Positions 1 through 64,000 of a stretch of DNA of 64,000 bases are shown piece after piece (within the stretch, counting starts at the first letter, position 1; each line of letters opens with the position of its first letter). Below the pieces are notes generated by a model. That model made no database searches. It was not told the DNA's origin and saw nothing but the letters and a program-made list of their open reading frames with translations. A program made the translations under genes and the position numbers. Location: positions 978,473-1,042,472 of the forward strand of contig WLXD01000002.1 of the NCBI GenBank assembly GCA_012103255.1, read 5' to 3'. Origin of the DNA: Acidobacteriota bacterium. Lineage in GTDB: Bacteria; Acidobacteriota; UBA890; WLXD01.

Positions 1-169
1 CCACCTCCACCTGCGACTGCATGAACTCCGGCTTGATCTGATCCTTGAGAACGTACCCACCCTCTTCGAGGATCTCCTGGATGTAGGAGCTCAACTCGCG
101 GCTCACCGGGTCGATGATCTGGTATTCCTCTTCGATCCCGACCGTGAACTTGGGAAGGTTCCGTGCCAT
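1..169 (-). CDS. Carboxylate-amine ligase (GCS2/YbdK-like), N-terminal fragment
   Basis: Only the first 56 codons lie in the window; the gene runs off the left edge. The N-terminus reads FTVGIEEEYQIIDP, the opening strand and EEEY motif of the GCS2 family (YbdK-type weak glutamate-cysteine ligases and relatives), which join a carboxylate to an amine using ATP. The start is the ATG complementary to 167-169, with an AAAGGAG ribosome site just upstream on the minus strand. The family match is clear. Whether the substrate is glutamate plus cysteine or another pair cannot be told from this fragment. Confidence 0.8.
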   Translation of the reverse strand, partial: MARNLPKFTVGIEEEYQIIDPVSRELSSYIQEILEEGGYVLKDQIKPEFMQSQVEV

Positions 170-290
170 GCCATTTCTCCTTTGAGCGCCGTCGCGGTAC
201 CCGATTCAGGCCCGCGCGGCCACTAGGATGCTCTGTTTCCGGGCAAGTTCAAACCAGGTGAGCGCTTCCCGGCGAAAAAGGACTGCGCGA

Positions 291-752
291 CTAGCCCTGA
301 CGTCCCTTCGCAGCGCGCTCCTCGATCAACTCGATTACCCGCGCGATTCGCTTACGGCGAGTGCCTTCACTCTTCGCGCTCCCGACGAAATCGAGCATCT
401 GTCGACGAAGCCCGGGCGGCAGCAGTTCGACCGTCTCGAGACCCCCACCCATCGCGATCGCCGCCGCCATCACCTCGTCGGGCATCGGCCGCAACGGTGA
501 TTCGTCGAGATCGATTTCGACCTCGATCGAATCGCCCGTATCCACTCCGACAGCTTTGCGAAGCTCATCGTGGAGAAATAGTCGGAGGCCGCCTTCGCGA
601 CGCGGTGTGAGTGTCGTCGAGCGCTCGGCCCCACCGGCGCGCACCGTCACGGGAGGGTACTCCCAGTCCGCGAACTCGGTCGCAATCCCCTCTGGCACGT
701 CCACCGCGCGCAGAATGCCCTGGCGGTAGATCACGGCCGTGAAAGTGCCCAT
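291..752 (-). CDS. YdeI/OmpD-associated family protein (DUF1905 plus YdeI domain)
   Basis: The 153-residue protein has a beta-rich N-terminal half resembling DUF1905 (residues about 1-85; GDSIEVEIDLDESP closes it). The C-terminal half is helical and resembles the YdeI/OmpD-associated domain, with the typical PPGLRRQMLDFVGSAKSEG and a Lys/Arg-rich helix ending in ARVIELIEE. The family has been called bacteriocin-protection protein but its biochemical role is unknown. It lies 10 nt downstream of the small membrane protein on the same strand. The annotation is of domains only; no function is claimed. Confidence 0.75.
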   Translation of the reverse strand: MGTFTAVIYRQGILRAVDVPEGIATEFADWEYPPVTVRAGGAERSTTLTPRREGGLRLFLHDELRKAVGVDTGDSIEVEIDLDESPLRPMPDEVMAAAIAMGGGLETVELLPPGLRRQMLDFVGSAKSEGTRRKRIARVIELIEERAAKGRQG

Positions 753-762
753 TCGCGGAGCT

Positions 763-1116
763 CTAGAGCAGCGCGGCCGCGGACCAGAGCAGGCGTAGCA
801 AGCCTAGAAGTACGGCCAGAAGCATGGCGCCGACGATGTAGCGCGAACCACGCCAGAACACCTGGTCGTGCCGTCGCACGTCGTAGATGACGAAGGGGAC
901 CAGCAACAACGCCGCGAAAATCGAGCCGAACACGAACGCGGGCTGACCGTAGGCCGTTCCCTCAAGCGCATCGACGCGCGAGAAGACGATGAAATTTCCC
1001 ATCCAGTACGTCACAACGTGAACGAACGCCAGGCTCGACACAGCGACGAGGCTCGGCCATACGCGCTGCTGAAGGTCGACTCGGTGAGTCGACAGACTTT
1101 CATGCAAGAACGTCAT
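763..1116 (-). CDS. Small hypothetical membrane protein (three TM segments)
   Basis: The 117-residue protein has three hydrophobic stretches: about residues 20-45, 60-78 (FVFGSIFAALLLVPFVIYDV) and 92-112. A short basic linker, DVRRHDQVFWRGSRY, lies between the second and third. There is no recognisable catalytic motif. It precedes the YdeI-like gene by 10 nt and follows the S9 peptidase gene by about 20 nt on the same strand, so the three may be co-transcribed. I do not recognise the family. Confidence 0.6.
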   Translation of the reverse strand: MTFLHESLSTHRVDLQQRVWPSLVAVSSLAFVHVVTYWMGNFIVFSRVDALEGTAYGQPAFVFGSIFAALLLVPFVIYDVRRHDQVFWRGSRYIVGAMLLAVLLGLLRLLWSAAALL

Positions 1117-1135
1117 ACATCCTCCTCACACGAGC

Positions 1136-3169
1136 CTAGCGCGCTCGGTTGTTCGTATCCATGGAATCGTCGCCGTCCCTCGCGTCGACCGGCAACTCCC
1201 ACTCCTCACCCCACACGTGGCGACCGAACCACATCCAGTTGTGCCACATCGCCACGAGGCGCTCCTTCGGCTTCGTAATCCCGTGACCGAATCCCTTGTA
1301 AATCACCAGTTCGGTCTCGGCGCCGACGTCCTGCAGGCCCTGGTACAGCTCGTAGGCGTTGGGCGTCGGTACGCGAGCGTCGAACTCGCCGTGCTGGATC
1401 AACGTCGGGGTCACCGCGTCGTTGATGTTGGTCATCGGCGAGGTCACCGCATAGATCTCGGGATCGCTCCAGGGCGTCGACTCGAGATACTGCTGGGTGA
1501 AGCCGTGGATGTCGGTGTTGACGTAGTAGGTCATCCAGTTGGAGATCCCGGCTCCCACCGAGATGGCCTCGAACATGTCGGTGTTCGTGGTCAGGAACGC
1601 GGAGATATAGCCGCCCTGGCTCCAACCCATCGACCCGAGCCGATCCGGGTCGGCAATCCCTTCATCCACCAGATGCTGCACACCGGACATCACATCCCAT
1701 GCATCGCCAACGCCGAGATTGCGGACGTTGAGGGCGCGGAAGTCGGCGCCGTAGCCCGCGGATCCCCGGTAGTTCGGCATGAGAACCATCGCGCCTTTCT
1801 GGAGCCACTGCGTCACCGGATAGACGTAGCCGGAAACCAGGCTAGGGCGCGAAGTGCCCGTCGGTCCGCCGTGAATCACAACCATCAGAGGATGTCGGGC
1901 CGAGGAATCGAAGTTGTCCGGCTTGTAGAGAACCCCCTCGACCTCGGCACCATCCTCGCTGGTCCACTGGATTACCTCGCGCGACCCGAGGTCCCAGTCC
2001 TCAACCTGTGCCGTGGTGTTCGTGAGTTGCTCGAGATCGAAGTCCGCCGGACTCCCGACGAACAGCTCGTCGAGCGTGTCGCGACTTGCCGCTTCGACCA
2101 CGACCACACGGCCGTCGTCGGAGAAGTCCACACCCCAGATCATCTCGGGAGAAGCCAACTTCTCGGTCACCGCACCGCTGGCGGGATCCAACAGGAAGAG
2201 CGCCCGGCGGGTCCGCTGAGAGGCGGTAAACCAGATGCCCTCCTCGCGCCATTCAACCAGGCCAGGGTTCTCGTCGAAGCTCGCCGTGATGACGCGCGAC
2301 TCTCCGCCGTCCGCCGGCACCAGGGCGTACTCATTGTTGCCGTAGTAAGGGTTGGCGCCCGCGTTCGTGGAATACAGCACGGTCGAACCGTCCGGAGACC
2401 ACGAAGGTCCGCTGTCGGGTCCCGCGTCGGTCACCAGAGCCGTGCGGTCTCCTGAAGCCACGTCTACCCACGAAATGTCTGCCTGCGGAAACGAATTCAC
2501 CTGCGGGGTTGGCCGGTGATCGAAGACAATGCGCGCGCCGTCGGGCGACCAACGAAAGCTCCCGACCGTGAAATCTCCCTCGGTGAGTCTCCTCGGCTCG
2601 CCCTTCCCGTCCGCCCCGATCACCCACAGGTGCGTCATACGGAACTCGGCGTCCTCCACGGCATAGCCGCCGTAGAGCTCAGCGCGAGCCTTCGACTCAT
2701 CTGACTGCTCGTCGGTCGCGCTGTAGGCAATCCAGGCGCCGTCCGGCGAGAAGGCAAAACCACCCAGGCCGCCGGCGATGTCGGTCAGCTGAATCGCTTC
2801 CCCGCCCATGGGGCGAATCGTGTAGATTTGCCGACTGCCCGAGCGGTTCGCTGCGAAGGCCAGGTAGGCGCCGTCGGGATGCCAGGCGTGTGAACCGCTG
2901 GAGCCCGACTCGGTGCGAGTCAACTGGTAGGGCTCAACGCCCGGCCCAGTGATCCAGATCTCGCTGTCGAATCGGTTCGCGTCCCATTCGGTGCTATTCA
3001 CGGAGTAGGCCACGAGGCTGCCGTCGGGCGAGATCCTGGGAGCTCCGATTCCTTCGAGTCCAATGACATCGCGGAAGCCTGCGTCGATGGCGTCGGCCTC
3101 CTGGGCGATCGCAGCGGGCGTAGCCAGGGTGGCAGCTAGAACAGCGGCAGCCGTCGTGAGTTTCCGCAT
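1136..3169 (-). CDS. S9 family prolyl oligopeptidase (secreted dipeptidyl/acylaminoacyl peptidase)
   Basis: The 677-residue protein begins with a cleavable signal peptide (hydrophobic to about residue 20, ending AAIAQ), so it is probably periplasmic. Residues about 30-390 form a beta-propeller with repeated PD40/WD40-like motifs such as SPDGAWIAYS and SPDGARIVF. The C-terminal third is an alpha/beta-hydrolase domain with the nucleophile elbow GWSQGG, a later acid in HGEFDARVPT and the histidine in GFGHGI, so the Ser-Asp-His triad is intact. The family removes short peptides or acylated residues from oligopeptides. It lies 13 nt downstream of a class V aminotransferase, consistent with peptide use as a nutrient. 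Confidence 0.9.
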   Translation of the reverse strand: MRKLTTAAAVLAATLATPAAIAQEADAIDAGFRDVIGLEGIGAPRISPDGSLVAYSVNSTEWDANRFDSEIWITGPGVEPYQLTRTESGSSGSHAWHPDGAYLAFAANRSGSRQIYTIRPMGGEAIQLTDIAGGLGGFAFSPDGAWIAYSATDEQSDESKARAELYGGYAVEDAEFRMTHLWVIGADGKGEPRRLTEGDFTVGSFRWSPDGARIVFDHRPTPQVNSFPQADISWVDVASGDRTALVTDAGPDSGPSWSPDGSTVLYSTNAGANPYYGNNEYALVPADGGESRVITASFDENPGLVEWREEGIWFTASQRTRRALFLLDPASGAVTEKLASPEMIWGVDFSDDGRVVVVEAASRDTLDELFVGSPADFDLEQLTNTTAQVEDWDLGSREVIQWTSEDGAEVEGVLYKPDNFDSSARHPLMVVIHGGPTGTSRPSLVSGYVYPVTQWLQKGAMVLMPNYRGSAGYGADFRALNVRNLGVGDAWDVMSGVQHLVDEGIADPDRLGSMGWSQGGYISAFLTTNTDMFEAISVGAGISNWMTYYVNTDIHGFTQQYLESTPWSDPEIYAVTSPMTNINDAVTPTLIQHGEFDARVPTPNAYELYQGLQDVGAETELVIYKGFGHGITKPKERLVAMWHNWMWFGRHVWGEEWELPVDARDGDDSMDTNNRAR

Positions 3170-3182
3170 CGTATTCCTCTCC

Positions 3183-4298
3183 TCAGCTCAGAGTGGCGAA
3201 CGCTTCCGTGAGCTTCGCCAGATCAGATTCGTCGTTGTAGAAGTGTGTCGAGCAGCGCAGTCCGTCCCCGCGGGCGGACACATACACGCCACGATCGAGC
3301 AGCTCGTTCCGGAGCGCAGTCGAGTCGGCCTCGGCCTCCGCGTAGACAATCCCGCTCCGCAGGTCCGTCTCCGACAACGGCAGGACACCCAGACCGGCAT
3401 CGGACAGTGCCTGGCGGAGTCGCGCGCTCAAGTGCAGCACACGAGTCTCGATCGCCAGGGCGCCAATCTCAGACTGCATCTCCAGTGCCGCACCCAGCGC
3501 GAACACGGCGGCGAACGGCGGGTGCCCCAACTCCAACGCGGGGGCGTCTTCGCTCAGATTCATATCGTCCGAGATCAGCGCGTAGGGGTCGCTGGAACTG
3601 CGCCAGCCGGCAGCTGCTCGCCGTGTACGGTCGAGCGGCTCGCGGGCATAGAGCAGTCCCATGCCGTAGCCGGCCGTAAGCCACTTGTAGCCGCTGCAGA
3701 CCATGTAGTCGACGCCAAGGCTCTCCGCATCGAACTGCACCGCGCCCAGCCCCTGGGTGGTGTCGACGACCAACTTGATGCCGCGCTTTTTGCAGATCGC
3801 GCTCAGCGCATTCAAGTCGTAGCGGAAACCTGTGCGGTATTGCACCCAGCCAACAGAAATCGCACGAGTTCGATCCGTACAGGCGGCCGCCAACGCTTCG
3901 ATGTCCGCGCCTCCGTGAATGTCGGGCTCAACGAACTTCACGTCATACCCGCCCACCATCCAGGGATACGTCACCGACGGGAAGTCACCGCGCACTAGCA
4001 CCACCTCGCCGTCGCCTCCCAGCTCTGCTGCGACGAGATTCATGGCGGCGGAGCAGTTCTGCACAAATGCGATTTGCTGGCTGCTACCACCCACTAGCGG
4101 CGCGGCTTGCGCGCGCACAAGTTCCACCCGCGCCAGCCAGTCGTCCCAGTGGACGTCACCGTCGCGGACGGTGGCCTCGTAGTACTCGCGTCCCGCCGTC
4201 CCGGCCGCGCGCGACATCGGTGCGCCCGCCGCCGTATTGAGGTAGGCCTGCGAGGCAAGGGCAGGAAATTCGGCGCGATACTTGGCCCAATCAGTCAT
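3183..4298 (-). CDS. Class V aminotransferase-fold PLP enzyme
   Basis: The 371-residue protein is of the cysteine desulfurase / kynureninase / isopenicillin-epimerase superfamily. The PLP-binding Asp is in VVDTTQG (about residue 179) and the Schiff-base Lys in [11 protein letters not shown] (Lys205). The N-terminal [12 protein letters not shown] matches the substrate-entry strand of this group. The start overlaps the end of the nitrilase gene by 4 nt (ATGA type), indicating translational coupling. The exact reaction is unknown; nearby peptidase, nitrilase and ammonia-lyase genes suggest amino-acid catabolism. A paralog is at 25468-26577. Confidence 0.85.
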
Positions 4299-5277
4299 GA
4301 CTCCTGAGGTCCCTCCGGCGTGGCGACGTTGACCTGGGGTTCGGTTTCCACATGCAACGTGAAGATATCCGGCCGCGAGTAGTGGCCGTCGGTATCGAGG
4401 TACATCCTGCCTTCGATCACAGCGTCTGGCGTAACCTCCGCCGCCAGCACCGCCTCATCCTGATCAGCTGCCGCCAGCACAGTAGCGTCTGGGCCGATGA
4501 GGCAACTCCCCCCTCGGAGCATGAGTTCATCATCGCTCCCCGGCATGCTCGCGAGAATCTCGCGTGCGGCGGGTTCGGTGACATTCAGCGAGTCAAACCC
4601 GGCAAGGACGTCTTCTCGCCGCATGACGCAGCCCGAGGCAGCAACGAAGCATTGCGCCTCGAAGGCGTACTGGCGGCTGCAGATCTGGTGGATCTCACGT
4701 ACCCAGGGCCATTGAGCGACGTGCAACAACTCGTGCTGGGCGTGCATTGCGGCGCGTGCCAACGGCATCCAGTGCTCCCAGCAGATCAGTCCGCCCACGG
4801 TTCCGACGGGCGTGTCCATCGCACGCAAGGTGCTGCCGTCCCCCACGCCCCACAGGAGTCGCTCCGTGTAGGTCGGCGTGAGCTTCCGATGGAGGTTCAT
4901 CCCACCGGCACCATCGTGTTGTAGAGCGTCGCGCCGACGCGCTCGTGAGCACCGATGACGACGACAACCTCGTGGGAGTCTGCCGCTGATGCGATCCTGC
5001 AGAGCCACGCGTCGCCAACTTCCACGCTGTTGTGCACGAGAAGTCGATAGAGCGCCTTGGCGCCCGCGGCGTCCCACAGTGCGGCACCAGGCGCCGCGTC
5101 GATCCACACTGGATAGCCGGGCAGCCACGTCTCCGGGAACACGATCACGCGGGCGCCCTGAGAAGCGACCTCGGCAATCAGTGCCTCGACGCGCGACACC
5201 GTCGCCGCCAGATTCAGAAATACAGGCGGCTCCTGGACAAGGGCCACGGTGTACGGCGCTGACTGCGAATCGGTCAC
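4295..5277 (-). pseudogene. Nitrilase-superfamily hydrolase, frameshifted
   Basis: Two reading frames together make one arylaliphatic-type nitrilase (C-N hydrolase). The upstream frame carries [13 protein letters not shown] and the catalytic Glu in [12 protein letters not shown], then ends just after LYNTMV. The downstream frame carries the catalytic Lys ([17 protein letters not shown]) and Cys ([12 protein letters not shown]). All three catalytic residues survive, but the frame changes near 4900-4920 and about four or five residues seem to be missing there. I place the start at a GTG complementary to 5275-5277 (VTDSQSAP); an ATG at 5361 would overlap the next gene. It is either a recent small deletion or a sequence error. 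The intact enzyme would hydrolyse nitriles to acid plus ammonia. Confidence 0.8.
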
Positions 5278-5338
5278 GGTGCGGATCCTGGTGGCAGTTG
5301 GGACTCCGCCAATGTACACGCGCGAGCAGACGACCGAG

Positions 5339-6460
5339 TCATGCCCCAGCGACCGTTGCACGATAGACCTCTGGATCGGTATCGCCCTCGGTCGAGATCA
5401 GCAGCACCCGGGCGTCCGCATCGAGTCCGAGTCGCGCGCGGGAGCCGATCGCATCTCGGCAGGTTTCGATCAGCGCACCCGTCGTTGCCGCGCCCGATTC
5501 ACCGGACACGATCGCCGGATCGGCGCCGCGCGGCGTCGCCAGTTCCCGCATGCCGAGCCTTGCCACGTCGTCGTCTGCCACGATCAGAGCATCAGCGTGG
5601 CGTCGCAGAATGTCCCAACCCACGGTACTCAGCTGCGCGCAGGCGAGACACGCCATGAAGGGATGTCCGGTCACCGTAGCCAGTGGCGGCGCATCGGTTC
5701 CGGCCGCAAAGGCCGCCTCGGCTGAAGCGGACGCAGCAGGTTCGACGAGAATCACCTGTGGCGCGGGCTCGAAAACGTGTAGGCAGTAGGCTGCCACCGC
5801 ACCGGCGAATGATCCGACGCCGCACTGCAGCAGCACGTGCGTTGGACTCTCACCGGCCATCTGTTCGACCGCCTCGTCCATAAGCGTCAGATAGCCCTGC
5901 ATGATGAAGCGAGGAATCATGTCGTAGCCTGGCCAGGCGACATCCTGAAGCAGGGTGGCGTCGGAGTTGTCGGCGAGATCCGCCGCCTCCCGACAGGCTG
6001 CTTCGTAGTCGCCGTCCGTCCGCCGGATTTCCGCGCCCAGTTCAGCAATCGCCTCGGCACGACCCACACTCGCCGCCTCGGGCAGGTAGACGATCGAACG
6101 GTGCCCCATGCGTTGGGCGGCCCACGCCACTGCGCGGCCATGATTGCCGTCGGTCGCGGTGACGAAGGTCTGTGGACCGGCTGCGCCCTCCACGATGCGC
6201 GCCATCGCGTAGCTCGCGCCGAGTCCCTTGAACGCCTTGAGCCCAAACCGGTGCCCTTCGTCCTTCACCCACACCTGCCCGAGGCCTAGCTCGCCGGCGA
6301 GTCCCGGCAAGGCGTGTAGTGGAGTCGCCGCGTAGTCGTCCAACGTGGCATGAAATCCGCGAACCTCGCGCGCGGTCTCAGCGCCGAACGGCGCCAGACA
6401 CTCGCGAGCGTCGGGCTCGCGCCACGGATTCAGAACAACTCGAACGGGAGGATCTGACAA
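5339..6460 (-). CDS. dpaL: Diaminopropionate ammonia-lyase
   Basis: The 373-residue PLP enzyme is of the tryptophan-synthase-beta fold. The segment WVKDEGHRFGLKAFKGLGAS holds the PLP lysine (about residue 78), followed by ATDGNHGRAVAWAA and, near the C-terminus, SGESGAATTGAL and STEGDTDPE. This order and wording match diaminopropionate ammonia-lyase (YgeX/DpaL), which converts 2,3-diaminopropionate to pyruvate and two ammonia. Length is near the usual 370-400. It sits between the penicillin acylase gene (6 nt upstream) and the nitrilase on the same strand. Confidence 0.85.
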   Translation of the reverse strand: MSDPPVRVVLNPWREPDARECLAPFGAETAREVRGFHATLDDYAATPLHALPGLAGELGLGQVWVKDEGHRFGLKAFKGLGASYAMARIVEGAAGPQTFVTATDGNHGRAVAWAAQRMGHRSIVYLPEAASVGRAEAIAELGAEIRRTDGDYEAACREAADLADNSDATLLQDVAWPGYDMIPRFIMQGYLTLMDEAVEQMAGESPTHVLLQCGVGSFAGAVAAYCLHVFEPAPQVILVEPAASASAEAAFAAGTDAPPLATVTGHPFMACLACAQLSTVGWDILRRHADALIVADDDVARLGMRELATPRGADPAIVSGESGAATTGALIETCRDAIGSRARLGLDADARVLLISTEGDTDPEVYRATVAGA

Positions 6461-6466
6461 CGCGTC

Positions 6467-8803
6467 CTACGGCTCTTCCGAGGGCAACAGGAGGAGACGG
6501 TGGGCTACGTTTTGAGTCACCGCCTCCCGGGTGAACAACAGCGGAAAGTACTCGCCGTCCGTCCACATCTTGCCTAGATTCCGATAGAACGGACTCAGCG
6601 GCTGGCCGGACTGGCCTGGCGTACTCGTGGCGACGGAGTTGTCCCAATTCGACACGTCCAGAACCTCACGGAACGAAGCCCCGTGCGCCGGCCGGCCGAG
6701 GTTCACGGTCGTGCCGTCACCGGGACGCTCGACAGTCGGCAAATCGAACGTATCCACCAACTGATGCGGCCGATCCAGGCGGTTCACGGCTCCCCAGCGC
6801 CACGTGTTCCAGTCGCCGCCATGGTCAGCCTCGAGCGTGGCGATCGACGCTAGGACTGCCGCCTCCGCGTCCTGCTCGGCTACCGAGTCCGGATCGGCTC
6901 CTAACTCGTTCACGAAGCGCTCCCACGTCTTGTAGAGCAAGGCCGGAGCGCTATCGACGCCCAGCACTGCGTCCCACTGCTGCAGAAACTCGCGGGCACG
7001 TTCGGCCTGCGCGTCCTCGAACGTCCACTCGGCCATCCGGGCGACACGATCCGCAGCCACCTGCGAGAAGACCTCGTACTGAAGCGCCTTGAAGTGATCA
7101 ATGTTGAAGGGCCCACCGTTCGAAAGCAGCGTCCGCAGACGTTCGAAACGCGTCGGATTCGCCCAGCGATAACCCAGCGGTGGGGCGTAGTCCGCAGGCA
7201 TGATGTTGTGGTTCGCGGTCGCTATGAAGCGGCGTCCCGGGTTGTACTCCTGCGGCAATTCGCGAGTATCGCGGAAGCCTTGCCACTCGAAGGACCCGTC
7301 TCCCGGCACGGGCAATCGACCCACCCAGCCGTCGCGCAGCGGCGTCAAACCAGCCGCCAACCATCCGATGTTGCCGTCAACATCGGCGTAGATCATGTTC
7401 TCTGATGGAACCTTCCAGGCCGCCAGCGCGTCGACGTACGAATCCCAATCCGTCGCCTGGTCGACGCTGAGCGATCCGAGGTAGCCGGCCGTACCGGGTT
7501 CGGTCAGCACTGTCTTGAATGCATACGCGACGCCGCGCTCAGCGTCCTCCCACAGGATCGGGCCGTGGTGCGAAAACTTGAGTTGCACCGTCATCGCCGA
7601 TTCCCCGCGCACCGCGATCTCCTCTTCGAGGATGTGCAATGGCTCCCACGCGTCGTTGTGCCATACCTGGTCCGGCGACTCCGGGTTGAGCGTCTCGACG
7701 AAGATGTCGCCCTGATCGATCCCGACGATGGTGAGCCCCCAGCCAACGCGCTCGTTGTGGCCAATAGCCACCCCCGGCAGCGCCGGCTCGCCGCCGCCGA
7801 TGACGTTCCACCCGGGAGCGTTGAGATGAGTCAGGTAGCGCAACGAGGGCAACGCGATCGACCGGTGAGGATCGTTGGCCAGGAGCGGGGCTCCCGTCGC
7901 GCTCATCGAGCCATCCACCACCCAGTTGTTGGATCCCTCTCCCGGACTACGGCGCGTCACACCGGCCCTGGCGGCGGTCAGCGGCCCGGCAAGTGCAATC
8001 GACGTGAGTGGCTGGAACAGGTCGGCGGAATCCGAGTACTTGTCGCGCAGCGCCGGCGTCGGCAATGGCGCGCCGAGCATCTGGAGCCGGAAATCCTCGG
8101 GCACGATGGCGGGATCGAGGCCGTCCGGAACGCGCAGTTCTTGCCAGGGGTCCGGGGCCGCGAGTCGATTTGCCTCCTCCACCCCCAACTCTGCGACCCG
8201 TCGAGCAAGATCGAGCTCGCGTAGGTTGTTCCCGGTCATCGCGAGGCCCGCCATGCGAAGAATCGGCACCTCGGCGGTCCACTCGCCGGGCTCGATTCCC
8301 GTGAGCTCGAATTCCACGGGCAACACGCCGCGTTCGCTGGCCCATCCGATCCAGGCGTTCACCCCGGCGGCGAAGGCCGTCAAGATGCGTTCGCCCTCCG
8401 GATGATAGCTGGTGAACTCTGCCTGGAGATCGCCGCGATACCGCAACAGGCGAGCAAACCGGTCGGGGGGAACGGCGGCAGGCCCCAACACCTCGGCCAG
8501 TTCACCGGCGCCATAACGGCGCCACCATTCCATCTGCCAGAGCCGATCCTGCGCCGCAACGAGCCCCTGGGCGAAAAACAGGTCGTCGATGTTGTCGGCG
8601 TAGATATGCGGAACGCCCCAACGATCGCGCAGAATCTCGACAGGCGCGGTGACTCCCGCAAGCTCCAGCGCGCCGTCGATCTGAGCGAGCGCCCCACGCG
8701 CAAGTCTCCGCAACTCTTCCGCGTGATCGTCCGGCCTCGGCGCCGAACAACTCACAGTTGCCGTTAGTAGAAGAATCAGACCCAGCCGCGCCGTGCGCTT
8801 CAT
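6467..8803 (-). CDS. Penicillin acylase family N-terminal-nucleophile amidase (lipoprotein precursor)
   Basis: The 778-residue precursor has a lipoprotein-type signal ending TATVSCSAP, so it is probably membrane-anchored outside the cytoplasm. The alpha-chain opening RDRWGVPHIYADNIDD and AAQDRLWQMEWWRR are typical. The self-cleavage site is GEGSNNWVVDG at about residue 290, where the Ser becomes the N-terminal nucleophile of the beta chain, followed by PLLANDPHRSIALPS. The family hydrolyses amides such as penicillins, acyl-homoserine lactones and other N-acyl compounds; substrate cannot be assigned. Position at the head of the dpaL-nitrilase-aminotransferase run suggests it may release an amine or amino acid from an N-acyl precursor (inference). 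Confidence 0.9.
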   Translation of the reverse strand: MKRTARLGLILLLTATVSCSAPRPDDHAEELRRLARGALAQIDGALELAGVTAPVEILRDRWGVPHIYADNIDDLFFAQGLVAAQDRLWQMEWWRRYGAGELAEVLGPAAVPPDRFARLLRYRGDLQAEFTSYHPEGERILTAFAAGVNAWIGWASERGVLPVEFELTGIEPGEWTAEVPILRMAGLAMTGNNLRELDLARRVAELGVEEANRLAAPDPWQELRVPDGLDPAIVPEDFRLQMLGAPLPTPALRDKYSDSADLFQPLTSIALAGPLTAARAGVTRRSPGEGSNNWVVDGSMSATGAPLLANDPHRSIALPSLRYLTHLNAPGWNVIGGGEPALPGVAIGHNERVGWGLTIVGIDQGDIFVETLNPESPDQVWHNDAWEPLHILEEEIAVRGESAMTVQLKFSHHGPILWEDAERGVAYAFKTVLTEPGTAGYLGSLSVDQATDWDSYVDALAAWKVPSENMIYADVDGNIGWLAAGLTPLRDGWVGRLPVPGDGSFEWQGFRDTRELPQEYNPGRRFIATANHNIMPADYAPPLGYRWANPTRFERLRTLLSNGGPFNIDHFKALQYEVFSQVAADRVARMAEWTFEDAQAERAREFLQQWDAVLGVDSAPALLYKTWERFVNELGADPDSVAEQDAEAAVLASIATLEADHGGDWNTWRWGAVNRLDRPHQLVDTFDLPTVERPGDGTTVNLGRPAHGASFREVLDVSNWDNSVATSTPGQSGQPLSPFYRNLGKMWTDGEYFPLLFTREAVTQNVAHRLLLLPSEEP

Positions 8804-8833
8804 CGCAACCCCCTCGCTTACGCGGTCGCGAGT

Positions 8834-9184
8834 CTACAGCAGGTCGCGGACCGCTTCGGGCGGCCGCCCGAGAACAGCCCTTCCATCAGACGAGATCACG
8901 ACCGGGCGCTCTATCAACGTCGGGTTGTCAGCAAGAACCTGGGCCCATTCGGCATCCGTCTTGTCGGCATCTTTTAGTCGCAATTCCCTGGCGCAGGCCT
9001 CGCAGAACCGCACCAGGTCGCGCACGGGACGCGCCATCGACCGCACAACCGCGAGAATCTCTGCAGCGTTCGGCGGTGCGTCTTGGTAGCGGCGGACTTC
9101 CAACTCCACGCCAGCGGTCTGGAGGATCTCGAGCGCGGCTCGCGACTTGCTGCAACGGGGATTGTGCCAGATCACGTATTTCAT
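8834..9184 (-). CDS. arsC: Arsenate reductase (ArsC, glutaredoxin-dependent family)
   Basis: The 116-residue protein begins with a short strand followed by HNPRCSKSR, carrying the reactive Cys11 of the ArsC/Spx thioredoxin-like fold, and ends with the family motif NPTLIERPVV. Length is normal. It has no arsR, arsB or acr3 neighbour, so it is either a housekeeping ArsC-type reductase or one of the less specific ArsC-like oxidoreductases. Its stop is 30 nt from the start of the penicillin acylase gene. Upstream is the divergent PadR gene, with a shared intergenic region of about 100 nt. Confidence 0.85.
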   Translation of the reverse strand: MKYVIWHNPRCSKSRAALEILQTAGVELEVRRYQDAPPNAAEILAVVRSMARPVRDLVRFCEACARELRLKDADKTDAEWAQVLADNPTLIERPVVISSDGRAVLGRPPEAVRDLL

Positions 9185-9286
9185 CCGACCTCCTCAGGCC
9201 GCCCAGGCTACGTGATCTGCGACCGGGCCGATAGCGGTCCCAAGTGCGTCATTGCATCTCATATCTGATTGTTGTATTTATTTGAA

Positions 9287-9604
9287 ATGGCCCGTCACCG
9301 AACACTTGCTCAATTCGAACTCTTCGTGCTGATCGCGATCCGAGCGCTCGGCGATGAGGCCTGGAGCGTCGCCATCGAGCAACTCCTCGAAGACACTGGC
9401 GGCCGTTCGACTTCGCTAGGGGCGGTGTACGTAACCCTTCGGCGACTCGAGACGAAAGGGCTAGTTCGCGCGATGCCGATCAAAGTCGAGGGCAGCCGGC
9501 GGCCGCGGAACTACTATCGGCTAACTGCGAGTGGCGCTCGCGAGTTGAACGCGACCACCGACCTGGTTCAGCGGATGATCTCCCTGGGCGGCGACTCGAC
9601 ATGA
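9287..9604 (+). CDS. PadR family transcriptional regulator
   Basis: The 105-residue winged-helix protein begins MARHRTLAQFELFVLIAIRAL, with a wing helix ending SLGAVYVTLRRLETKGLV and RPRNYYRLTASG, the standard PadR hallmarks. The start at 9287 is chosen because the domain begins there; no clear ribosome site is visible and the mRNA may be nearly leaderless. It overlaps the permease gene by 4 nt (ATGA). In Acidobacteria, PadR regulators of this type are characteristically found beside the large duplicated permeases, and this pair matches that arrangement. Confidence 0.9.
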   Translation: MARHRTLAQFELFVLIAIRALGDEAWSVAIEQLLEDTGGRSTSLGAVYVTLRRLETKGLVRAMPIKVEGSRRPRNYYRLTASGARELNATTDLVQRMISLGGDST

Positions 9605-12186
9605 GTTGGGGAAGGGATCGGATCGATCGAGCGTCGCGGGCACTGCTCGCGGCCTGCAAGCGCGACGACTTGCTGTCAGATCTAGAAGCCGGCGCCGAGC
9701 AACTCCGGCGAGAACGGACGGATGAAGCCGTCGCCGCGTGGTATTCGCGCCAGCTGCGGAGGTCCGCCCTACCCGTGCTCGCGGACACTCTAGGGATCGG
9801 GGCGCGCCGCACCGCACGCGCGGGGTTGGCCGAGGGTCGCGGGGCAGTTCGTGCGCTGTGCGCAGCGCCTGGCTTCAGCGTCACCTCGATCGCGATCCTC
9901 TCGCTTGGCATCGGTATCTCAGTGGCCGCGGCATCCGCGTTCCAGGCGGTCTTGCTGGCCCCTCTGCCGTACGAGGCCCCCGATCGGCTCGCAAGTCTGA
10001 ATACGCTCGACTCGCGGCGCGATACCAGCCTCCGAGGGGTGCCAGGCCCCGACGTCTTCGAGGCGCTCCCCGACGTCAACGGCTTCGCTGAGTATGCGGC
10101 GTTCGACAGCTTCTTCGCTGTGGTCGGCTTCGACGGTCAGACACGCCGCGTTGAAGGCGCCGCTGCCACCTCCTCGGCGCTTGGCGTTGTCGGCTTGACG
10201 CCCAGGCTCGGCCGGTTCTTCAGCGACGCGGAAGATTCCGCCACCGGGGCCGCGGTGGTCGTGCTCTCGGAACGGTTCTGGCGCGCTGGGTTCGGCGCAG
10301 ATCCGATCGGCCAGACACTCTCCATAGACGACGTACCCCACACGATCATCGGCGTCGCGCCGAGCAACTTCGAGCTGCCTACGGCGGAGGCTGATCTCTG
10401 GGTCCCAATGGGGGTCGGGCCGGCGAGCTACAACCGCAGAGCCCCGGTGCTGGACGTCATTGCGAGACTGGCACCGGGGACTTCTCTCCAAACCGTCCAG
10501 GGCGAAATCGAGGCGATGGACGCGGCGCTCGCGCTCGCCTATCCCGAGACACACGCCAACCGTCGATTCCTGGTTACGGATCTACACGAGAGATTGCGAG
10601 GCTCGCGACGAGGCCCATTGATGATCATCCTGCTTGCGGCGGGGTTCCTGCTGCTGGTGTCGACGCTGAACGCAGCTTCTTTGCAGCAGGAGCGATGGAA
10701 TCGACGGGCCCGAGAAATCGCGACGCGTCGCGCGCTCGGCGCCTCGAGCGCGCGGCTGATGACCCAGCTGGTGTTCGAAACAGGGCTGCTGGCCGTGGCG
10801 GCGGTTCCCGCGGCGCTCGGCGTCGCGTCAGGTCTCGTATCCACTCTCCGAACCTGGGCGCCGGCTTGGCGCATCGATGAGGTGGCGATCCTGGACTCAC
10901 CGATTGCCATCGGGTTCGCGCTCGCGTGCGCGGCCTTGGTTTCCGGCATCGGCCTGATCCCCGTTGCTGTCGCGGCGCTGGTCCAGGCACCCAGCCAGCG
11001 CGACGACTGGAGATCCTCTCCGCGAGCCTCACGTTCACTCGTCGTCGCCCAGGTCGGAGCCGCCGCGTTGCTCGCCACCAGTTCGATCGCCCTGTTGAGT
11101 GCGCTGAGCGATATCGCCGACCGCGACCGCGGCATCGACGCCAGCAGGATTCTGGTCGGCCGTGTCGATCTTCCGTCGACCCGGTACCCGACCGGGATGC
11201 AGACATATCCGGACTGGCCAGAGGTCCACCGCTTCGCACAGGAGCTCATGGCCCGATTGGACGTTGAACCCGGGGTCGTGGCCAACGCAATGTCGTCCCA
11301 GGTGCCGGCCAGCGCGGCACCGTTCCTGTCAGAACTTGCGGTGCAGGGTATGGAGGACGATGTCACGACGAACGTGCAACACGTGACACCAAACTGGTTC
11401 GACGTCCTCGGTCTTCGGCTCGTTGACGGTCGCCGTCTGACGAGCGACGACACTGCGCAGAACGCCTACGTGGCCGTGGTGAATGTAGCCTTCGCCCAAC
11501 GACTCGGTGGAATCGATCGAGCTCTGGGCGCTCGCTTCACCATGTACGGCCGCGAGCGCGAGGTCGTCGGCGTGGTGAGCAACACGGATGCCGTCGGGCA
11601 GGGCGCGATCCCATCAGTGCTGCTTCCCTTTGCACAGGCCCCAAACGAGTTCATCGTCTTCGCACTGAGAACCGATCTCGACCCGGCGACGATGGCCGCA
11701 TCCGTGCGCACCCATATCCGGGAAATCGATGCCGCTCTGGCGCCGTACGAAATCGAATCACTGCCCCAGTTCATGCAGCGGCAAACGGCCGGCGGAACCA
11801 GAATGGCGGGACTCATCGGACTGCTCGCCGTGGCCGCGACCATTCTCGGCGCCTCCGGAGTGCTCGCCACCCTGTCGAGAGCAGCCGAAGCTCGTCGGAA
11901 GGAAGTCGGAATCCGCCTGGCCCTCGGCGCCAGACCCATCGGACTCTTCATGAGGGTCGTCGGCGAAGGCGTCCTACTCATCTGCAGCGGTCTGCTGATC
12001 GCGCTGCCGCTATTCATGGTGAGTTGGACACGACTCGCCGCGCTCGCGCCCGAAACGCCCTCGCTCTCTATAGCTTCAATCGCTGCCGCGGCGACGGCGT
12101 TCCTGCTTCTCGCCGTGGTCTCCAGTTGGATACCGGCGTGGCGCGCTGCGAGAGTCGCCCCGGCTACGGCAATCAAGGACGGCTAG
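9601..12186 (+). CDS. Long MacB/FtsX-type permease (ADOP-like orphan permease)
   Basis: The 861-residue protein has about 80 N-terminal helical residues, then the MacB periplasmic core entry (GFSVTSIAILSLGIGISVAA), an extracytoplasmic domain, FtsX membrane domains near residues 335-470 and 730-850, and the characteristic EIATRRALGASSARL and EVGIRLALGARP coupling loops. Two FtsX domains with an N-terminal helical domain and no ATPase alongside match the acidobacterial duplicated orphan permease (ADOP) type. The substrate is unknown; MacB relatives export peptides, lipids or drugs using a separate ATPase. It is translationally coupled to the PadR gene. Confidence 0.88.
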   Translation: MSWGRDRIDRASRALLAACKRDDLLSDLEAGAEQLRRERTDEAVAAWYSRQLRRSALPVLADTLGIGARRTARAGLAEGRGAVRALCAAPGFSVTSIAILSLGIGISVAAASAFQAVLLAPLPYEAPDRLASLNTLDSRRDTSLRGVPGPDVFEALPDVNGFAEYAAFDSFFAVVGFDGQTRRVEGAAATSSALGVVGLTPRLGRFFSDAEDSATGAAVVVLSERFWRAGFGADPIGQTLSIDDVPHTIIGVAPSNFELPTAEADLWVPMGVGPASYNRRAPVLDVIARLAPGTSLQTVQGEIEAMDAALALAYPETHANRRFLVTDLHERLRGSRRGPLMIILLAAGFLLLVSTLNAASLQQERWNRRAREIATRRALGASSARLMTQLVFETGLLAVAAVPAALGVASGLVSTLRTWAPAWRIDEVAILDSPIAIGFALACAALVSGIGLIPVAVAALVQAPSQRDDWRSSPRASRSLVVAQVGAAALLATSSIALLSALSDIADRDRGIDASRILVGRVDLPSTRYPTGMQTYPDWPEVHRFAQELMARLDVEPGVVANAMSSQVPASAAPFLSELAVQGMEDDVTTNVQHVTPNWFDVLGLRLVDGRRLTSDDTAQNAYVAVVNVAFAQRLGGIDRALGARFTMYGREREVVGVVSNTDAVGQGAIPSVLLPFAQAPNEFIVFALRTDLDPATMAASVRTHIREIDAALAPYEIESLPQFMQRQTAGGTRMAGLIGLLAVAATILGASGVLATLSRAAEARRKEVGIRLALGARPIGLFMRVVGEGVLLICSGLLIALPLFMVSWTRLAALAPETPSLSIASIAAAATAFLLLAVVSSWIPAWRAARVAPATAIKDG

Positions 12187-12268
12187 GGAGGTCACCGCTC
12201 GGCTGGGCGATTCGGCCGAGTGGCGGCACCTCGACTCTGGGGCGGGCGGACAAGAAAAGGGCAATTCA

Positions 12269-12306
12269 CACATTGTGAGATACTCAATTAGCACATTGTG
12301 AGATAC
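12269..12306. repeat. 15-bp direct repeat, possible operator
   Basis: The 15-mer CACATTGTGAGATAC occurs twice, at 12269-12283 and 12292-12306, spaced 23 bp start to start (about two helical turns). The first copy is embedded in the inverted repeat TCACA-CAT-TGTGA (12266-12278). The second copy ends 23 nt before the amidohydrolase start codon, so a bound protein would sit over the promoter or early leader. It follows the PadR-permease pair, so PadR or another dyadic regulator are candidates. Confidence 0.6.
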
Positions 12307-12329
12307 CTCCCCGAATCGAGCTCCTGGCC

Positions 12330-13694
12330 ATGTTCCGTGAACGTTCGAGAGACCGTCGCATCGCCGCTACGGTGATTGCGACCCTGGCACTTGCCCTCCA
12401 CTCCCCTGCCTCTGGCATCCCGAGTCAGCTCGAGGAGGCTTCCAGCGCGTTGGTTCTCCGGAACGCGAGGATCCTCTCGATGGCGGCCGAGTTGTCCGAT
12501 CGGGCGCCTTTGCTGCCGAGCGGGACCATCGTCGTGCAAAACGGTGTGATCGCGCGCATCGGCCAGGACGAGGATGAGGCCCTCCCGGAGGACGCTCGGA
12601 TTATCGATCTCGCCGGGGCTGTGGTGATGCCCGGACTGGCGGACATGCACGCCCATATCGCCGAGAATGATCTCGACCTGTTCCTCGCCCATGGCGTCAC
12701 CACGGCGCGCGAGATGAACGGCTCCGCCCGCCACCTCGAATGGCGGCGTCAGATCGAGGCCGGCGAACGTCGCGGGCCTCGCTTGTTCGTAACCAGCACG
12801 TTGCTGGCCGGCGAACCGGTGGACGGCGTTCGGTTTGAACTCGTCACCGACCCCGATCAGGCTCGCGAATTGGCGAGGTCTGCGGCAAACGTCGGCTACG
12901 ACATGCTGAAGGTGTATGACGGACTCGGCGCCTCCACGTACGAAGCCCTGGCAGGAGAGGCGGCGCTACTGGATCTTCCGATGACCGGACACGTGCCCTC
13001 AGCCGTGGGCGTCGCGGGCGTGCTCGCCAGCCGCCAGCACCTCGAGCACACGGAAAAGCTCGTCCACGCGGGCGTCGGAATCGAAGAACTCGTAGAGCAA
13101 ATCCGCGTAGCGGAAGTCTGGCTCACGCCGACGCTTGCCGTGCAAGAAGCGCTGTCGCTCGCCGGCACGCTGGAGTATTCGGCGGCGCTCGACGATCCCT
13201 CGATGGAGTTCATGCCAGCAGGGATACTCGGTTGGTGGCACTCCCTCGCTGGGCAACGGCCGACGCCCACCCAAACCTCTCCATTCGTCGAGCGTCAGCA
13301 ATTACTGCTCCGGGCCGCCTACGATGCAGGAGTTCCGCTGCTCGCGGGATCGGACACCCCGAACCCCCTGATGGTTCCCGGCCTGTCACTGGTCGACGAA
13401 CTCGAGGCACTAGTCCGGGGTGGATTGAGCGCGCATGCCGCGCTGGTCACGGCCACAAATGCCGCGGGGAGGTTCGCAACGACGGTACTCAAGAGCCCCG
13501 ACTCGTTTGGGGTCGTTGAAGTAGGCGCCGCCGCGGACCTGGTGATCCTCGAACAGGATCCACGCGAGATGCTTTCAACGCTGCGCGCCCCGCGAGCTGT
13601 CGTGGCGGGCGGTACCTGGTTCGACCGGGAGGCCCTCGATGCGATGTTGCGTGGTGTGGCAGCACGGCGGGCTCCAGCCGTGGACGGCGAGTAG
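12330..13694 (+). CDS. Secreted amidohydrolase family protein (imidazolonepropionase-like)
   Basis: The 454-residue protein has an N-terminal hydrophobic segment (about residues 9-28, ALHSPASG), suggesting export. The amidohydrolase motifs are present: VVMPGLADMHAHI with the first metal-ligand pair HAH, later DLPMTGHVPSAV, RQHLEHTEK, and the metal Asp in LLAGSDTPNP. C-terminal VGAAADLVILEQDP closes the small beta domain. The subgroup acts on cyclic amides or dipeptides (prolidase-like). It is preceded by the 15-bp direct repeats and followed, after 129 nt, by the M16 peptidase pair. Confidence 0.85.
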   Translation: MFRERSRDRRIAATVIATLALALHSPASGIPSQLEEASSALVLRNARILSMAAELSDRAPLLPSGTIVVQNGVIARIGQDEDEALPEDARIIDLAGAVVMPGLADMHAHIAENDLDLFLAHGVTTAREMNGSARHLEWRRQIEAGERRGPRLFVTSTLLAGEPVDGVRFELVTDPDQARELARSAANVGYDMLKVYDGLGASTYEALAGEAALLDLPMTGHVPSAVGVAGVLASRQHLEHTEKLVHAGVGIEELVEQIRVAEVWLTPTLAVQEALSLAGTLEYSAALDDPSMEFMPAGILGWWHSLAGQRPTPTQTSPFVERQQLLLRAAYDAGVPLLAGSDTPNPLMVPGLSLVDELEALVRGGLSAHAALVTATNAAGRFATTVLKSPDSFGVVEVGAAADLVILEQDPREMLSTLRAPRAVVAGGTWFDREALDAMLRGVAARRAPAVDGE

Positions 13695-13823
13695 GCAGCT
13701 TCGCCCGGAGGGTCTCAGGGCCTACGAACGGCGGCCGCGAAGACTGAGCGGGCGACGAACGTCGGCTGCTAGAATCGACGCTCGCGCTCGATCATCAACC
13801 GAACCCTCACTCGGAGGCCGCCC

Positions 13824-15566
13824 ATGCGGCGAATCAGCCTGGCCCTTGGTGTGTTCCTGTGTCTGTCCGCTCCGGCGACGGCTCAGCAGGTCACCCCCAT
13901 CGTTCACGAACTCGACAACGGGATGAAGTTCCTCCTCATCCCGCGACCCGGCGACCCCAACATCTCCGCGGGCTGGGTGACGAAGGTCGGCTCAGTTAAT
14001 GAGAGCGCCGGTACAACCGGCGTTGCCCATTTGTTCGAACACATGATGTTCAAGGGCACCGATACGATCGGCACGACCGACGCCGAAGCCGATCGGCGCG
14101 TCATCGAACACCTCGATGGTCTGCATGCTCAGATCCGTGAGCACGAGCAGGAACTGATCCGCCAGGAGCGCCTGGGGCTGATCGACGACTGGAAGAACCC
14201 GGAGCACCGGACTCCGGCGCATCAGGAGTTGATGGACGACTTCCAGACGGCGCTCGACGAGCAAAAAGGGCTGATCATCAAAGATGACTTTGACCGGATC
14301 TACACCGGCCAGGGTGCCTCCGGAATGAACGCCGGAACCGGCAACGACTTCACCGTCTACTTCATCAACGTTCCCGCCAACAAGCTGGAGCTGTGGTTCT
14401 GGATGGAGTCCGATCGGCTGCAGAATCCGGTATTCCGGGAGTTCTACAGCGAACGCGACGTTGTGCACGAGGAGCGCCGTCTTCGAGTCGATAGCACCCC
14501 CACGGGGCTACTGACCGAACAGTTCAACGCCATGTTCTGGGAGTCCTCGCCCTACGGCTGGCCGATCGGCGGTTGGCCCAGCGACCTCTATGGCATGACG
14601 CGCGAGGAGGCTCTGGCCTTCTTCGACGTGTACTACGCGCCCAACAACCTGGCAGCGGCGCTGGTCGGCGATTTCGATCCCGACGAGGCCATCGCCTGGG
14701 CCGAACAGTACTTCGGCGGCATTCCGCGCGGGCCGCGTGAGCCCGAGCCCGTGCGCACCTGGGAGATGGAGCAGCAGGGCGAGAAGCGGATGTACGGCAC
14801 GGCTGACACAACGCCACAGGTACAGATTCGGTACCACACGGTGGCCGACGGTCACGTCGATGAGCCCGCCTTGGTCGTGATGGGGCAGGTGCTGTCGGGC
14901 CGCACTGGGCGGCTGTTCAAGTCGATCGTCGAGGAGCAGGAACTCGCCACCCAGGCATCGGGTGGGCAGAACGGCTTCAAGTACGACGGATACTTCCAGC
15001 TCACCGGTCTCGCCAAGGACGGGGTAACGCCCGAGCAGGTCGAAGAGGCGATCTACTCCGAGATCGAGAAACTGAAGAGCGAGGTCGTGGGTGAGCGCGA
15101 GCTGCAGAAGGTCAAGAACCAGAATGCAGCGGCCGAATTCAGACGGCTTCAGGGCAGTTTCGGCCTGATGGTCCAGCTGTTGCTCAACGAAGCTGGCCGA
15201 GGCTGGGATGTCATCAACACCGTGGGCCCCAAGCTTCAGGCTGTGACGGTCGAGGACATCCAGCGCGTCGCCAACGAATACTTCGATGATGACAAACGCG
15301 CGGTGGCCATCTATACGCGCGACGAAAACGCCGCCCCGGTCGACCCACGTCTTGCGGGCCTCGACGACGCCGAGCGCCAGCAGATCGGCATGGTCCAGCA
15401 ACAGCTCGCTGGAGCCACAGCCGAGCTGCTACCACAGCTGCAGCAGCAGCTCGTCGGTATGGAAGCTCAAGCATCGCAGGTACCGGAAGAGAACCAGGAC
15501 ATGTTCCAGCTGATACTGGAACTTGTTCGCGAGCGTATTGCCGAGCTCGAGGAGGAAGGACAGTGA
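13824..15566 (+). CDS. M16 family zinc peptidase, catalytic subunit
   Basis: The 580-residue protein has a signal peptide (LALGVFLCLSAPATAQQ) and the inverted zinc motif HLFEHMMFKGT, where HxxEH binds zinc; the downstream Glu ligand is likely in RDVVHEERRLRVDS. It has two M16 domains separated by a charged coiled-coil-like insertion near residues 95-160 (EHEQELIRQERLG) and a Gln-rich C-terminal tail. GGAGG ribosome-site-like bases precede the ATG. The 4-nt overlap with the next gene, an M16 protein without the zinc motif, indicates a two-chain processing peptidase, probably periplasmic. Confidence 0.92.
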   Translation: MRRISLALGVFLCLSAPATAQQVTPIVHELDNGMKFLLIPRPGDPNISAGWVTKVGSVNESAGTTGVAHLFEHMMFKGTDTIGTTDAEADRRVIEHLDGLHAQIREHEQELIRQERLGLIDDWKNPEHRTPAHQELMDDFQTALDEQKGLIIKDDFDRIYTGQGASGMNAGTGNDFTVYFINVPANKLELWFWMESDRLQNPVFREFYSERDVVHEERRLRVDSTPTGLLTEQFNAMFWESSPYGWPIGGWPSDLYGMTREEALAFFDVYYAPNNLAAALVGDFDPDEAIAWAEQYFGGIPRGPREPEPVRTWEMEQQGEKRMYGTADTTPQVQIRYHTVADGHVDEPALVVMGQVLSGRTGRLFKSIVEEQELATQASGGQNGFKYDGYFQLTGLAKDGVTPEQVEEAIYSEIEKLKSEVVGERELQKVKNQNAAAEFRRLQGSFGLMVQLLLNEAGRGWDVINTVGPKLQAVTVEDIQRVANEYFDDDKRAVAIYTRDENAAPVDPRLAGLDDAERQQIGMVQQQLAGATAELLPQLQQQLVGMEAQASQVPEENQDMFQLILELVRERIAELEEEGQ

Positions 15567-17059
15567 GACGCTCTACGCACATTCTTACCGGCGCACTGGC
15601 GATCGCCACGCTCGCCAGCACCGCAGTGGCACAGCAAGAGCGGGTGGCCCATCCACGCGATCTGGCGTTTCCTGGACTCGAGTTCGAACCGCCCAATGGC
15701 GACGAGTATCGGCACGAACTCGCCAATGGCGCCGTGGCGTACGTGGTGGAGGACCATGACCTGCCGCTCGTGAATATCGGCCTGACGATCCGGGCCGGCA
15801 GCTACACGTCTGCAGGACAGGCCACCCCGGGTGTGTCCGGTCTCACGGGCAGCCAGATTCGGAGTGGCGGCACCGCCAGCCTGGCACCCTCCGACTTCGA
15901 CGAGGAACTCGATTTCCTCGCGGCCTCAATGGGAAGTGGCTTCGGCGGGACATCGGGCAGCGCCAGCTTCAACTGCCTAACCAAGGACGTGGATCGCTGC
16001 ACCGAACTCTTCTTCGAGATGTTACGCGAGCCTCGATTCGACGAAGAACGTCTGAACCTGGCAAAGGATCAGACACGCCAGGGAATGGAGCGGCGCAACG
16101 ACTCGACGGGCCAGATCGAAGGGCGCGAGTGGAACCGCCTGATGTACGGCACCGATCACTTCAGCACGCGGTCGTTGTCCGCCGACGAACTGGACTCCGT
16201 GGGTCCGGATGACCTCCGGGAGTTCCACGCCGCTGCCATGCATCCAGGTAACTTCATCTTTGCCGTGTCGGGTGACGTCGACACTGACACTGTCGTGGCC
16301 GCACTCAACGCGCGACTCGCCGAGTGGCCCGCTGGCGCCGCGGCCGAATCGGTACCCGCACCGGAACACACTCCGCAGCCCGGGCTCTACCTGGTGCACA
16401 AGGAAGACGTGAACCAGGGCCGCGTGTCTCTTGGACATCTCGGTGCACAGCTCGACAACCCCGACCGTTTCGCGCTCCAGATCATGAACGACATCCTCGG
16501 CGGCGGTGGCTTCACCTCGCGGATCATGTCGCGGGTCAGGTCAGACGAAGGGCTTGCATACAGCGCGGGCTCTGGATTTGGCTTCGGCGTGCACTACGAC
16601 GGAACATTCCGGGCCTTCTTCCAGTCGCGCAGCGAAGCCGTCGCACGGGCGATCGCAATCGTGGTTGAAGAGATCGAGCGCATCCGGACCGAACCTGTCT
16701 CGGACGAGGAGCTTGCAACCTCGAAGGCATCGTTCATCGAGAGCTTCACGCTCAACTTCGCCTCCGCAGGCCAGCGAGCCGGCCTGTTCGCCAGCTTCGA
16801 ACTGCAGGGCCGGGACTTCGACTACCTGCGCACCTACCGTGACAAAGTCGCTGCCGTCACGGCGGAGGATGTGATGCGAGTAGCCCAGGAGTACCTGCAC
16901 CCGGATCGGTTGGTGATTCTGGCCGTCGGGAACGTCGACGACATGCTGGCTGGCGACCCTGATCACGCCGACATCCAGCTGGCTGCCCTGGCACCCGAGG
17001 GGCGCGTCGAGCGGATTCCCCTGCCCGACCCGCTGACCATGGAATACCCGGAGCAGTAG
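15563..17059 (+). CDS. M16 family peptidase-like protein, non-catalytic subunit
   Basis: The 498-residue exported protein (signal to about residue 21, STAVAQQE) aligns by layout with the preceding peptidase but has GVSGLTGSQIRSGGT where the zinc HxxEH should be. The C-terminal substrate-binding motif RSDEGLAYSAGSGFGFG, with the Arg/Tyr pair typical of the non-catalytic M16 half, is intact. This catalytic/non-catalytic pairing is well known for bacterial M16B heterodimers. It overlaps its partner by 4 nt and is followed after 3 nt by the flavoprotein. Confidence 0.9.
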   Translation: MRRSTHILTGALAIATLASTAVAQQERVAHPRDLAFPGLEFEPPNGDEYRHELANGAVAYVVEDHDLPLVNIGLTIRAGSYTSAGQATPGVSGLTGSQIRSGGTASLAPSDFDEELDFLAASMGSGFGGTSGSASFNCLTKDVDRCTELFFEMLREPRFDEERLNLAKDQTRQGMERRNDSTGQIEGREWNRLMYGTDHFSTRSLSADELDSVGPDDLREFHAAAMHPGNFIFAVSGDVDTDTVVAALNARLAEWPAGAAAESVPAPEHTPQPGLYLVHKEDVNQGRVSLGHLGAQLDNPDRFALQIMNDILGGGGFTSRIMSRVRSDEGLAYSAGSGFGFGVHYDGTFRAFFQSRSEAVARAIAIVVEEIERIRTEPVSDEELATSKASFIESFTLNFASAGQRAGLFASFELQGRDFDYLRTYRDKVAAVTAEDVMRVAQEYLHPDRLVILAVGNVDDMLAGDPDHADIQLAALAPEGRVERIPLPDPLTMEYPEQ

Positions 17060-17062
17060 GGC

Positions 17063-18493
17063 ATGACACAGCGCACAGTCGCAGTTCTGGGAGGCGGCTC
17101 CGCGGGCTTCACGGCCGCGCGCACAGCCGCCAAACAGGGCGCCCGCGTGTTGTTCTTCATGGGCGACAACGCGGACGCCGCGTCGCTGTGCGTGAACCGG
17201 GGCTGCATGCCGTCCAAGGCGATGTTCCAGCCAATCGATGTGATGCACCACGCGCGCAAGCAGCGCTGGCTGCGAGTCGAACCGGTTCAGCCGGATGCGT
17301 ACCTGGGTCAGATCGTGGCCTGGAAGGATCGCGAGATCGCACGTTTCCGCGCCTATCGGCAGCGCGCTATCCACAACCACGCGAGCAACGACTTCCAGGT
17401 CATCCGGTCCGATGCTCGTTTCGTGGACCCGCACACGTTGGAGTCAGCGGGCGAGCGCGACACGTTCGATGCGGCGGTCATCGCCACGGGCTCGGGCCCA
17501 GCGTTCCCGCCCGTTGATGGACTCGCGGAACTCCGAGAGCACATCTGGAGCAGCGACGAGTTCCTCTCGAACACGAGATTGCCGGAATCGCTCACCGTGA
17601 TCGGAGCCGGTGCGATCGGCCTCGAGTTCGCGTTGCGCTACGCCCGTCTCGGCTGTGCGGTGACGATGATCGCGCGCTCACGGCCGCTCTCGACATGGCC
17701 AGCCGCCTTCGGGGACCGCATCGCCGAGATCTACGAACACGAGGGCATCCGGATGATGCGCGGGACAACACCGCAGTCCGTGTATCGGGATGGCGAGGGC
17801 ATGTTCATCGTCAACGTCGAAGGCCCTACCGGGTTCGAGCCTGTGGCGGCGCACCAGCTCGCCGTGGTCGCGGGCCGGCGACCTATGCTCGATTCGCTCG
17901 ACATCGGCAACGCGGGCATCGAACCGACGCGGCGCGGGCTCGAAGTGGGCGAAGACATGCGGGTTACCGGAACGGATCACATCTTCGCCGCAGGCGATGT
18001 GATCGGCCGCCGCATGGTGGTTCATCAGGCACACATCGAAGCCGGCGTCGCCGCGGAGAACGCGGTGACGGAAGGCTCGCGCGAATGGCATCAGCGCAGT
18101 CGCATCATGGTGGTCTACAGCGATCCCGAGTTCGGCTACGCGGGCATGACACCCGATGAGGCTGAGGCCGCGGGACACAAGCTCGTCGTCGGTCGCAAGG
18201 AGTCGCGACTCGTCGGCAAGTTGCACCTCGCTGGGGATGATCACGGTTTTGGCGAGATCATGGCCGACGCGGACACACACCAGTTGCTCGGCGCAGGTCT
18301 TCTGTGCGATCACGCCAGTGACCTGATCCACCTTCCGGCCTACCTGATCGACCAGGAACACACGGTGTACAACGGCGTGAACGCCGAGTACTACCACCCG
18401 ACCCGAATCGAAATCGTGGCCGAGATCCTCGACGGGCTCTGTAGAGACCTGGGCGGGAAGCCGCCCAAGCGGGCTGACGAGAACACCGGATGA
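17063..18493 (+). CDS. FAD-dependent pyridine nucleotide-disulfide oxidoreductase (dihydrolipoyl dehydrogenase-like)
   Basis: The 476-residue protein begins with the FAD dinucleotide fold LGGGSAGFTAA and the redox-active CVNRGCMPSKAM (Cys43 and Cys48). The NAD(P)-binding GAGAIGLEFALRYARLG, second FAD motif HIFAAGDVIG and dimerisation domain with YYHPTRIEI, equivalent to the HPTxxE active-site His-Glu, follow. All catalytic residues of the dihydrolipoamide dehydrogenase/mercuric reductase group are present. No 2-oxoacid dehydrogenase genes are near, so the partner is unknown; lipoamide, glutathione-like or mercuric substrates remain possible. Confidence 0.88.
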   Translation: MTQRTVAVLGGGSAGFTAARTAAKQGARVLFFMGDNADAASLCVNRGCMPSKAMFQPIDVMHHARKQRWLRVEPVQPDAYLGQIVAWKDREIARFRAYRQRAIHNHASNDFQVIRSDARFVDPHTLESAGERDTFDAAVIATGSGPAFPPVDGLAELREHIWSSDEFLSNTRLPESLTVIGAGAIGLEFALRYARLGCAVTMIARSRPLSTWPAAFGDRIAEIYEHEGIRMMRGTTPQSVYRDGEGMFIVNVEGPTGFEPVAAHQLAVVAGRRPMLDSLDIGNAGIEPTRRGLEVGEDMRVTGTDHIFAAGDVIGRRMVVHQAHIEAGVAAENAVTEGSREWHQRSRIMVVYSDPEFGYAGMTPDEAEAAGHKLVVGRKESRLVGKLHLAGDDHGFGEIMADADTHQLLGAGLLCDHASDLIHLPAYLIDQEHTVYNGVNAEYYHPTRIEIVAEILDGLCRDLGGKPPKRADENTG

Positions 18494-18810
18494 CCGACGA
18501 AGGCAGCGATCTGCCCGAGGCGGAACGACCTGCGGGCCTGGACTCCGGCAAAGACGAAGCGTTCGAGCCGCCAACCGGCTACGAGCTCATGAGGCCCGAG
18601 AGCCCATTCGCTCACCCGGCGTGGGCGCTACCGATGGTGCTGGTTCTCGCGGTCCCCTTCCTCATCTGGGGACTACTCGGTCACCCCATATGGCTCCTGA
18701 TCGGCAGCCCGTTCATTCTGGTTCTGCTGCTCTGGATCTGGGTTCGCCGCGTTGAGGCTCAAAGGGCTTCGACAACGTCGATAGACGCAGAGGACAGGTC
18801 CGACGCATAA
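18490..18810 (+). CDS. Small hypothetical membrane protein
   Basis: The 106-residue protein has an acidic, likely cytoplasmic N-terminal half and two adjacent hydrophobic segments (WALPMVLVLAVPFLIWGLLG and LIGSPFILVLLLWIWV), followed by a short polar tail. Its ATG overlaps the flavoprotein stop by 4 nt, so the two are probably translated together. I do not recognise the family. Confidence 0.6.
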   Translation: MTDEGSDLPEAERPAGLDSGKDEAFEPPTGYELMRPESPFAHPAWALPMVLVLAVPFLIWGLLGHPIWLLIGSPFILVLLLWIWVRRVEAQRASTTSIDAEDRSDA

Positions 18811-18889
18811 TCGTTGAGACATCGGGAGGCAACATCAGTCTGGAGACGCGGGGGCGCGTCATCGGGCGATATCGAATCTGGGGGAACCG

Positions 18890-19501
18890 ATGCGTACTCG
18901 CCGCACCATGGCGCTCATAGCAGCCCTTTCTTTGCTCGTGACGCCGGCGCTGGCCACGACATCCCAGGCCAACCTCATCCCGCCCGGTACCCGGACCACC
19001 CTCGCGCTCAAGGGCTGGCTCAGCTCAGAGGACGCGAAGGTAGGCGACACGTTCGAGACCTGGCTGGTCGAGGACATCAGTGTTGAGGGTCAGGTTGTTG
19101 TTCCGGCGGGCGCAATCTTCGTGGGCCGCGTGGCCGCAGTCGAGAGCGCGAAGGCACTGAGCCGCGGCGGCGAGCTGACTCTCGTCGTTGACAAGCTCGT
19201 CTCTGGCGATGGGCGCTCAGCGGCAGCGCCCGCGACCGTTGCCGGCCTCGTGGATGCCTCCGACACCGAAGGCAAAGACAACAAGGCCAAGAACGCAGGC
19301 ATCGGTGGCGCCATCGGCGGCGCCATGGGCGCGATCGTCGGCGGCACGACCGGACTCCTCGTCGGACTCGCGGTCGGCGCGGGCGGCGGACTCGCGGCCG
19401 GCCGCGGGAAGGAAGTCAACCTGCCAGAGGGCACTCAGCTACAGGTGAAGTTCGACCAGCAGGTCGAAGTTACCTGGACGTGGATGCCGCAGGAGCAATA
19501 G
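18890..19501 (+). CDS. Exported glycine-zipper protein
   Basis: The 203-residue protein has a signal peptide (ALIAALSLLVTPALATTS), then a beta-rich region in which PAGAIFVGRVAAVESA resembles the TrbI/LpxD-like strands of small acidobacterial envelope proteins. A glycine zipper follows around residues 138-170 (GGAIGGAMGAIVGG and GLAVGAGGGLAAGRG), then a C-terminal strand, LPEGTQLQVKFDQQVEV. It is probably periplasmic or outer-membrane associated. It converges with the TPR gene, with 4 nt between the two stops. Confidence 0.65.
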   Translation: MRTRRTMALIAALSLLVTPALATTSQANLIPPGTRTTLALKGWLSSEDAKVGDTFETWLVEDISVEGQVVVPAGAIFVGRVAAVESAKALSRGGELTLVVDKLVSGDGRSAAAPATVAGLVDASDTEGKDNKAKNAGIGGAIGGAMGAIVGGTTGLLVGLAVGAGGGLAAGRGKEVNLPEGTQLQVKFDQQVEVTWTWMPQEQ

Positions 19502-19505
19502 GCGC

Positions 19506-20495
19506 TCAGCCCTGAATCTGAGCCTCGAGCGCACCGATCATCCCTTCCACCTCGGCGCGGTCATCCGCGTCGGGGGACTGCTCGATGTAAGCGCGAAGCT
19601 GCTCAATTGCCTTGGCGTAGTAGCTCTGGTCCTGAGCTCCTAGCCGAAGGTAGGCGTAGCCGAGCTGCTTGCGTCCGAGCGGGAATTCCGGGTTGATCTC
19701 CACCGCGCGCTCGAGCGCAGCAATGCCACCCTCGACATCATCAGTCTGCAGGAGAATCACGGCCGCGTTGTACTGCATCGCCATGTCGTTCGGTGCCAGT
19801 TCCGCGGCTCGACGAGCGTGCGGAAGAGCGCTCGGGAAGTCCTGCTGACGCGCGTGGGCCTGGGCCTTCCAGTGATGCCCCGCCAGGGAGTCCGGGTCGT
19901 CTTCGAGCAGGCCCTCATAGGTCGCGATCGCCGCGTCTAGCTCTCCGGTCTCGAATTGAGCGCGGCCCAGGGCCTCCATCGCGCTGGCCCGCATCACGTC
20001 CGCCTCCTCACCTTCGAGGCCATCCACGGCTTCAAGCAGTGGCGCCATGGCCTCCGCCGTCGCCGCCCAGTCCTGTCGCTCGTAGGCGTCGAAGCCGGCC
20101 TGGTACAGGGCGTTGATATCGTCGTAGCTCACGTTCGACGGGGCGACCGCAGCCACGAGCGACGCATCGACCGTGTTCTGGCCGAAGTCCACCTTCAGTT
20201 CCTGCTGCACCGGCTGGTAACCGTCAGCGCTGATCGTGATGACGTATACATCGGTGCGGAAACCGCGCCCCATGAAGTTGCCGCCTTCATCTGCGGTCAA
20301 CGAACGGGTATCGCCGCGATCAGGCGAATACACGGAGACCATCGCACCGGCAAGAGGACTGCCGTCGACGTCTGTCACGCGTCCAGAGATCACACCGTCG
20401 CGCTGCGCGTAGGCCGGAGTCGCGAAGGCGAGCGAGAGAAGCAACGCGGCAACCCCGAGCTGCAACGCGGACAACGAAGAACGACGTTCGAACAT
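19506..20495 (-). CDS. Exported TPR protein with N-terminal carboxypeptidase-regulatory-like domain
   Basis: The 329-residue protein has a signal peptide ending TPAYAQRD, then a single beta-sandwich of the carboxypeptidase-D regulatory type (residues about 33-115; ISGRVTDVDGSPLAGAMVSV). Residues about 125-325 are tetratricopeptide repeats (MEALGRAQFETGELDAAIAT, LAGHHWKAQAHARQQDFPSA, FPLGRKQLGYAYLRLG). This combination is common in Acidobacteria and Bacteroidetes envelope proteins and serves as a protein-binding scaffold. Partner unknown. Confidence 0.8.
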   Translation of the reverse strand: MFERRSSLSALQLGVAALLLSLAFATPAYAQRDGVISGRVTDVDGSPLAGAMVSVYSPDRGDTRSLTADEGGNFMGRGFRTDVYVITISADGYQPVQQELKVDFGQNTVDASLVAAVAPSNVSYDDINALYQAGFDAYERQDWAATAEAMAPLLEAVDGLEGEEADVMRASAMEALGRAQFETGELDAAIATYEGLLEDDPDSLAGHHWKAQAHARQQDFPSALPHARRAAELAPNDMAMQYNAAVILLQTDDVEGGIAALERAVEINPEFPLGRKQLGYAYLRLGAQDQSYYAKAIEQLRAYIEQSPDADDRAEVEGMIGALEAQIQG

Positions 20496-20532
20496 GACAG
20501 TAGCCTCGAAGTTTGGACAAGCGCTGGTGTAG

Positions 20533-21453
20533 CTACCTTAGCGCGACAGCGTCACGGGTGCGCCACAGCTCGGAGGCAATGGCAACGGTGCCGGCGTGGA
20601 TCGACACGATGTCGTCCACCCCTCCATATCCGCCGGCCATCGTGACTGCACACGGGATACCAGCGGTCACCAGTCGGTTCAGTACATGGCGATCGCGACG
20701 CCTGAGCCCTTCCCTCGTCAGACGGAGCCTTCCCAGTCGATCCTGTCGATGGGGATCCGCCCCGGACACGTAGATTGCGAGATCGGGTCTTGCCCAGGAC
20801 AGCGCCGTTTCCAGTGCGGTCTCAAGCGCTGCAACGTATTCGTCGTCCCCCGTGCCATCCGGCAGCGCTACATCCAGGTCCGACGCCATCTTGCGGAAGG
20901 GGTAGTTCCTCGCACCGTGTATCGACAGAGTGAACACCGTCGAATCGTCTGCGAAGATCGCCGCACTGCCGTCCCCTTGATGCACGTCGCAGTCGACGAT
21001 CAGGACACGCTCGACGCCATTCTCGGCCTGTGTCGCACGGGCGGCCACAGCCGCGTCGTTGAAGACACAGTACCCGGCCCCCGCATCAGAATAGGCATGG
21101 TGGGTGCCTCCCGCGAGATTCACCGCCACGCCGTCGCTCAGAGCCGCTCGACTGGCTGCCAACGTGGCGCCCACGGACCTCCTGGAACGTTCGACCAGTT
21201 CGGCCGACCAGGGGAAGCCGATACGGCGCACGGCCTGTGGATCCAGAGTTCCGCCTGTCACCGCAGTCACGTAGTCGACGGTGTGCACCCGGAGAAGCTC
21301 GGCGTCACTTGCCGGATCCGGCACGAGGAGCTGTGACTCCTCGACAATCCCGAGCTCGCAGACCGCTTTCCGCAGAAGCCGATACTTGGCCATCGGAAAC
21401 CGGTGCTCGACCGGGAGCGGGAGTTCGAAGATATCCGTGTAGTAGACGCGCAA
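20533..21453 (-). CDS. Histone deacetylase (HDAC/AcuC) superfamily zinc amidohydrolase
   Basis: I place the start at a TTG complementary to 21451-21453, giving 306 residues that begin MRVYYTDIFELPLP, exactly where the family starts; a farther start would overlap the polysaccharide deacetylase gene. Active-site motifs are present: GGTHHAYSDAGAGYCVFND (tandem His), IVDCDVHQGDG (zinc Asp/His), SGADPHRQDRLGRL (second Asp) and AGGYGG. The family removes acyl groups from lysine, polyamines or acetoin-related substrates. It is the last gene of a co-directional run that begins with a lysine-rich H1-like protein. Confidence 0.88.
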   Translation of the reverse strand: MRVYYTDIFELPLPVEHRFPMAKYRLLRKAVCELGIVEESQLLVPDPASDAELLRVHTVDYVTAVTGGTLDPQAVRRIGFPWSAELVERSRRSVGATLAASRAALSDGVAVNLAGGTHHAYSDAGAGYCVFNDAAVAARATQAENGVERVLIVDCDVHQGDGSAAIFADDSTVFTLSIHGARNYPFRKMASDLDVALPDGTGDDEYVAALETALETALSWARPDLAIYVSGADPHRQDRLGRLRLTREGLRRRDRHVLNRLVTAGIPCAVTMAGGYGGVDDIVSIHAGTVAIASELWRTRDAVALR

Positions 21454-21458
21454 GAAGG

Positions 21459-22174
21459 CTACTGCCGTTGAGCCATGGCCAGGAGTTCGGGGACGGTCAC
21501 GAAACGATACCCCTTGCGTGCCAGGTGACCGACCATCCACCGGGTGGCTGTGACCACATGCTCACGATTGCCTCCGCCGTCGTGCAACAGCACGACCGCT
21601 CCGGGTTCGACGCGTCGAACGGTGCCGGCCGCGACCTGCAGGGCCGAACGAGTGGACCAGTCGCGCGTCTCCACAGACCACATGACAATCCGTTGATCGA
21701 GCTGGGCGGCGAGCCCGGTTGGGCCAGCCAGTCGGCGATCCACGGCGCCATAGGGCGGCCGGAGAATTCTCGGCCGCACGCCCGTTGCCCGTCTGATCGC
21801 TTGAGCGCCCTTCAGAATCTCGTTCTGAACTTCGGTCCGGGAGATCTGGTCGAGGCGTTTGTGAGTCCATCCATGGTTGCCCAACGCATGCCCTTCGCGG
21901 TGAATACGCCTTGCAAGTTGGGGGTAGCGAACCGCGTTCTCGCCAATCAGGAAGAAGGTCGCAACAACTCCCTGGTCGCGCAGCACATCGAGGATCTCGC
22001 CCGTGAACGGGGCCGTGGTCCATCGTCGAAAGTCAGCGCAACCACTTGCTCACGCACCGGCACGCGGTAGATGACCGCACCGAAGTCGTCGAGAGCGCTC
22101 GGTGGCGCGGGCGCCGCACGCGCACTCGACACGAGTGCGAGAAACGCAGCCATCATGGTCAGCAGGACTCTCAT
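21459..22174 (-). pseudogene. Exported polysaccharide deacetylase (NodB domain), single-base frameshift
   Basis: The upstream frame has a signal peptide (MRVLLTMMAAFLALVSSARA) and the first NodB motif VVALTFDDGP, then loses homology. The downstream frame picks up directly as TAPFTGEILDVLRDQGVVAT and continues through the zinc motif GNHGWTHKRL, RPPYGAVDRR and LLHDGGGN. Adding one base after GGACC near 22015-22021 would restore one reading frame with DDGPTAPFTGEIL. The enzyme would remove N-acetyl groups from peptidoglycan or exopolysaccharide. A real single-base deletion and an assembly error are equally possible. Confidence 0.85.
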
Positions 22175-22250
22175 GAGCGAAAGTTCTCGGTGCTTCCCAG
22201 GCCCGGTCTCAGCAGTATAGACCGGCACGGAACGTCAGGGACCGGCCGAG

Positions 22251-23054
22251 TCACGCCTGAGTGCGGATCTCGCGTTGTAGGAAGGCCAGGATTGCGTCAC
22301 CAACGGCTGCCGGCCGTTCGACCCAGGGATTGTGCCCAGCGTGGTCCACCACCAACAGGCGTCCGGCACGTAGCTTCGAACTCACCGCGAACGCTGCGGC
22401 GGGCGGAGTCAAGAAATCATGTCGGCCCGCGACACAGAGCACCGGCGCCACCACCTCCGCGAGCCCCGCTCGAATCCAGGACTCCGGCGCCGCCGGCATC
22501 CCCGCGAGAGCGGCGGAAGACGGTGGCGATGTGTGTCGAAGGGAGTTCTGGAATTCCTCGAGAGCCGTGCGGCACCAGAAATTGAGCGGTGCGAGTACTC
22601 GCAGCCTCCGTGCAAGCGCCCGATCGTCGGCAACCGAGCCCCGAAGTTGCGCGTCGCGATCCCAACACTCGATGGCAGCTCGGCGCCACGGGTCGCCACG
22701 GAACTCTTCGAGAACCGCGGCGCTTTCCCGATTCGTCCCTGGCGCGTCGACGCTCGGCGCCAGCAGAACGAGTGCCGCGACCCGGTCCGGATACTTGATC
22801 GCGTACGCCAGCGCCAGCAAGGCTCCGTGCGAGTGCCCGACCCGGATCGCCTTCTCGACACCGAGGCCCTGACGCTGAACCTCCAGATCGGCAGCCAGCT
22901 TGTCGCTTGCCTGCGACGCGTCCTCGATAACTCGCATACCGCCAGGCGTGTTGCGCGGCGCGTAGAAGTGCGGACGCCATTGTCGAAGCAGTGGGCCCAG
23001 CGTCTTCTCGAGGTACTCGACGCTCGGGCCCCAGGCGGGGCCCTGGACGATCAT
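22251..23054 (-). CDS. Alpha/beta hydrolase
   Basis: I place the start at the ATG complementary to 23052-23054 (MIVQGPAWGPSVEYLEKTL), giving 267 residues. The fold is clear: the opening oxyanion-region strand, the nucleophile elbow RVGHSHGALLALAYA, a cap region, then VAPVLCVAGRHDFLTPP with the acid and VVDHAGHNPWVERP with the histidine. The GPAWGPS opening resembles proline-iminopeptidase-type hydrolases. The reading frame stays open upstream, so a TTG start overlapping the preceding stop is possible. Substrate unknown. Confidence 0.8.
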   Translation of the reverse strand: MIVQGPAWGPSVEYLEKTLGPLLRQWRPHFYAPRNTPGGMRVIEDASQASDKLAADLEVQRQGLGVEKAIRVGHSHGALLALAYAIKYPDRVAALVLLAPSVDAPGTNRESAAVLEEFRGDPWRRAAIECWDRDAQLRGSVADDRALARRLRVLAPLNFWCRTALEEFQNSLRHTSPPSSAALAGMPAAPESWIRAGLAEVVAPVLCVAGRHDFLTPPAAAFAVSSKLRAGRLLVVDHAGHNPWVERPAAVGDAILAFLQREIRTQA

Positions 23055-23074
23055 CGGAAGCCCCGCTGGCCGAC

Positions 23075-23768
23075 TCAACAGTAGACGAAGCCCTGCGCTG
23101 CGTACTCCGCCTGGGCGTGCAACGCGCCGTGATCGTACGACCGATACCCGCGCCAGGTGGCTACCGTGCACAACAGCGCGGCCATCCCGCCGTCTGTGAT
23201 CGCGTGCTCCCGCAGCGCCCGCGCCATCGGACGAACCAGAGACGCATCTGCGAGCCCTCGTAGCGCCTGGCGACGCTCCGGGGCCTGCGCGCCTTTCACG
23301 CCGAGATCGTCGACCTGAAGCTCAGCAATCAGCGCGACCGGCGATACTTCGAGCAAGTACGTGCTGGCTGCCCGAGCGATCATCTCGGCGGGCATGCCGG
23401 GAATTATCAACGGCGCCGGCTGCAGCGGCAGCGCGCACACCTGAGCATTCGACTGGAGCGGCTCGAGAATGCCCTCGCGAATCCAGTCGGCAGCGGCTGC
23501 CGAAGCGTTCTCAAGGCCTCGCTCCAGATCGGTTCTGCGAGCTCCCAGCGGCCCGCCGAACGGCGCATCAAAACCCCAGGCCGATCTCGGTGCCTCGGAA
23601 ATCTTGGTGACGAGGGCCTCCGCAGCCAATACCGGCGAAGCGGTGCCGCCTGGCAAGTCGACGAGTCGCTCGATGCTCTCAACTCGAACCCCGTCGCTTC
23701 CGTGGATGGGCACGACAGACCCAGATCGCGTGGCCTTCATCGTCGACAGCGACGTGGACGCCGAACAC
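23075..23768 (-). CDS. DUF429-like protein, N-terminal frameshift suspected
   Basis: The main frame (23075 to about 23700) carries DUF429 hallmarks: RSAWGFDAPFGGPLGAR, a central STYLLEVSPVALIAEL, HAITDGGMAALLCTVATWRG and AAQGFVYC at the end. The expected N-terminal strand (G-V-D-x-S ... IW) is not in this frame but in another frame just upstream, as VFGVHVAVDDEGHAIWVC beginning at a GTG complementary to 23766-23768. The two join if one base is removed near 23695-23705. An in-frame alternative starts at 23740 or 23791. The function of DUF429, an RNase-H-like fold, is unknown. Confidence 0.6.
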
Positions 23769-23820
23769 ACGCCTCGGGGAAATCGAAACACCCTGCAATG
23801 ATCGACTACTCGCGGCGCGG

Positions 23821-24648
23821 TCAGGTGGCCGAGCGCACGTAGACCGGAATCACGCGGCCGAACGCCGCGAGGAATCCCGGATTCTCTTGCTCAACCCACT
23901 CGATGATCTGGAGATCGCCGAAGAAATCCAGTTTCCGGCGCACCGGAACGGCAGGCTTGAGGGCCTTGTCGAGCGCCTTCTCTGCGGCCGCCACCTGGTT
24001 GGCGCGGCGCAATCCATTGTGAATGATCATGAAGCGGAGCTCGCGATGTCCCGCAGCGGTATCGAGATTGCCGCCGTGCAGGTAGAGCGCCTCAAGCCAC
24101 TCGAAGTCAGGCCACAAATCGGCCAGCGTCGTGAGCGAGATCAGCGCCTCGGAGGCGGTCATTTTCGTGATGCGGCCGCGCCGCTTGGTCTTCTTCTTCG
24201 CCGCCTTCTTCTTGGCGACGGGGGCGGCCTCCTTCTTCGGCACGGCTTTCTTCTTGGTCACCCTCTTCTTGGCGGCAGCCTTCTTTTTGGGCGCGGCCTT
24301 CTTCTTGGCAACCTTCTTCTTGGCAGCAGTCTTCTTCGGCGCGGCTTTCTTCTTGGTCACCTTCTTCTTGGCGGCAGCCTTCTTTTTGGGCGCGGCCTTC
24401 TTCTTGGCAACCTTCTTCTTGGCGGCAGTCTTCTTCTTCGGCGCGGCCTTTTTCTTGGCAACCTTCTTCTTGGCAGCAGCCTTCTTTTTCGGCGCGGCCT
24501 TCTTCTTGGCAACCTTCTTCTTGGCGGCAGCCTTCTTCTTCGGTGCGGCCTTCCTCTTGGTCACCTTCCTCTTGGCGGCAGCCTTTTTCTTCTTGGCAGG
24601 GGCCTTCTTGCGCGTCGCCGTCTTCTTGACTGCCTTCTTTCTCGCCAC
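23821..24648 (-). CDS. Lysine-rich histone H1-like repeats fused to a C-terminal helical domain
   Basis: Starting at a GTG (complement of 24646-24648), the 275-residue protein has about 155 residues of Lys/Ala/Pro repeats with a 17-residue period (VAKKKAAPKKKAAAKKK), followed by a junction KRRGRITKMTASEAL. A folded, non-repetitive, mostly helical domain of about 115 residues follows (LADLWPDFEWLEALYLHGG, HRELRFMIIHNGLRRANQVA, LDFFGDLQIIEWVEQENPGF). The basic tail resembles bacterial H1-like nucleoid proteins that bind DNA without sequence specificity. I do not recognise the C-terminal domain. Confidence 0.75.
   Translation of the reverse strand: MARKKAVKKTATRKKAPAKKKKAAAKRKVTKRKAAPKKKAAAKKKVAKKKAAPKKKAAAKKKVAKKKAAPKKKTAAKKKVAKKKAAPKKKAAAKKKVTKKKAAPKKTAAKKKVAKKKAAPKKKAAAKKRVTKKKAVPKKEAAPVAKKKAAKKKTKRRGRITKMTASEALISLTTLADLWPDFEWLEALYLHGGNLDTAAGHRELRFMIIHNGLRRANQVAAAEKALDKALKPAVPVRRKLDFFGDLQIIEWVEQENPGFLAAFGRVIPVYVRSAT
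24186..24640 (-). repeat. 51-bp tandem coding repeats (Lys/Ala/Pro)
   Basis: About seven degenerate copies of a 51-bp unit encode the 17-residue KKA/APK repeat of the H1-like protein. Copies differ by single substitutions (Thr or Val for Ala) and one shortened unit, APKKTAAKKK. Such arrays change length easily by slippage, so strain-to-strain or assembly differences in copy number are likely here. Confidence 0.8.
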
Positions 24649-24832
24649 GACTGGACCGCCTATTTTCGCTCTTTGATCGTACGTCGAGACGAAATCGAGG
24701 CGAAAACACCCCCAACCCGACTCGAACCCCTCCCCTCTTATGAACTGGATCGTGTGCCGGGTCAACAGGACGCGAGGGGCGATATCGGGGTGGCTCCTAC
24801 GCGCGCCGAGGAGCCGCGCTATCCTCGCCGCC

Positions 24833-25471
24833 GTGCGATTGAAAGAACGGTTGGCGTTCTGGCGCCAGTCCCAACACCAGTTCGAGTCGACTGGGGCGAT
24901 CCAGCCATCGTCACGCTTCCTCGCCCGGGCCATGACCGAACCACTGCGTCTCGAGCGCGGTGCGGACCCGGTGCGCGTTGTCGAAATGGGACCGGGCACT
25001 GGAGCCGTGACGCGCGTCATTGCAACGGCCCTGCGGAGTCACGACCATCTCGACTGCGTCGAGATCAACCCGGAATTCGCGCGCTACCTTCGTGAATTGA
25101 TCGACCGCGAGACGGCATTCGATGGCGCGCGTGAGCGAATCGATGTACACGTCGGCGATGCCCGGGAGATCCGGTTGGCCGGCCACGCTGACTTCGTGAT
25201 CTGCAGCGTCCCGCTCAACAACCTGCCGGTGGAGGCCGCGTCCGCGATACTGGCCTCGGGCGTGGAGTTACTCGGCGGTCACGGTTGGTTCACATATTTC
25301 GAGTACGTGGGCCTGCCCCGTCTCCGCAAGGTAACCGCTCCAACGACCGAACGGGATCGGCTCGACGGAGTAAGAGCGGCGAAAGCTGCCTTCGCCGCCG
25401 GCCGCGCCAGGTCGCGAATCGTATGGCGCAACCTGCCACCGGCCCGCGCGGTGCACGTGCTCGTGGACTAG
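24833..25471 (+). CDS. SAM-dependent methyltransferase (phospholipid N-methyltransferase-like)
   Basis: From a GTG at 24833 the 212-residue protein begins VRLKERLAFWRQSQHQFEST and continues GAIQPSSRFLARAM, the amphipathic opening of PmtA-type phosphatidylethanolamine methyltransferases. The SAM-binding motif I is VVEMGPGTGAVTR, motif II is DCVEINPEFARYL, then VHVGDAREI and FVICSVPLNNLP. The N-terminus is uncertain, as the frame is open to 24740. Role by similarity: membrane lipid or lipid-like methylation. It is divergent from the H1-like gene. Confidence 0.75.
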   Translation: MRLKERLAFWRQSQHQFESTGAIQPSSRFLARAMTEPLRLERGADPVRVVEMGPGTGAVTRVIATALRSHDHLDCVEINPEFARYLRELIDRETAFDGARERIDVHVGDAREIRLAGHADFVICSVPLNNLPVEAASAILASGVELLGGHGWFTYFEYVGLPRLRKVTAPTTERDRLDGVRAAKAAFAAGRARSRIVWRNLPPARAVHVLVD

Positions 25472-26577
25472 CCGGCTCGGCCGAGTTCGACAGCCAGTTT
25501 CTCGACATCTTCCCGGGCGCTCCAGACTCCGGGGGCCACGCGCAGTCCCCCTTCGCGCAGACTGACCTTGATCCCGGAGGCATAGAGACGCTCGTAGACG
25601 TCACCGGCGTCGGTGGCCGCCGAAAGACGCAAGATTGAAGAACGCCGTCCGGTGGAGAGATCACTGCCCACGGAGAACCCCGCGGGCAAGAGATCGATCA
25701 ACAGGTCATGCAGGCTCGCGATGTGGGCGCTCACCGCTTCGACCCCAACCTCGAGCAGATACTCGAGTGACTCCGCCATTGCCGAGCCGTGCACGAAGGC
25801 TGCCGTCTCGGGAACGTCGAACCGAATCGCTCCGGGCCGCTGAACGGGCTCCAGGTCAACGAGCTTGTTGAAGTCGTCCGCTCCCACAACGGTGGCCCAG
25901 TTGAACGTCGGCAGCCGGAACGAGTCGACCCACTTCCGGTGCACGTAGGTGAAGCCAGTGCCGTACGGCGAAAGAAGCCACTTGTAGCCGGCCACAGCGA
26001 CCACCGACGCCTGACACGCCTGGACGTCGATCGGCGTGACACCAACCGATTGCGATGCATCGATCAGGAATAGCGCGCCGACATCGGCGCAACGCTGCCC
26101 GATGCTCTGGAGATCGAGTTGGCGACCTGTCGCGAAATTGACGTGGCCGACAGCAACCGCGCGGGTATTGGAGCGAATCGCACCTTCGAGCGCACTCGGG
26201 TCGACGAACTCCACCTCAACCCCGGAACGCACGGCGAGATCACGCCATGGGAGATTGTTCGCCGGAAACTCTCCGCTCGGCACTACTACGTGATCACCGG
26301 CAGCCCAATCCAGGCCGCACGCAACGAGGCTGATGCCGTGGCTCGCGCCGGTGGCAATGGCAATGTCTTCGGGCCGGCAGTTGATGATCGTAGACGCGGC
26401 GGCACGAATCCGGTCAGGGAGATCGAAGTAGTCGGCGTCGCGCAGCGTCGACGGGTCGCGCTTCGTATCCAGAGCATCGCGAGCAGCATCGAGTGATCGT
26501 CGAGGCATCGGTCCGTGCGCCGCCCCGTCCAGATAGACGAGTTCCCCGAGATCGAAGTCGGCTCGCCGGTCGAACAT
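25468..26577 (-). CDS. Class V aminotransferase-fold PLP enzyme
   Basis: The 369-residue protein begins MFDRRADFDLGELVYLDGAA. The PLP Asp is in LIDASQSVGV (Asp173) and the Schiff-base Lys in AGYKWLLSPYGTGF (Lys199), matching the kynureninase / isopenicillin-epimerase-like group and the paralog at 3183-4298. The start is 5 nt after the stop of the LOG-family gene, so the two are probably in one operon. The reaction cannot be assigned. The stop overlaps the stop of the convergent methyltransferase gene. Confidence 0.85.
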   Translation of the reverse strand: MFDRRADFDLGELVYLDGAAHGPMPRRSLDAARDALDTKRDPSTLRDADYFDLPDRIRAAASTIINCRPEDIAIATGASHGISLVACGLDWAAGDHVVVPSGEFPANNLPWRDLAVRSGVEVEFVDPSALEGAIRSNTRAVAVGHVNFATGRQLDLQSIGQRCADVGALFLIDASQSVGVTPIDVQACQASVVAVAGYKWLLSPYGTGFTYVHRKWVDSFRLPTFNWATVVGADDFNKLVDLEPVQRPGAIRFDVPETAAFVHGSAMAESLEYLLEVGVEAVSAHIASLHDLLIDLLPAGFSVGSDLSTGRRSSILRLSAATDAGDVYERLYASGIKVSLREGGLRVAPGVWSAREDVEKLAVELGRAG

Positions 26578-26582
26578 CGCAG

Positions 26583-27407
26583 TCAATCGGACGACTCCTC
26601 TCCGTAGAACTCCTCGATCGCGGCCCAACCTTCTTCCGCGGTATCGACCCACTTCACCAGATCCGGGTCATCGAGGCTGATGGTGCCGGCCTCAACGAGA
26701 GACTCGATCCGCATGAAGCGCGACCACCAGTCGCGCCCAAACAAGACGATCGGGATGCGTTCCATCTTGCCGGTCTGGATGAGCGTCAACGTCTCAAAGA
26801 GCTCGTCCATTGTGCCGTAGCCACCGGGGAACGCGGCCATGGCGCGAGCGCGCAGCAAGAAGTGCATTTTGCGGATCGCGAAGTAGTGGAAATTGAAGCA
26901 CAGCTCGGGCGTCACGTACGGATTCGGGTCCTGCTCGTGCGGAATCTCGATGTTGAACGCCATGGTCTTCAGACCCGCCTCGAACGCTCCCCGGTTGGCC
27001 GCCTCCATGATCCCCGGGCCACCGCCCGTGGTCACCACGAAGTCATAGGGCTCGCCCGGTGTCTGATAGCACGCCGCGCCCGCCGCGAAACGACGAGCCT
27101 CTTGGTAGAACGGAACCATCGCGTCCAGTTTTTCGGCACGCGCCAGCGCCGCCTGCGCCGCATCGTCATCTGGTGCGGCATCGAGGGCTTCCCGTGCTGA
27201 AGTCAACGCGGCGGCCGACGCTTCCGGTGAGGGAATCCGCGCGCTGCCAAACACGACGAGTGTCGAGTTCACGTTCATCTCTTGCTGCGCGAGTTGCGGC
27301 TTGGCGTACTCGAGTGCCAGTCGGTAGCTGCGTACCTCTGGTCGCTCGAGAAAGTCCGCGTCCCTGAAGGCGATCTTGAAACTAGGTGCGTCGCGCAGTT
27401 TGGTCAT
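26583..27407 (-). CDS. LOG family nucleotide phosphoribohydrolase-like protein
   Basis: The 274-residue protein carries the two LOG signatures GGGPGIMEAANRGAF and PGGYGTMDELFE on a Rossmann-like fold. LOG proteins, formerly annotated as lysine decarboxylases, release the base from nucleoside 5-prime monophosphates, e.g. cytokinin riboside phosphates. This member is longer than the usual 180-220 residues, with about 85 extra N-terminal residues (SFKIAFRDADFLERPEVRSY and a helical stretch), as seen in the larger TIGR00730-type proteins. Confidence 0.85.
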   Translation of the reverse strand: MTKLRDAPSFKIAFRDADFLERPEVRSYRLALEYAKPQLAQQEMNVNSTLVVFGSARIPSPEASAAALTSAREALDAAPDDDAAQAALARAEKLDAMVPFYQEARRFAAGAACYQTPGEPYDFVVTTGGGPGIMEAANRGAFEAGLKTMAFNIEIPHEQDPNPYVTPELCFNFHYFAIRKMHFLLRARAMAAFPGGYGTMDELFETLTLIQTGKMERIPIVLFGRDWWSRFMRIESLVEAGTISLDDPDLVKWVDTAEEGWAAIEEFYGEESSD

Positions 27408-27432
27408 CGTTCCTCACGAGGGCTGATTGTTG

Positions 27433-28974
27433 CTATTCCAATGAGGCCAGAATCTCGTCGACAACCTGATCGAGGCCACACTCGACATGGAGATGAACGA
27501 CGTCGCGGCCAGCTGCACGCAACGCGCTCGCATCGCCCAACGCCTGAGCCCTGGCAATGGTGCCAAACGTCCAGGCCATCCCGGGCACTGGCAGATCTTC
27601 TTGTGTCTGGGTGACCACCAGGAACCGCCCTCCGACGCGTCCACCCTTGTGGAACTGACCGCTGGAATGAAGATACCTCGGGCCCCATCCCACGGTCACG
27701 GGCAGGCCTTCCCAGAGGGCTGTCCGCAACCGAACGATTGCCCGACGAGTGGCGGCGCGCGGCGCGAGATAGGCGAGGACTCCAACGTATGAACCACCAT
27801 CCGACGTGGCTAGCCGTCGCAGATCGGCCACGTCGCCGTCGACCACTCGCCACCGCTGGGGATTCCCCTCGGCCAGCACACCGACCTCTCCCTGATCGAG
27901 AATCTCTCGCGTTTGCTGTTTGGCGGCGGCAACATTGGGTTCGTCGAAGGGGTTGATTCCGAGCGTGCGCCCCACCAGAGCGGTCGCGACCTGCCAGACG
28001 TAGAACTCTCGGCCGATCTCAGCCGGGCTCGCGAGCGCACACCGCACAACGGGGACGTCGCCGGCATCCTGCAACGCCGCATGTTCTTCGCCGTCTCTCC
28101 ACGCCAGATCCACGACGAAGGCGTCGTCGCGCCATCGATCCAACGGCATTTCCCGCGGCGCGACCACCGGCAGGATGCCAATACCGCCCTTGCCTGTGCT
28201 TTCGGCAACGAGTTGCTCGATCCAATCGGCCAGGCCCTCAAGTCCGGGCGCGGGAACAAGAACCATGTTGGTGCGCCCCGTCGCAGCAGCCGCTGCGAGG
28301 ACGGCGCCCAGCCAGATGCCGGGATTGTGCTCACCATCCGTACCGCACTCCTCGACTGCCACTGCGGCCTCCCGTCGCACCGACGCAACGTCGATGCCCG
28401 CCAAACTCAGCGGCACAGCGCCGAACGCTGAAAGCACAGAGAACCGGCCGCCGATGTCCGCCGGATTGGTGTGGGTCATGGCATAGCCGCGCTCCGAAGC
28501 ACGTCGCTCCAGATCCGAGCCCGGGTCGGTTACCGCATGAAATCTGGTACCCGCCGGTGCTTCCGACTCGAAGAATCGCGCCAAGGCGGCGGTTTCGAGC
28601 GTACCGCCGGACTTACTCGCGACAACGATGTCGGACACCTGGTCCAACCGAGCTGCCGAGTCACGCACCGCTTCCGGGATCGTTGAATCCACTACTCGCA
28701 GTCGATCCAGGTCAAACGCCGTCGCCACGGCTTCTGCCCCGAGGCTACTGCCTCCCATTCCGAGCAACAGCACATCACCCGCGGCAAGACCGGGGCCGAC
28801 CTCGGCGCCGGACATTCCAACCCATCCGAGCCGGTTGGCGATCAGGGCATGCACCGTTGGATCATCCGTCCAGAGCGTCGCGTCTCGATCGGCGAGGCGG
28901 CGCGCCACGTCGTCGTCGACGAATCGCTGCGTCCAGTCTTGAACAGGGCCGGCGAGGTCCCCCAGAGAACTCAT
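27433..28974 (-). CDS. pgi: Glucose-6-phosphate isomerase (Tal-Pgi type domain, standalone)
   Basis: The 513-residue protein starts at an ATG (MSSLGDLAGPVQDWTQRF). Isomerase motifs are LLLGMGGSSLGAEAVA (phosphate loop), VVASKSGGTLET, GINPFDEPNVAAAK and GPRYLHSSGQFHKGG with the catalytic His. The wording matches the isomerase half of the transaldolase/Pgi fusion protein rather than classical Pgi, but no transaldolase domain is attached. It interconverts glucose-6-P and fructose-6-P. It follows the rpiB-like gene by 25 nt, completing a sugar-phosphate operon with tkt. Confidence 0.9.
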   Translation of the reverse strand: MSSLGDLAGPVQDWTQRFVDDDVARRLADRDATLWTDDPTVHALIANRLGWVGMSGAEVGPGLAAGDVLLLGMGGSSLGAEAVATAFDLDRLRVVDSTIPEAVRDSAARLDQVSDIVVASKSGGTLETAALARFFESEAPAGTRFHAVTDPGSDLERRASERGYAMTHTNPADIGGRFSVLSAFGAVPLSLAGIDVASVRREAAVAVEECGTDGEHNPGIWLGAVLAAAAATGRTNMVLVPAPGLEGLADWIEQLVAESTGKGGIGILPVVAPREMPLDRWRDDAFVVDLAWRDGEEHAALQDAGDVPVVRCALASPAEIGREFYVWQVATALVGRTLGINPFDEPNVAAAKQQTREILDQGEVGVLAEGNPQRWRVVDGDVADLRRLATSDGGSYVGVLAYLAPRAATRRAIVRLRTALWEGLPVTVGWGPRYLHSSGQFHKGGRVGGRFLVVTQTQEDLPVPGMAWTFGTIARAQALGDASALRAAGRDVVHLHVECGLDQVVDEILASLE

Positions 28975-28999
28975 CTCGGCGCGCCGGAGCACGACTGAC

Positions 29000-29530
29000 T
29001 CAGTCCGACGCCGGCTGGCTTCGACGTCCTTCCTCACGCGCCGACTCGAACTCGTCTTCGAGCTGGTCGATGCGCTTTCGCAACGACACGTGTCGCTCCC
29101 TATCGGACGGCGCCTGATCGACGAACGCGCGCGCCACGTCAGCGGCCAATTCATCGCCCAGCACACGCGCGCCCAGACAGAGCATGTCCGCCGCGGCCGA
29201 CCGCCGGGCGTGCCTGGCGCTGACCGCGTCCTGGCAGCAACAGGCGCGCACGCCCGGAATCTTGTTCGCCACCATGCTGGCCACCGCACCGGAGCCGGAC
29301 ACGACGATCCCGACGTCCGCTTCACCGGCCGCCAGGGCCTGGGCGACCGCAGCCGTTACGGCGGGTGCTCCGCCCGGCTCGGCATTGTGGCCGCCGCAGT
29401 CCTTCACGCTGTGACGCTCCTCGCGTAGGTGCGCAATGAGCTTCTCTTTGAGGCCTATGCCCTCGTGGTCCGAGCCCAAGGCCACGCGCGGGCCCTGGTT
29501 TTCGTCCGCGGCCACGCTCCGATCAGTCAC
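29000..29530 (-). CDS. RpiB/LacAB-family sugar-phosphate isomerase-like protein lacking catalytic residues
   Basis: From a GTG (complement of 29528-29530) that overlaps the tkt stop, the 176-residue protein shows the RpiB fold: [45 protein letters not shown] and [11 protein letters not shown]. Where RpiB enzymes have CGTG with the base Cys, this has SGSG. Where they have the ring-opening His in HND, this has SAAAD. The DYPD segment is replaced by GGAPAV. The Glu used in place of Cys in actinobacterial RpiB is also absent. It may be non-catalytic or use a different substrate. Operon: tkt, this gene, pgi. Confidence 0.8.
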
Positions 29531-31538
29531 TCTGGCAAACGCCTCGCACGGTGGTTGCCACGTTGTCGGCGGAGAACCCAAACCGTTGCAGGTTCTCGCC
29601 GCCGGGCGCTGAGGCGCCAAAGCGATCGATACCGATGCTGGCGCCGTTCAGCCCCACGTAGCGCGACCAACCGAAAGTCGAACCCGCCTCTACAGACACG
29701 CGCGTCCCGACGCTGGTAGGCAGAACCGATTCGCGATACTCCGCTGACTGCTGCTCGAACAGTTCCCAGCTCGGCATGCTCACGACTCTCACTCGAAGCA
29801 CTTCGGACTCAAGCGTGCCCGCCGCGTCCGCAGCGATATGCACTTCCGAACCCGTGGCGATCAGAATCGCATCCAGCTCGCCGTCGCCCGCAGGATCCCG
29901 GAACACGTAGGCACCGCGGGCTACGCCGGCCGCGTTCGCATCGAGCACCGGAATCTTCTGTCGCGTCAAGGCCAACGCCACCGGGCCCTTCTGGGCCATC
30001 GCCACCGCCCAGGCTGCGCTCGTCTCGTTTGCGTCCGCGGGTCGAAGCACGGTCATGCCGGGAATCGCCCGCAACGATGCGATCTGCTCGATCGGTTGGT
30101 GCGTCGGTCCATCTTCACCAACGGCCACACTGTCGTGTGTGAAGACGTAGATCGCTGGCAGCTCCATCAATGCCGCCAGGCGAATCGATGGCCGCATGTA
30201 GTCGGAGAAGATCAGGAAGGTCCCGCCGTAGGGACGCAGGCCCCGATGCAGCGCCATTCCGTTCATGATGGCGCCCATCGCGTGCTCGCGAATACCGAAA
30301 TGCAGATTCCTCTGGTCGCGACTCGAAGGGCCGAAGTCACCGCTCGTCTCGACCCTCGTCTTGTTCGATCCGGCAAGGTCGGCCGAGCCGCCGATCAACT
30401 CAGGGCACCTGTCGGCCACCGCATTGAGGACCTTCCCCGATGCCGCGCGCGTGGCCATAGGGCCATCTTCCGCGACGAACGTCGGCAAGTCATCACGCCA
30501 GCCATCGGGAAAGTCACCAGCCATCCGCCGCGCGAACTCGGCCGCGAGATCCGGGAAAGCCGCCGAGTACGCTGCCCAGCGCGAGTCCCAGTCGGACTCG
30601 ACAGCAGCGCCCTTGCCCGTCGCCTCTCGGAAGTGTTCGAGCACCGCTTCCGGCACGTCGAACGGCTCCGCTGACCACCCGAGCCGTTCCTTCGTGAGAG
30701 CGAGCTCTTCATCGCCGAGCGGCTCGCCGTGCGCCTTCGAAGTGTTCGCCCGGTTCGGGCTACCGTGCCCAATGTGGGTACGGATTGCGATTAACGACGG
30801 CTTGTCGGCTACGGACTTCGCGGCGTTGATGGCCTCATCGAGTGCGCCAACATCGGTGCCATCCTCGACAAGAGCGGTGTCCCAACCGCAAGCAGCGAAG
30901 CGAGCGCGAACGTCCTCGCTGAACGCCAGATCGGTCTGCCCGTCGATCGTGATCTTGTTGTCGTCGTAGAGAACGACCAATTTCCCGAGTGCCAGATGCC
31001 CGGCGAGCGAGACGGCTTCCGCCTGTACGCCCTCCATGAGATCTCCGTCACCCGCAATCACATACGTGTGGTGATCGACCACGGCATGGCCATCACGGTT
31101 GAACTCTGCGGCGAGGCGAACCTCGGCCAGCGCCATCCCGACGGCATTGCCGAGCCCTTGTCCGAGCGGGCCAGTGGTGGTCTCGACACCGGCCGTATGT
31201 CCGTACTCGGGATGCCCGGGTGTCGCGCTATCCCATTGCCGGAAATCCCGGAGATCGTCCATGGATAGGTCGAACCCGGTGAGGTGCAGTAGCGAGTACA
31301 GCAGCATCGATCCGTGACCAGCGGACAGCACGAATCGATCGCGATCTACCCAGTCGGGATTGCGCGGATTGAACCGCAGATGATGCCGCCACAGCGCATA
31401 GGCCATGGGCGCGCAGCCCATGGGCATGCCAGGGTGACCGGAATTCGCCTGCTGCACCGCTTCCGCGGACAACACACGAATCGTGTTGATGGCTTGAGTC
31501 TCGATATCGACCGATGGCGGCGCAGATGCCGTGGACAA
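29523..31538 (-). CDS. tkt: Transketolase
   Basis: A TTG complementary to 31536-31538, preceded by GGGGAGG, gives a normal-length 671-residue protein. Motifs: [20 protein letters not shown], the thiamine diphosphate fold [13 protein letters not shown] ending in the Asn-Lys pair of [10 protein letters not shown], and [19 protein letters not shown] in the pyrimidine domain. It moves two-carbon units in the non-oxidative pentose phosphate pathway, in step with the downstream rpiB-like and pgi genes. The frame is open upstream of the TTG but homology starts there. Confidence 0.93.
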
Positions 31539-31744
31539 GGGGCCTCCCCGAACAGGCGCTATGGTTGTCGACCGCCTTCGCCCCAGACGGACGGGAGCGC
31601 CTTCTCCCCCGGGCAAAGGCGGCCACAGTGTAGCAGTCTCCGACGGCCGTGCCGCCCGCCCTTCCGGGTCGATTTCTTTCTTCGGCGCGAGAGCCCAGAT
31701 TGCTACGATCGGACGTGTCCAGAGCCTCCCACTGCCGATCGTCG

Positions 31745-33151
31745 ATGCCCAAGCTCGTACTCGCCCTATTCGCACTGGTTGTGTCCGTCGGTTGCGCCGT
31801 CCCCTCGACGCCGTTTGCCGTGGACTACCTCGTACGCCCCACCGACACCGGGGTGAGCGTTGTGGCCGACGTGCGCGGAGGCCCCGACGTCGCGTGGATC
31901 GGGTTCGGAGTAGGTCCGGGAGCATCGCCAGATAGAACCACTCAGGTCGCCGGCGTCCGGGCACTCGACCAGAATGGCGTCGCGCTTCCGATCGAGGCCG
32001 CCGGTCATGCCGGCTACCGAATCACCACCAACGGCGAACCGTGGCAACTCACGTACGAACTCGCCCTGGACCAGGCCGCCACGGCGGATACGTTCTATCG
32101 CGGTAGCGCACAAGGCAACGACTACATCGTGCTCGTGGGCTCGGACGCCTGGCCGCGACTCTACGACGACCCGACGCCCCTGACGATGGCGCCGGACAAC
32201 AGGCCGGCTGGAGTCGTTGCTCAGGCCACCGTCCGTTTCTATCTGCCCGAGAGCAACCGCGATTGGACTATCGCCACGACTGCCTGGAGTGAAGGCGAGC
32301 GCGTATTCGCGATGCGCGAGCATCCTGTGGCGAGCGTGTTCGCGCTCGGGCCATTCACGATCGATGAACTTCCGAATGCGCCACGCCTCCAGATCGCTCG
32401 CCACCGCGACTGGGATCTCCTCGCGGACGACATTGAACCGCTCATGGCGACGCTGGTGGAAAGCCACACAAGTTCTCTGGGGCCGGCTAGCCAGCGCCGT
32501 GCTCTCGCCGTCCTGAGCCCGCTGCCCGACCGGTTACCCATCCGCGGTGGCCTGCGAACCGCGGGCATGGTGCGCGACCAGACGCTTCTTGTTTACGCGG
32601 CCCGTAGTCCGGGGGTCGATCCCAAACATCCCGGAATCGCCGAGGCGATGGCCGTCTTCCTCGGACATGAGCTCTTTCATCTCTGGGTACCGAGCGCCGT
32701 GCAGGTCACCCGCGAACTCTCGTGGCTGTCGGAAGGTTGGGCAATGCACATGGGCCGTCGCGCCGCTGTTGCTGCCGGCCACATCGACGAGGATGATCGG
32801 GAGGAGCACCTGAGCGCGGCGTATCGTCGCTATCTCGACATCGGCGGTTACCGGGCCGGGAGCCTGCCCGCAGCGAGTCTCGGTCGCGAAGACCAACGGA
32901 ATCTCCTGTATCTGCGCGGCGAGCTGATCTTTCGACTCCTGGAGATCGAATGGAACGGAATCGATTCGGACAAGTCGTTCGAACGGGCGCTGTGGCGCTC
33001 GCTCACGACTGCCTACGACGGGTTCGAACCGCTCGACGCGCGAGCAATCCGGCAGATCCTCGTCCGACTAACCGACGAGGTGACCGTCCGTCGATACGTG
33101 GAGGGACAAGCCCCTCTGACGCCCGAGACACTCGGACTCGCTGGGCAATAG
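31745..33151 (+). CDS. Lipoprotein with M61-like gluzincin peptidase domain
   Basis: The ATG at 31745 gives 468 residues with a lipoprotein signal ([16 protein letters not shown]). An N-terminal beta domain (residues about 25-220) precedes an M61-like catalytic region: [10 protein letters not shown] is the HExxH zinc motif, and [13 protein letters not shown] supplies the third ligand Glu. M61 peptidases (glycyl aminopeptidase type) share this layout with an N-terminal beta domain. It is probably anchored to a membrane facing the periplasm. Divergent from tkt, with 206 nt between them. Confidence 0.8.
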
Positions 33152-33177
33152 TCCTCCCCGCTGCGCGGAAGTTTGCC

Positions 33178-33720
33178 GTGTTCAGCACCGTCGCCCTCTT
33201 CGCCACGAGCTGTAGTCCGATCCCCGCTCCACCGCGTGAGTCAACCGGCGACAGCGCCGTACGCACCGGCGACTTGATTCCCGAGTTCCGCCTTCAATCG
33301 GGCGCCGGCAGTGCGGTCACCCGGATCGACCTCGTGAGACAACCTGGTGCACTCGTGTTCGTGTCTACCGACGAGGCCATGGTCGATCGCTACCTCGGCC
33401 GCATCGATGATGCCTTCGATCGCTTCGGCCCCGGAGCCGCCGCAGTCCGACGGGTCGGCGTCATTCTGCCCGGCCTCGATCCCGCGGGCTGGTCTCGTCC
33501 TGGCTGGATGTCACTGCACGGCCCCGACGAGGAGACGCTTGCTCTCGCGGGCCGCTTCGGTGTCGTGCAATGGGGCGGCGCGATTCCCGCGCAGAACTTC
33601 ACGGTCACGGTCTTCGATCGGGACGGCCGTGTAGTGCAGCGATTCGGCGGACTCGACACCTGGGGCGAGATCGATCTCGTCACAGCGCTCGACCGGGCGC
33701 TAACAGCGCAGAGCCGCTAG
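33178..33720 (+). CDS. Lipoprotein with probable thioredoxin-like fold
   Basis: A GTG at 33178 gives 180 residues beginning with a lipoprotein signal, STVALFATSCSP. The remainder resembles a redoxin/TlpA layout: DLIPEFRLQSGAG, a strand GALVFVSTDEAMVDRY, and a late strand VTVFDRDGRVVQRFGG. There is no CxxC or single peroxidatic Cys in the expected turn, so it may be structural or a divergent SCO-type protein. It follows the M61-like gene by 26 nt on the same strand. Confidence 0.6.
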   Translation: MFSTVALFATSCSPIPAPPRESTGDSAVRTGDLIPEFRLQSGAGSAVTRIDLVRQPGALVFVSTDEAMVDRYLGRIDDAFDRFGPGAAAVRRVGVILPGLDPAGWSRPGWMSLHGPDEETLALAGRFGVVQWGGAIPAQNFTVTVFDRDGRVVQRFGGLDTWGEIDLVTALDRALTAQSR

Positions 33721-33725
33721 TTCAA

Positions 33726-33747
33726 CAGCCGCTTGTTCAAGCGGCTG
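33726..33747. terminator. Hairpin between convergent genes
   Basis: A perfect 9-bp stem (CAGCCGCTT pairing with AAGCGGCTG) with a GTTC loop lies just after the lipoprotein stop and overlaps the stop codon of the convergent ABC gene. There is no clear T-run on either side, so it may be a weak bidirectional terminator or an mRNA 3-prime end stabiliser. Confidence 0.5.
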
Positions 33748-35524
33748 AACCGCTGTCCTCGGCGTACTGGAGCCGATAGAGACAGGCGTAGAGACCGTCC
33801 TGCGCCATCAGCTCTTGATGCGTGCCCTCTTCGTGAATCTCCCCGTGGTGCAGCACCACGATGCGGTCCACCTCGCGGATGGTAGATAGCCGGTGCGCGA
33901 TGATGAGAGCGGTGCGGTCGGCAACCATGTTTCGCATGGCCCGCTGAATGCTCGCTTCCGTGTCGGAATCAACGCTCGAGGTCGCCTCGTCGAGAATCAG
34001 AACCTCGGGGCCGCTTGCCAGGGCCCGGGCGAACGCTAGCAACTGGCGCTCGCCGAAAGAGAGCTTGGCTCCCCGTTCCCCTAGCTTCGCGTCGAGCCCG
34101 CCGGGCAGGCTGGCGATGAAGTTCTTTGCTTCAACAATCTCGGCAGCGGTCTCGATTTGTTCACGACTGACAACGTCTTCATCAAGTCCGATGTTCGCAC
34201 CGATCGAATCGGTGAACAGGAAAACATCCTGAGGCACGGTTCCGAAGAACCTGCGCAGCGCGCGCGGATCGATCTCGCGCGTGTCCACACCGTCGATCGT
34301 GACACGCCCAGATTGATGGACGTAGAGACGCTGAAGAACCTTCACGAGAGACGACTTACCTGCCCCAGTAGAGCCCACGATCGCGACCTTCTCACCGCGA
34401 CGCACGGTGAGATCGAGTTCGCGGAGCACCGGCTCGTCGCCGTCTGCGTAGGCAAACTTGATGCCCTCGAATCGAATCTCGCGCCCGAACTCGGGCGCCT
34501 CGATGGCTCCCTCCTTCGCCACAATCTCCGGCTCTTCATCCAACAGCGAGAAGATCTTGTTGGAGGCGGCGGCGGCCCGCTGCAACGAATCGTACTTGTC
34601 GGACAGGTCCTCCAGAGGACGATAGAATCGGGCCAGGTATTCCATGAACTGCACGAGGATACCGACGGTCACCGTGCCACCGATTACGCCGAATCCCCCG
34701 TAGGCGAGCACCAGAGCAGTGGCAACTGTGGTGGCCGCCTGCACCGCCGCCGAAAGGTAGGACGACAGACGCACGCCGCGCAGGTCAATCCCAAGGAGCG
34801 CATCGCGATGGCCGCGGAACTCGTCGATGTTGCGGCCCTGTTCGTCGAACGCCTGGATCACGCCCATGCCCGTGATCGACTCCTGCAGGAAGGCATTGAG
34901 CCGCGCCACGAGAGTCCGTGATTCGTCATAGGTGCGACGCAACCGAACGCGCAACGCACCCAGGATCACGACCAGGAACGGGAACACGACAAAAGACGCG
35001 ACGGTCAAGCGCCAGTCGATCCAGGTCATCACGGCGACGATGCCGAACAAGGTCACGACGTCGCGGACCATGGCCACGAGGCCCTGTGACATCAGGTCGT
35101 TTAGCGTTTCGACGTCGCTGGTGACCCGCGTCATCACCTGCCCGATCGGATGCTTGTCGAAATACGACATCGAGAGCCGCTGCACATGCTCGAACACCGC
35201 CATCCGAAGGTCGTGCATGATGCGCTGGCCGGCGATCTGCATGAGGTATAGCTGCATGAATCGCAGCGCGACCTCGGCTACCAGCACCGCGAGCAGAACT
35301 CCGATGAGCGTCCACAACCCGTCCAGCGCAGCCGCGTTGCCGTTCGCGGCGGGCGTGATGTGCTGATCGATCGCTACCCGAAGCAGGTATGGCGCCACCA
35401 GCTGCGCGCCTGCCAGGAAGGGCAGCGTGATTCCGGCAACGAGCAACAACCGAGCGTGCGTGGCAACGAACGGTCTCAGCCGCCGCAGAATCCCCAGGCT
35501 CGCTTTCTTCTTGGCGTCCTGCAT
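33737..35524 (-). CDS. ABC exporter, fused membrane and ATPase domains (MsbA/MdlB-like)
   Basis: The 595-residue half-transporter has six membrane helices over about residues 20-320 and an ATPase domain with Walker A VGSTGAGKSSL, signature LSFGERQLLAFARAL and Walker B VLILDEATSSVD. Its ATG overlaps the TGA of the preceding half-transporter (TGATG), so the two are translationally coupled and likely form a heterodimer, like MdlAB or TM287/288. The signature is FGERQ rather than the canonical SGGQ, which in heterodimers often marks a degenerate site. Substrate unknown. Confidence 0.9.
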   Translation of the reverse strand: MQDAKKKASLGILRRLRPFVATHARLLLVAGITLPFLAGAQLVAPYLLRVAIDQHITPAANGNAAALDGLWTLIGVLLAVLVAEVALRFMQLYLMQIAGQRIMHDLRMAVFEHVQRLSMSYFDKHPIGQVMTRVTSDVETLNDLMSQGLVAMVRDVVTLFGIVAVMTWIDWRLTVASFVVFPFLVVILGALRVRLRRTYDESRTLVARLNAFLQESITGMGVIQAFDEQGRNIDEFRGHRDALLGIDLRGVRLSSYLSAAVQAATTVATALVLAYGGFGVIGGTVTVGILVQFMEYLARFYRPLEDLSDKYDSLQRAAAASNKIFSLLDEEPEIVAKEGAIEAPEFGREIRFEGIKFAYADGDEPVLRELDLTVRRGEKVAIVGSTGAGKSSLVKVLQRLYVHQSGRVTIDGVDTREIDPRALRRFFGTVPQDVFLFTDSIGANIGLDEDVVSREQIETAAEIVEAKNFIASLPGGLDAKLGERGAKLSFGERQLLAFARALASGPEVLILDEATSSVDSDTEASIQRAMRNMVADRTALIIAHRLSTIREVDRIVVLHHGEIHEEGTHQELMAQDGLYACLYRLQYAEDSGSAA

Positions 35525-37386
35525 CAGCCGAACTCCTCGAGCCTGGCCGAGAGCTGCTGTTGCTCCCGCATCGTCGCGTACAGGCCCGGTCGCGAGGCGA
35601 GGTCATCGCCATTGCCGGCGTCGACGATCTCTCCTGCGTCGAAGACGAAGATCCGATCAGCTTCCTGGACGGCTGTGATGCGGTTCGAAGCGGCGATCAC
35701 CGTGCGCCGGGTCCGGTGCGAAGCAAGCCCGGCAAGAATGCGCCGCTCGGTGTCGGTATCCACGTTCGAGAGCGCGTTGTCCAGAATCAGGATGGGCGCC
35801 TCTCGCAACAGGGCTCGAGCCAGCGCGACGCGTTGACGCTGGCCGCCTGAAAGATTCGCACCCCGCTCCCCTACCTGGGTCTCGAGCCCCTGCGACAGTC
35901 CCTCTGAACTCACGTCAATACCAGCCAATTCGGCGGCCCCGGCAACCGCTCCGTCATTCGCATCCGGGGCGCCGAACCGGATATTCGCCGCGACGGTGTC
36001 GGAGAACAGGAAGTCGTCCTGGGGGACGTAGGCGACAGCGCGACGGAGGTCGGCAACGTCGTAGTCGTTGATATCCACGTCGTCGATCTTGATTGCGCCA
36101 TCAGGCACTTCGACTAGCCGGAGAAGGGACTTCAGCAGAGTGCTCTTGCCGGAGCCCACTCTTCCGACGAGTGCCACGAAGTCCCCCGCCGCCACCTTCA
36201 AGTTGACCCCGCTGAGCGCCGCCGGGCGCTCGTGGGCATCTTCGCCGTCCTGGAGGTGTCGATAGGGTTCCAACGTGTCGTGGTAGCGGAACGTGTAGTC
36301 GGCGATGTCGATCGATCGCTCGAGTGCCTGGAACGGCGACGCTCCGTCTCGCGACGCCACCGTGATCGGGGCGCGCAGGATGCGATCCAGTCGCTCCAGC
36401 GCAGCACGCCCACGCTGCATCAGGCTCAAGATCCAGCCGAGAGCAACCGTGGGGAAGATCAACATGCTGACGTAGCCGACGAATGCCACCAGGTCGCCAA
36501 CCGTAACGGTGCCCGCGGCCGCCATGGGTCCGCCCAGGGCCAGTACAGCGGCGTAGGAGAGTCCGCCTGCCATGCCAATCATCGGAATCATCTGGGCCCG
36601 CGATCGCGATTCCTTCAACGCCCAATCGAGATATTCGGTCGAGCGCTCATCGAAACGGCGCGTCTGTGCTTCTTCGAGCGCAAATGAACGCACGACTTCG
36701 GCACCCGCGAGGTTCTCCTGCACCACTGTGTTCAGCGCGCTCAGAGCCTCCCTCGAGGACAACGCGTAGGCACGTACCTTGTGAACCGTGCCCCGCACGA
36801 GCCACGCCATGATGGGCAGCGGCGCGAGGACGACAATGGTCAGCTGCCAGTTCAAGCTCACCATGAAGCCGATACCCAGCAGGTACACCAGCACGGCGTT
36901 CGCGAAATAGAGAATTCCAGGGCCGCCCAACGCGCGCACCAGCATCACATCGTTGGTCATCCGTGACATCAAGTCGCCGGTACTGAAGGCCTCGTAGAAA
37001 CTCGGCGCGAGGCGCACCAACTTGTCGTGCAACAGCCCTTTCAAGTCGTATTCGACTCGACGGGAGGCACCCAGCACCACGATGCGCGACACAACTCGGG
37101 TGAGCGACTGCACCACGGCGATCGCCATGATCATTCCGGCGAACATCATCACGGCGCGGGAATCGGCACCCGTGGTGAACGCGTCGACGGCAGCACCGAA
37201 TACGCGCGGGATCGCCATCGACAACGCATTGGTGATCACCAATGCGATCAACCCGAAGACGTAGGCCCACCGATACCGGCTGAATAGATACGCGTAGGAA
37301 CGAAGCAGGGGATCCCCCGAGTGGTGCGCCGTTAGCGGGTCGCCCGCAGCAGATGGGCGCGCAGCGCAAACATATACCCACGCCAC
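35524..37386 (-). CDS. ABC exporter, fused membrane and ATPase domains (MdlA-like partner)
   Basis: The half-transporter has six TM helices (first at AYVFGLIALVITNALSMAIP) and an ATPase domain with VGRVGSGKSTLLKS, LSGGQRQRVALARAL and LILDNALSNVD. In Walker B the usual catalytic Glu is replaced by Asn (DN instead of DE), while the partner has DE. With the partner's altered signature this is the classic asymmetric heterodimer. The start is uncertain: a GTG at 37386 gives 620 residues and overlaps the SRPBCC gene by about 55 nt, and no better start is seen near the membrane domain. Confidence 0.85.
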   Translation of the reverse strand: MAWVYVCAARPSAAGDPLTAHHSGDPLLRSYAYLFSRYRWAYVFGLIALVITNALSMAIPRVFGAAVDAFTTGADSRAVMMFAGMIMAIAVVQSLTRVVSRIVVLGASRRVEYDLKGLLHDKLVRLAPSFYEAFSTGDLMSRMTNDVMLVRALGGPGILYFANAVLVYLLGIGFMVSLNWQLTIVVLAPLPIMAWLVRGTVHKVRAYALSSREALSALNTVVQENLAGAEVVRSFALEEAQTRRFDERSTEYLDWALKESRSRAQMIPMIGMAGGLSYAAVLALGGPMAAAGTVTVGDLVAFVGYVSMLIFPTVALGWILSLMQRGRAALERLDRILRAPITVASRDGASPFQALERSIDIADYTFRYHDTLEPYRHLQDGEDAHERPAALSGVNLKVAAGDFVALVGRVGSGKSTLLKSLLRLVEVPDGAIKIDDVDINDYDVADLRRAVAYVPQDDFLFSDTVAANIRFGAPDANDGAVAGAAELAGIDVSSEGLSQGLETQVGERGANLSGGQRQRVALARALLREAPILILDNALSNVDTDTERRILAGLASHRTRRTVIAASNRITAVQEADRIFVFDAGEIVDAGNGDDLASRPGLYATMREQQQLSARLEEFG

Positions 37387-37865
37387 GATAGGAGCTGCGA
37401 CTCCATTTCGGCTGCGTCTCGGAATCCCCGATGTTCCAGAAGCATGGTCGTTCTTCCCTCGTCGGTTTCTTCGAAGGTCACCGACACGGTCGTCTCGTAC
37501 GAACCCGATGGGAAAACACCTTCCGGAACGACCCATGTGAAGACCAACCGCTCGGGTCGCTCAACTTCCAGATAGGTGCCCGTCCACACGCCGTCGTAGC
37601 CGTCCCAGCCCATGCTGAAGCCGGAATCCACGTCCACGGTCATGTCGGCCCAGTGCGGCAACCACTCCACGAGTTCTGTGACCACGGTCCAGGCGTCGTA
37701 GGCGGTCTCGGCATCAACTGGCAAGTCGAGCTCGAGCTCCGCTACGCGCGCAACGCGCAAAATCTCGCCGCCGTCGTCGCTTGTCGGACGAAGGATCTGC
37801 GCGGAAGCAGGCAGCGCCAAACACACCACCGTGCCCAATACCGCCAGTCGCAGGAAACACTTCAT
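37332..37865 (-). CDS. Exported SRPBCC/START-like domain protein
   Basis: Starting at the second in-frame ATG (37865), the 177-residue protein has a signal peptide (FLRLAVLGTVVCLALPASAQ) and then a START/AHSA1-like fold: VAELELDLPVDAETAYDAWT, PERLVFTWVVPEG, and the closing EEDTDEGRTT-type strand with LLEHRGFRDAAEM. The family binds hydrophobic ligands, and export is unusual for it. The 3-prime end overlaps the ABC transporter start region. Confidence 0.75.
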   Translation of the reverse strand: MKCFLRLAVLGTVVCLALPASAQILRPTSDDGGEILRVARVAELELDLPVDAETAYDAWTVVTELVEWLPHWADMTVDVDSGFSMGWDGYDGVWTGTYLEVERPERLVFTWVVPEGVFPSGSYETTVSVTFEETDEGRTTMLLEHRGFRDAAEMESQLLSWRGYMFALRAHLLRATR

Positions 37866-37934
37866 GGCCAAGCCCCCTTTCTTGATGCCCAGCTCCGAGG
37901 TTACTCAATCCACCAGCAGCCCGCTATTCGCCGA

Positions 37935-39119
37935 CTAGGTAACGACGCCGCGCTCTCGAAGTTGTTCGATTTCAGCGGACGAGAACCCCGCCTCGCCGAG
38001 AACTTCGTCGGTGTGCTCGCCAAGCGCTGGCGGACGCCGCTCCGCACCGAGGCGCTTCCCGCCGAGCCAGATCGGTGACCCCACGCTCGACAGCCCCTCG
38101 CCCAGCTCGGAAACGAGTCCGGTATCCAACTCGGCTTCTCTGTCCAGTGCCTCTCCCGCCGCGCGCACCTCCCCGCAAGGCACGTCGGCGTCACGCAGCA
38201 ACTCAATCCAATCGACCCTTGATCGGCTCGCGAAACGCTCATCGAGCATTGCTTCGAGCTCCAGGCGATGTTCGACTCGGCGCGCGTTACTGGCGAATCG
38301 ACCGTCCTCGGCGAGATCATCGAATCCGATCGCATGGCAGAGCCGTCGCCACTGCCCCTCGTTGGCGACGCCGACCACGAAATCTGCATCCGCGGCGCGA
38401 TACGCCCGGTAGGGCACCAGGCTCGGGTGTTCGTTACCCATACGGCGTGGCGGGGCTCCTCCGGCGAGGTGCTGCTGTCCCTGATAGGTAAACGCCGCCA
38501 GCACAGCTTCGTTGAGTGCGACGTTCACCGCCCGCCCCTCGCCGGTGCGCTCACGATGGTAGAGCGCGGCAAGTACACCCTGGACAAGAAACAGGCCGGC
38601 GAGTTCGTCGGCGATAGAAATCCCGACCTTGGTGGGTGGACCATCCGGCTGACCGGTCAGATCCATCAATCCCGTCTCGGCCTGGATCACGAGGTCGAAA
38701 CTCGGCCGATGGGCGCGGTCGTCGTCAGGCGGGTGACCGGTGATTGAGCAGAAGATCAACCCGGGAAACTTGTCGGCGAGTTGCGACTGTCCAAGACCAA
38801 GTCGTTCCATCACGCCCGGACTGAAATTGGAAACGACAACGTCTGCCTCGGCCAGAAGGCGGTACACGATCGCCCGACCGTCCGCACTCTTGAGATCAAC
38901 CGTGACGCTGCGTTTGTTGCGATTCACGGCGAGGTAGTACGTGGCCGTGTCGCCAACGAAGGGTGGGCCCCAGTGCCGCGTGTCGTCACCGTGTCCCGGA
39001 CGCTCGACTTTTACGACATCCGCACCCAGGTCGCCGAGGATCATTGTGGCGTACGGACCGGCAAGAATGCGCGTCAGATCGATGACGCGAACGTCGCGGA
39101 GCGGATCAACGTTGGTCAT
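37935..39119 (-). CDS. Type III (CaiB/BaiF) CoA-transferase
   Basis: The 394-residue protein begins MTNVDPLRDVRVIDLTRILAG. Family motifs are present: GPYATMILGDLGADVVKVE, the catalytic Asp in RPSFDLVIQAETGLMDLTG, and SIADELAGLFLVQGVLAALY. Length is typical. It transfers CoA between carboxylic acids such as carnitine, oxalate, formate or mesaconate derivatives; the substrate cannot be told. It is followed downstream by the SRPBCC gene and is divergent from the small protein gene at 39243. Confidence 0.88.
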   Translation of the reverse strand: MTNVDPLRDVRVIDLTRILAGPYATMILGDLGADVVKVERPGHGDDTRHWGPPFVGDTATYYLAVNRNKRSVTVDLKSADGRAIVYRLLAEADVVVSNFSPGVMERLGLGQSQLADKFPGLIFCSITGHPPDDDRAHRPSFDLVIQAETGLMDLTGQPDGPPTKVGISIADELAGLFLVQGVLAALYHRERTGEGRAVNVALNEAVLAAFTYQGQQHLAGGAPPRRMGNEHPSLVPYRAYRAADADFVVGVANEGQWRRLCHAIGFDDLAEDGRFASNARRVEHRLELEAMLDERFASRSRVDWIELLRDADVPCGEVRAAGEALDREAELDTGLVSELGEGLSSVGSPIWLGGKRLGAERRPPALGEHTDEVLGEAGFSSAEIEQLRERGVVT

Positions 39120-39242
39120 CGTCAGCCATCTCGGATGCAGTCTGTTGAGCGAAGGTACCGGAAGAGTACGTCCCTCCGCGCTGTATGGACAGGTGTTGAG
39201 CAGGTCGATATAGTTCGGGCCAGCCAAGGCTGGGAGGCATAT

Positions 39243-39590
39243 TTGGCAACCAACATATCCGTTCGTTCAGCGGGCGCCGGCGAAACCATCGAGTTCATCG
39301 AAGGGAAAGACCTGGACGACAGCGCGTGCAGGAGTCTGTGGGTCGCAGTCATCCACAAGGCCATGAAAGACATGGCCTACGCCAACTCGAAGGACACGCA
39401 ACGCAAGCTCACCCCGAGTGAGCGCGAGAAGCTGCAACGGATCTACGAGCTCGATGCGCCGGGTGAGTTCTTCGATAGTCCATGGTTCGAGGAGATTTGT
39501 CGTCATCTCGAACTTTCGGCGTCGCGGATTCGGTCGGAACTTCTGGCGCGGTTTCAAGCCGACCCTGGGCACGCGATTCTGAATCGCTGA
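39243..39590 (+). CDS. Small protein, paralog family member A
   Basis: A TTG at 39243 with GGGAGG five bases upstream gives 115 residues. The core reads ACRSLWVAVIHKAMKDMAY, then RKLTPSEREKLQRIYELDAP, WFEEICRHLELSASRIRSEL. It aligns in every block with the protein at 53140-53487 and more loosely with that at 41526-41900. The LW..VI helix, acidic D.., and terminal EIC..L..S..RIR helix recall a widespread group of small uncharacterised proteins with a terminal helix-turn-helix-like segment. DNA binding is plausible but not shown. Confidence 0.7.
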   Translation: MATNISVRSAGAGETIEFIEGKDLDDSACRSLWVAVIHKAMKDMAYANSKDTQRKLTPSEREKLQRIYELDAPGEFFDSPWFEEICRHLELSASRIRSELLARFQADPGHAILNR

Positions 39591-39605
39591 CTCGGGGGGG
39601 ACGAA

Positions 39606-40052
39606 CTAGTCGCGCCGTCGTGGATCTCGACCAGTTCGGTATCCGTCTGCATAGCGGGTGACGCGGTACGGCAGTTCCTCGGCTTCGGCCGTCGACGCCT
39701 TGACGCTGACGAATTCCGCGAGGTCCACCTTCTCGGGCCACTCGCCCGCCAGCAGTCTGTCGAGGAGCGCGACCAGGCCCGGCCGGTCGATCCAGGGCGG
39801 CTCATCCTGTGGCGCACTGATCAGCTCACGGGCGCTCGTCAACTTGACGCGAGTGCCGTGTGCGTTGCCTCGCTGATGATGGAGACTCGCGGCGGCAAGT
39901 TGGATCAGGCCCTTGTAGCAGTCGCGCCGATCGACAAGCCAGAGTGACTCGAGTTCCTCGTGCGCCAGCCAGTACTCTCGAGCAGCAAACCGCCCGAGGA
40001 ACCGCGCCATAGCAGCTGGCGCATCAGCGTTCTCGGGGCTACTCGGCTGCAT
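39606..40052 (-). CDS. DUF309 domain protein
   Basis: The protein has 148 residues if started at the ATG at 40052 (MQPSSPENADAP); ATGs at 40064 and 40079 are alternatives. The DUF309 signature is FAAREYWLAHEELESLW followed by CYKGLIQLAAASLHHQRGN. The function of the family is unknown; it is a small helical bundle with conserved His and Glu that suggest metal binding. Its 5-prime end overlaps the methyltransferase stop, so the two are co-transcribed. Confidence 0.8.
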   Translation of the reverse strand: MQPSSPENADAPAAMARFLGRFAAREYWLAHEELESLWLVDRRDCYKGLIQLAAASLHHQRGNAHGTRVKLTSARELISAPQDEPPWIDRPGLVALLDRLLAGEWPEKVDLAEFVSVKASTAEAEELPYRVTRYADGYRTGRDPRRRD

Positions 40053-40635
40053 CGACGCGCTCATCCGGAACGTGGCCAAGGGCCTCGCGCGATCCGTGGC
40101 GCATCACGGTGACCCGTGTGGGCTTGAACCCGCTCAGCAGAGAGTCGATCTCGGCTGTAGATACTGCTCGCGGTCGGACGCCACCTGCTGTTGGCTCGAT
40201 CCGCAACCGACTGGCATCGCAAATGCGGTAGCTGAATGCTCCAGGCACGGTTCGACCGTCACCGTCGAAGATAGCGAAGAGCACGCCACCGGGAACGAGG
40301 CGGGCACGCAACGCCGCCACCAGCTCTGCGGCGCGCTCGCGATCCAGGGCGGCGAGGCCGTTCCAGCAGAGAACCCCGCCCAGATCCGCACGCCCGAAGT
40401 CGAACGGCGCACCGCTGTCTTCGCGCGTCACCAGGTCGTGCATGCTCACACTGAATCCCCGGCTCGTCCAGAAGTTCAGCCCCACCGGTGTCGCGGGACC
40501 GAGATCGAGGATTCGCGTGGACGTTCCGAGCCGCTGGACGCTGTCGACGAAGCGCTCGAATAGCGCCGATCTGTAGTCGGTGGCTTCAAACAAGGCGTCA
40601 TGGCTCGCGGGAGCTGTGGAGTCGGACCACATCAA
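40039..40635 (-). CDS. Methyltransferase-fold protein
   Basis: The 198-residue protein has a degraded SAM motif I, ILDLGPATPVGLNFWTSRG, then MHDLVTREDSG, DLGGVLCWNGLAALDRE and LVPGGVLFAIFDGDG, the strand order of class I methyltransferases. The glycine loop (GPATPVG) is atypical, so SAM binding is not assured. Its ATG overlaps the bactofilin stop by 4 nt, and it is followed by DUF309, making a three-gene operon. Confidence 0.65.
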   Translation of the reverse strand: MMWSDSTAPASHDALFEATDYRSALFERFVDSVQRLGTSTRILDLGPATPVGLNFWTSRGFSVSMHDLVTREDSGAPFDFGRADLGGVLCWNGLAALDRERAAELVAALRARLVPGGVLFAIFDGDGRTVPGAFSYRICDASRLRIEPTAGGVRPRAVSTAEIDSLLSGFKPTRVTVMRHGSREALGHVPDERVDAAE

Positions 40636-41204
40636 CTGCCTGGCGCTGCCTGTTTGGTTTCGGTCAAGGGCTTGCGCACGTCGCCCGGCTTGCCCGAGGG
40701 AGTCTTGTCGGCCGGCTTGTCCGGGGTGACCTTCTGGTCCGACTTCTCCGGCTTGGTCGCTACCGGCTCCGGCGCGGGGGCCGGCTTCTGAGCAGGCTGC
40801 ATTGCGACCTGTCCGCGAAAGAAGGCTCCTTCGCGAATCTGGAGCTTGGCGGTCTTGATATTCCCGGTGAGCGAGGCGGTTGCCCCCAGGATCAGCGTCT
40901 CGCTGGCGTTGATGTCGCCGTTGATTGTCCCTTCTACCAGCACATCGGTACCGTGCACGACAGCTTTCACGTCGGCGTCCTTGGCGACCTTCAGCCCCTT
41001 GCGGGCATGAATCGTGCCTTCGACCTTGCCGACGATTTCAAGATCCTCATCCGAGACCACGGTTCCGTTGATGTGGACCCGAGGTCCGATTGTAGAACTC
41101 GCCGTCGTGGCCTTCGGAGGCGATGAAGGACTCGGTGCCGGTGCCGCAGGTCGGGCCGTGGGCGCGGCGCTGCCTTCCTTGGTCTCCTGATCGAACCAAC
41201 CCAT
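40632..41204 (-). CDS. Bactofilin (polymer-forming cytoskeletal protein)
   Basis: The 190-residue protein has a central right-handed beta-helix of six-residue repeats (residues about 45-135; VHINGTVVSDEDLEIVGKVE, GTINGDINASETLILGATAS, LTGNIKTAKLQIREGAFFRG). It is flanked by a Pro/Ala/Ser-rich N-terminal region and a C-terminal Lys/Pro-rich tail. Bactofilins self-assemble without nucleotide into membrane-associated filaments that position envelope enzymes. GGAG lies 8 bases before the ATG. Confidence 0.88.
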   Translation of the reverse strand: MGWFDQETKEGSAAPTARPAAPAPSPSSPPKATTASSTIGPRVHINGTVVSDEDLEIVGKVEGTIHARKGLKVAKDADVKAVVHGTDVLVEGTINGDINASETLILGATASLTGNIKTAKLQIREGAFFRGQVAMQPAQKPAPAPEPVATKPEKSDQKVTPDKPADKTPSGKPGDVRKPLTETKQAAPGS

Positions 41205-41237
41205 TCGCCTTCTCCTACGCGCTCTGCGCTTGCTTTC

Positions 41238-41251
41238 GGGGGGGGGGGGGG
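41238..41251. repeat. G14 homopolymer upstream of bactofilin
   Basis: Fourteen consecutive G residues lie 34 bp upstream of the bactofilin ATG (poly-C on the coding strand). Tracts of this length slip readily during replication and can switch promoter or leader function in phase-variable genes. They are also common places for assembly errors. Confidence 0.85.
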
Positions 41252-41402
41252 CGTCACCGCTCCGCGCGGGACCTGCCTAAGAGTATCCATGCGACGGCGC
41301 GCGCGAAAGTTCCCTCTCCTTTGCGCCTCATTTTCGCCATCCGGATCGCCCTCAGACTACAGATTCGACTCCTAAGTCCTTCTTTATCAACGTTTTGCCA
41401 GT

Positions 41403-41432
41403 ATTAGTCACTTCTAGTCACTTATAGTCACT
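41403..41432 (+). repeat. Three 10-bp tandem repeats (TAGTCACT)
   Basis: Three adjacent copies, ATTAGTCACT, TCTAGTCACT and TATAGTCACT, each 10 bp, run directly into the TATAAT box. The spacing is close to one helical turn, so proteins bound to each copy would sit on the same DNA face. There is no recognisable -35 hexamer at 16-18 bp, suggesting an activator bound here takes its place. Confidence 0.75.
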
Positions 41433-41437
41433 ATAAT
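41432..41437 (+). promoter_or_regulatory. Perfect -10 box (TATAAT) for small protein C gene
   Basis: TATAAT follows the third 10-bp repeat. It would give a transcript starting near 41444, with an untranslated leader of about 80 nt before the gene at 41526. Confidence 0.6.
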
Positions 41438-41525
41438 GTTTTTGTTGCCGCTGTAGTGATACTCTAGGCATATAGATATACTTCTAAGCACATCATTAAT
41501 CATCCAGTGACAGGGAGACTCAACT

Positions 41526-41900
41526 ATGGCCCACCTAAGCCAAGCCCGCGTTCGCCGCAGCCGGCCGCGTCTGGAACGTGAAGCAGCGGCACCAGGAACA
41601 GTCCACGCCGCTCAGTACCTCACCGGAACTCCGGAATCGGTCCTCTGGGGCGAAGTCCTGCTCCGCGCCATCGACGACTTCAAGGTCTACACGGCGCACC
41701 GCAGCGATCCCGAGGCGAACCCCGTGTCCGCGAAGACGCTGCGCTCGATCCTCGCCGACGGCTGCGACCCCGAATACTGGTTCTTTGGCGACAACACCGG
41801 CTTCGACGCGGTGTGCATGGTTCTGAACGTGGAGCCCGATGTCATCCGCCGTCACTTGCGTGCCTGGGTCGACGAGATCGACGACGAACTGCAGTACTAG
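41526..41900 (+). CDS. Small protein, distant paralog family member C
   Basis: The 124-residue protein has AGGGAGA 6-8 bases before the ATG. After a basic N-terminus (QARVRRSRPRLERE), it reads SVLWGEVLLRAIDDFKVY, LRSILADGCDPEYWFFGDN and FDAVCMVLNVEPDVIRRHL. The order of blocks (LW helix, acidic helix, aromatic P-E-[FY] turn, final C..L...P..IR helix) matches members A and B, though identity is lower. It is driven by the repeat-rich promoter upstream. Function unknown; a terminal DNA-binding helix is a reasonable guess. Confidence 0.7.
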   Translation: MAHLSQARVRRSRPRLEREAAAPGTVHAAQYLTGTPESVLWGEVLLRAIDDFKVYTAHRSDPEANPVSAKTLRSILADGCDPEYWFFGDNTGFDAVCMVLNVEPDVIRRHLRAWVDEIDDELQY

Positions 41901-41960
41901 AGCGTTGGGGGAGGCGGGCTATACTGCGGCCGCTACTCCCCCCAACTCGCGAGGACTCCG

Positions 41961-42191
41961 ATGCGGATCGAGCTCACATACTGCGCGGCTTGAAACTACG
42001 AGCCTCAAGCCGTCGGTCTGGCGGCGAAGCTCCTGCTGGCTTTCAAGCAAGACATCGAGTCCTTCACGCTCAATCCGTCTGATGGCGGTAAGTTCGAGGT
42101 CGTGGTCGACGGCGATTTGATCTACTCGAAGCTCGAGACCGGTCGCTTCCCCGAGGAAGCGTCCATCGTCGAGATGGTCCGCGCGCGCTAG
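41961..42191 (+). CDS. SelW/Rdx family selenoprotein (CxxU, UGA read as selenocysteine)
   Basis: ATG at 41961 after GAGGA. Reading through the in-frame TGA at 41991-41993 as selenocysteine gives 76 residues: MRIELTYCAAU, then NYEPQAVGLAAKLLLAFKQD, FTLNPSDGGKFEVVVDGDLI, YSKLETGRFPEE. This is the full SelT/SelW/SelH (Rdx) domain with its CxxU redox motif and the family-typical SDGG.FEV..DG.LI.SK..TGRFPE ending. Stopping at the TGA would leave a meaningless 10-residue peptide. A SECIS-like hairpin follows. The 3-prime end overlaps mutM convergently by 4 nt. The family is thought to act in thiol redox reactions. Confidence 0.92.
42009..42025 (+). promoter_or_regulatory. Bacterial SECIS-like hairpin for SelW-like UGA
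   Basis: A 6-bp stem, GCCGTC pairing with GGCGGC (one G-U pair), closes a GGUCU loop. The loop begins 22 nt after the UGA, within the usual 16-37 nt window, and has G at its first positions. GGUCU is the same loop core found in the E. coli fdhF SECIS that binds SelB. Confidence 0.8.
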
Positions 42192-43021
42192 CGCTGACAG
42201 CCCGGGCAGTAGTACGTCGAGCGACCCGCCTGCACGATGCGGCGAACAATGCGGCCGCATCGACGGCAATCGGCGTTCGCGCGATCGTAGATATCGAGAC
42301 GAACTTGGAAGTAGCCGCTCTCCCCGGCCGGGTCGCGATAGTCGCTCAACGTTGTTCCCCCGGCATCGATCGCGTCGCCGAGCACGTTGACGATCTCATC
42401 GTGAAGCCGGGCTAGCCTGAGTCGACTGATCCGTCCAGCCGGCCGAGCCGGGTGCACACCGGCTCTCCATAGCGCCTCGCTGGCATAGATGTTGCCGACG
42501 CCGACCACGAGCCGCGCGTCCATCATGGCGTTCTTGATGGGCCGCCGAGAACCTCGGGTGCCCGCCCACAGATGATCCGAGCCGAAGTCACTGCTGAGTG
42601 GTTCGGGGCCAAGATGGGCGAACATGCGATGGCGCGCCAGACCGCTGGTCTTGAGCCGCGCCACGACGCCGAATCTGCGAGGGTCGTGGAAACGCATCTT
42701 GAGCGGGCCGCGGCTCGGATGTTCGAGCTCCCACTCGACGTGGTCGTGAGTTCCGAAGTCGCGCTCGATCGAGAAGACATCGACCCTTCCGGTCATGCCG
42801 AGATGAATGACGGCCGTGTGACCGTGGCCGGTCGAAAGAAGCAAGTACTTGGCCCGTCGACCAATCGCCGTGAAATCGCCACCCTCGAGTCGACGCAGCG
42901 AGGCCACGCTGACGGGACGACGGAGACGACGCTCGCGGACGGTAGTTCGCGTCACGCGGTAGCCCAGAATCTCGCGAGCTAGCGCTCTACGGATTGTCTC
43001 GACTTCGGGAAGTTCTGGCAT
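42188..43021 (-). CDS. mutM: Formamidopyrimidine-DNA glycosylase
   Basis: The 277-residue protein starts MPELPEVETIRRAL, with the obligatory catalytic Pro after Met. It has the conserved Lys of the beta-hairpin (RRAKYLLL), the void-filling region GTHDHVEWELEHP, the helix-two-turn-helix VVGVGNIYASEALWRAGVHP, and the C-terminal zinc finger CRRCGRIVRRIVQAGRSTYY followed by CPGC. It removes 8-oxoguanine and ring-opened purines. A longer frame begins at 43048 but the family start at 43021 is unambiguous. Confidence 0.96.
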   Translation of the reverse strand: MPELPEVETIRRALAREILGYRVTRTTVRERRLRRPVSVASLRRLEGGDFTAIGRRAKYLLLSTGHGHTAVIHLGMTGRVDVFSIERDFGTHDHVEWELEHPSRGPLKMRFHDPRRFGVVARLKTSGLARHRMFAHLGPEPLSSDFGSDHLWAGTRGSRRPIKNAMMDARLVVGVGNIYASEALWRAGVHPARPAGRISRLRLARLHDEIVNVLGDAIDAGGTTLSDYRDPAGESGYFQVRLDIYDRANADCRRCGRIVRRIVQAGRSTYYCPGCQR

Positions 43022-43049
43022 GGCGTTCGACGATCCCAGGGGAGCCATA

Positions 43050-43079
43050 GAAAAAGGAGCGAGCCGAAGCCCGCTCCTT
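43050..43079 (-). terminator. Rho-independent terminator of the lysine-rich gene
   Basis: Read on the minus strand, AAGGAGCGGGC pairs with GCTCGCTCCTT around a UUCG tetraloop and runs into TTTTTCT. It lies between the stop of the lysine-rich gene (43132) and the mutM start, so it ends the upstream transcript. Confidence 0.85.
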
Positions 43080-43131
43080 CGAATCCCGGGGGGAGATTCC
43101 TACAACGCGAGCCAGGACGGCTCGGCGCCGC

Positions 43132-43485
43132 TTATTTCTTTTTCTTTGCGGCCCGTTTCTTCGTCGCCTTCTTCTTGGCGACCTTTTTCTTGGCCTTCTT
43201 CTTCGCCACCTTCTTCTTGGCAGCCTTCTTCTTGGTCGCCTTCTTCTTCGCGACCTTCTTCTTGGCGACCTTCTTCTTGGCCTTCTTCTTGGCGACCTTC
43301 TTCTTCGCCTTCTTCTTGGTGGCCTTCTTCTTCGCGACCTTCTTCTTCGCCTTCTTCTTGGTGGCCTTCTTCTTCGCGACCTTCTTCTTGGCCTTCTTCT
43401 TCGTGGCCTTCTTCTTGGTCACCTTCTTCTTTGCAACCTTCTTCTTGGTTGCCTTCTTCTTGGTCGCTTTCTTCTTTGCAGCCAC
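43132..43485 (-). CDS. Lysine-rich histone H1-like protein
   Basis: From a GTG (complement of 43483-43485, AAGGGG upstream) the 117-residue protein is almost entirely Lys, Ala, Thr and Val in KKKATKKKAKKKVA repeats (14-residue period), with no other domain. It resembles the basic H1-like tails of bacterial nucleoid proteins and is expected to coat DNA or RNA. It has its own near-consensus promoter and a strong terminator, so it is a single-gene transcript. It differs from the protein at 23821-24648 in lacking Pro and a folded domain. Confidence 0.75.
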   Translation of the reverse strand: MAAKKKATKKKATKKKVAKKKVTKKKATKKKAKKKVAKKKATKKKAKKKVAKKKATKKKAKKKVAKKKAKKKVAKKKVAKKKATKKKAAKKKVAKKKAKKKVAKKKATKKRAAKKKK

Positions 43486-43859
43486 CCCATCACCCCTTCG
43501 TTTTGGTCCCCCCAGGGACACAGCCTTCCCACATGGGAACGATAGACGACGAAATTATGTTGAAGCGCAGAGTTGGTGTAAAGAGGCCAGCGCTGCACAG
43601 CCGAACAAAAAACGTTTCGAGAAAACGAGCGTTCAAGACAACTAGAGCCAAATTCGCGTTCGTTGTGCCCACCGAAAGTGCTACGCGCGACACAAGCCGC
43701 CAAGCTATTCTGAAGGTCGAGCGCTGACGCGGAGGCCGGCAACTTCCCGCGGAGTTTCTCCCCTCTCCGACGGAACCTTCCCGTGCCGATCTGCGTATTC
43801 ACCAACAGGCAGAGACTTCCCGACTTTCGTACGAACTGCAGAGACAACGAGTGTCCACG
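43486..43859. other. Divergent intergenic region (lysine-rich gene / RND adaptor)
   Basis: About 370 bp, AT-richer than its neighbours. It contains the lysine-rich gene promoter (listed separately) and an A-rich patch near 43608-43630. I found no convincing promoter motif for the RND adaptor gene on the plus strand and no ORF worth annotating. Confidence 0.5.
43554..43582 (-). promoter_or_regulatory. Near-consensus sigma-70 promoter of the lysine-rich gene
   Basis: On the minus strand, TTTACA (43577-43582) and CATAAT (43554-43559) are separated by exactly 17 bp, each one mismatch from TTGACA and TATAAT. Transcription would begin near 43547, leaving a leader of about 62 nt before the GTG. It is the best-matching promoter I saw in the window, implying high constitutive expression. 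Confidence 0.75.
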
Positions 43860-44978
43860 ATGAAACGGCAACGAAACTGGCTACTGAGCGCGCTCGCGGT
43901 GGCCGCGTCTGGTTGCGGCCCGGCAGCCGCAGACGCAGACCCGGCTCCGAACGAAGACATCCAAGGCGGCGCCTCCACCCAACAGGTCGACGTGCGCGAA
44001 GAGTCCATGCCCGTCGTCGTGGCACGAGCGGAGCACGGCCCTGTAGCGTCGTGGATCGTCGCGTCGGGAAATCTCGAAGCGGTCGAACTGGTAGAGGTTC
44101 TCGCCAAGGTTCCGGGACAGGTTGAGACACTCGCCGTCGAAGAGGGCACGCGCGTCAACCAAGGGGACGTGCTCGTCGAACTCGATCCCAACGAGTACCG
44201 CATCGCTGCCGCACGCGCCGAGGCTGAACTCAACAAGAAGCAGGCAGACATGACGCGCTTCGAGCGCATGCTCAGCGAGGGCGTGCTGTCACAGGTCGAT
44301 TTCGACCAGGCTGTCTACGACGTGCGCCAGGCCGAACTCGCCCACGAGCAGGCGCTGATCGATCTCGACGAAGCCACGGTGCGGGCACCGATCACCGGCG
44401 TGATCAGCGTGCGCAACGTGCACCGCGGTGCACGAGTGTCTTCCAACGAGGCGTTGTTCACGATTGTGAATCCTGATCGATTGTGGGTGCACGTGCATGT
44501 GCCGGAAGCCGATCTGCCGGGCCTTGCGGCCGGCCAGGTTGCCGACGTCTCATCGGACGTTGTGGTGGACGGCCAGTTCGAAGCCGTCGTCGATCGCATC
44601 GCGCCGGTGGTGGACCCGCAGTCGGGAACGGCGAAAGTGACCGTACGGATCGAATCCGGCGAAGCTCTCCGCCCAGGAATGTTCGTCAACGTGAAGATCA
44701 CGACGGCGCGCCGCGACGATGCATTGCTGATTCCGAAGCGAGCGATCGTGTACGCGGGCGATAGCACCGCGGTGTACCGCATCGACCGCGATTCCGCCGG
44801 CGAGACGGCGACTCAGGTACCAGTACGCCTGGGCGCAAGCGATGCCGAGCACGTCGAGGTGGTCGATGGGCTCGAACCCGGTGATCGGGTTGTCGTTCTT
44901 GGCCAGGACTCCCTGCGCACCGGAATGCCGGTGAAGGTTGTCACGGGCGAGAGCGTTGGCCTGGCCGCCGGCCGCTAG
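43860..44978 (+). CDS. RND efflux periplasmic adaptor (membrane fusion protein)
   Basis: The 372-residue protein has a lipoprotein-type signal (WLLSALAVAASGCGP). The adaptor architecture follows: lipoyl half-motif VLAKVPGQVETLAVEEGTRV, helical hairpin (about 100-160; AEAELNKKQADMTRFERML), second lipoyl half VRAPITGVISVRNVHRG, beta barrel LWVHVHVPEADLPGL and membrane-proximal domain RDDALLIPKRAIVY. A GTG nine bases upstream is an alternative start. It links the two inner-membrane pumps encoded downstream to an outer-membrane channel, which is not in this window. Confidence 0.9.
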   Translation: MKRQRNWLLSALAVAASGCGPAAADADPAPNEDIQGGASTQQVDVREESMPVVVARAEHGPVASWIVASGNLEAVELVEVLAKVPGQVETLAVEEGTRVNQGDVLVELDPNEYRIAAARAEAELNKKQADMTRFERMLSEGVLSQVDFDQAVYDVRQAELAHEQALIDLDEATVRAPITGVISVRNVHRGARVSSNEALFTIVNPDRLWVHVHVPEADLPGLAAGQVADVSSDVVVDGQFEAVVDRIAPVVDPQSGTAKVTVRIESGEALRPGMFVNVKITTARRDDALLIPKRAIVYAGDSTAVYRIDRDSAGETATQVPVRLGASDAEHVEVVDGLEPGDRVVVLGQDSLRTGMPVKVVTGESVGLAAGR

Positions 44979-45016
44979 ATCTAGCTGATCCCTGTCTTGT
45001 CCTCAGGTCGGTAGCC

Positions 45017-48000
45017 ATGTCCGCGGATAGTCGTACGCGCGCGTTCGAGTTCACCACCCAGCGTCCAGTCGCCATCTTGATGACGTTCGTTGCGGTGGCG
45101 GTGTTCGGCGCTGTCTCATACTCGCTGCTGCCGTTGTCGCTGATGCCGGATCTCACCTACCCGAGCCTCACGGTTCGGACCGAGTATCCGGGCAGCGCTC
45201 CCGAGGAAGTCGAAACGGCGGTTTCGCGCCCGATCGAGCAAGAGCTCGGAGTTGTCGGCAACCTCGTGCGTATCTCCTCCGTGTCGCGCGCCGGCGTTTC
45301 CGACGTCACCCTGGACTTCGCATGGGGGACCAGCATGACGGACGCCACTCAGGACGTCCGGGAAATGCTCGATCAGGTCTTCCTGCCGGATGACGCCACG
45401 CGCCCGCTGATCCTGCGCTACGACCCGCAGTTGGATCCGGTGATTCGGCTTGGCCTGCACGGTCAACGAGACCTGTACTTCCTGCGGGAGTACGCGGACG
45501 AAGAACTACGTCGCGATCTTGAGTCGTTGCCGGGTGTTGCCGCGGTGAAGGTGAAGGGCGGCCTCGAAGAGGAAATCCGCGTCGAACTCGATGAGAGGCG
45601 GCTCGCGACCTTCGGCCTCGACATCTCCGCAGTGGGAGGTCAGCTCGCAGCGGCGAACGTGAACCTTGCCGGCGGCAACCTGGAGGAAGGCGAGACCGAG
45701 TACGTCGTTCGCACACTCAACGAGTTCCGCACCATCGAGGAGATCGCGGACATCGCGGTGGCAAATCGTGAAGGGGCCGTCGTGCGAGTGCGCGACGTGG
45801 GCCGTGTGTATCGCGACCACGTGGAACGCGACGTGATCACGCGAGTGAACGGCGAAGAAAGCGTCGAACTCAACGTCTTCAAAGAGGCCGACGCGAACAT
45901 CGTCGAGATCGCGAAGATCGTTCGCGACCGAGTCTTCGGCAATGACACCCAGCGCGCTTTCGCAGCCGGTGGATCCACGGGCGACGCAGAAGGCGATCAG
46001 CGCAGCCGTGAGCGACTGCAGCGACAGATGACGAACTACATCGAGGCGCAGCTACCGTCCGACACGCGGATCACGTTGCTCTCCGATCAGTCCACGTTCA
46101 TCGAAAACGCGATCAACGAGGTGCGTTCCACCGCTGTGTGGGGCGGCATTCTCGCGATCATCGTCCTCTACTTTTTCCTGAGACGGCTCGTCCCCACACT
46201 GATCATCGCCATCGCGATCCCCGTGTCGATCGTCGCCACGTTTGCGCCGATGTATCAGGTCGGAGTCAGCCTGAACATCATGAGCCTGGGCGGCCTCGCG
46301 CTCGGTATCGGCATGTTGGTCGACAACTCCGTTGTCGTTCTCGAGAGCATCACGCGCTGTCGCGAAGAGGGCGATGCACTCGTCGCCTCAGTGATCCGGG
46401 GCACCGGTGAGGTGGGCACGGCCGTCATCGCCTCCACGCTCACCACAGTTGCCGTGTTCGCCCCGATCGTGTTCGTGGAGGGTGTCGCGGGACAGGTTTT
46501 CGGAGACCTCTCCCTCACCGTTGTGTTCTCACTGGTGACGTCTCTCATCGTGGCGCTCTTCCTGGTTCCGATGCTTGCCTCGCGAGGTTTTCTGGCGGCT
46601 GCGGACGACCTGGCGTCCACGGATAGCGGTTCGGACTCGAACAGCTTTCTTGGCCGTGTAGGTGCTTTGCTACGCGGACCGGTCGCCCGCATCCCGATGA
46701 TGGTTGGCGTTGCACTCGTCGGCGCGCTGGCGGCGATCGCGAAGTTCGCGGCCGTTCTGATCGGCTGCGTCGCGGCGCCGATCTGGGCGCCGATCCTCGG
46801 ATTCGCCCGATTCCGTGAATGGTGCCGTTCGTCCACGATGTTCGGCAGTGCCTTCGTGGATGACCTATGGCCCGGACTGCTCGCCTACGACGCACCCGCA
46901 CAGTTAGCGGCGACCGCGGGCGACGTGCGCGGTCGGTGGCAGGCTAGTTCTGGAGCCGGCCGCATCGCGACCGGCGCTCGTGGAGTCGCAATCCTGTGGG
47001 CCTACGTGCTCCGCACACCACTCCAACTCCTGCTGTCGGTCATCGGCAAGATCATCGTCGGACTAGGGCTGGCTGTGCTGGTTCTTGCCGGGGCGATCGT
47101 CGGCGGCGCAATCGCACTACTCGTCACGGTGGCGGCGCCGTTCCTTCGCGCATTCGACTTCGTTCTCGAGGGCGTCCGGCGCGCCTACCCGGTGCTCCTG
47201 CGCGCAGCATTGGCTCAACCCACCGTGACTGCTGCGATTCTGCTCGTCGCCACGGCGGCGACGCTCGGCTACACGGTTCCGCAACTCGGCATGGAACTGA
47301 TCCCGGAGGTACGCCAGGGGATCTTCGACATCCAGGGGCGACTCCCCGTCGGCACGCCGCTGGAACGCACCGATGCGACGCTGGAGCCCCTGGAGGAACT
47401 GGTTCGCGCGACGCCTGGAGTTGCCGCGGTGGCCACCACCGTGGGAGTGGACCGCGAGGAATTCGACCCGGACCCGGAGGCGGGCGAGCACAGCGGGCGA
47501 TTGACCGTGCGCCTCGACGAGGCCATGAGTCCGCTTCTCTTCGAGGATCCCACCATGGATGCCATCCGGGAGCGCCTTGAGGGCCGCCCGAACGTGGTGA
47601 CCAAGTTCTCACGGCCCGCGATGTTCTCCACCAAGACGCCTATCGAGGTCGAGGTGCGAGCGGATGATCTGGAAACACTCGCTTCGGTGTCCGAAGCCCT
47701 GGCGAGTCGGCTCGCGGCGCTGCCCGAGTTGACCGATGTGAAGTCGTCGCTACAGCGGGGTCATCCCGAGATCCAGATCCAATACGACCGAGAACGCCTC
47801 TCCCGGTACAACCTGGATATTGCTCAGGTGGCGGCGCTGGTGCGTAACAAGGTTCAAGGCGACGTGGCCAGCCGCTTCCGACGCGGAGATCGACGAGTGG
47901 ATATCCGAGTTCGGGTCCGACCGGAGGATCGCGCGACGATCGCGGACCTGGAGCAGTTGGTCGTGAACCCCGGCCAGACGAACCCGATCCGACTCAACTC

Positions 48001-48691
48001 CGTGGCCGCACTCACGCTAGCCGAAGGCCCCAGCGAGGTGCGACGGATCGACCAGCGACGGTCCGCGGTGATCGGCGCCAACACCACGACCGCCCTGTCG
48101 GCCGCAACCACCGCGATCGAGGCCAGCCTCGACGACTTCGCTATGGAAGGCGACTATGACCTGGCCATCACCGGGCAGCGCGAGGAGATGGAGCGCTCCA
48201 CCCAGTCTTTGACCTTCGCGCTCTCGCTGGCGATCTTTCTTGTGTATGTCGTCATGGCATCGCAGTTCGAGTCGCTCGTGCACCCCTTCGTGATTCTGTT
48301 CTCAATCCCGCTGGCCGCAGTCGGGGTCGTGCTCACGCTCTGGATCATGGCGGTGCCTCTCAGCGTGGTAGTGTTGCTCGGCTGCATCATGCTGGCGGGT
48401 ATCGTCGTGAACAACGCCATCGTGCTGGTGGATTACATCAACCACCTCCGCCGACAAGGGATGGAGAAACTCGAAGCGATCGTGACGGCTGGAGAGGTCC
48501 GGCTGCGACCGATTCTGATGACCACCTGCACTACGGTCATCGGCCTGTTTCCGATGGCCGTAGGACTCGGCGACGGTGCCGAGATCCGCGCGCCGATGGC
48601 GATCACCGTAATCGCTGGTCTCCTGATGTCGACTTTGCTGACGCTCGTGGTCGTGCCCGTGATGTACGCCGTCCTCGACCGTCGCCCATGA
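45017..48691 (+). CDS. RND efflux permease with large inter-domain membrane insertion
   Basis: At 1224 residues it is about 170-200 longer than usual. The N-terminal half has TM1 (PVAILMTFVAVAVFGAVSYS), porter domain and TM2-6 with GIGMLVDNSVVVLE; the C-terminal half has SIPLAAVGVVLTLWIM and GIVVNNAIVLVDYIN. Between TM6 and TM7 (residues about 525-720) is an extra region with about four hydrophobic segments (MMVGVALVGALAAIAKFAAV, FAAVLIGCVAAPIWAPILGF, IVGLGLAVLVLAGAIVGGAI) that normal RND pumps lack. It lies 38 nt after the adaptor and 19 nt before a second permease. Confidence 0.92.
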   Translation: MSADSRTRAFEFTTQRPVAILMTFVAVAVFGAVSYSLLPLSLMPDLTYPSLTVRTEYPGSAPEEVETAVSRPIEQELGVVGNLVRISSVSRAGVSDVTLDFAWGTSMTDATQDVREMLDQVFLPDDATRPLILRYDPQLDPVIRLGLHGQRDLYFLREYADEELRRDLESLPGVAAVKVKGGLEEEIRVELDERRLATFGLDISAVGGQLAAANVNLAGGNLEEGETEYVVRTLNEFRTIEEIADIAVANREGAVVRVRDVGRVYRDHVERDVITRVNGEESVELNVFKEADANIVEIAKIVRDRVFGNDTQRAFAAGGSTGDAEGDQRSRERLQRQMTNYIEAQLPSDTRITLLSDQSTFIENAINEVRSTAVWGGILAIIVLYFFLRRLVPTLIIAIAIPVSIVATFAPMYQVGVSLNIMSLGGLALGIGMLVDNSVVVLESITRCREEGDALVASVIRGTGEVGTAVIASTLTTVAVFAPIVFVEGVAGQVFGDLSLTVVFSLVTSLIVALFLVPMLASRGFLAAADDLASTDSGSDSNSFLGRVGALLRGPVARIPMMVGVALVGALAAIAKFAAVLIGCVAAPIWAPILGFARFREWCRSSTMFGSAFVDDLWPGLLAYDAPAQLAATAGDVRGRWQASSGAGRIATGARGVAILWAYVLRTPLQLLLSVIGKIIVGLGLAVLVLAGAIVGGAIALLVTVAAPFLRAFDFVLEGVRRAYPVLLRAALAQPTVTAAILLVATAATLGYTVPQLGMELIPEVRQGIFDIQGRLPVGTPLERTDATLEPLEELVRATPGVAAVATTVGVDREEFDPDPEAGEHSGRLTVRLDEAMSPLLFEDPTMDAIRERLEGRPNVVTKFSRPAMFSTKTPIEVEVRADDLETLASVSEALASRLAALPELTDVKSSLQRGHPEIQIQYDRERLSRYNLDIAQVAALVRNKVQGDVASRFRRGDRRVDIRVRVRPEDRATIADLEQLVVNPGQTNPIRLNSVAALTLAEGPSEVRRIDQRRSAVIGANTTTALSAATTAIEASLDDFAMEGDYDLAITGQREEMERSTQSLTFALSLAIFLVYVVMASQFESLVHPFVILFSIPLAAVGVVLTLWIMAVPLSVVVLLGCIMLAGIVVNNAIVLVDYINHLRRQGMEKLEAIVTAGEVRLRPILMTTCTTVIGLFPMAVGLGDGAEIRAPMAITVIAGLLMSTLLTLVVVPVMYAVLDRRP

Positions 48692-48710
48692 ACTCCCCCG
48701 GAATTCAACG

Positions 48711-51700
48711 ATGAGCACTCAGCGTTCGGCCGGACTCCCTAGACTCGCTGTTCGCCGTCCCATCACGATGGTGATGGTGTACGCGGCGCTTCTGATGCTC
48801 GGGGTTATTGCGTATTCGCGACTGCCGGTTGATCTGATGCCGAGCGGATTCTCTCCGCCCTTCCTCGGCGTCTGGGTCCCATATCCCAACGCCACGCCTG
48901 GCGAGGTCGAACAGACCATTGCGCGCCCGGTGGAAGGGATGCTCGGCACGATTTCCGGCGTGCGGCAGCTCAGCAGCACGAGTTCGAGCGACGGTGCCTG
49001 GGTCTTTCTCCGCTTTTATCAGTCGACGGACATGGACGTCGCATATGCGGATGTCCGCGATCGCATGGATCGCGTCATGCCCGAACTTCCGGCCGAGATC
49101 GAACGGACGTTCGTCAGGAAATTCGCGGACGACGACCAACCAATTCTCTGGGCCGGGCTCGAGATTGAACGTCAACTCGAGGATCCCTACACGCTGTTGG
49201 ACGAGACAGTTGTCCGCGAACTCCTGCGAATCGACGGCGTTGCGAACGTCGAACTATTTGGGGTACCGCAGCGCTCGATCCAGGTCATGCTCGACCAGGA
49301 GCGCGTGCGGGCCCACGGCATCGACCTGGCCGCTCTCGCGACCCGCCTGAGCAGCGACAACTTCAGCCTCTCGTCCGGTTTCGTGATCGAGAGCGATCGC
49401 AAGATGTTCGTGCGGTCCATGGGCAAATACCGGACCGCGGCGGACGTCGCAGCCATTCAAGTGAACGACCTCGGTGTCCGGCTCGATGACATCGCGCGGG
49501 TCAGCTACGAGGAACCCGAGCGTCGCCAGATCTCGCGCATCGGCGGCCGTCGCGGCGCCATGTTGTCGGTGATGAAAGAGTCGGCCGCCAATACGGCTGA
49601 GGTCGGCGCGCGCGTGTCCGCGCGAGCGGACGAGATCTTCGCCACCAATCCCGCACTTCAGGGCATCACCCTACAGCCCCTGTTCAATCAGGCCGAGTTG
49701 ATCAACGAGTCCATCTCGCAGTTGCAGGACTCCATGACCTGGGGCGCGGCCTTCGCCGTTCTCGTGCTGCTCCTCTTCCTGCGCCGTTTCCGGATGACGT
49801 TGGCCGTCACCCTGGCCATGCCGTTCTCACTGCTGATGGCAGTGATCGTGCTCTACTTCGTCGGCTGGTCGCTCAATGTGGTCACGATGATGGGCATCAT
49901 GATCTGCGTCGGACTCGTGGTGGATAACTCGATCGTGGTGATCGAGAACATTTACAGACGCGCACAGCAGGGCGACTCGCCGACAGACGCGGCCGAGATC
50001 GGCGCCTCGCAGGTGGTGCTCGCCATCACGATCGCCACACTCACGACAGTGGTCGTGATCGTTCCGCTGGTGATCATGAACGACGATGTCGGTCTGTCTT
50101 TCTACATGCTCAGGCTCGGAACACCTCTGGTCGTGGGTGTTCTTGCCTCGCTGGTCGTCGCATTGACACTGATCCCGATGCTGACCGTCCGTCTAGCGAG
50201 CAGCCGCGAGGTGAGCGAACCCAAGGTCGTCACCCGGATCGTCGCCTGGTATGCGCGCGCCACTGACTGGGTCCTGGCACATCGGCTCGACGCGAGTGTG
50301 GCGGCCCTCGCGATCATCGTGAGCGTTGCCATACCCGCCGGCCAGGTCGCGCAGTCCGACTCCGCGAACGGCAACATCGGCAATATCGAGGTGAACCTCG
50401 AGATGCCGCGGAATCTGACCATCGAGGACACCGAGCTACTCATTGCCCGGATGGAGACCGAGGTCTACACCCAGGCGGAGGCCTGGAGGATCCGCACCGT
50501 CACGACGCGCTTCGGCGTCGGTGGTGGGAGCCTCGAGATCTTCTTGCAGGACCCGCCGCGCGAGGCATGGTGGCAATACGCCGGTCGCCAGTTCGGCGTG
50601 CGCTACCTGGGAATGGACCGGGGGGCGCCACGGCGCGACGATGTCATTCTGGAGTTGCCTGACGTTCTGCCAGAGTTGCCTGGCGTTGAATACGAGATCA
50701 GGGAGGCAGGCGACAACGAGTCGAGCAGTCGACTCGTGAGGCTCATGATCTATGGCGACGACTCAGAGAGCCTGACGGCCTTCGCCACGCAGCTGTCGGG
50801 GGCGCTCGAAGGCCGTCCGGGGATCCTCACGGTGAACTCGGCGCTGGAGCGCGGACAGGACGAACTTCACGTCCGCATCGACCGCGAACTCGCCGAGCAA
50901 GCCGGAGTCACGCCGCGGGCCGCGGCACAGTTGATCAGCTTCTCGTTGCGCGGCATCGAATTGCCGGAGCTTCGTCTCGGCGATCAGGAGATCAACGTAC
51001 GGTTCCAGCTCGCCGAAGAAGACCGTCAGACGCTGCAGCAGCTCCGCGACATGCCGGTCGTTACAAACCGTGGCACCGAAGTGCCCCTCGGTGCCATCGC
51101 GAACTTCGAGGTCAACCGTAGCCCGGGCCAGATCAGTCGCACCGACGGCAAGACGTCGATGACCATCCGAGTGCTGACCACCGAGGAAGACGTCGACACG
51201 GTGTACGCGTCGATCGATGATGTGATGGCCGAGACGCCGCTGCCGCCGGGAATCAGCTGGGACAAGGGTGACCGCTTCGCGCGGTTGCAGGAGACCGGGC
51301 AGGCGCAAGCCATGGGGATGATCCTGGTCGTGACGCTCGTGTTCATTCTCATGGCGATTCTCTTCGAGTCGCTGATCCTGCCGTTCAGCGTCATCCTCAC
51401 CCTGCCGTTCGCGATCGTCGGCCTGTTCTGGGCACTGTTCATCACGGGGACGGCGAATGACGTCTTCACCGGTATCGGCATGCTGGTTTTGGTGGGTATC
51501 GTCGTGAACAACGCGATCGTGTTGGTCGACCTGGCAAACCAGCTTCGTTCCGAGGGCGTCGAACGCAACAAGGCGTTGCGGATGGCGGTGGAGCGACGAC
51601 TTCGACCCATCGCGATGACCGCGATGACGACCATTTTCGGGCTCGTCCCGATGTCGGTCGGCAACGTGGACATGATCGGCATTTCGTACGCGGGAATGGG

Positions 51701-51866
51701 GCGCGGCATGGCGGGCGGCCTGCTGCTGCACTCGATCATCACGCCTCTGGCAGTGCCACTGCTGTACACGCTGCTCGATGATCTTCGCGCCTTCGGAGCG
51801 CGATTGGTCGCGCGTGTGGCCGGCCGGCTCGCTGGCCGGCGCGTACTGCCGGAGACTGCCGCCTAG
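48711..51866 (+). CDS. RND efflux permease (second subunit)
   Basis: The 1051-residue protein is of the normal AcrB/SwrC-type length, with twelve TM helices. Key motifs are PITMVMVYAALLMLGVIAYS (TM1), GLVVDNSIVVIENIYRRA (TM4 proton-relay Asp), PFAIVGLFWALFITG and GIVVNNAIVLVDLANQLRS in the second half. With the upstream permease and adaptor it forms a tripartite system with two different pumps, a layout known from MdtABC, where the pumps form a mixed trimer. The long insertion of its partner is absent here. Confidence 0.92.
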   Translation: MSTQRSAGLPRLAVRRPITMVMVYAALLMLGVIAYSRLPVDLMPSGFSPPFLGVWVPYPNATPGEVEQTIARPVEGMLGTISGVRQLSSTSSSDGAWVFLRFYQSTDMDVAYADVRDRMDRVMPELPAEIERTFVRKFADDDQPILWAGLEIERQLEDPYTLLDETVVRELLRIDGVANVELFGVPQRSIQVMLDQERVRAHGIDLAALATRLSSDNFSLSSGFVIESDRKMFVRSMGKYRTAADVAAIQVNDLGVRLDDIARVSYEEPERRQISRIGGRRGAMLSVMKESAANTAEVGARVSARADEIFATNPALQGITLQPLFNQAELINESISQLQDSMTWGAAFAVLVLLLFLRRFRMTLAVTLAMPFSLLMAVIVLYFVGWSLNVVTMMGIMICVGLVVDNSIVVIENIYRRAQQGDSPTDAAEIGASQVVLAITIATLTTVVVIVPLVIMNDDVGLSFYMLRLGTPLVVGVLASLVVALTLIPMLTVRLASSREVSEPKVVTRIVAWYARATDWVLAHRLDASVAALAIIVSVAIPAGQVAQSDSANGNIGNIEVNLEMPRNLTIEDTELLIARMETEVYTQAEAWRIRTVTTRFGVGGGSLEIFLQDPPREAWWQYAGRQFGVRYLGMDRGAPRRDDVILELPDVLPELPGVEYEIREAGDNESSSRLVRLMIYGDDSESLTAFATQLSGALEGRPGILTVNSALERGQDELHVRIDRELAEQAGVTPRAAAQLISFSLRGIELPELRLGDQEINVRFQLAEEDRQTLQQLRDMPVVTNRGTEVPLGAIANFEVNRSPGQISRTDGKTSMTIRVLTTEEDVDTVYASIDDVMAETPLPPGISWDKGDRFARLQETGQAQAMGMILVVTLVFILMAILFESLILPFSVILTLPFAIVGLFWALFITGTANDVFTGIGMLVLVGIVVNNAIVLVDLANQLRSEGVERNKALRMAVERRLRPIAMTAMTTIFGLVPMSVGNVDMIGISYAGMGRGMAGGLLLHSIITPLAVPLLYTLLDDLRAFGARLVARVAGRLAGRRVLPETAA

Positions 51867-52802
51867 TCAGACGACGGAACGAAGCCAGTCGCGTGCGAGG
51901 CGCCGCGCCGACGGCGTCCACTGCGAAGTGATGTGGCCGGCGCCCACCCACTCCAGCCGGCAGTTCCAGCGTCGCGCCAACAGCTCGAGCGAGTCCTCGG
52001 CGATCACGTTGTCCTCCGTGGCCCCGATCAGCAGGACACGCTCGCGCGGTGTCGCGAGGTCGCGACCGCAGAGACTCACGGACGCCAGCAGCTCGGATGC
52101 CTGATCCGAGGTGATCTGAGCCGCCGCCAGATCGGCGCGGATGTGCGCCACCAGCGGTGACTCAGCAAAGGAGCGCGCCGGGTCGCTTACGGGCGTGAAG
52201 AGCGCAACGCGGTGGAAATGGCTCCATTCCGTTGCCGCCAGGCCGGCGATCCAGCCGCCCAGACTGAATCCCACGATCGAGACAGACTGTCCGCGAGCGC
52301 GCAGCCACTCGGCCAGTTCGACCGTCTCCACCACCCCCTGGGCGATCGCCTTCGCCGTGCCCGGCAGATCAGAGGACAGACACTCGGCGCCCGAAACGTA
52401 CCCAGCCCGCGTGCGCGAACCGTGCGCCGGCAACCATGGGTACCAGACGTCCATGCCCGATCGCCGCAGCGGCCTCATGAACGACTGCAAGGCGAGTCTC
52501 TGCAGACCGACGGCCAACCATCCATGCAGGACGATGAGTGCTGGCGCTCCCCGATCCCCAGCGGGATTCCGCAATGCCTCCCAGCTGCCCTTGCGGTCGG
52601 CCCAGATCTCGTACGCCCTCCCTCGACTATCTAGTTCCGGAGTCAGTGCATCCGCCGCGGCGCGGCGGCCGAAGAGATCTGTGGACATGGGGGCGAGCGC
52701 GCCCGCCGTGCTGGCCGACGTCCGCGCGGACGACGACCGCGTTCGACCGGCTACGAGCGTCGCGTTTGCGCGGTCAACGAGGCGTCCGAGGAAGCGGCTC
52801 AT
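51867..52802 (-). CDS. Alpha/beta hydrolase
   Basis: The 311-residue protein has LIVLHGWLAVGLQRL (oxyanion region), the nucleophile elbow VSIVGFSLGGWIAGLAA, the acid in VLLIGATEDNVIAEDSLEL and a histidine in WVGAGHITSQW. The cap resembles abhydrolase-18-type carboxylesterases. The N-terminal 60 residues are Ala/Arg/Ser-rich and an internal ATG (MSTDLFGRR) is an alternative start. Convergent with the RND operon, with the stops adjacent. Substrate unknown. Confidence 0.8.
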   Translation of the reverse strand: MSRFLGRLVDRANATLVAGRTRSSSARTSASTAGALAPMSTDLFGRRAAADALTPELDSRGRAYEIWADRKGSWEALRNPAGDRGAPALIVLHGWLAVGLQRLALQSFMRPLRRSGMDVWYPWLPAHGSRTRAGYVSGAECLSSDLPGTAKAIAQGVVETVELAEWLRARGQSVSIVGFSLGGWIAGLAATEWSHFHRVALFTPVSDPARSFAESPLVAHIRADLAAAQITSDQASELLASVSLCGRDLATPRERVLLIGATEDNVIAEDSLELLARRWNCRLEWVGAGHITSQWTPSARRLARDWLRSVV

Positions 52803-52841
52803 TCGGCCTCTCGTCAGGGTTCAGAAGGCGGGAATTTCTCT

Positions 52842-52881
52842 TGACAGAAAGTTGACACTTTTCGTGACAGAAAGTTGACAC
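52842..52881. repeat. 17-bp direct repeat, TTGACA-containing
   Basis: TGACAGAAAGTTGACAC occurs at 52842-52858 and 52865-52881, spaced 23 bp start to start. Three TTGACA hexamers result (52841, 52852, 52875), but none has a good -10 box 16-18 bp away. On the other strand it reads as tandem TGTCAACTTTCTGTCA, resembling the repeated transposase-binding sites at ends of IS21- or Tn7-type elements, though no transposase is nearby. Confidence 0.6.
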
Positions 52882-53139
52882 ACGAAGTACGGCCTGCGGA
52901 GAAACTTTTTTCCATCATGTCGCGTCTAACTCAAATGAAAGCGGTCAAGAGCGCGCCGGCCCTGGTCCCGACGATGGACGTAAAGGGGAGCGGCCTGGGG
53001 CTTAGGCTGGCGCGCTGTTGGCCGCTTTACTCCCTGAGACAAGACATTCGGCATGCACATTGCAGTTGAACGAAGGCAGGGGTCGGAACCCGGTTCCGGC
53101 CAGACCAACCAAACCTCTCGGGATCGGAAGGAAACTCAG
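52882..53139. other. Intergenic region before small protein B
   Basis: About 260 bp beyond the 17-bp repeats (337 bp in all between the hydrolase and small-protein genes). It contains an ACTTTTTTCC tract near 52906-52915 and the ribosome site GGAAGGA just before 53140. No ORF with recognisable similarity and no clear promoter hexamers were found. Confidence 0.5.
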
Positions 53140-53487
53140 ATGCGATTGACGAGCAGCAGCACAGACGACCAGTCGAAAGGACAGCTGGATGCGGTCTTCG
53201 AGGCCGAACGCCGGCTGATGGCAGACGATCAGCGCGACGTCCACGCCTGCCGCAAGCTGTGGCGCTCAGTGATCGAACGTACCGTCGATGACATGCGCTT
53301 CCTGCGTGACAACGTCGGTCACCGCAAGCTCAAGAAGCACGAAGAGGAGCGGCTCCGCAGGATCCGCGAGAACCCGCCCGCCGAGTTTGTGCAGGGCGTG
53401 TGGTTCGAGCAGATCTGCGACTACCTCCAGGTCAGTCCGGAGCGCATTCGTCGAGCCATCACGGAACAGGAAGTAAGCGCCGCCTAA
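53140..53487 (+). CDS. Small protein, paralog family member B
   Basis: The 115-residue protein starts at an ATG with GGAAGGA upstream. The core is ACRKLWRSVIERTVDDMRFL, then RKLKKHEEERLRRIRENPPA, EFVQGVWFEQICDYLQVSPE and RIRRAI, matching member A (39243-39590) block for block with the same spacing and member C more loosely. It is followed by a strong terminator, so it is a single-gene transcript. Function unknown. The final helix with S-P-E-R-I-R resembles a DNA-recognition helix. Confidence 0.72.
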   Translation: MRLTSSSTDDQSKGQLDAVFEAERRLMADDQRDVHACRKLWRSVIERTVDDMRFLRDNVGHRKLKKHEEERLRRIRENPPAEFVQGVWFEQICDYLQVSPERIRRAITEQEVSAA

Positions 53488-53515
53488 CACGGGGACACCG
53501 CGGGTAGCGCGAAAT

Positions 53516-53549
53516 ACGGGGAACTCCCTGGTCAGGAGTTCCCCGTTTT
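53516..53549 (+). terminator. Rho-independent terminator
   Basis: A perfect 12-bp stem, ACGGGGAACTCC pairing with GGAGTTCCCCGT around a 7-base loop, is followed by a run of T. It lies 29 nt after the stop of small protein B. Confidence 0.92.
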
Positions 53550-53714
53550 GCTGTCCAGAGCCCGATTTGCGTTTCACGCCGTCACGGCATTGAATCCGTC
53601 CGACGCCACGCCGGGGCGACGGCATACCGACACTGACGTTCCCCCGTCGCGCGTGTCCCGACAGTCGCGCGCTGCCAGCCAGAACCCGTCCCCTGCTACC
53701 CCTGATTTTTTCGC

Positions 53715-54245
53715 ATGAAAGTCGCCTTCATCGGCACGCATGGCGTTGGCAAGACAACCTTGGGCTACGGTCTGGCAATGCGCCTGAAGCAACTGGGCGC
53801 CAACGTCGGGTTCCTCGAGGAAGTCGCGCGGCGCTGCCCGCTTCCCATCAACGAAAGCACGAGCGTCGACGCGCAGACGTGGATTCTGATGGAAACGGTA
53901 CGGCGCGAGATCGAACTCCAGGAGCTGTATACGGAAGTCGTCTGTGACCGCAGCGTCATCGACAACTACTGCTATCTCGAGTTCGGTGCCGGGCGCCGCG
54001 AAGCACTCTTCGCGATGGCCGCCTACTGGGCGACGACGTACGACATCCTGTTCAAGGTCCCGATCCGCCCCGAGTACCTGCAGAACGACGGCACCCGCTC
54101 GACCGATCGAGCATTTCAGCGAGCCATCGACGAGAAACTCGACGCTCTTCTGGAAGAGACCGGGGTGGACTACGTCGAGTTCAACGGGCTGGAAGATGCT
54201 GTCGAACGCGCGCGACTCGTATCGGGTCGGCTACCGATCGCGTAG
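53715..54245 (+). CDS. P-loop nucleotide kinase-like ATPase (AAA_28/NadR-like)
   Basis: The 176-residue protein has Walker A GTHGVGKTTLG at residues 8-18, a lid-like EEVARRCPLPINESTS, and VCDRSVIDNYCYLEFGAG, the D-R-S motif of the AAA_28 / NadR ribosylnicotinamide-kinase-like group that phosphorylates small molecules or nucleosides. A C-terminal stretch (FKVPIRPEYLQNDGTRSTD) binds the base in relatives. The substrate is unknown. It is about 80 nt upstream of the OsmC-like selenoprotein gene on the same strand. Confidence 0.75.
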   Translation: MKVAFIGTHGVGKTTLGYGLAMRLKQLGANVGFLEEVARRCPLPINESTSVDAQTWILMETVRREIELQELYTEVVCDRSVIDNYCYLEFGAGRREALFAMAAYWATTYDILFKVPIRPEYLQNDGTRSTDRAFQRAIDEKLDALLEETGVDYVEFNGLEDAVERARLVSGRLPIA

Positions 54246-54326
54246 ATCGTTGATGACGAAGCTCTGCCTGCCGGCTACCATTCGACCAACGCCGCCGATG
54301 CCGGTGGCGCCGACGACACGGAGATC

Positions 54327-54791
54327 ATGATGACCGACCCGTTCTACGTTGCGCGATCCAGCATTGCCAAGATCGAAGGCGTACATCGACGCGCTACGCT
54401 CGACACCGGCCATCAGGTCGACTTCGGCGTACACGGTGCCATCAAGGCGCATTTCAAACTCGACGATGCACCCGACCTCCCACTACCCGTCGACTACGTA
54501 GCCGCCGCCGTCGGCACATGAATGCTCGGCACTCTCAATGGCGCACTGGAAGTGCGTCAAGTAAAGCTCGCAGGCGACGCGATCGGCGCGCGAGTAGAAG
54601 GCATTAACGAGGTCGTCAACCGGATACCGGTTCTCACCGAATTGAAGGTGCACTACACGCTGACCATTCCGGAGGAATCGCGCGAGGTTGTCGATCGCGC
54701 GCTTGCATCGCACCAATCGAAGTGCCCGTCCGCTCAGAGCCTTGTGGGAGCGGTCGAAGTCAGCTGGACCGCAGACATCACCGAGGAGTAG
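54327..54791 (+). CDS. OsmC-family predicted selenoprotein (UGA at peroxidatic Cys position)
   Basis: Reading the in-frame TGA at 54519-54521 as selenocysteine (U) gives 154 residues. The first part ends PLPVDYVAAAVGT, then U, then MLGTLNGALEVRQVKLAGDA. The second part has NEVVNRIPVLTELKVHYTLT, the second conserved Cys in HQSKCPSAQSLVGAVEVSW. In OsmC hydroperoxide reductases the first conserved Cys sits in exactly this turn (GAC or AAC before the long helix), so U replaces the peroxidatic Cys and the resolving Cys is kept. GGAG precedes the ATGs at 54327/54330. A SECIS-like hairpin follows the TGA. Neighbours: kinase-like gene before, DUF2007 gene 2 nt after. Confidence 0.85.
54539..54559 (+). 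promoter_or_regulatory. Bacterial SECIS-like hairpin for OsmC UGA
   Basis: A 9-bp stem, TGGCGCACT pairing with AGTGCGTCA (one G-U pair), closes a GGA loop; opening the last pair gives UGGAA. The first loop G is 27 nt after the UGA, within the 16-37 nt window used for bacterial SECIS elements. Confidence 0.7.
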
Positions 54792-54793
54792 CC

Positions 54794-55153
54794 GTGATTT
54801 GCCCTACATGCCGTGCCGAGTACGTCGCAGGAGTCGAGACCTGCGCCGACTGCGACGTCTTGCTTGTCCACGAGTTGGTACCGGGCACGGCGGAGTCGGA
54901 CCAGGTCGACTGGGTGAAGTTAGTCGAGGTCACCGACCAGTTCGAAGCCGAACTGATCCACGGCTTCCTGGAAAGCGAGGGCGTTCCCTGCACGCTCGAG
55001 TCACTCGTCTTCAACGCCGAGCCGTTCACGTTCGGCCCGCTCTCCAAGGTCCGGATTCACGTGCCGGCTGAGTCAGTTGATCAGGCTCGCACGCTGTTGC
55101 GAGATCGAGAGGCGCCCGCAGCTGCCACCGAGCCTGTGATAGCCAGCGAGTGA
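54794..55153 (+). CDS. Zinc-ribbon plus DUF2007 (putative signal-transducing) protein
   Basis: A GTG 2 nt after the OsmC stop gives 119 residues. The N-terminal zinc ribbon is ICPTCRAEYVAGVETCADCD (two CxxC pairs). The second half, VEVTDQFEAELIHGFLESEG with VRIHVPAESVDQARTLL, is the small alpha/beta DUF2007 fold proposed to bind ligands. Tight spacing suggests co-translation with the OsmC selenoprotein. Function unknown. Confidence 0.75.
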   Translation: MICPTCRAEYVAGVETCADCDVLLVHELVPGTAESDQVDWVKLVEVTDQFEAELIHGFLESEGVPCTLESLVFNAEPFTFGPLSKVRIHVPAESVDQARTLLRDREAPAAATEPVIASE

Positions 55154-55165
55154 TCGACTAGCCCG

Positions 55166-55492
55166 TCAATCGTGGTCGGCCTCGATCGTCACGGCCGTAC
55201 CGAAGACGAGAATCTCGGCCGCGGACTGCATCACATACGAGGTCGAGAACCGGACTCCGACGATCGCGTTCGCGCCAAGTACCCGTGCCTCCTCGACCAT
55301 CCGATCGAGGGCCTGCTCGCGAGCCTCTGCCATCATCTTTGTGTAGTCGCTGATCTCGCCGCCCACCAATGCTCTCAGGCCGGCCGAAATGTCTCGGCCG
55401 AGATGTCGGGCGCGGATCGTATTTCCGCGCACGAGCCCGTGGCTCTCCGTAACACGATGCCCGGGCACCTGTTCGGTCGTGGAGACTTTCAT
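55166..55492 (-). CDS. YbjQ family protein (UPF0145)
   Basis: The 108-residue protein reads MKVSTTEQVPGHRVTESHGL, then VRGNTIRARHLGRDISAGLR, GEISDYTKMMAEAREQALDR and GANAIVGVRFSTSYV, the standard YbjQ order. The family forms pentamers and was proposed to bind heavy metals, but the role is unproven. Its ATG overlaps the anti-sigma gene stop by 4 nt. Confidence 0.88.
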   Translation of the reverse strand: MKVSTTEQVPGHRVTESHGLVRGNTIRARHLGRDISAGLRALVGGEISDYTKMMAEAREQALDRMVEEARVLGANAIVGVRFSTSYVMQSAAEILVFGTAVTIEADHD

Positions 55493-55968
55493 CGGATCAC
55501 CTCGTCGTAGCGTTCGGTCTTGCGTCGGTAGAGCCGCTCGCGCAAGAAGTTGATCGTCAGCAAGAGTAGTCCGCCGATGAAAGTTCCAACGCCGACGCGT
55601 AGGACCATCGGGACTTCTGAGTCGGTCAGGAACTCGGATCCGAGTTCCCACAATGTCCAACCGAGGATCAAGGTCAGGCCCACCCAGAGCAGTACCCACC
55701 CGACACTCCGGGTCAGACGGTCATAGATTCGCTCCCAGGCGTGCTCAGTGCTCACGCGGACCTCCTCGGTAGCCAGCGCATCGGCCGCGTGGCCAAGTCG
55801 CCGATAGGCCGCATGCTCGGCCCTGCATGACGGACAAACCGCCAGATGGTCCTCCACACGGCGAATGTCTTCGGGCGCTAGTTCCCCGTCAATGAAACCC
55901 ATCAGGAGGACAAGGGCCTCAGAGCACCCCGGTACGTGCGGAGCTCCGGCTGGCTCGTCTGGGGTCAT
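55489..55968 (-). CDS. Membrane anti-sigma factor (zinc-binding ZAS type)
   Basis: The 159-residue protein has the ZAS motif in VEDHLAVCPSCRAEHAAYRR (HxxxCxxC), then helices and two TM segments (VGWVLLWVGLTLILGWTLWE and VGTFIGGLLLLTINFL). Such proteins hold a cognate ECF sigma factor at the membrane until a signal releases it. It overlaps the sigma gene upstream and ybjQ downstream by 4 nt each, so the three are one operon. Confidence 0.88.
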   Translation of the reverse strand: MTPDEPAGAPHVPGCSEALVLLMGFIDGELAPEDIRRVEDHLAVCPSCRAEHAAYRRLGHAADALATEEVRVSTEHAWERIYDRLTRSVGWVLLWVGLTLILGWTLWELGSEFLTDSEVPMVLRVGVGTFIGGLLLLTINFLRERLYRRKTERYDEVIR

Positions 55969-56549
55969 TTTTCAGTCCTCCCGTCCGCGTTGATAAGCGC
56001 GGGATCTAGTTCGAGCACGCGTTCCTTCAATCGCTGTCGCGCTCGATAGAGTCGCGACATCAGGGTGCCCCGTGGGACATCAAAATGTCGCGACAGTTCG
56101 TCATAGGTGTAGCCCTCGACGTGCTTCAGCATCAGGAGTTCGCGATCTGCCGACGCCAGAGTTTGTATCGCGAGTCTGAGCACGTCACCGCCGCGACCCT
56201 CCGCTGAGCGATCCGGCGCCGTCCAGTGCCCTGGCCGTTCGGCCGCCGCCGCGACCCTCGCACGAGTTCTGTTGCGCGAACGGATGAAAACCTTCGCCCG
56301 ATTCACCAGGATGCCGCGAAGCCAGGGGTAGAAGGGTCGTCCGGGCTGGTGCGTATCGAGCGCCCCATAGGCAGCGACGAATGCCTCCTGGGCCACGTCT
56401 TCGGCGTCACGCCCGCCAACCAGGGCTCCCGCAACGCGAACCGCTTGCGCAAAGTACGCATCTACCAGATGGCGAAATGACCCGACCTGCCCACGACGAC
56501 ACTCGTCGAGGTAGCGCTGTTCAGTTGCCAGATCCATCACGGCAGCCAT
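55965..56549 (-). CDS. RNA polymerase ECF-type sigma factor
   Basis: The 194-residue protein starts at MAAVMDLATEQRYL behind GGGGAG. Region 2 includes VAGALVGGRDAEDVAQEAFV and YPWLRGILVNRAKVFI; region 4 is LASADRELLMLKHVEGYTYD plus SRLYRARQRLKERV. It is followed by its anti-sigma gene and ybjQ. ECF operons are normally autoregulated, so a promoter it recognises is expected in the roughly 300 bp upstream, shared with the divergent PilZ gene. Confidence 0.9.
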   Translation of the reverse strand: MAAVMDLATEQRYLDECRRGQVGSFRHLVDAYFAQAVRVAGALVGGRDAEDVAQEAFVAAYGALDTHQPGRPFYPWLRGILVNRAKVFIRSRNRTRARVAAAAERPGHWTAPDRSAEGRGGDVLRLAIQTLASADRELLMLKHVEGYTYDELSRHFDVPRGTLMSRLYRARQRLKERVLELDPALINADGRTEK

Positions 56550-56850
56550 CTTAATGCTCCCCTCCCTGGGGCTTTGCATTCGGAACCTCCCGCTGGGAAG
56601 CCCTGTGAACACGTTGTGCCGCCGCCTGCGGGAATCTTGCGGCAAAACACGCGCTGGCGACGGTTTTAGGGAGTTCCAAAGAAAGAGTGGACAGGAGGTG
56701 CCTGGGCCCGTCTCGAGGACGAAATCGCGGCACCGATTTGGCACTTCTTGCATATCAACAGCCAGTTCTAGCGATCTCTACGTTGAATTAGTCAGTTCTG
56801 ATCACTATGCTCCTCTCGTTGCTCGCTTCCCCGGCAAACGCCTCTCACAC
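56550..56850. other. Divergent intergenic region (ECF sigma / PilZ)
   Basis: About 300 bp. The left half is GC-rich; the right half contains the PilZ promoter with the TAGTCA-type repeats (listed separately). I could not identify an ECF-type promoter (AAC / CGT) for the sigma operon with confidence. Confidence 0.5.
56784..56812 (+). promoter_or_regulatory. PilZ gene promoter with TAGTCA-type repeat
   Basis: TTGAAT (56784-56789) and TATGCT (56807-56812) are 17 bp apart. Overlapping them, 56788-56812 is a two-unit version of the repeat-promoter at 41403-41437, with ATTAGTCA, TTCT and TCACTAT shared. Confidence 0.6.
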
Positions 56851-57219
56851 ATGCTGAATCGGATTCTTGGTGGTATTGACCGACGACGCTTCCCGCGGGA
56901 GGAAGCGGCCCTGGCCGTGGAGTTCGAGATCGAGGTCTACGGCTTCGAGAGCAATTCCCGACCGTTCTTCGCCAGCGGCAAGACCATCAACATCAGCCGC
57001 AGCGGCGTGCTCGCGCAGCTCGACGTACCGGCCACCCGCGGTTCCGTCTGCAAGCTGTTCTTCCGCCATGCTGGCGACCAGCTGCGACCGCAGCACGTCG
57101 CGGGCCGTGTAGTACGTTTGCGCGAATGCGGCAACGAGTTCCTCGTCGCGGTCGAGTTCGACGCCCCCCTTGCGGTACTCGAGATCACCGCACCGGAAGT
57201 CGCCACGACAACCGCCTGA
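56851..57219 (+). CDS. PilZ domain protein
   Basis: The 122-residue protein has the opening basic motif GIDRRRFPREEAALAVEFEI, in which RxxxR binds cyclic di-GMP, then a beta barrel with TINISRSGVLAQLDVPATRG (the D/NxSxxG motif present as NISRSG). PilZ domains read c-di-GMP to control motility or envelope functions. It is divergent from the ECF operon, with a shared promoter motif with the small protein C gene. Confidence 0.82.
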   Translation: MLNRILGGIDRRRFPREEAALAVEFEIEVYGFESNSRPFFASGKTINISRSGVLAQLDVPATRGSVCKLFFRHAGDQLRPQHVAGRVVRLRECGNEFLVAVEFDAPLAVLEITAPEVATTTA

Positions 57220-57278
57220 GATCGACCGAACGCGCCCTGCTAGACTCGCGCCTTCATCTCCACGAAGTAGGCGCCTGC

Positions 57279-58778
57279 ATGTCTCGCAACGAACTCCCGA
57301 ACGATCTGCTCGATCTCGACAGTGACGAGTTCCGGCGTCGCGGACGCGATGTGATGGAGTGGATCACGAACTACCTTGAGTCGACTCGCGACTATCCCGT
57401 CCTGTCGCGTTCCCAACCGGGCGATCTGAGCGAGGCGCTGCCACCCAGTGGCCCGGAAACTCCGGTGGCCTGGGAAGAACTTCTCCGCGACCTGGACGAG
57501 AAGATCATCCCGGCGATGACGCACTGGAATCACCCGCGGTTCTTCGCCTACTTCGCCAACACCGGCTCGGCGGCGGGAATTCTCGGGGCAGCCCTTGCGA
57601 CTGCGCTCAACTCGAACGGAATGCTGTGGCGCACGTCTCCGGCCGCTACAGAGCTCGAAACACGCGTCACACGATGGCTAGCGGAATGGCTCGGCCTCGG
57701 CGACATGCCGTTCGGCATCATCAACGACACGGCGTCGACGTCGTCGCTCGTCGCGCTGGCGGCTGCGCGCGAGGCCGTGCCTGCGTACGACCGGCAGCAA
57801 GGGATGCGCTCCGTCGGCGTTCTCCGGATCTACGCATCGGAGCAGGCGCACAGCTCCGTCGACAAGGCTGCGGCGATCCTGGGCATGGGGCTCGACGCTG
57901 TGAGGCGAATCGACACCCGAGCCGACTTCAGTCTCGACCCCGCAGCTCTACAGAAGGCAATTGACGAGGACCGTGCGGCCGGCGTCACGCCCGTGTGCAT
58001 CGTCGCGACCACCGGAACGACCTCCACGACGAGCATCGATCCGGTGGCCGAGATCGCCGAGATCGCGCAACGTGAATCCGTCTGGCTACACGTTGACGCA
58101 GCCTACGGTGGCGCCGCCGCTATCGTGCCGCGGCTACGCGAACGGTTTCGCGGCTGGGAAACGGCCGACTCGGTTGTTGTGAACCCGCACAAGTGGCTAT
58201 TCACGCCCATGTGTTGCAGCGTTCTCTACAGCAACCGACCCGCGATGCTGCAAGAAGCATTCAGTCTAGTTCCCGAGTATCTCCGCAGCGATGTCGGCGA
58301 TGACCGGGGAGGCCTCGACGCGCCCGTCGATTACATGAACTACGGCGTCCAGCTTGGACGCCCGTTCCGCGCGCTGACGTTGTGGATGGTCCTGAGTTCA
58401 TACGGTCGGCAGGTCATGTCGACGCTGGTCGACAACCATGTTTGCTGGGTCGAAGAACTTGCGGCCCTGATCGACGCGGATCCGGACTTCGAGCGACTCG
58501 CCCCAACTCCGCTATCCACCGTGTGCTTTCGCTACCACCCGGGCGTCGGACCAACGGAAGACGGAAGTTCGCTCTCCGAGGTCGACGGCGACCCGTGGGC
58601 AGATCTCAACGAGCAGCTGATGGGGGCGGTGAACGCTGAGGGAACAACGTTCCTCTCGCACACTCGACTTCGCGGTCGGCTCTCGTTACGGCTCGCCGTG
58701 GGCAATCTACGCACGACACGGGAAGATCTTCACACGGCATGGGAGCAGGTCCGCGGAGCGGCGGTCCGCGTCAGCTAG
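57279..58778 (+). CDS. Group II PLP-dependent decarboxylase (aromatic-L-amino-acid decarboxylase-like)
   Basis: The 499-residue protein begins MSRNELPNDLLDLDSDEF. Family motifs: WNHPRFFAYFANTGSAAGIL at the active-site entry, GIINDTASTSSLVALAAAR, PLP Asp in WLHVDAAYGGAAA, and the Schiff-base Lys in SVVVNPHKWLFTPMCCSVLY. It removes the carboxyl group of aromatic or related amino acids; substrate not assigned. It is followed by the convergent small membrane protein gene, overlapping by 8 nt. Confidence 0.9.
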   Translation: MSRNELPNDLLDLDSDEFRRRGRDVMEWITNYLESTRDYPVLSRSQPGDLSEALPPSGPETPVAWEELLRDLDEKIIPAMTHWNHPRFFAYFANTGSAAGILGAALATALNSNGMLWRTSPAATELETRVTRWLAEWLGLGDMPFGIINDTASTSSLVALAAAREAVPAYDRQQGMRSVGVLRIYASEQAHSSVDKAAAILGMGLDAVRRIDTRADFSLDPAALQKAIDEDRAAGVTPVCIVATTGTTSTTSIDPVAEIAEIAQRESVWLHVDAAYGGAAAIVPRLRERFRGWETADSVVVNPHKWLFTPMCCSVLYSNRPAMLQEAFSLVPEYLRSDVGDDRGGLDAPVDYMNYGVQLGRPFRALTLWMVLSSYGRQVMSTLVDNHVCWVEELAALIDADPDFERLAPTPLSTVCFRYHPGVGPTEDGSSLSEVDGDPWADLNEQLMGAVNAEGTTFLSHTRLRGRLSLRLAVGNLRTTREDLHTAWEQVRGAAVRVS

Positions 58779-58962
58779 CGTCGTCGCTTTCCTTTTCCGC
58801 GCGCTCTTCCTGGGCCATCTTGCGCACTTCCTGGAGCAGTTCCTGAACTTCGCGCGCCTGCCCCTGGAACATCCGCTTCTGCAGCACGACGAAGAGGATC
58901 GTCAGACCGAACAGAAGTCCGGCCAGCAGCAGAAACAGCAGCGCGAGAGGATTGCCGTCCAC
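58771..58962 (-). CDS. Small membrane protein with coiled-coil tail
   Basis: The 63-residue protein has one TM helix (LALLFLLLAGLLFGLTILFV) followed by a charged helix (QAREVQELLQEVRKMAQEER), the look of a short membrane-anchored coiled coil. It begins 2 nt after the rocD stop, so it is probably in that operon. I do not recognise the family. Confidence 0.6.
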   Translation of the reverse strand: MDGNPLALLFLLLAGLLFGLTILFVVLQKRMFQGQAREVQELLQEVRKMAQEERAEKESDDAS

Positions 58963-58964
58963 GG

Positions 58965-60209
58965 CTAGCCCAGCTCGACGCCCTCGCCCCGTAGCACGGC
59001 GGCGATGTCCGGCAACACGCCCTCGAGAATCTCGCGAGTGATCACGAGCGGCGGCGCAAATCGGATCACCTGCTCGTGCGTCTCCTTGGCTAGAATGCCG
59101 CAGCGCTTCAGCGCCTTGCAGAACGGTCGCGCGGGTCCCGAGGACTCCTTGATCACGACCCCGACCATCAGTCCGCGGCCGCGTACGAGTTCCACATGCG
59201 GTGAATCGATCGCCCGCAGCTGTTCGACGAACCAGTCTCCGAGCTCGCGGGCCTGATCGACAAGACCTTCGTCGATGAGCACGCTCAGAGCCTCGGCGCC
59301 GACGGCCGCGGCCAGAGGATTGCCGCCGAAGGTCGAGCCATGATCGCCGGGATGGAAGACATCCATGATTGCCGAATCCGCGAGTACCGCCGACACGGGA
59401 TACACCCCGCCGCCGAGCGCCTTGCCCAGAATCAGTACATCAGGCCGCACGTCTTCCCAGTCGCAGGCTAGCAATTTGCCGGTGCGCCCGAGACCGGTCT
59501 GAACCTCATCGCCGATGAACAGAGCATTCGACTCGCGGCAAGCTTCCGCAACGGCGGCCAGGAAGCCATTTGGCGGCAGCACCACGCCACCCTCGCCCTG
59601 AATCGGTTCGACCAGCACCGCCACGGTGTTTGGCGTCATGGCGGCTCGCACGGCATCGGCGTCGCCGTAGGGAACCACCTTGAATCCCGGCGTGAAGGGC
59701 CCGAAGCCATCCCGAGCCTGCTCGTCAGTCGAGAAGCTCACGATTGTCGTCGTGCGGCCGTGGAAGTTGCCATCCATCACGATGATCTCGGCCGCATCAG
59801 GCGCTACACCCTTCACCTTGTAGCCCCACTTGCGCGCGGTCTTCAGGGCCGTCTCGACGCCCTCGGCGCCGGTATTCATCGGCAGTGCGCGTTCGTAGCC
59901 AAGTGTGTTGCAGAGCTGTTCCAGGAAAACGCCCATCCGGTCGTTGTGGAAGGCGCGCGAGGTCAGCGTGAGACGCTTCGCCTGGTCCGTCAGAGCACCC
60001 ACGATGCGTGGGTGGCAGTGCCCCTGATTCACGGCCGAGTACGCCGCCAGGCAATCCAGGTAGCGGTTGCCGTCCACGTCCCAGACATAGCAACCCTCAC
60101 CGCGGGTCACGACCACATCGAGAGGATGGTAGTTGTGCGCGCTCCAGCGGTCAGCCTGGGCGATGAACTCATCGGTGCGTGACGCGGTCGCGTTGCTCTG
60201 CTCGGACAT
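58965..60209 (-). CDS. rocD: Ornithine aminotransferase (ornithine--oxo-acid transaminase)
   Basis: The 414-residue class III aminotransferase has GEGCYVWDVDGNRYLDCLAA, LPMNTGAEGVETALKTARKW, FHGRTTTIVSFSTDEQARDG, PLP Asp in LFIGDEVQTGLGRTGKLLA and the Schiff-base Lys in ILGKALGGGVYPVSAVLAD. The wording is closest to ornithine aminotransferase, which makes glutamate semialdehyde from ornithine; acetylornithine aminotransferase is less likely. ATG with GAGGCG upstream. Confidence 0.88.
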   Translation of the reverse strand: MSEQSNATASRTDEFIAQADRWSAHNYHPLDVVVTRGEGCYVWDVDGNRYLDCLAAYSAVNQGHCHPRIVGALTDQAKRLTLTSRAFHNDRMGVFLEQLCNTLGYERALPMNTGAEGVETALKTARKWGYKVKGVAPDAAEIIVMDGNFHGRTTTIVSFSTDEQARDGFGPFTPGFKVVPYGDADAVRAAMTPNTVAVLVEPIQGEGGVVLPPNGFLAAVAEACRESNALFIGDEVQTGLGRTGKLLACDWEDVRPDVLILGKALGGGVYPVSAVLADSAIMDVFHPGDHGSTFGGNPLAAAVGAEALSVLIDEGLVDQARELGDWFVEQLRAIDSPHVELVRGRGLMVGVVIKESSGPARPFCKALKRCGILAKETHEQVIRFAPPLVITREILEGVLPDIAAVLRGEGVELG

Positions 60210-60300
60210 CGGGTTCGCCTCGGACGGTGTAACGATCGACCAGGGGCCGGACCAGATCTCCGGCCGCCCAGTTTTCCTGCGACTGCATCGCGGACACGCT

Positions 60301-60306
60301 ATTATA
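60301..60306 (-). promoter_or_regulatory. Candidate -10 box for rocD
   Basis: TATAAT read on the minus strand lies about 92 nt upstream of the rocD ATG. No convincing -35 hexamer is seen at 16-18 bp. Confidence 0.4.
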
Positions 60307-60436
60307 GAAGTTCTCCAACATCGGATTTTCGGGCATGCCCGCGCGCGAGCCACGGCTCGGCACTCGGACGCGCAGGTGGCTTACCCCCTGGTACTACAAG
60401 GCAGAGAAAACGTCTGCTCTCGCAGGAGACCGCAAC

Positions 60437-60925
60437 GTGAGTGACCGTACGCGCAAAGCTCTGATGATCGCCCTGCTACTTCTGGTGCCGTTCGCGGCCG
60501 CCTGCGGCGCTGCCGAGGAGCCCGCTCCTGAGGCGCCCGCAGAAGAGCCGGCACCGGCAGAAGAAGCGGCACCGGTCGTCGACGAGCCCGTTGAAGAGGA
60601 ACCCGAGGCTCCTGCCGAGCCTCAGATCGTCGGCAACATTCTGCTGTCGGGTGAGAGCTTCGACTGGGGTGAGGTGACCGACGACACTCAGGCGTACACG
60701 TGGACCGTTCGCGTGCAGAACGACACGACGTCCAACCTGCGCATCACGGTCTTCTTCGACTTCCTCGACGGCGCCGAAGATCAGATCAAGCGAGAAACCG
60801 CCACGATCACGCTCGCTCCGGCCTCCGGTCGCACCATCACCGAGAGCGGCACGATGACCTACGACGAGGCGCTCACAGTCGAGTACTCGGTCGCCGACTA
60901 CGACTTCGAACTAGCGGACAGCTAG
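60437..60925 (+). CDS. Small lipoprotein with acidic low-complexity linker
   Basis: A GTG with AGGAG upstream gives 162 residues. A lipoprotein signal (ALLLLVPFAAACGA) is followed by an Ala/Glu/Pro linker of about 45 residues (residues 25-70) and a compact beta domain (residues 75-160) with NILLSGESFDWGEVTDDTQA, TWTVRVQNDTTSNLRITVFF and TITLAPASGRTITESGTMTY. It resembles FxLYD-type beta sandwiches. The linker probably spans from the membrane. Function unknown. Confidence 0.7.
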   Translation: MSDRTRKALMIALLLLVPFAAACGAAEEPAPEAPAEEPAPAEEAAPVVDEPVEEEPEAPAEPQIVGNILLSGESFDWGEVTDDTQAYTWTVRVQNDTTSNLRITVFFDFLDGAEDQIKRETATITLAPASGRTITESGTMTYDEALTVEYSVADYDFELADS

Positions 60926-60980
60926 ACGGGACCCTGCTCGTCCTCGTGACGGCCCGGACTTCTAACGCCGGCTCGGAGCG

Positions 60981-62138
60981 CTACGCGTTAGCGCCTTCGA
61001 CGCCGGCGTTTTCCGTGGGCGCTGTGCGGGCTTCTTGAAGCAGTTCCGCGAGCGCGTTGAGCAGCAGCTCGGTTTCTTCCTCGTTGATCCCGCGCCCCAT
61101 GTGACCGACCCGGAAGAGCTTCCCCGCCAGGTCAGCGAGGCCACCAGATACATAGATCTGATAACGCTCGCGAAGCGCCACCAACATGTCCTCCGCGGAC
61201 AGATCAGGATGCGGCAGCACCGAGGTGGTGATCGGCGACGCATGCTCGTCGTCGACAAACATCTCGAATCCGAGGTTGCGAAGGCCCTCGCGGATACGGG
61301 TGGCCGCGTCGCGGGTGCGTACGATCCTCTCGTCTAGCCCCTCTGCGAGAATGAGACGCAGAGTCGTGGTCAACCCTGCGAGGATGCCGCTGGGCACCGT
61401 TGTCGGGTACGGGTGCCATGCGGCCCACTCGCGGTCGTAGCGTCGCCACACGCGTAGATCCAGGTACCAGCCTCGCGTATCCGGATTGGCATCGATTGCC
61501 GCCCACGCTCGCTCGGAAACCGTGATGGCCGCCAGGCCCGGCTGAGCTGCGAGCCCCTTGTTGCCAACGGCTGCGCAAAGATCAATGCCCCAGTCGTCGA
61601 CCAGCAGTTCGGTGCCAGCCAGCGAAGACACCGCGTCGAGGATCGTTATCGCACCCACCGCGTGCGCGGCGCGACTGATCGGCTCCACCGGATTCAACAC
61701 CCCGGTCGAGGTCTCGTGATGGACCCAGGAGACCGCTGCGTAGTCGCCACCGGCGAGCCGCTCCGCAACCACGTCTGGGTCGATCGGCTGGCCGAGTTCG
61801 AACTCGATTTCATCAACCTCGCAACGGTGAGCGCGCAGCATTTCTGCCGTCCGTAGCCCGAACCAGCCGTTGCGCGGCACCAGTACCCGCGCACCATCCC
61901 GCAACGCGCTTGCCATGGCGGCATCGAGAGCTGCCGTGCCGGGGCCGACGATCAGAAAAAGGTCACCCTCCGTCCGAAGGGCCTGCTTGAACAGAGCGCG
62001 GCACTCGTTGTACTTGGCGACGAACTCAGGGCCGTAGTGCGGCTCGATCGGCTCTGAGAGAGCCGCCAGCACCTCGGGTTCGGCGCCCGCTGGCCCCGCG
62101 ATGAAGAGATGTTTCTCTAGTCGCTCGGACAAAGGCAC
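60981..62138 (-). CDS. Class V aminotransferase (alanine/serine-glyoxylate aminotransferase family)
   Basis: The 385-residue protein has IVGPGTAALDAAMASALRDG, WVHHETSTGVLNPVEPISRA, ITILDAVSSLAGTELLVDDW and VGNKGLAAQPGLAAITVSER with the Schiff-base Lys in GNKGL. This matches the alanine-glyoxylate / serine-glyoxylate group rather than the two kynureninase-like class V genes elsewhere in the window. Possible roles are glyoxylate or phosphonate metabolism. Confidence 0.88.
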   Translation of the reverse strand: MPLSERLEKHLFIAGPAGAEPEVLAALSEPIEPHYGPEFVAKYNECRALFKQALRTEGDLFLIVGPGTAALDAAMASALRDGARVLVPRNGWFGLRTAEMLRAHRCEVDEIEFELGQPIDPDVVAERLAGGDYAAVSWVHHETSTGVLNPVEPISRAAHAVGAITILDAVSSLAGTELLVDDWGIDLCAAVGNKGLAAQPGLAAITVSERAWAAIDANPDTRGWYLDLRVWRRYDREWAAWHPYPTTVPSGILAGLTTTLRLILAEGLDERIVRTRDAATRIREGLRNLGFEMFVDDEHASPITTSVLPHPDLSAEDMLVALRERYQIYVSGGLADLAGKLFRVGHMGRGINEEETELLLNALAELLQEARTAPTENAGVEGANA

Positions 62139-62461
62139 CTACCTGCGGGGATGAGCCTGCGTCGAGAAGCGTCGGCCCTGCGAAACGGGCAGCGACCCGT
62201 ATGCATCCTCGAAACGCGTGGGCCCTCAATATACCAGGCACTGCCTGGTGGGTCTGACGCAGCCGCCTCAGTGTCCGATAATGGGACGGCCGGCCCAATA
62301 GCGGGCACAGAGGCCACCTTGCGCGCGGCAAGTTGGGAATGCCAAACTGCTCGTATCACGAGACTTACACTGGTTCGGCTGGATGGCACGAACCTTGCGT
62401 AAAGCAAGGGTGAATTAGCCCCGTCCATCGCTGATACCCCCAAGTACAGAGTAATGGCCCG
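62139..62461. other. Divergent intergenic region (class V aminotransferase / HlyD)
   Basis: A 323-bp region. It holds a 17-bp palindrome, ACCAGGC-ACT-GCCTGGT (62233-62249); an imperfect inverted repeat, AGTTGGG-AATG-CCAAACT (62331-62348), possibly an activator site; and a sigma-54 promoter (listed separately). No ORF of note. Confidence 0.55.
62384..62398 (+). promoter_or_regulatory. Sigma-54 promoter
   Basis: TGGCACG-AACC-TTGC has the -24 GG and -12 GC of the sigma-54 (RpoN) consensus, 10 bp apart. The start would be near 62410, about 50 nt before the HlyD gene. The inverted repeat at 62331-62348 lies about 62-79 bp upstream of that start, a possible enhancer-binding site. Confidence 0.75.
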
Positions 62462-63712
62462 ATGGTAGACATCAAGCGGAAGCCCCAGGGCAAGATCAAG
62501 CAGTACGTTATGTACGCCATCGGCGGTGTAGCGCTGATGGGCATGACGTGGTTCTTCATGACGCTCGAGGCGGCACCACCAACCGTCGAAGCGGCGATCA
62601 TCTGGACCGGGAAGGTCGAGCAGGGCGAACTGCTCCGACAAGTCCGCGGTCCCGGTACGCTGCAGCCTGAGGACGTTCTGTTCGTCAGCGCCCGCACCTC
62701 GGGTGTTGTAGACGAGATCATCCTGGAAGCGGGCGCCAACGTGACACCCGAGTCCGTGATCATGGTGCTCTCGAATCCGGACCTGGAACTCTCGGTGCAA
62801 CAGGCCGAATGGCAGCTGTCCGGTGCGGAAGCCTCGTACACGCAGCTCCAGGTGACGCTCGAACAAGGGCGCCTAGCACAACAGTCGACACTGGCCCAGG
62901 TGCAAGCGCTTTACCAGCAGGCTCGCCTGCAGGCTGATCGCGACGCCGAGCTCTACGAGGAGCAATTGGTGTCGCAGATCCAGATGGAAATTGCGCGCAG
63001 CAACGCAGACTCTTTGCGCGAGCGCTTCGACATCGAAAAGACGCGCCTGGAGAACCTAGAAGCCTCGAACGCCGCACAGCTTGCGGTGCAGCAGGCACAG
63101 GTCGACCAGCGGCGCGCCGAGTATCAGCTGCGACTGCAGGAGATCGACTCGCTCCGGGTGCGGCCCACCATTACTGGCGTGCTTCAAGCCGTGCCGGTGG
63201 AGGCAGGCCAGCAGGCGACGATCGGTACGACGCTTGCCCGCGTAGCCGACCCGACCAAGCTGATGGCAGAACTCCGCATCGCCCAGACCCAGGCGGGTGA
63301 AGTTCGCATCGGCCAGCCGGCCATGGTCGACACCCGCAACGGCATCGTTCCGGCACGCGTCACACGTATCGACCCGGCGGTCGTCCAGGGCACGGTTCTG
63401 GTGGACGTCGAGTTGCTCACCGACGACCTGCCGCCGAACGCCCGGCCTGATCTGAGTGTTGACGGCCGCGTCGAGATCGAGCGCCTCTCGGATGTCCTCT
63501 ACGTTGATCGCCCGGCCTACGGCCAGGCGAACCAGTCGGTTGGCCTGTTCCAGGTGATCGGCGACGGCACCGAGGCTGTTCGCACAACAGTCCGCTTCGG
63601 CGCCAGCTCGGTCGACAAGATCGTCGTCGAGACCGGACTGCAGGTCGGCGACGAGATCATTCTTTCGGACATGTCGCGGTTCGACACCGCGAACAAAGTC
63701 CGCATCAACTAA
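62462..63712 (+). CDS. HlyD-type periplasmic adaptor of a MacAB-like exporter
   Basis: The 416-residue protein has one N-terminal TM helix (YVMYAIGGVALMGMTWFFMT). Adaptor parts follow: lipoyl half RTSGVVDEIILEAGANVTPE, a long coiled-coil hairpin (residues about 110-215; AEWQLSGAEASYTQLQVTLE), second half VRPTITGVLQAVPVEAGQQA and a beta-barrel domain LMAELRIAQTQAGEVRIGQP. The hairpin is longer than in the RND adaptor at 43860. It is driven by the sigma-54 promoter and followed after 38 nt by an ABC ATPase. Confidence 0.9.
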   Translation: MVDIKRKPQGKIKQYVMYAIGGVALMGMTWFFMTLEAAPPTVEAAIIWTGKVEQGELLRQVRGPGTLQPEDVLFVSARTSGVVDEIILEAGANVTPESVIMVLSNPDLELSVQQAEWQLSGAEASYTQLQVTLEQGRLAQQSTLAQVQALYQQARLQADRDAELYEEQLVSQIQMEIARSNADSLRERFDIEKTRLENLEASNAAQLAVQQAQVDQRRAEYQLRLQEIDSLRVRPTITGVLQAVPVEAGQQATIGTTLARVADPTKLMAELRIAQTQAGEVRIGQPAMVDTRNGIVPARVTRIDPAVVQGTVLVDVELLTDDLPPNARPDLSVDGRVEIERLSDVLYVDRPAYGQANQSVGLFQVIGDGTEAVRTTVRFGASSVDKIVVETGLQVGDEIILSDMSRFDTANKVRIN

Positions 63713-63750
63713 GTCCCTATGCTCCGCATCAAGCACAATGGAGAGACCCG

Positions 63751-64000
63751 ATGAGTGAAGCCCTCATCCAAATGGACGGTATCAAGAAGGTCTTCCTCAC
63801 CGAGGAAGTCGAAACTCACGCCCTTTCGGACGTTTCGTTTGGCATCGCGCCGGGCGAGTTCGTCTCGATCGCTGGGCCGTCCGGTTCGGGCAAGACGACG
63901 TTGCTGTCGATTCTTGGCCTTCTGGACACGGCCTCCGATGGCCGCTACATGCTCAACAGCAACGACGTGTCTGACCTGACGGCGTCGGAGCGCGCACGCG
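63751..64000 (+). CDS. MacB-type ABC ATPase, N-terminal fragment
   Basis: The gene runs off the right edge after 83 codons. Walker A is SIAGPSGSGKTTLLSILGLL. The opening MDGIKKVFLTEEVETHALSD and FGIAPGEFVS match the LolD/MacB/FtsE group of ATPases that energise FtsX-type permeases. GGAGAG precedes the ATG. Its permease and any regulator would lie to the right of this window. Confidence 0.9.
   Translation, partial: MSEALIQMDGIKKVFLTEEVETHALSDVSFGIAPGEFVSIAGPSGSGKTTLLSILGLLDTASDGRYMLNSNDVSDLTASERAR

Follow-up and report, generated by a model that had tools for sequence, protein, structure and literature searches.

The window, by which we mean the whole stretch of 64,000 nucleotides analysed here (Acidobacteriota bacterium, contig WLXD01000002.1), carries a gene of the OsmC family, called sec-osmC below, whose frame contains a single TGA codon followed by a hairpin. 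The features of the locus are listed in order of position:

53715..54245, + strand: AAA_28 ATPase gene, adjoining sec-osmC in 2/2 same-genus genomes
54320..54323, + strand: GGAG, possible ribosome binding site as read from the sequence, 6 nt before the ATG at 54330
54330..54791, + strand: coding sequence of sec-osmC, 153 aa if started at ATG 54330 or 154 aa if at ATG 54327, with TGA taken as Sec and TAG as stop
54519..54521, + strand: predicted Sec codon TGA, residue 65, at the position of the peroxidatic Cys
54539..54559, + strand: predicted bacterial SECIS hairpin with a 9-bp stem and GGA loop (54548-54550), from folding, codon shuffles and covariation
54723..54725, + strand: TGC codon of the second (predicted resolving) Cys133, from the sequence and alignment with relatives
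54794..55153, + strand: gene for a DUF2007 protein with a Cys-rich N-terminus, with a GTG start just past the sec-osmC stop; adjoins sec-osmC in 2/2 same-genus genomes
55166-56753, opposite strand: YbjQ-like, zf-HC2 and sigma-70-type genes, beside sec-osmC in both same-genus genomes

When read through, the frame at 54327-54791 gives 154 amino acids; its sole in-frame TGA, at 54519-54521, is codon 65, and its terminator is the TAG at 54789-54791. The second ATG, at 54330, is favoured as the start because of the evidence of relatives and of the GGAG at 54320-54323. The read-through frame scores 42.5 bits against the Pfam OsmC model PF02566 (gathering cut-off 27.5), which places it in the OsmC/Ohr superfamily, while the 89-residue part after the TGA scores 24 bits by itself, below that cut-off. 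The sequence-only reading of this DNA had described a single frame broken only by this TGA, OsmC similarity on both flanks, and retention of the second conserved Cys; the translation, the domain score and the Cys codon at position 133 (54723-54725) bear this description out.

Judged from composition and substitution pattern, the sec-osmC frame is protein-coding on both sides of the TGA. Among the 509 in-frame TGA junctions of the window that are flanked on both sides by 25 or more open codons, the one in sec-osmC ranks first by the coding composition of its weaker side. In 10/10 pairs of five close family members, dN/dS is 0.07-0.39 upstream and 0.08-0.38 downstream of the TGA, with dS often above 1 and near or above saturation in many of the pairs.

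Both same-genus genomes retain the gene block around sec-osmC. In six other regions compared, little is shared: one, from a genome of the same order (G004), has close to its sec-osmC a small number of genes that distantly match those of the window, at 28-50% identity, and the remaining five have little in common with the window besides sec-osmC itself. The DUF2007 neighbour is present in 2/8 of the regions compared. No function is therefore assigned from gene context.

Conservation of the TGA codon and the decoding machinery

A search of 149 genomes, the window's own included, gave 17 matching places in 16 genomes, and 16 of the 17 have exactly one TGA; the seventeenth is a contig-edge fragment that begins 3' of the Sec site. 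Across 396 genomes of the window's phylum, the family is found in 32, at 33 places with E of 1e-10 or better, of which 32 have one TGA and the sole TGA-less place is the same fragment. Acidobacteriota as the probable phylum agrees with the relatives of a neighbouring transaminase: of 120 listed, 3 carry this name, including the nearest ones that are named at all, and Gemmatimonadota appear lower on the list; the phylum sample drawn for a Terriglobia record also overlaps that of the window. The set of full-length TGA members used below numbers 31, window included; the edge fragment (genome G079) and a partial match (G035) were left out of the 33, a motif match in L099 that arose by chance was discarded, and at the second Cys of L026 a base is unread. 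In the 396-genome scan and a later one, scoring covered the 9 or 13 top first-look candidates of each genome. The Cys form was found 0 times in the 396-genome search, in which the best 9 candidates per genome were scored, and Cys copies may have been missed there.

The TGA falls on the identical residue in 31/31 full-length members, and is never TAA or TAG. Family members without it have Cys at this position in 14 of the 15 cases examined (six of them retrieved with a pattern that itself contains Cys) and Gly in one. Nine full-length proteins are present among the best 120 of 919 database matches, eight with Cys and one, P0003, a close relative, with Gly; the seven Cys/Gly proteins of this kind that were aligned are 56-61% identical to the window protein. 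The scan with the Cys-codon pattern, by which only Cys forms can be found, returned six, titled Bryobacterales, Terriglobia, Geobacter, Syntrophobacteraceae, Geobacteraceae and Desulfuromonadales. By HMMER alignment, Sec65 and Cys133 correspond to the Cys residues of Thermus thermophilus OsmC (1ukk). The in-frame TGA is thus aligned with the conserved Cys of homologues and kept in other species.

Gene callers take the TGA for a true stop, and 111 of the best 120 among the 919 matches are stubs of 89-101 residues that begin at the Met after the Sec site, the window's own included. Were this correct, sec-osmC would be a pseudogene or a truncated OsmC restarted at ATG 54522. We consider this very improbable, given the invariance of TGA over TAA and TAG in all 31 members, the dN/dS values upstream of the TGA (even though dS approaches or exceeds saturation for many of the pairs), and a hairpin maintained in TGA genes but not in Cys genes (see below). 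In addition, the codon directly after the TGA is ATG in only 13/31 members and CTG or CTA in the other 18, so that the start of the stubs is not conserved. The stubs are probably misread sec-osmC genes. Each would follow a TGA, the DNA basis for this being the window copy and, likely, P0014 and P0024. Two stubs, P0083 and P0118, are named in the source as Gemmatimonadota and Candidatus Eisenbacteria, and the window family therefore probably extends beyond one phylum. What is likely a branch of selenoenzymes is concealed in the databases as 'OsmC' stubs of about 90 residues.

The genome of the window encodes SelA, SelB (346 bits with its neighbours in frame, cut-off 242), SelD (330 bits, cut-off 125) and tRNA-Sec with anticodon TCA, so that selA, selB, selD and tRNA-Sec occur together in one genome. 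This SelD (L047:1480-2430) has its own in-frame TGA, within the GGUAAK motif, and is itself a predicted selenoprotein. SelA is present in 30/32 carrier genomes (10/10 and 20/22 in the two sets); the two carriers that lack it are draft genomes, G313 (88% complete) and G316 (93% complete), and only an edge fragment is seen in G007. Since SelA is also common in the phylum sample (48/60 genomes), it discriminates weakly, and supports the Sec reading without proving it. Among the genomes with the Cys form, 3/6 likewise have SelA. The association of the TGA form with SelA (30/32 vs 3/6, Fisher p 0.02) was set aside as evidence, since SelA occurs widely in the phylum and one Cys-form genome, G397, has a TGA copy too. 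The two copies of that genome are L133, which has TGA and, by eye, a complete 8-bp stem, and L051, which has Cys.

It is also conceivable that the TGA is decoded as some other amino acid, by a reassigned code or by suppression, and the Gly of P0003 could be cited in favour of this. We regard it as extremely improbable: the genome has tRNA-Sec(UCA) together with SelA, SelB and SelD, an ordinary adjacent gene is terminated by TGA (55151-55153), and the non-TGA members have Cys at the site in all but one case, even if some of these were retrieved by a Cys-containing pattern. The Gly of P0003 is perhaps a one-base loss of TGA.

The hairpin downstream of the TGA

The hairpin, UGGCGCACU-GGA-AGUGCGUCA (54539-54559), is made of nine pairs, including a single G-U, and starts 17 nt downstream of the TGA; its loop begins 27 nt past the last base of the TGA, with 26 nt between. 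Bacterial SECIS elements, as specified in the part of a 2026 review that deals with them (PMC13188914), have a loop of 3-9 nt, a stem of 4-16 bp, G in loop positions 1-2, a distance of 16-37 nt from UGA, and a minimum free energy of -7.5 kcal/mol or lower. The window hairpin agrees with these rules, having a 9-bp stem, a GGA loop, a spacing of 26 nt and a folding energy of -11.9 kcal/mol.

By itself, the hairpin of the window is only moderately unusual. Dinucleotide shuffling of 60 nt of the window strand gave no signal (z -0.65), protein-preserving codon shuffles equal or beat the hairpin in 3.3% of cases, and Rfam at gathering scores has 0 matches in the window. The convincing part of the evidence is conservation among relatives. 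When the codon shuffles are summed over all 16 sequences, 0/1000 reach the observed value. Seven or eight of the inner 8 pairs are kept in 27/31 TGA genes; in Cys genes the number is 2-6 in 6/6, and the hairpin is kept in 0/6. The exceptions among the TGA genes are L031, L032, L097 (= L033) and L104 (= L035), with 4, 6, 2 and 2 inner pairs, respectively. Substitute hairpins in these four genes have their loops 19 nt after the TGA (25 nt in L032), and are weak, since codon shuffles reach them in 3.3 to 16% of cases.

Covariation within the stem is seen at two pairs in the 31 TGA genes: pair 27-35 is G-C in 16, A-U in 12, G-U in one and broken in two, and pair 26-36 is C-G in 26, U-A in four and broken in one. 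In 27 genes, column 27 falls on the third position of an Ala codon, the other four having Val, and the choice of this codon goes along with that of its partner: GCA with GTG in 12 genes, GCG with GCG in 13, GCG with GTG, which makes the G-U pair, in one, and GCG with ACA in one. For the 26 genes with Ala and Val/Ala the Fisher p is 3e-6, a value that ignores kinship. When the 3' arm is shifted by 1-3 columns, the share of paired cells falls from 79.6% to 24-57%. Two of five covariation measures, namely pairs with double change and further pair types, do not exceed shuffles, and the statistics of the shuffle tests ignore kinship as well. Part of the conservation is protein-driven, because the hairpin overlaps conserved codons.

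Together, the conservation of the TGA, the covariation of the hairpin and the complete Sec machinery strongly support the Sec reading of this codon, and we infer from them Sec insertion itself. It is thus highly probable, in our estimate, that sec-osmC encodes an OsmC-family selenoprotein in which UGA 54519 is read as Sec with the help of the hairpin, selenium taking the place of the peroxidatic Cys sulfur. The sequence-only reading had proposed a selenium-dependent OsmC with TGA at the first conserved, peroxidatic Cys and a 9-bp GGA-loop stem whose loop begins 27 nt later; the alignment with Cys homologues and 1ukk, the hairpin at 54539-54559 with its loop at 54548-54550, its agreement with the published bacterial rules, and the presence of SelA, SelB, SelD and tRNA-Sec all speak for the Sec part of that proposal.

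Residue changes at the predicted Sec site

A tree of 46 family members was built after the Sec/Cys column had been masked. The outgroup of 19 rows consisted of 4 of the window genome's own paralogues and 16 of 30 loci, minus L081 (wrong stretch); L133 is outside the tree. Members with TGA are found on both basal branches, with the Cys and Gly members among them. The best tree has five residue changes at the site, and three or more are forced by well-supported branches. Placing the 31 TGA members in a single clade is rejected (p-AU 5e-38); placing the 8 close Cys proteins in a single clade is not (p-AU 0.385), and for this reason the number of Sec-to-Cys events is given as a range.

The position of Cys and Gly members among Sec members is best read as repeated change from Sec to Cys, which we prefer because the same hairpin occurs at the same codons on both basal branches. 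The alternative is repeated change from Cys to Sec, which would take a similar number of steps by our reading of the tree. The 2026 review, in its section on the subject, describes Sec-to-Cys change as rare and mainly a matter of FdhA and SelD (PMC13188914). We are evenly divided over the broader proposition that this is an unrecognised, ancestrally Sec OsmC family of an origin separate from the published one, in which no fewer than three groups replaced Sec by Cys and a single change led to Gly, with the SECIS element decaying in the Cys genes. If true, it would be a bacterial counter-example to the mostly one-way evolution from Cys to Sec. The natural Sec, Cys and Gly versions, at about 60% identity, allow a direct test of why an enzyme acquires or abandons selenium.

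Possible function and relation to other OsmC proteins

The structure model of the window protein has the OsmC fold with the two redox positions in place. From this fold and the residue positions we infer a peroxidase, more precisely an organic hydroperoxide reductase. In the proposed mechanism, the GGA-loop hairpin would be bound by SelB carrying Sec-tRNA(UCA), and Sec would enter the chain as residue 65, which lies in the fold's long central helix. The selenolate would then attack an organic hydroperoxide to give selenenic acid, which would be resolved by Cys133 with formation of an Se-S bond, and this bond would in turn be reduced by a thiol donor. Peroxide as the substrate, like the resolving role of Cys133, is presumed.

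The second-best PDB match found by Foldseek is 1ml8, listed as 'structural genomics', which we take to be E. coli YhfA. YhfA and some other superfamily members have no known activity, according to the portion of PMC5962072 that concerns them. The same selenoprotein could instead be a non-peroxidase in which Sec, read from the TGA as before, serves another redox job, as perhaps in YhfA-like members. The site of the Ohr catalytic Glu, at -10 from Sec, is non-acidic (hydrophobic) in the window family, and gene neighbours outside the genus give no functional clue, both of which fit such a reading. Against it, the TGA lies exactly on the peroxidatic Cys, the second Cys is retained, and Asp56, at -9, is invariant in 20/20 alignment rows. 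On balance we think a non-peroxidase role rather unlikely.

Compared with the Ohr/OsmC reductases such as Xylella fastidiosa Ohr, E. coli OsmC and T. thermophilus OsmC (1ukk), which have Cys, the window family has Sec. The catalytic Glu51 of X. fastidiosa Ohr lies at -10, whereas in the window family this position is non-acidic and Arg21, His36 and Asp56 are invariant in the same 20 alignment rows, so that a peroxidase triad here is at most putative.

Sec-OsmC as such is already known. Three sequences with the motif UxxT were described from the Sargasso Sea in 2005 (PMC1088965) and five, also UxxT, from the GOS data (PMC2398784), and reviews of 2022 (PMC9312934) and 2026 (PMC13188914) each mention Sec-OsmC once, as UxxT, in the text available from these four sources. 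In the open-licence literature we found no paper text on the window's branch. The remark in the sequence-only reading that Sec-OsmC has been predicted only rarely, from marine metagenomes, fits these published proteins, but not the branch of the window, which differs from them and is present in 32/396 genomes of its phylum. With this branch, the range of predicted Sec-OsmC grows beyond marine metagenomes and takes in genomes throughout a large phylum.

The curated family NF041052 of NCBIfam, 'OsmC-related (seleno)protein' (OsmC_like_Se), has a cut-off of 95 bits; the window protein scores 28. Matches to it at E 0.01 or better are seen in 11 of the 16 window-family members scanned, the best at E 1e-9, and matches above the cut-off occur in 2/396 genomes: L056 (TGA, motif ULLT) and L057 (Cys). 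The window protein and L056 are 24% identical, and one genome, G376, carries both L056 and a member of the window family (L094). The tree places L056 together with three Cys proteins, L057, L058 and L060 (98/94), outside the window family, and the branch that separates this family has support of 90/76, with long branches nearby. L058 and L060 (G252:C31 and G046:C24) are open frames of 803 and 738 residues with two NF041052-like OsmC matches each, possibly a tandem OsmC arrangement. Judging by their motif, the 2005 metagenome proteins would be members of NF041052.

Another TGA-containing type was seen in L138 (G069:C46:22700-23068:-) and L139 (G127:C136:24586-24960:+). Like the window gene, these two belong to the OsmC superfamily and have TGA at the Cys position and a hairpin downstream, with its loop 19 nt after the TGA. 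They score 46 and 45 bits against NF041052, below the cut-off, and both genomes have SelA. Their motif, LG[TA]UTS[IM]T, resembles that of L001, a paralogue in the window's genome that has Cys there. Neither locus is among the matches to the window family.

The window gene shares with the Sargasso Sea and GOS proteins and with NF041052 membership in the OsmC superfamily, a predicted Sec at the redox position and a SECIS-like hairpin after the UGA. It differs in motif: the published proteins have UxxT, whereas the window family has U-[ML]-[LTMV]-G-T, with UMLG (UMLGT) in the window itself and UxxG in 16/16 alignment rows. By sequence and tree, the window gene thus represents a branch separate from the curated NF041052; if its ancestry is as proposed above, a single phylum would contain three Sec-OsmC lineages, this branch and the L138/L139 type among them.
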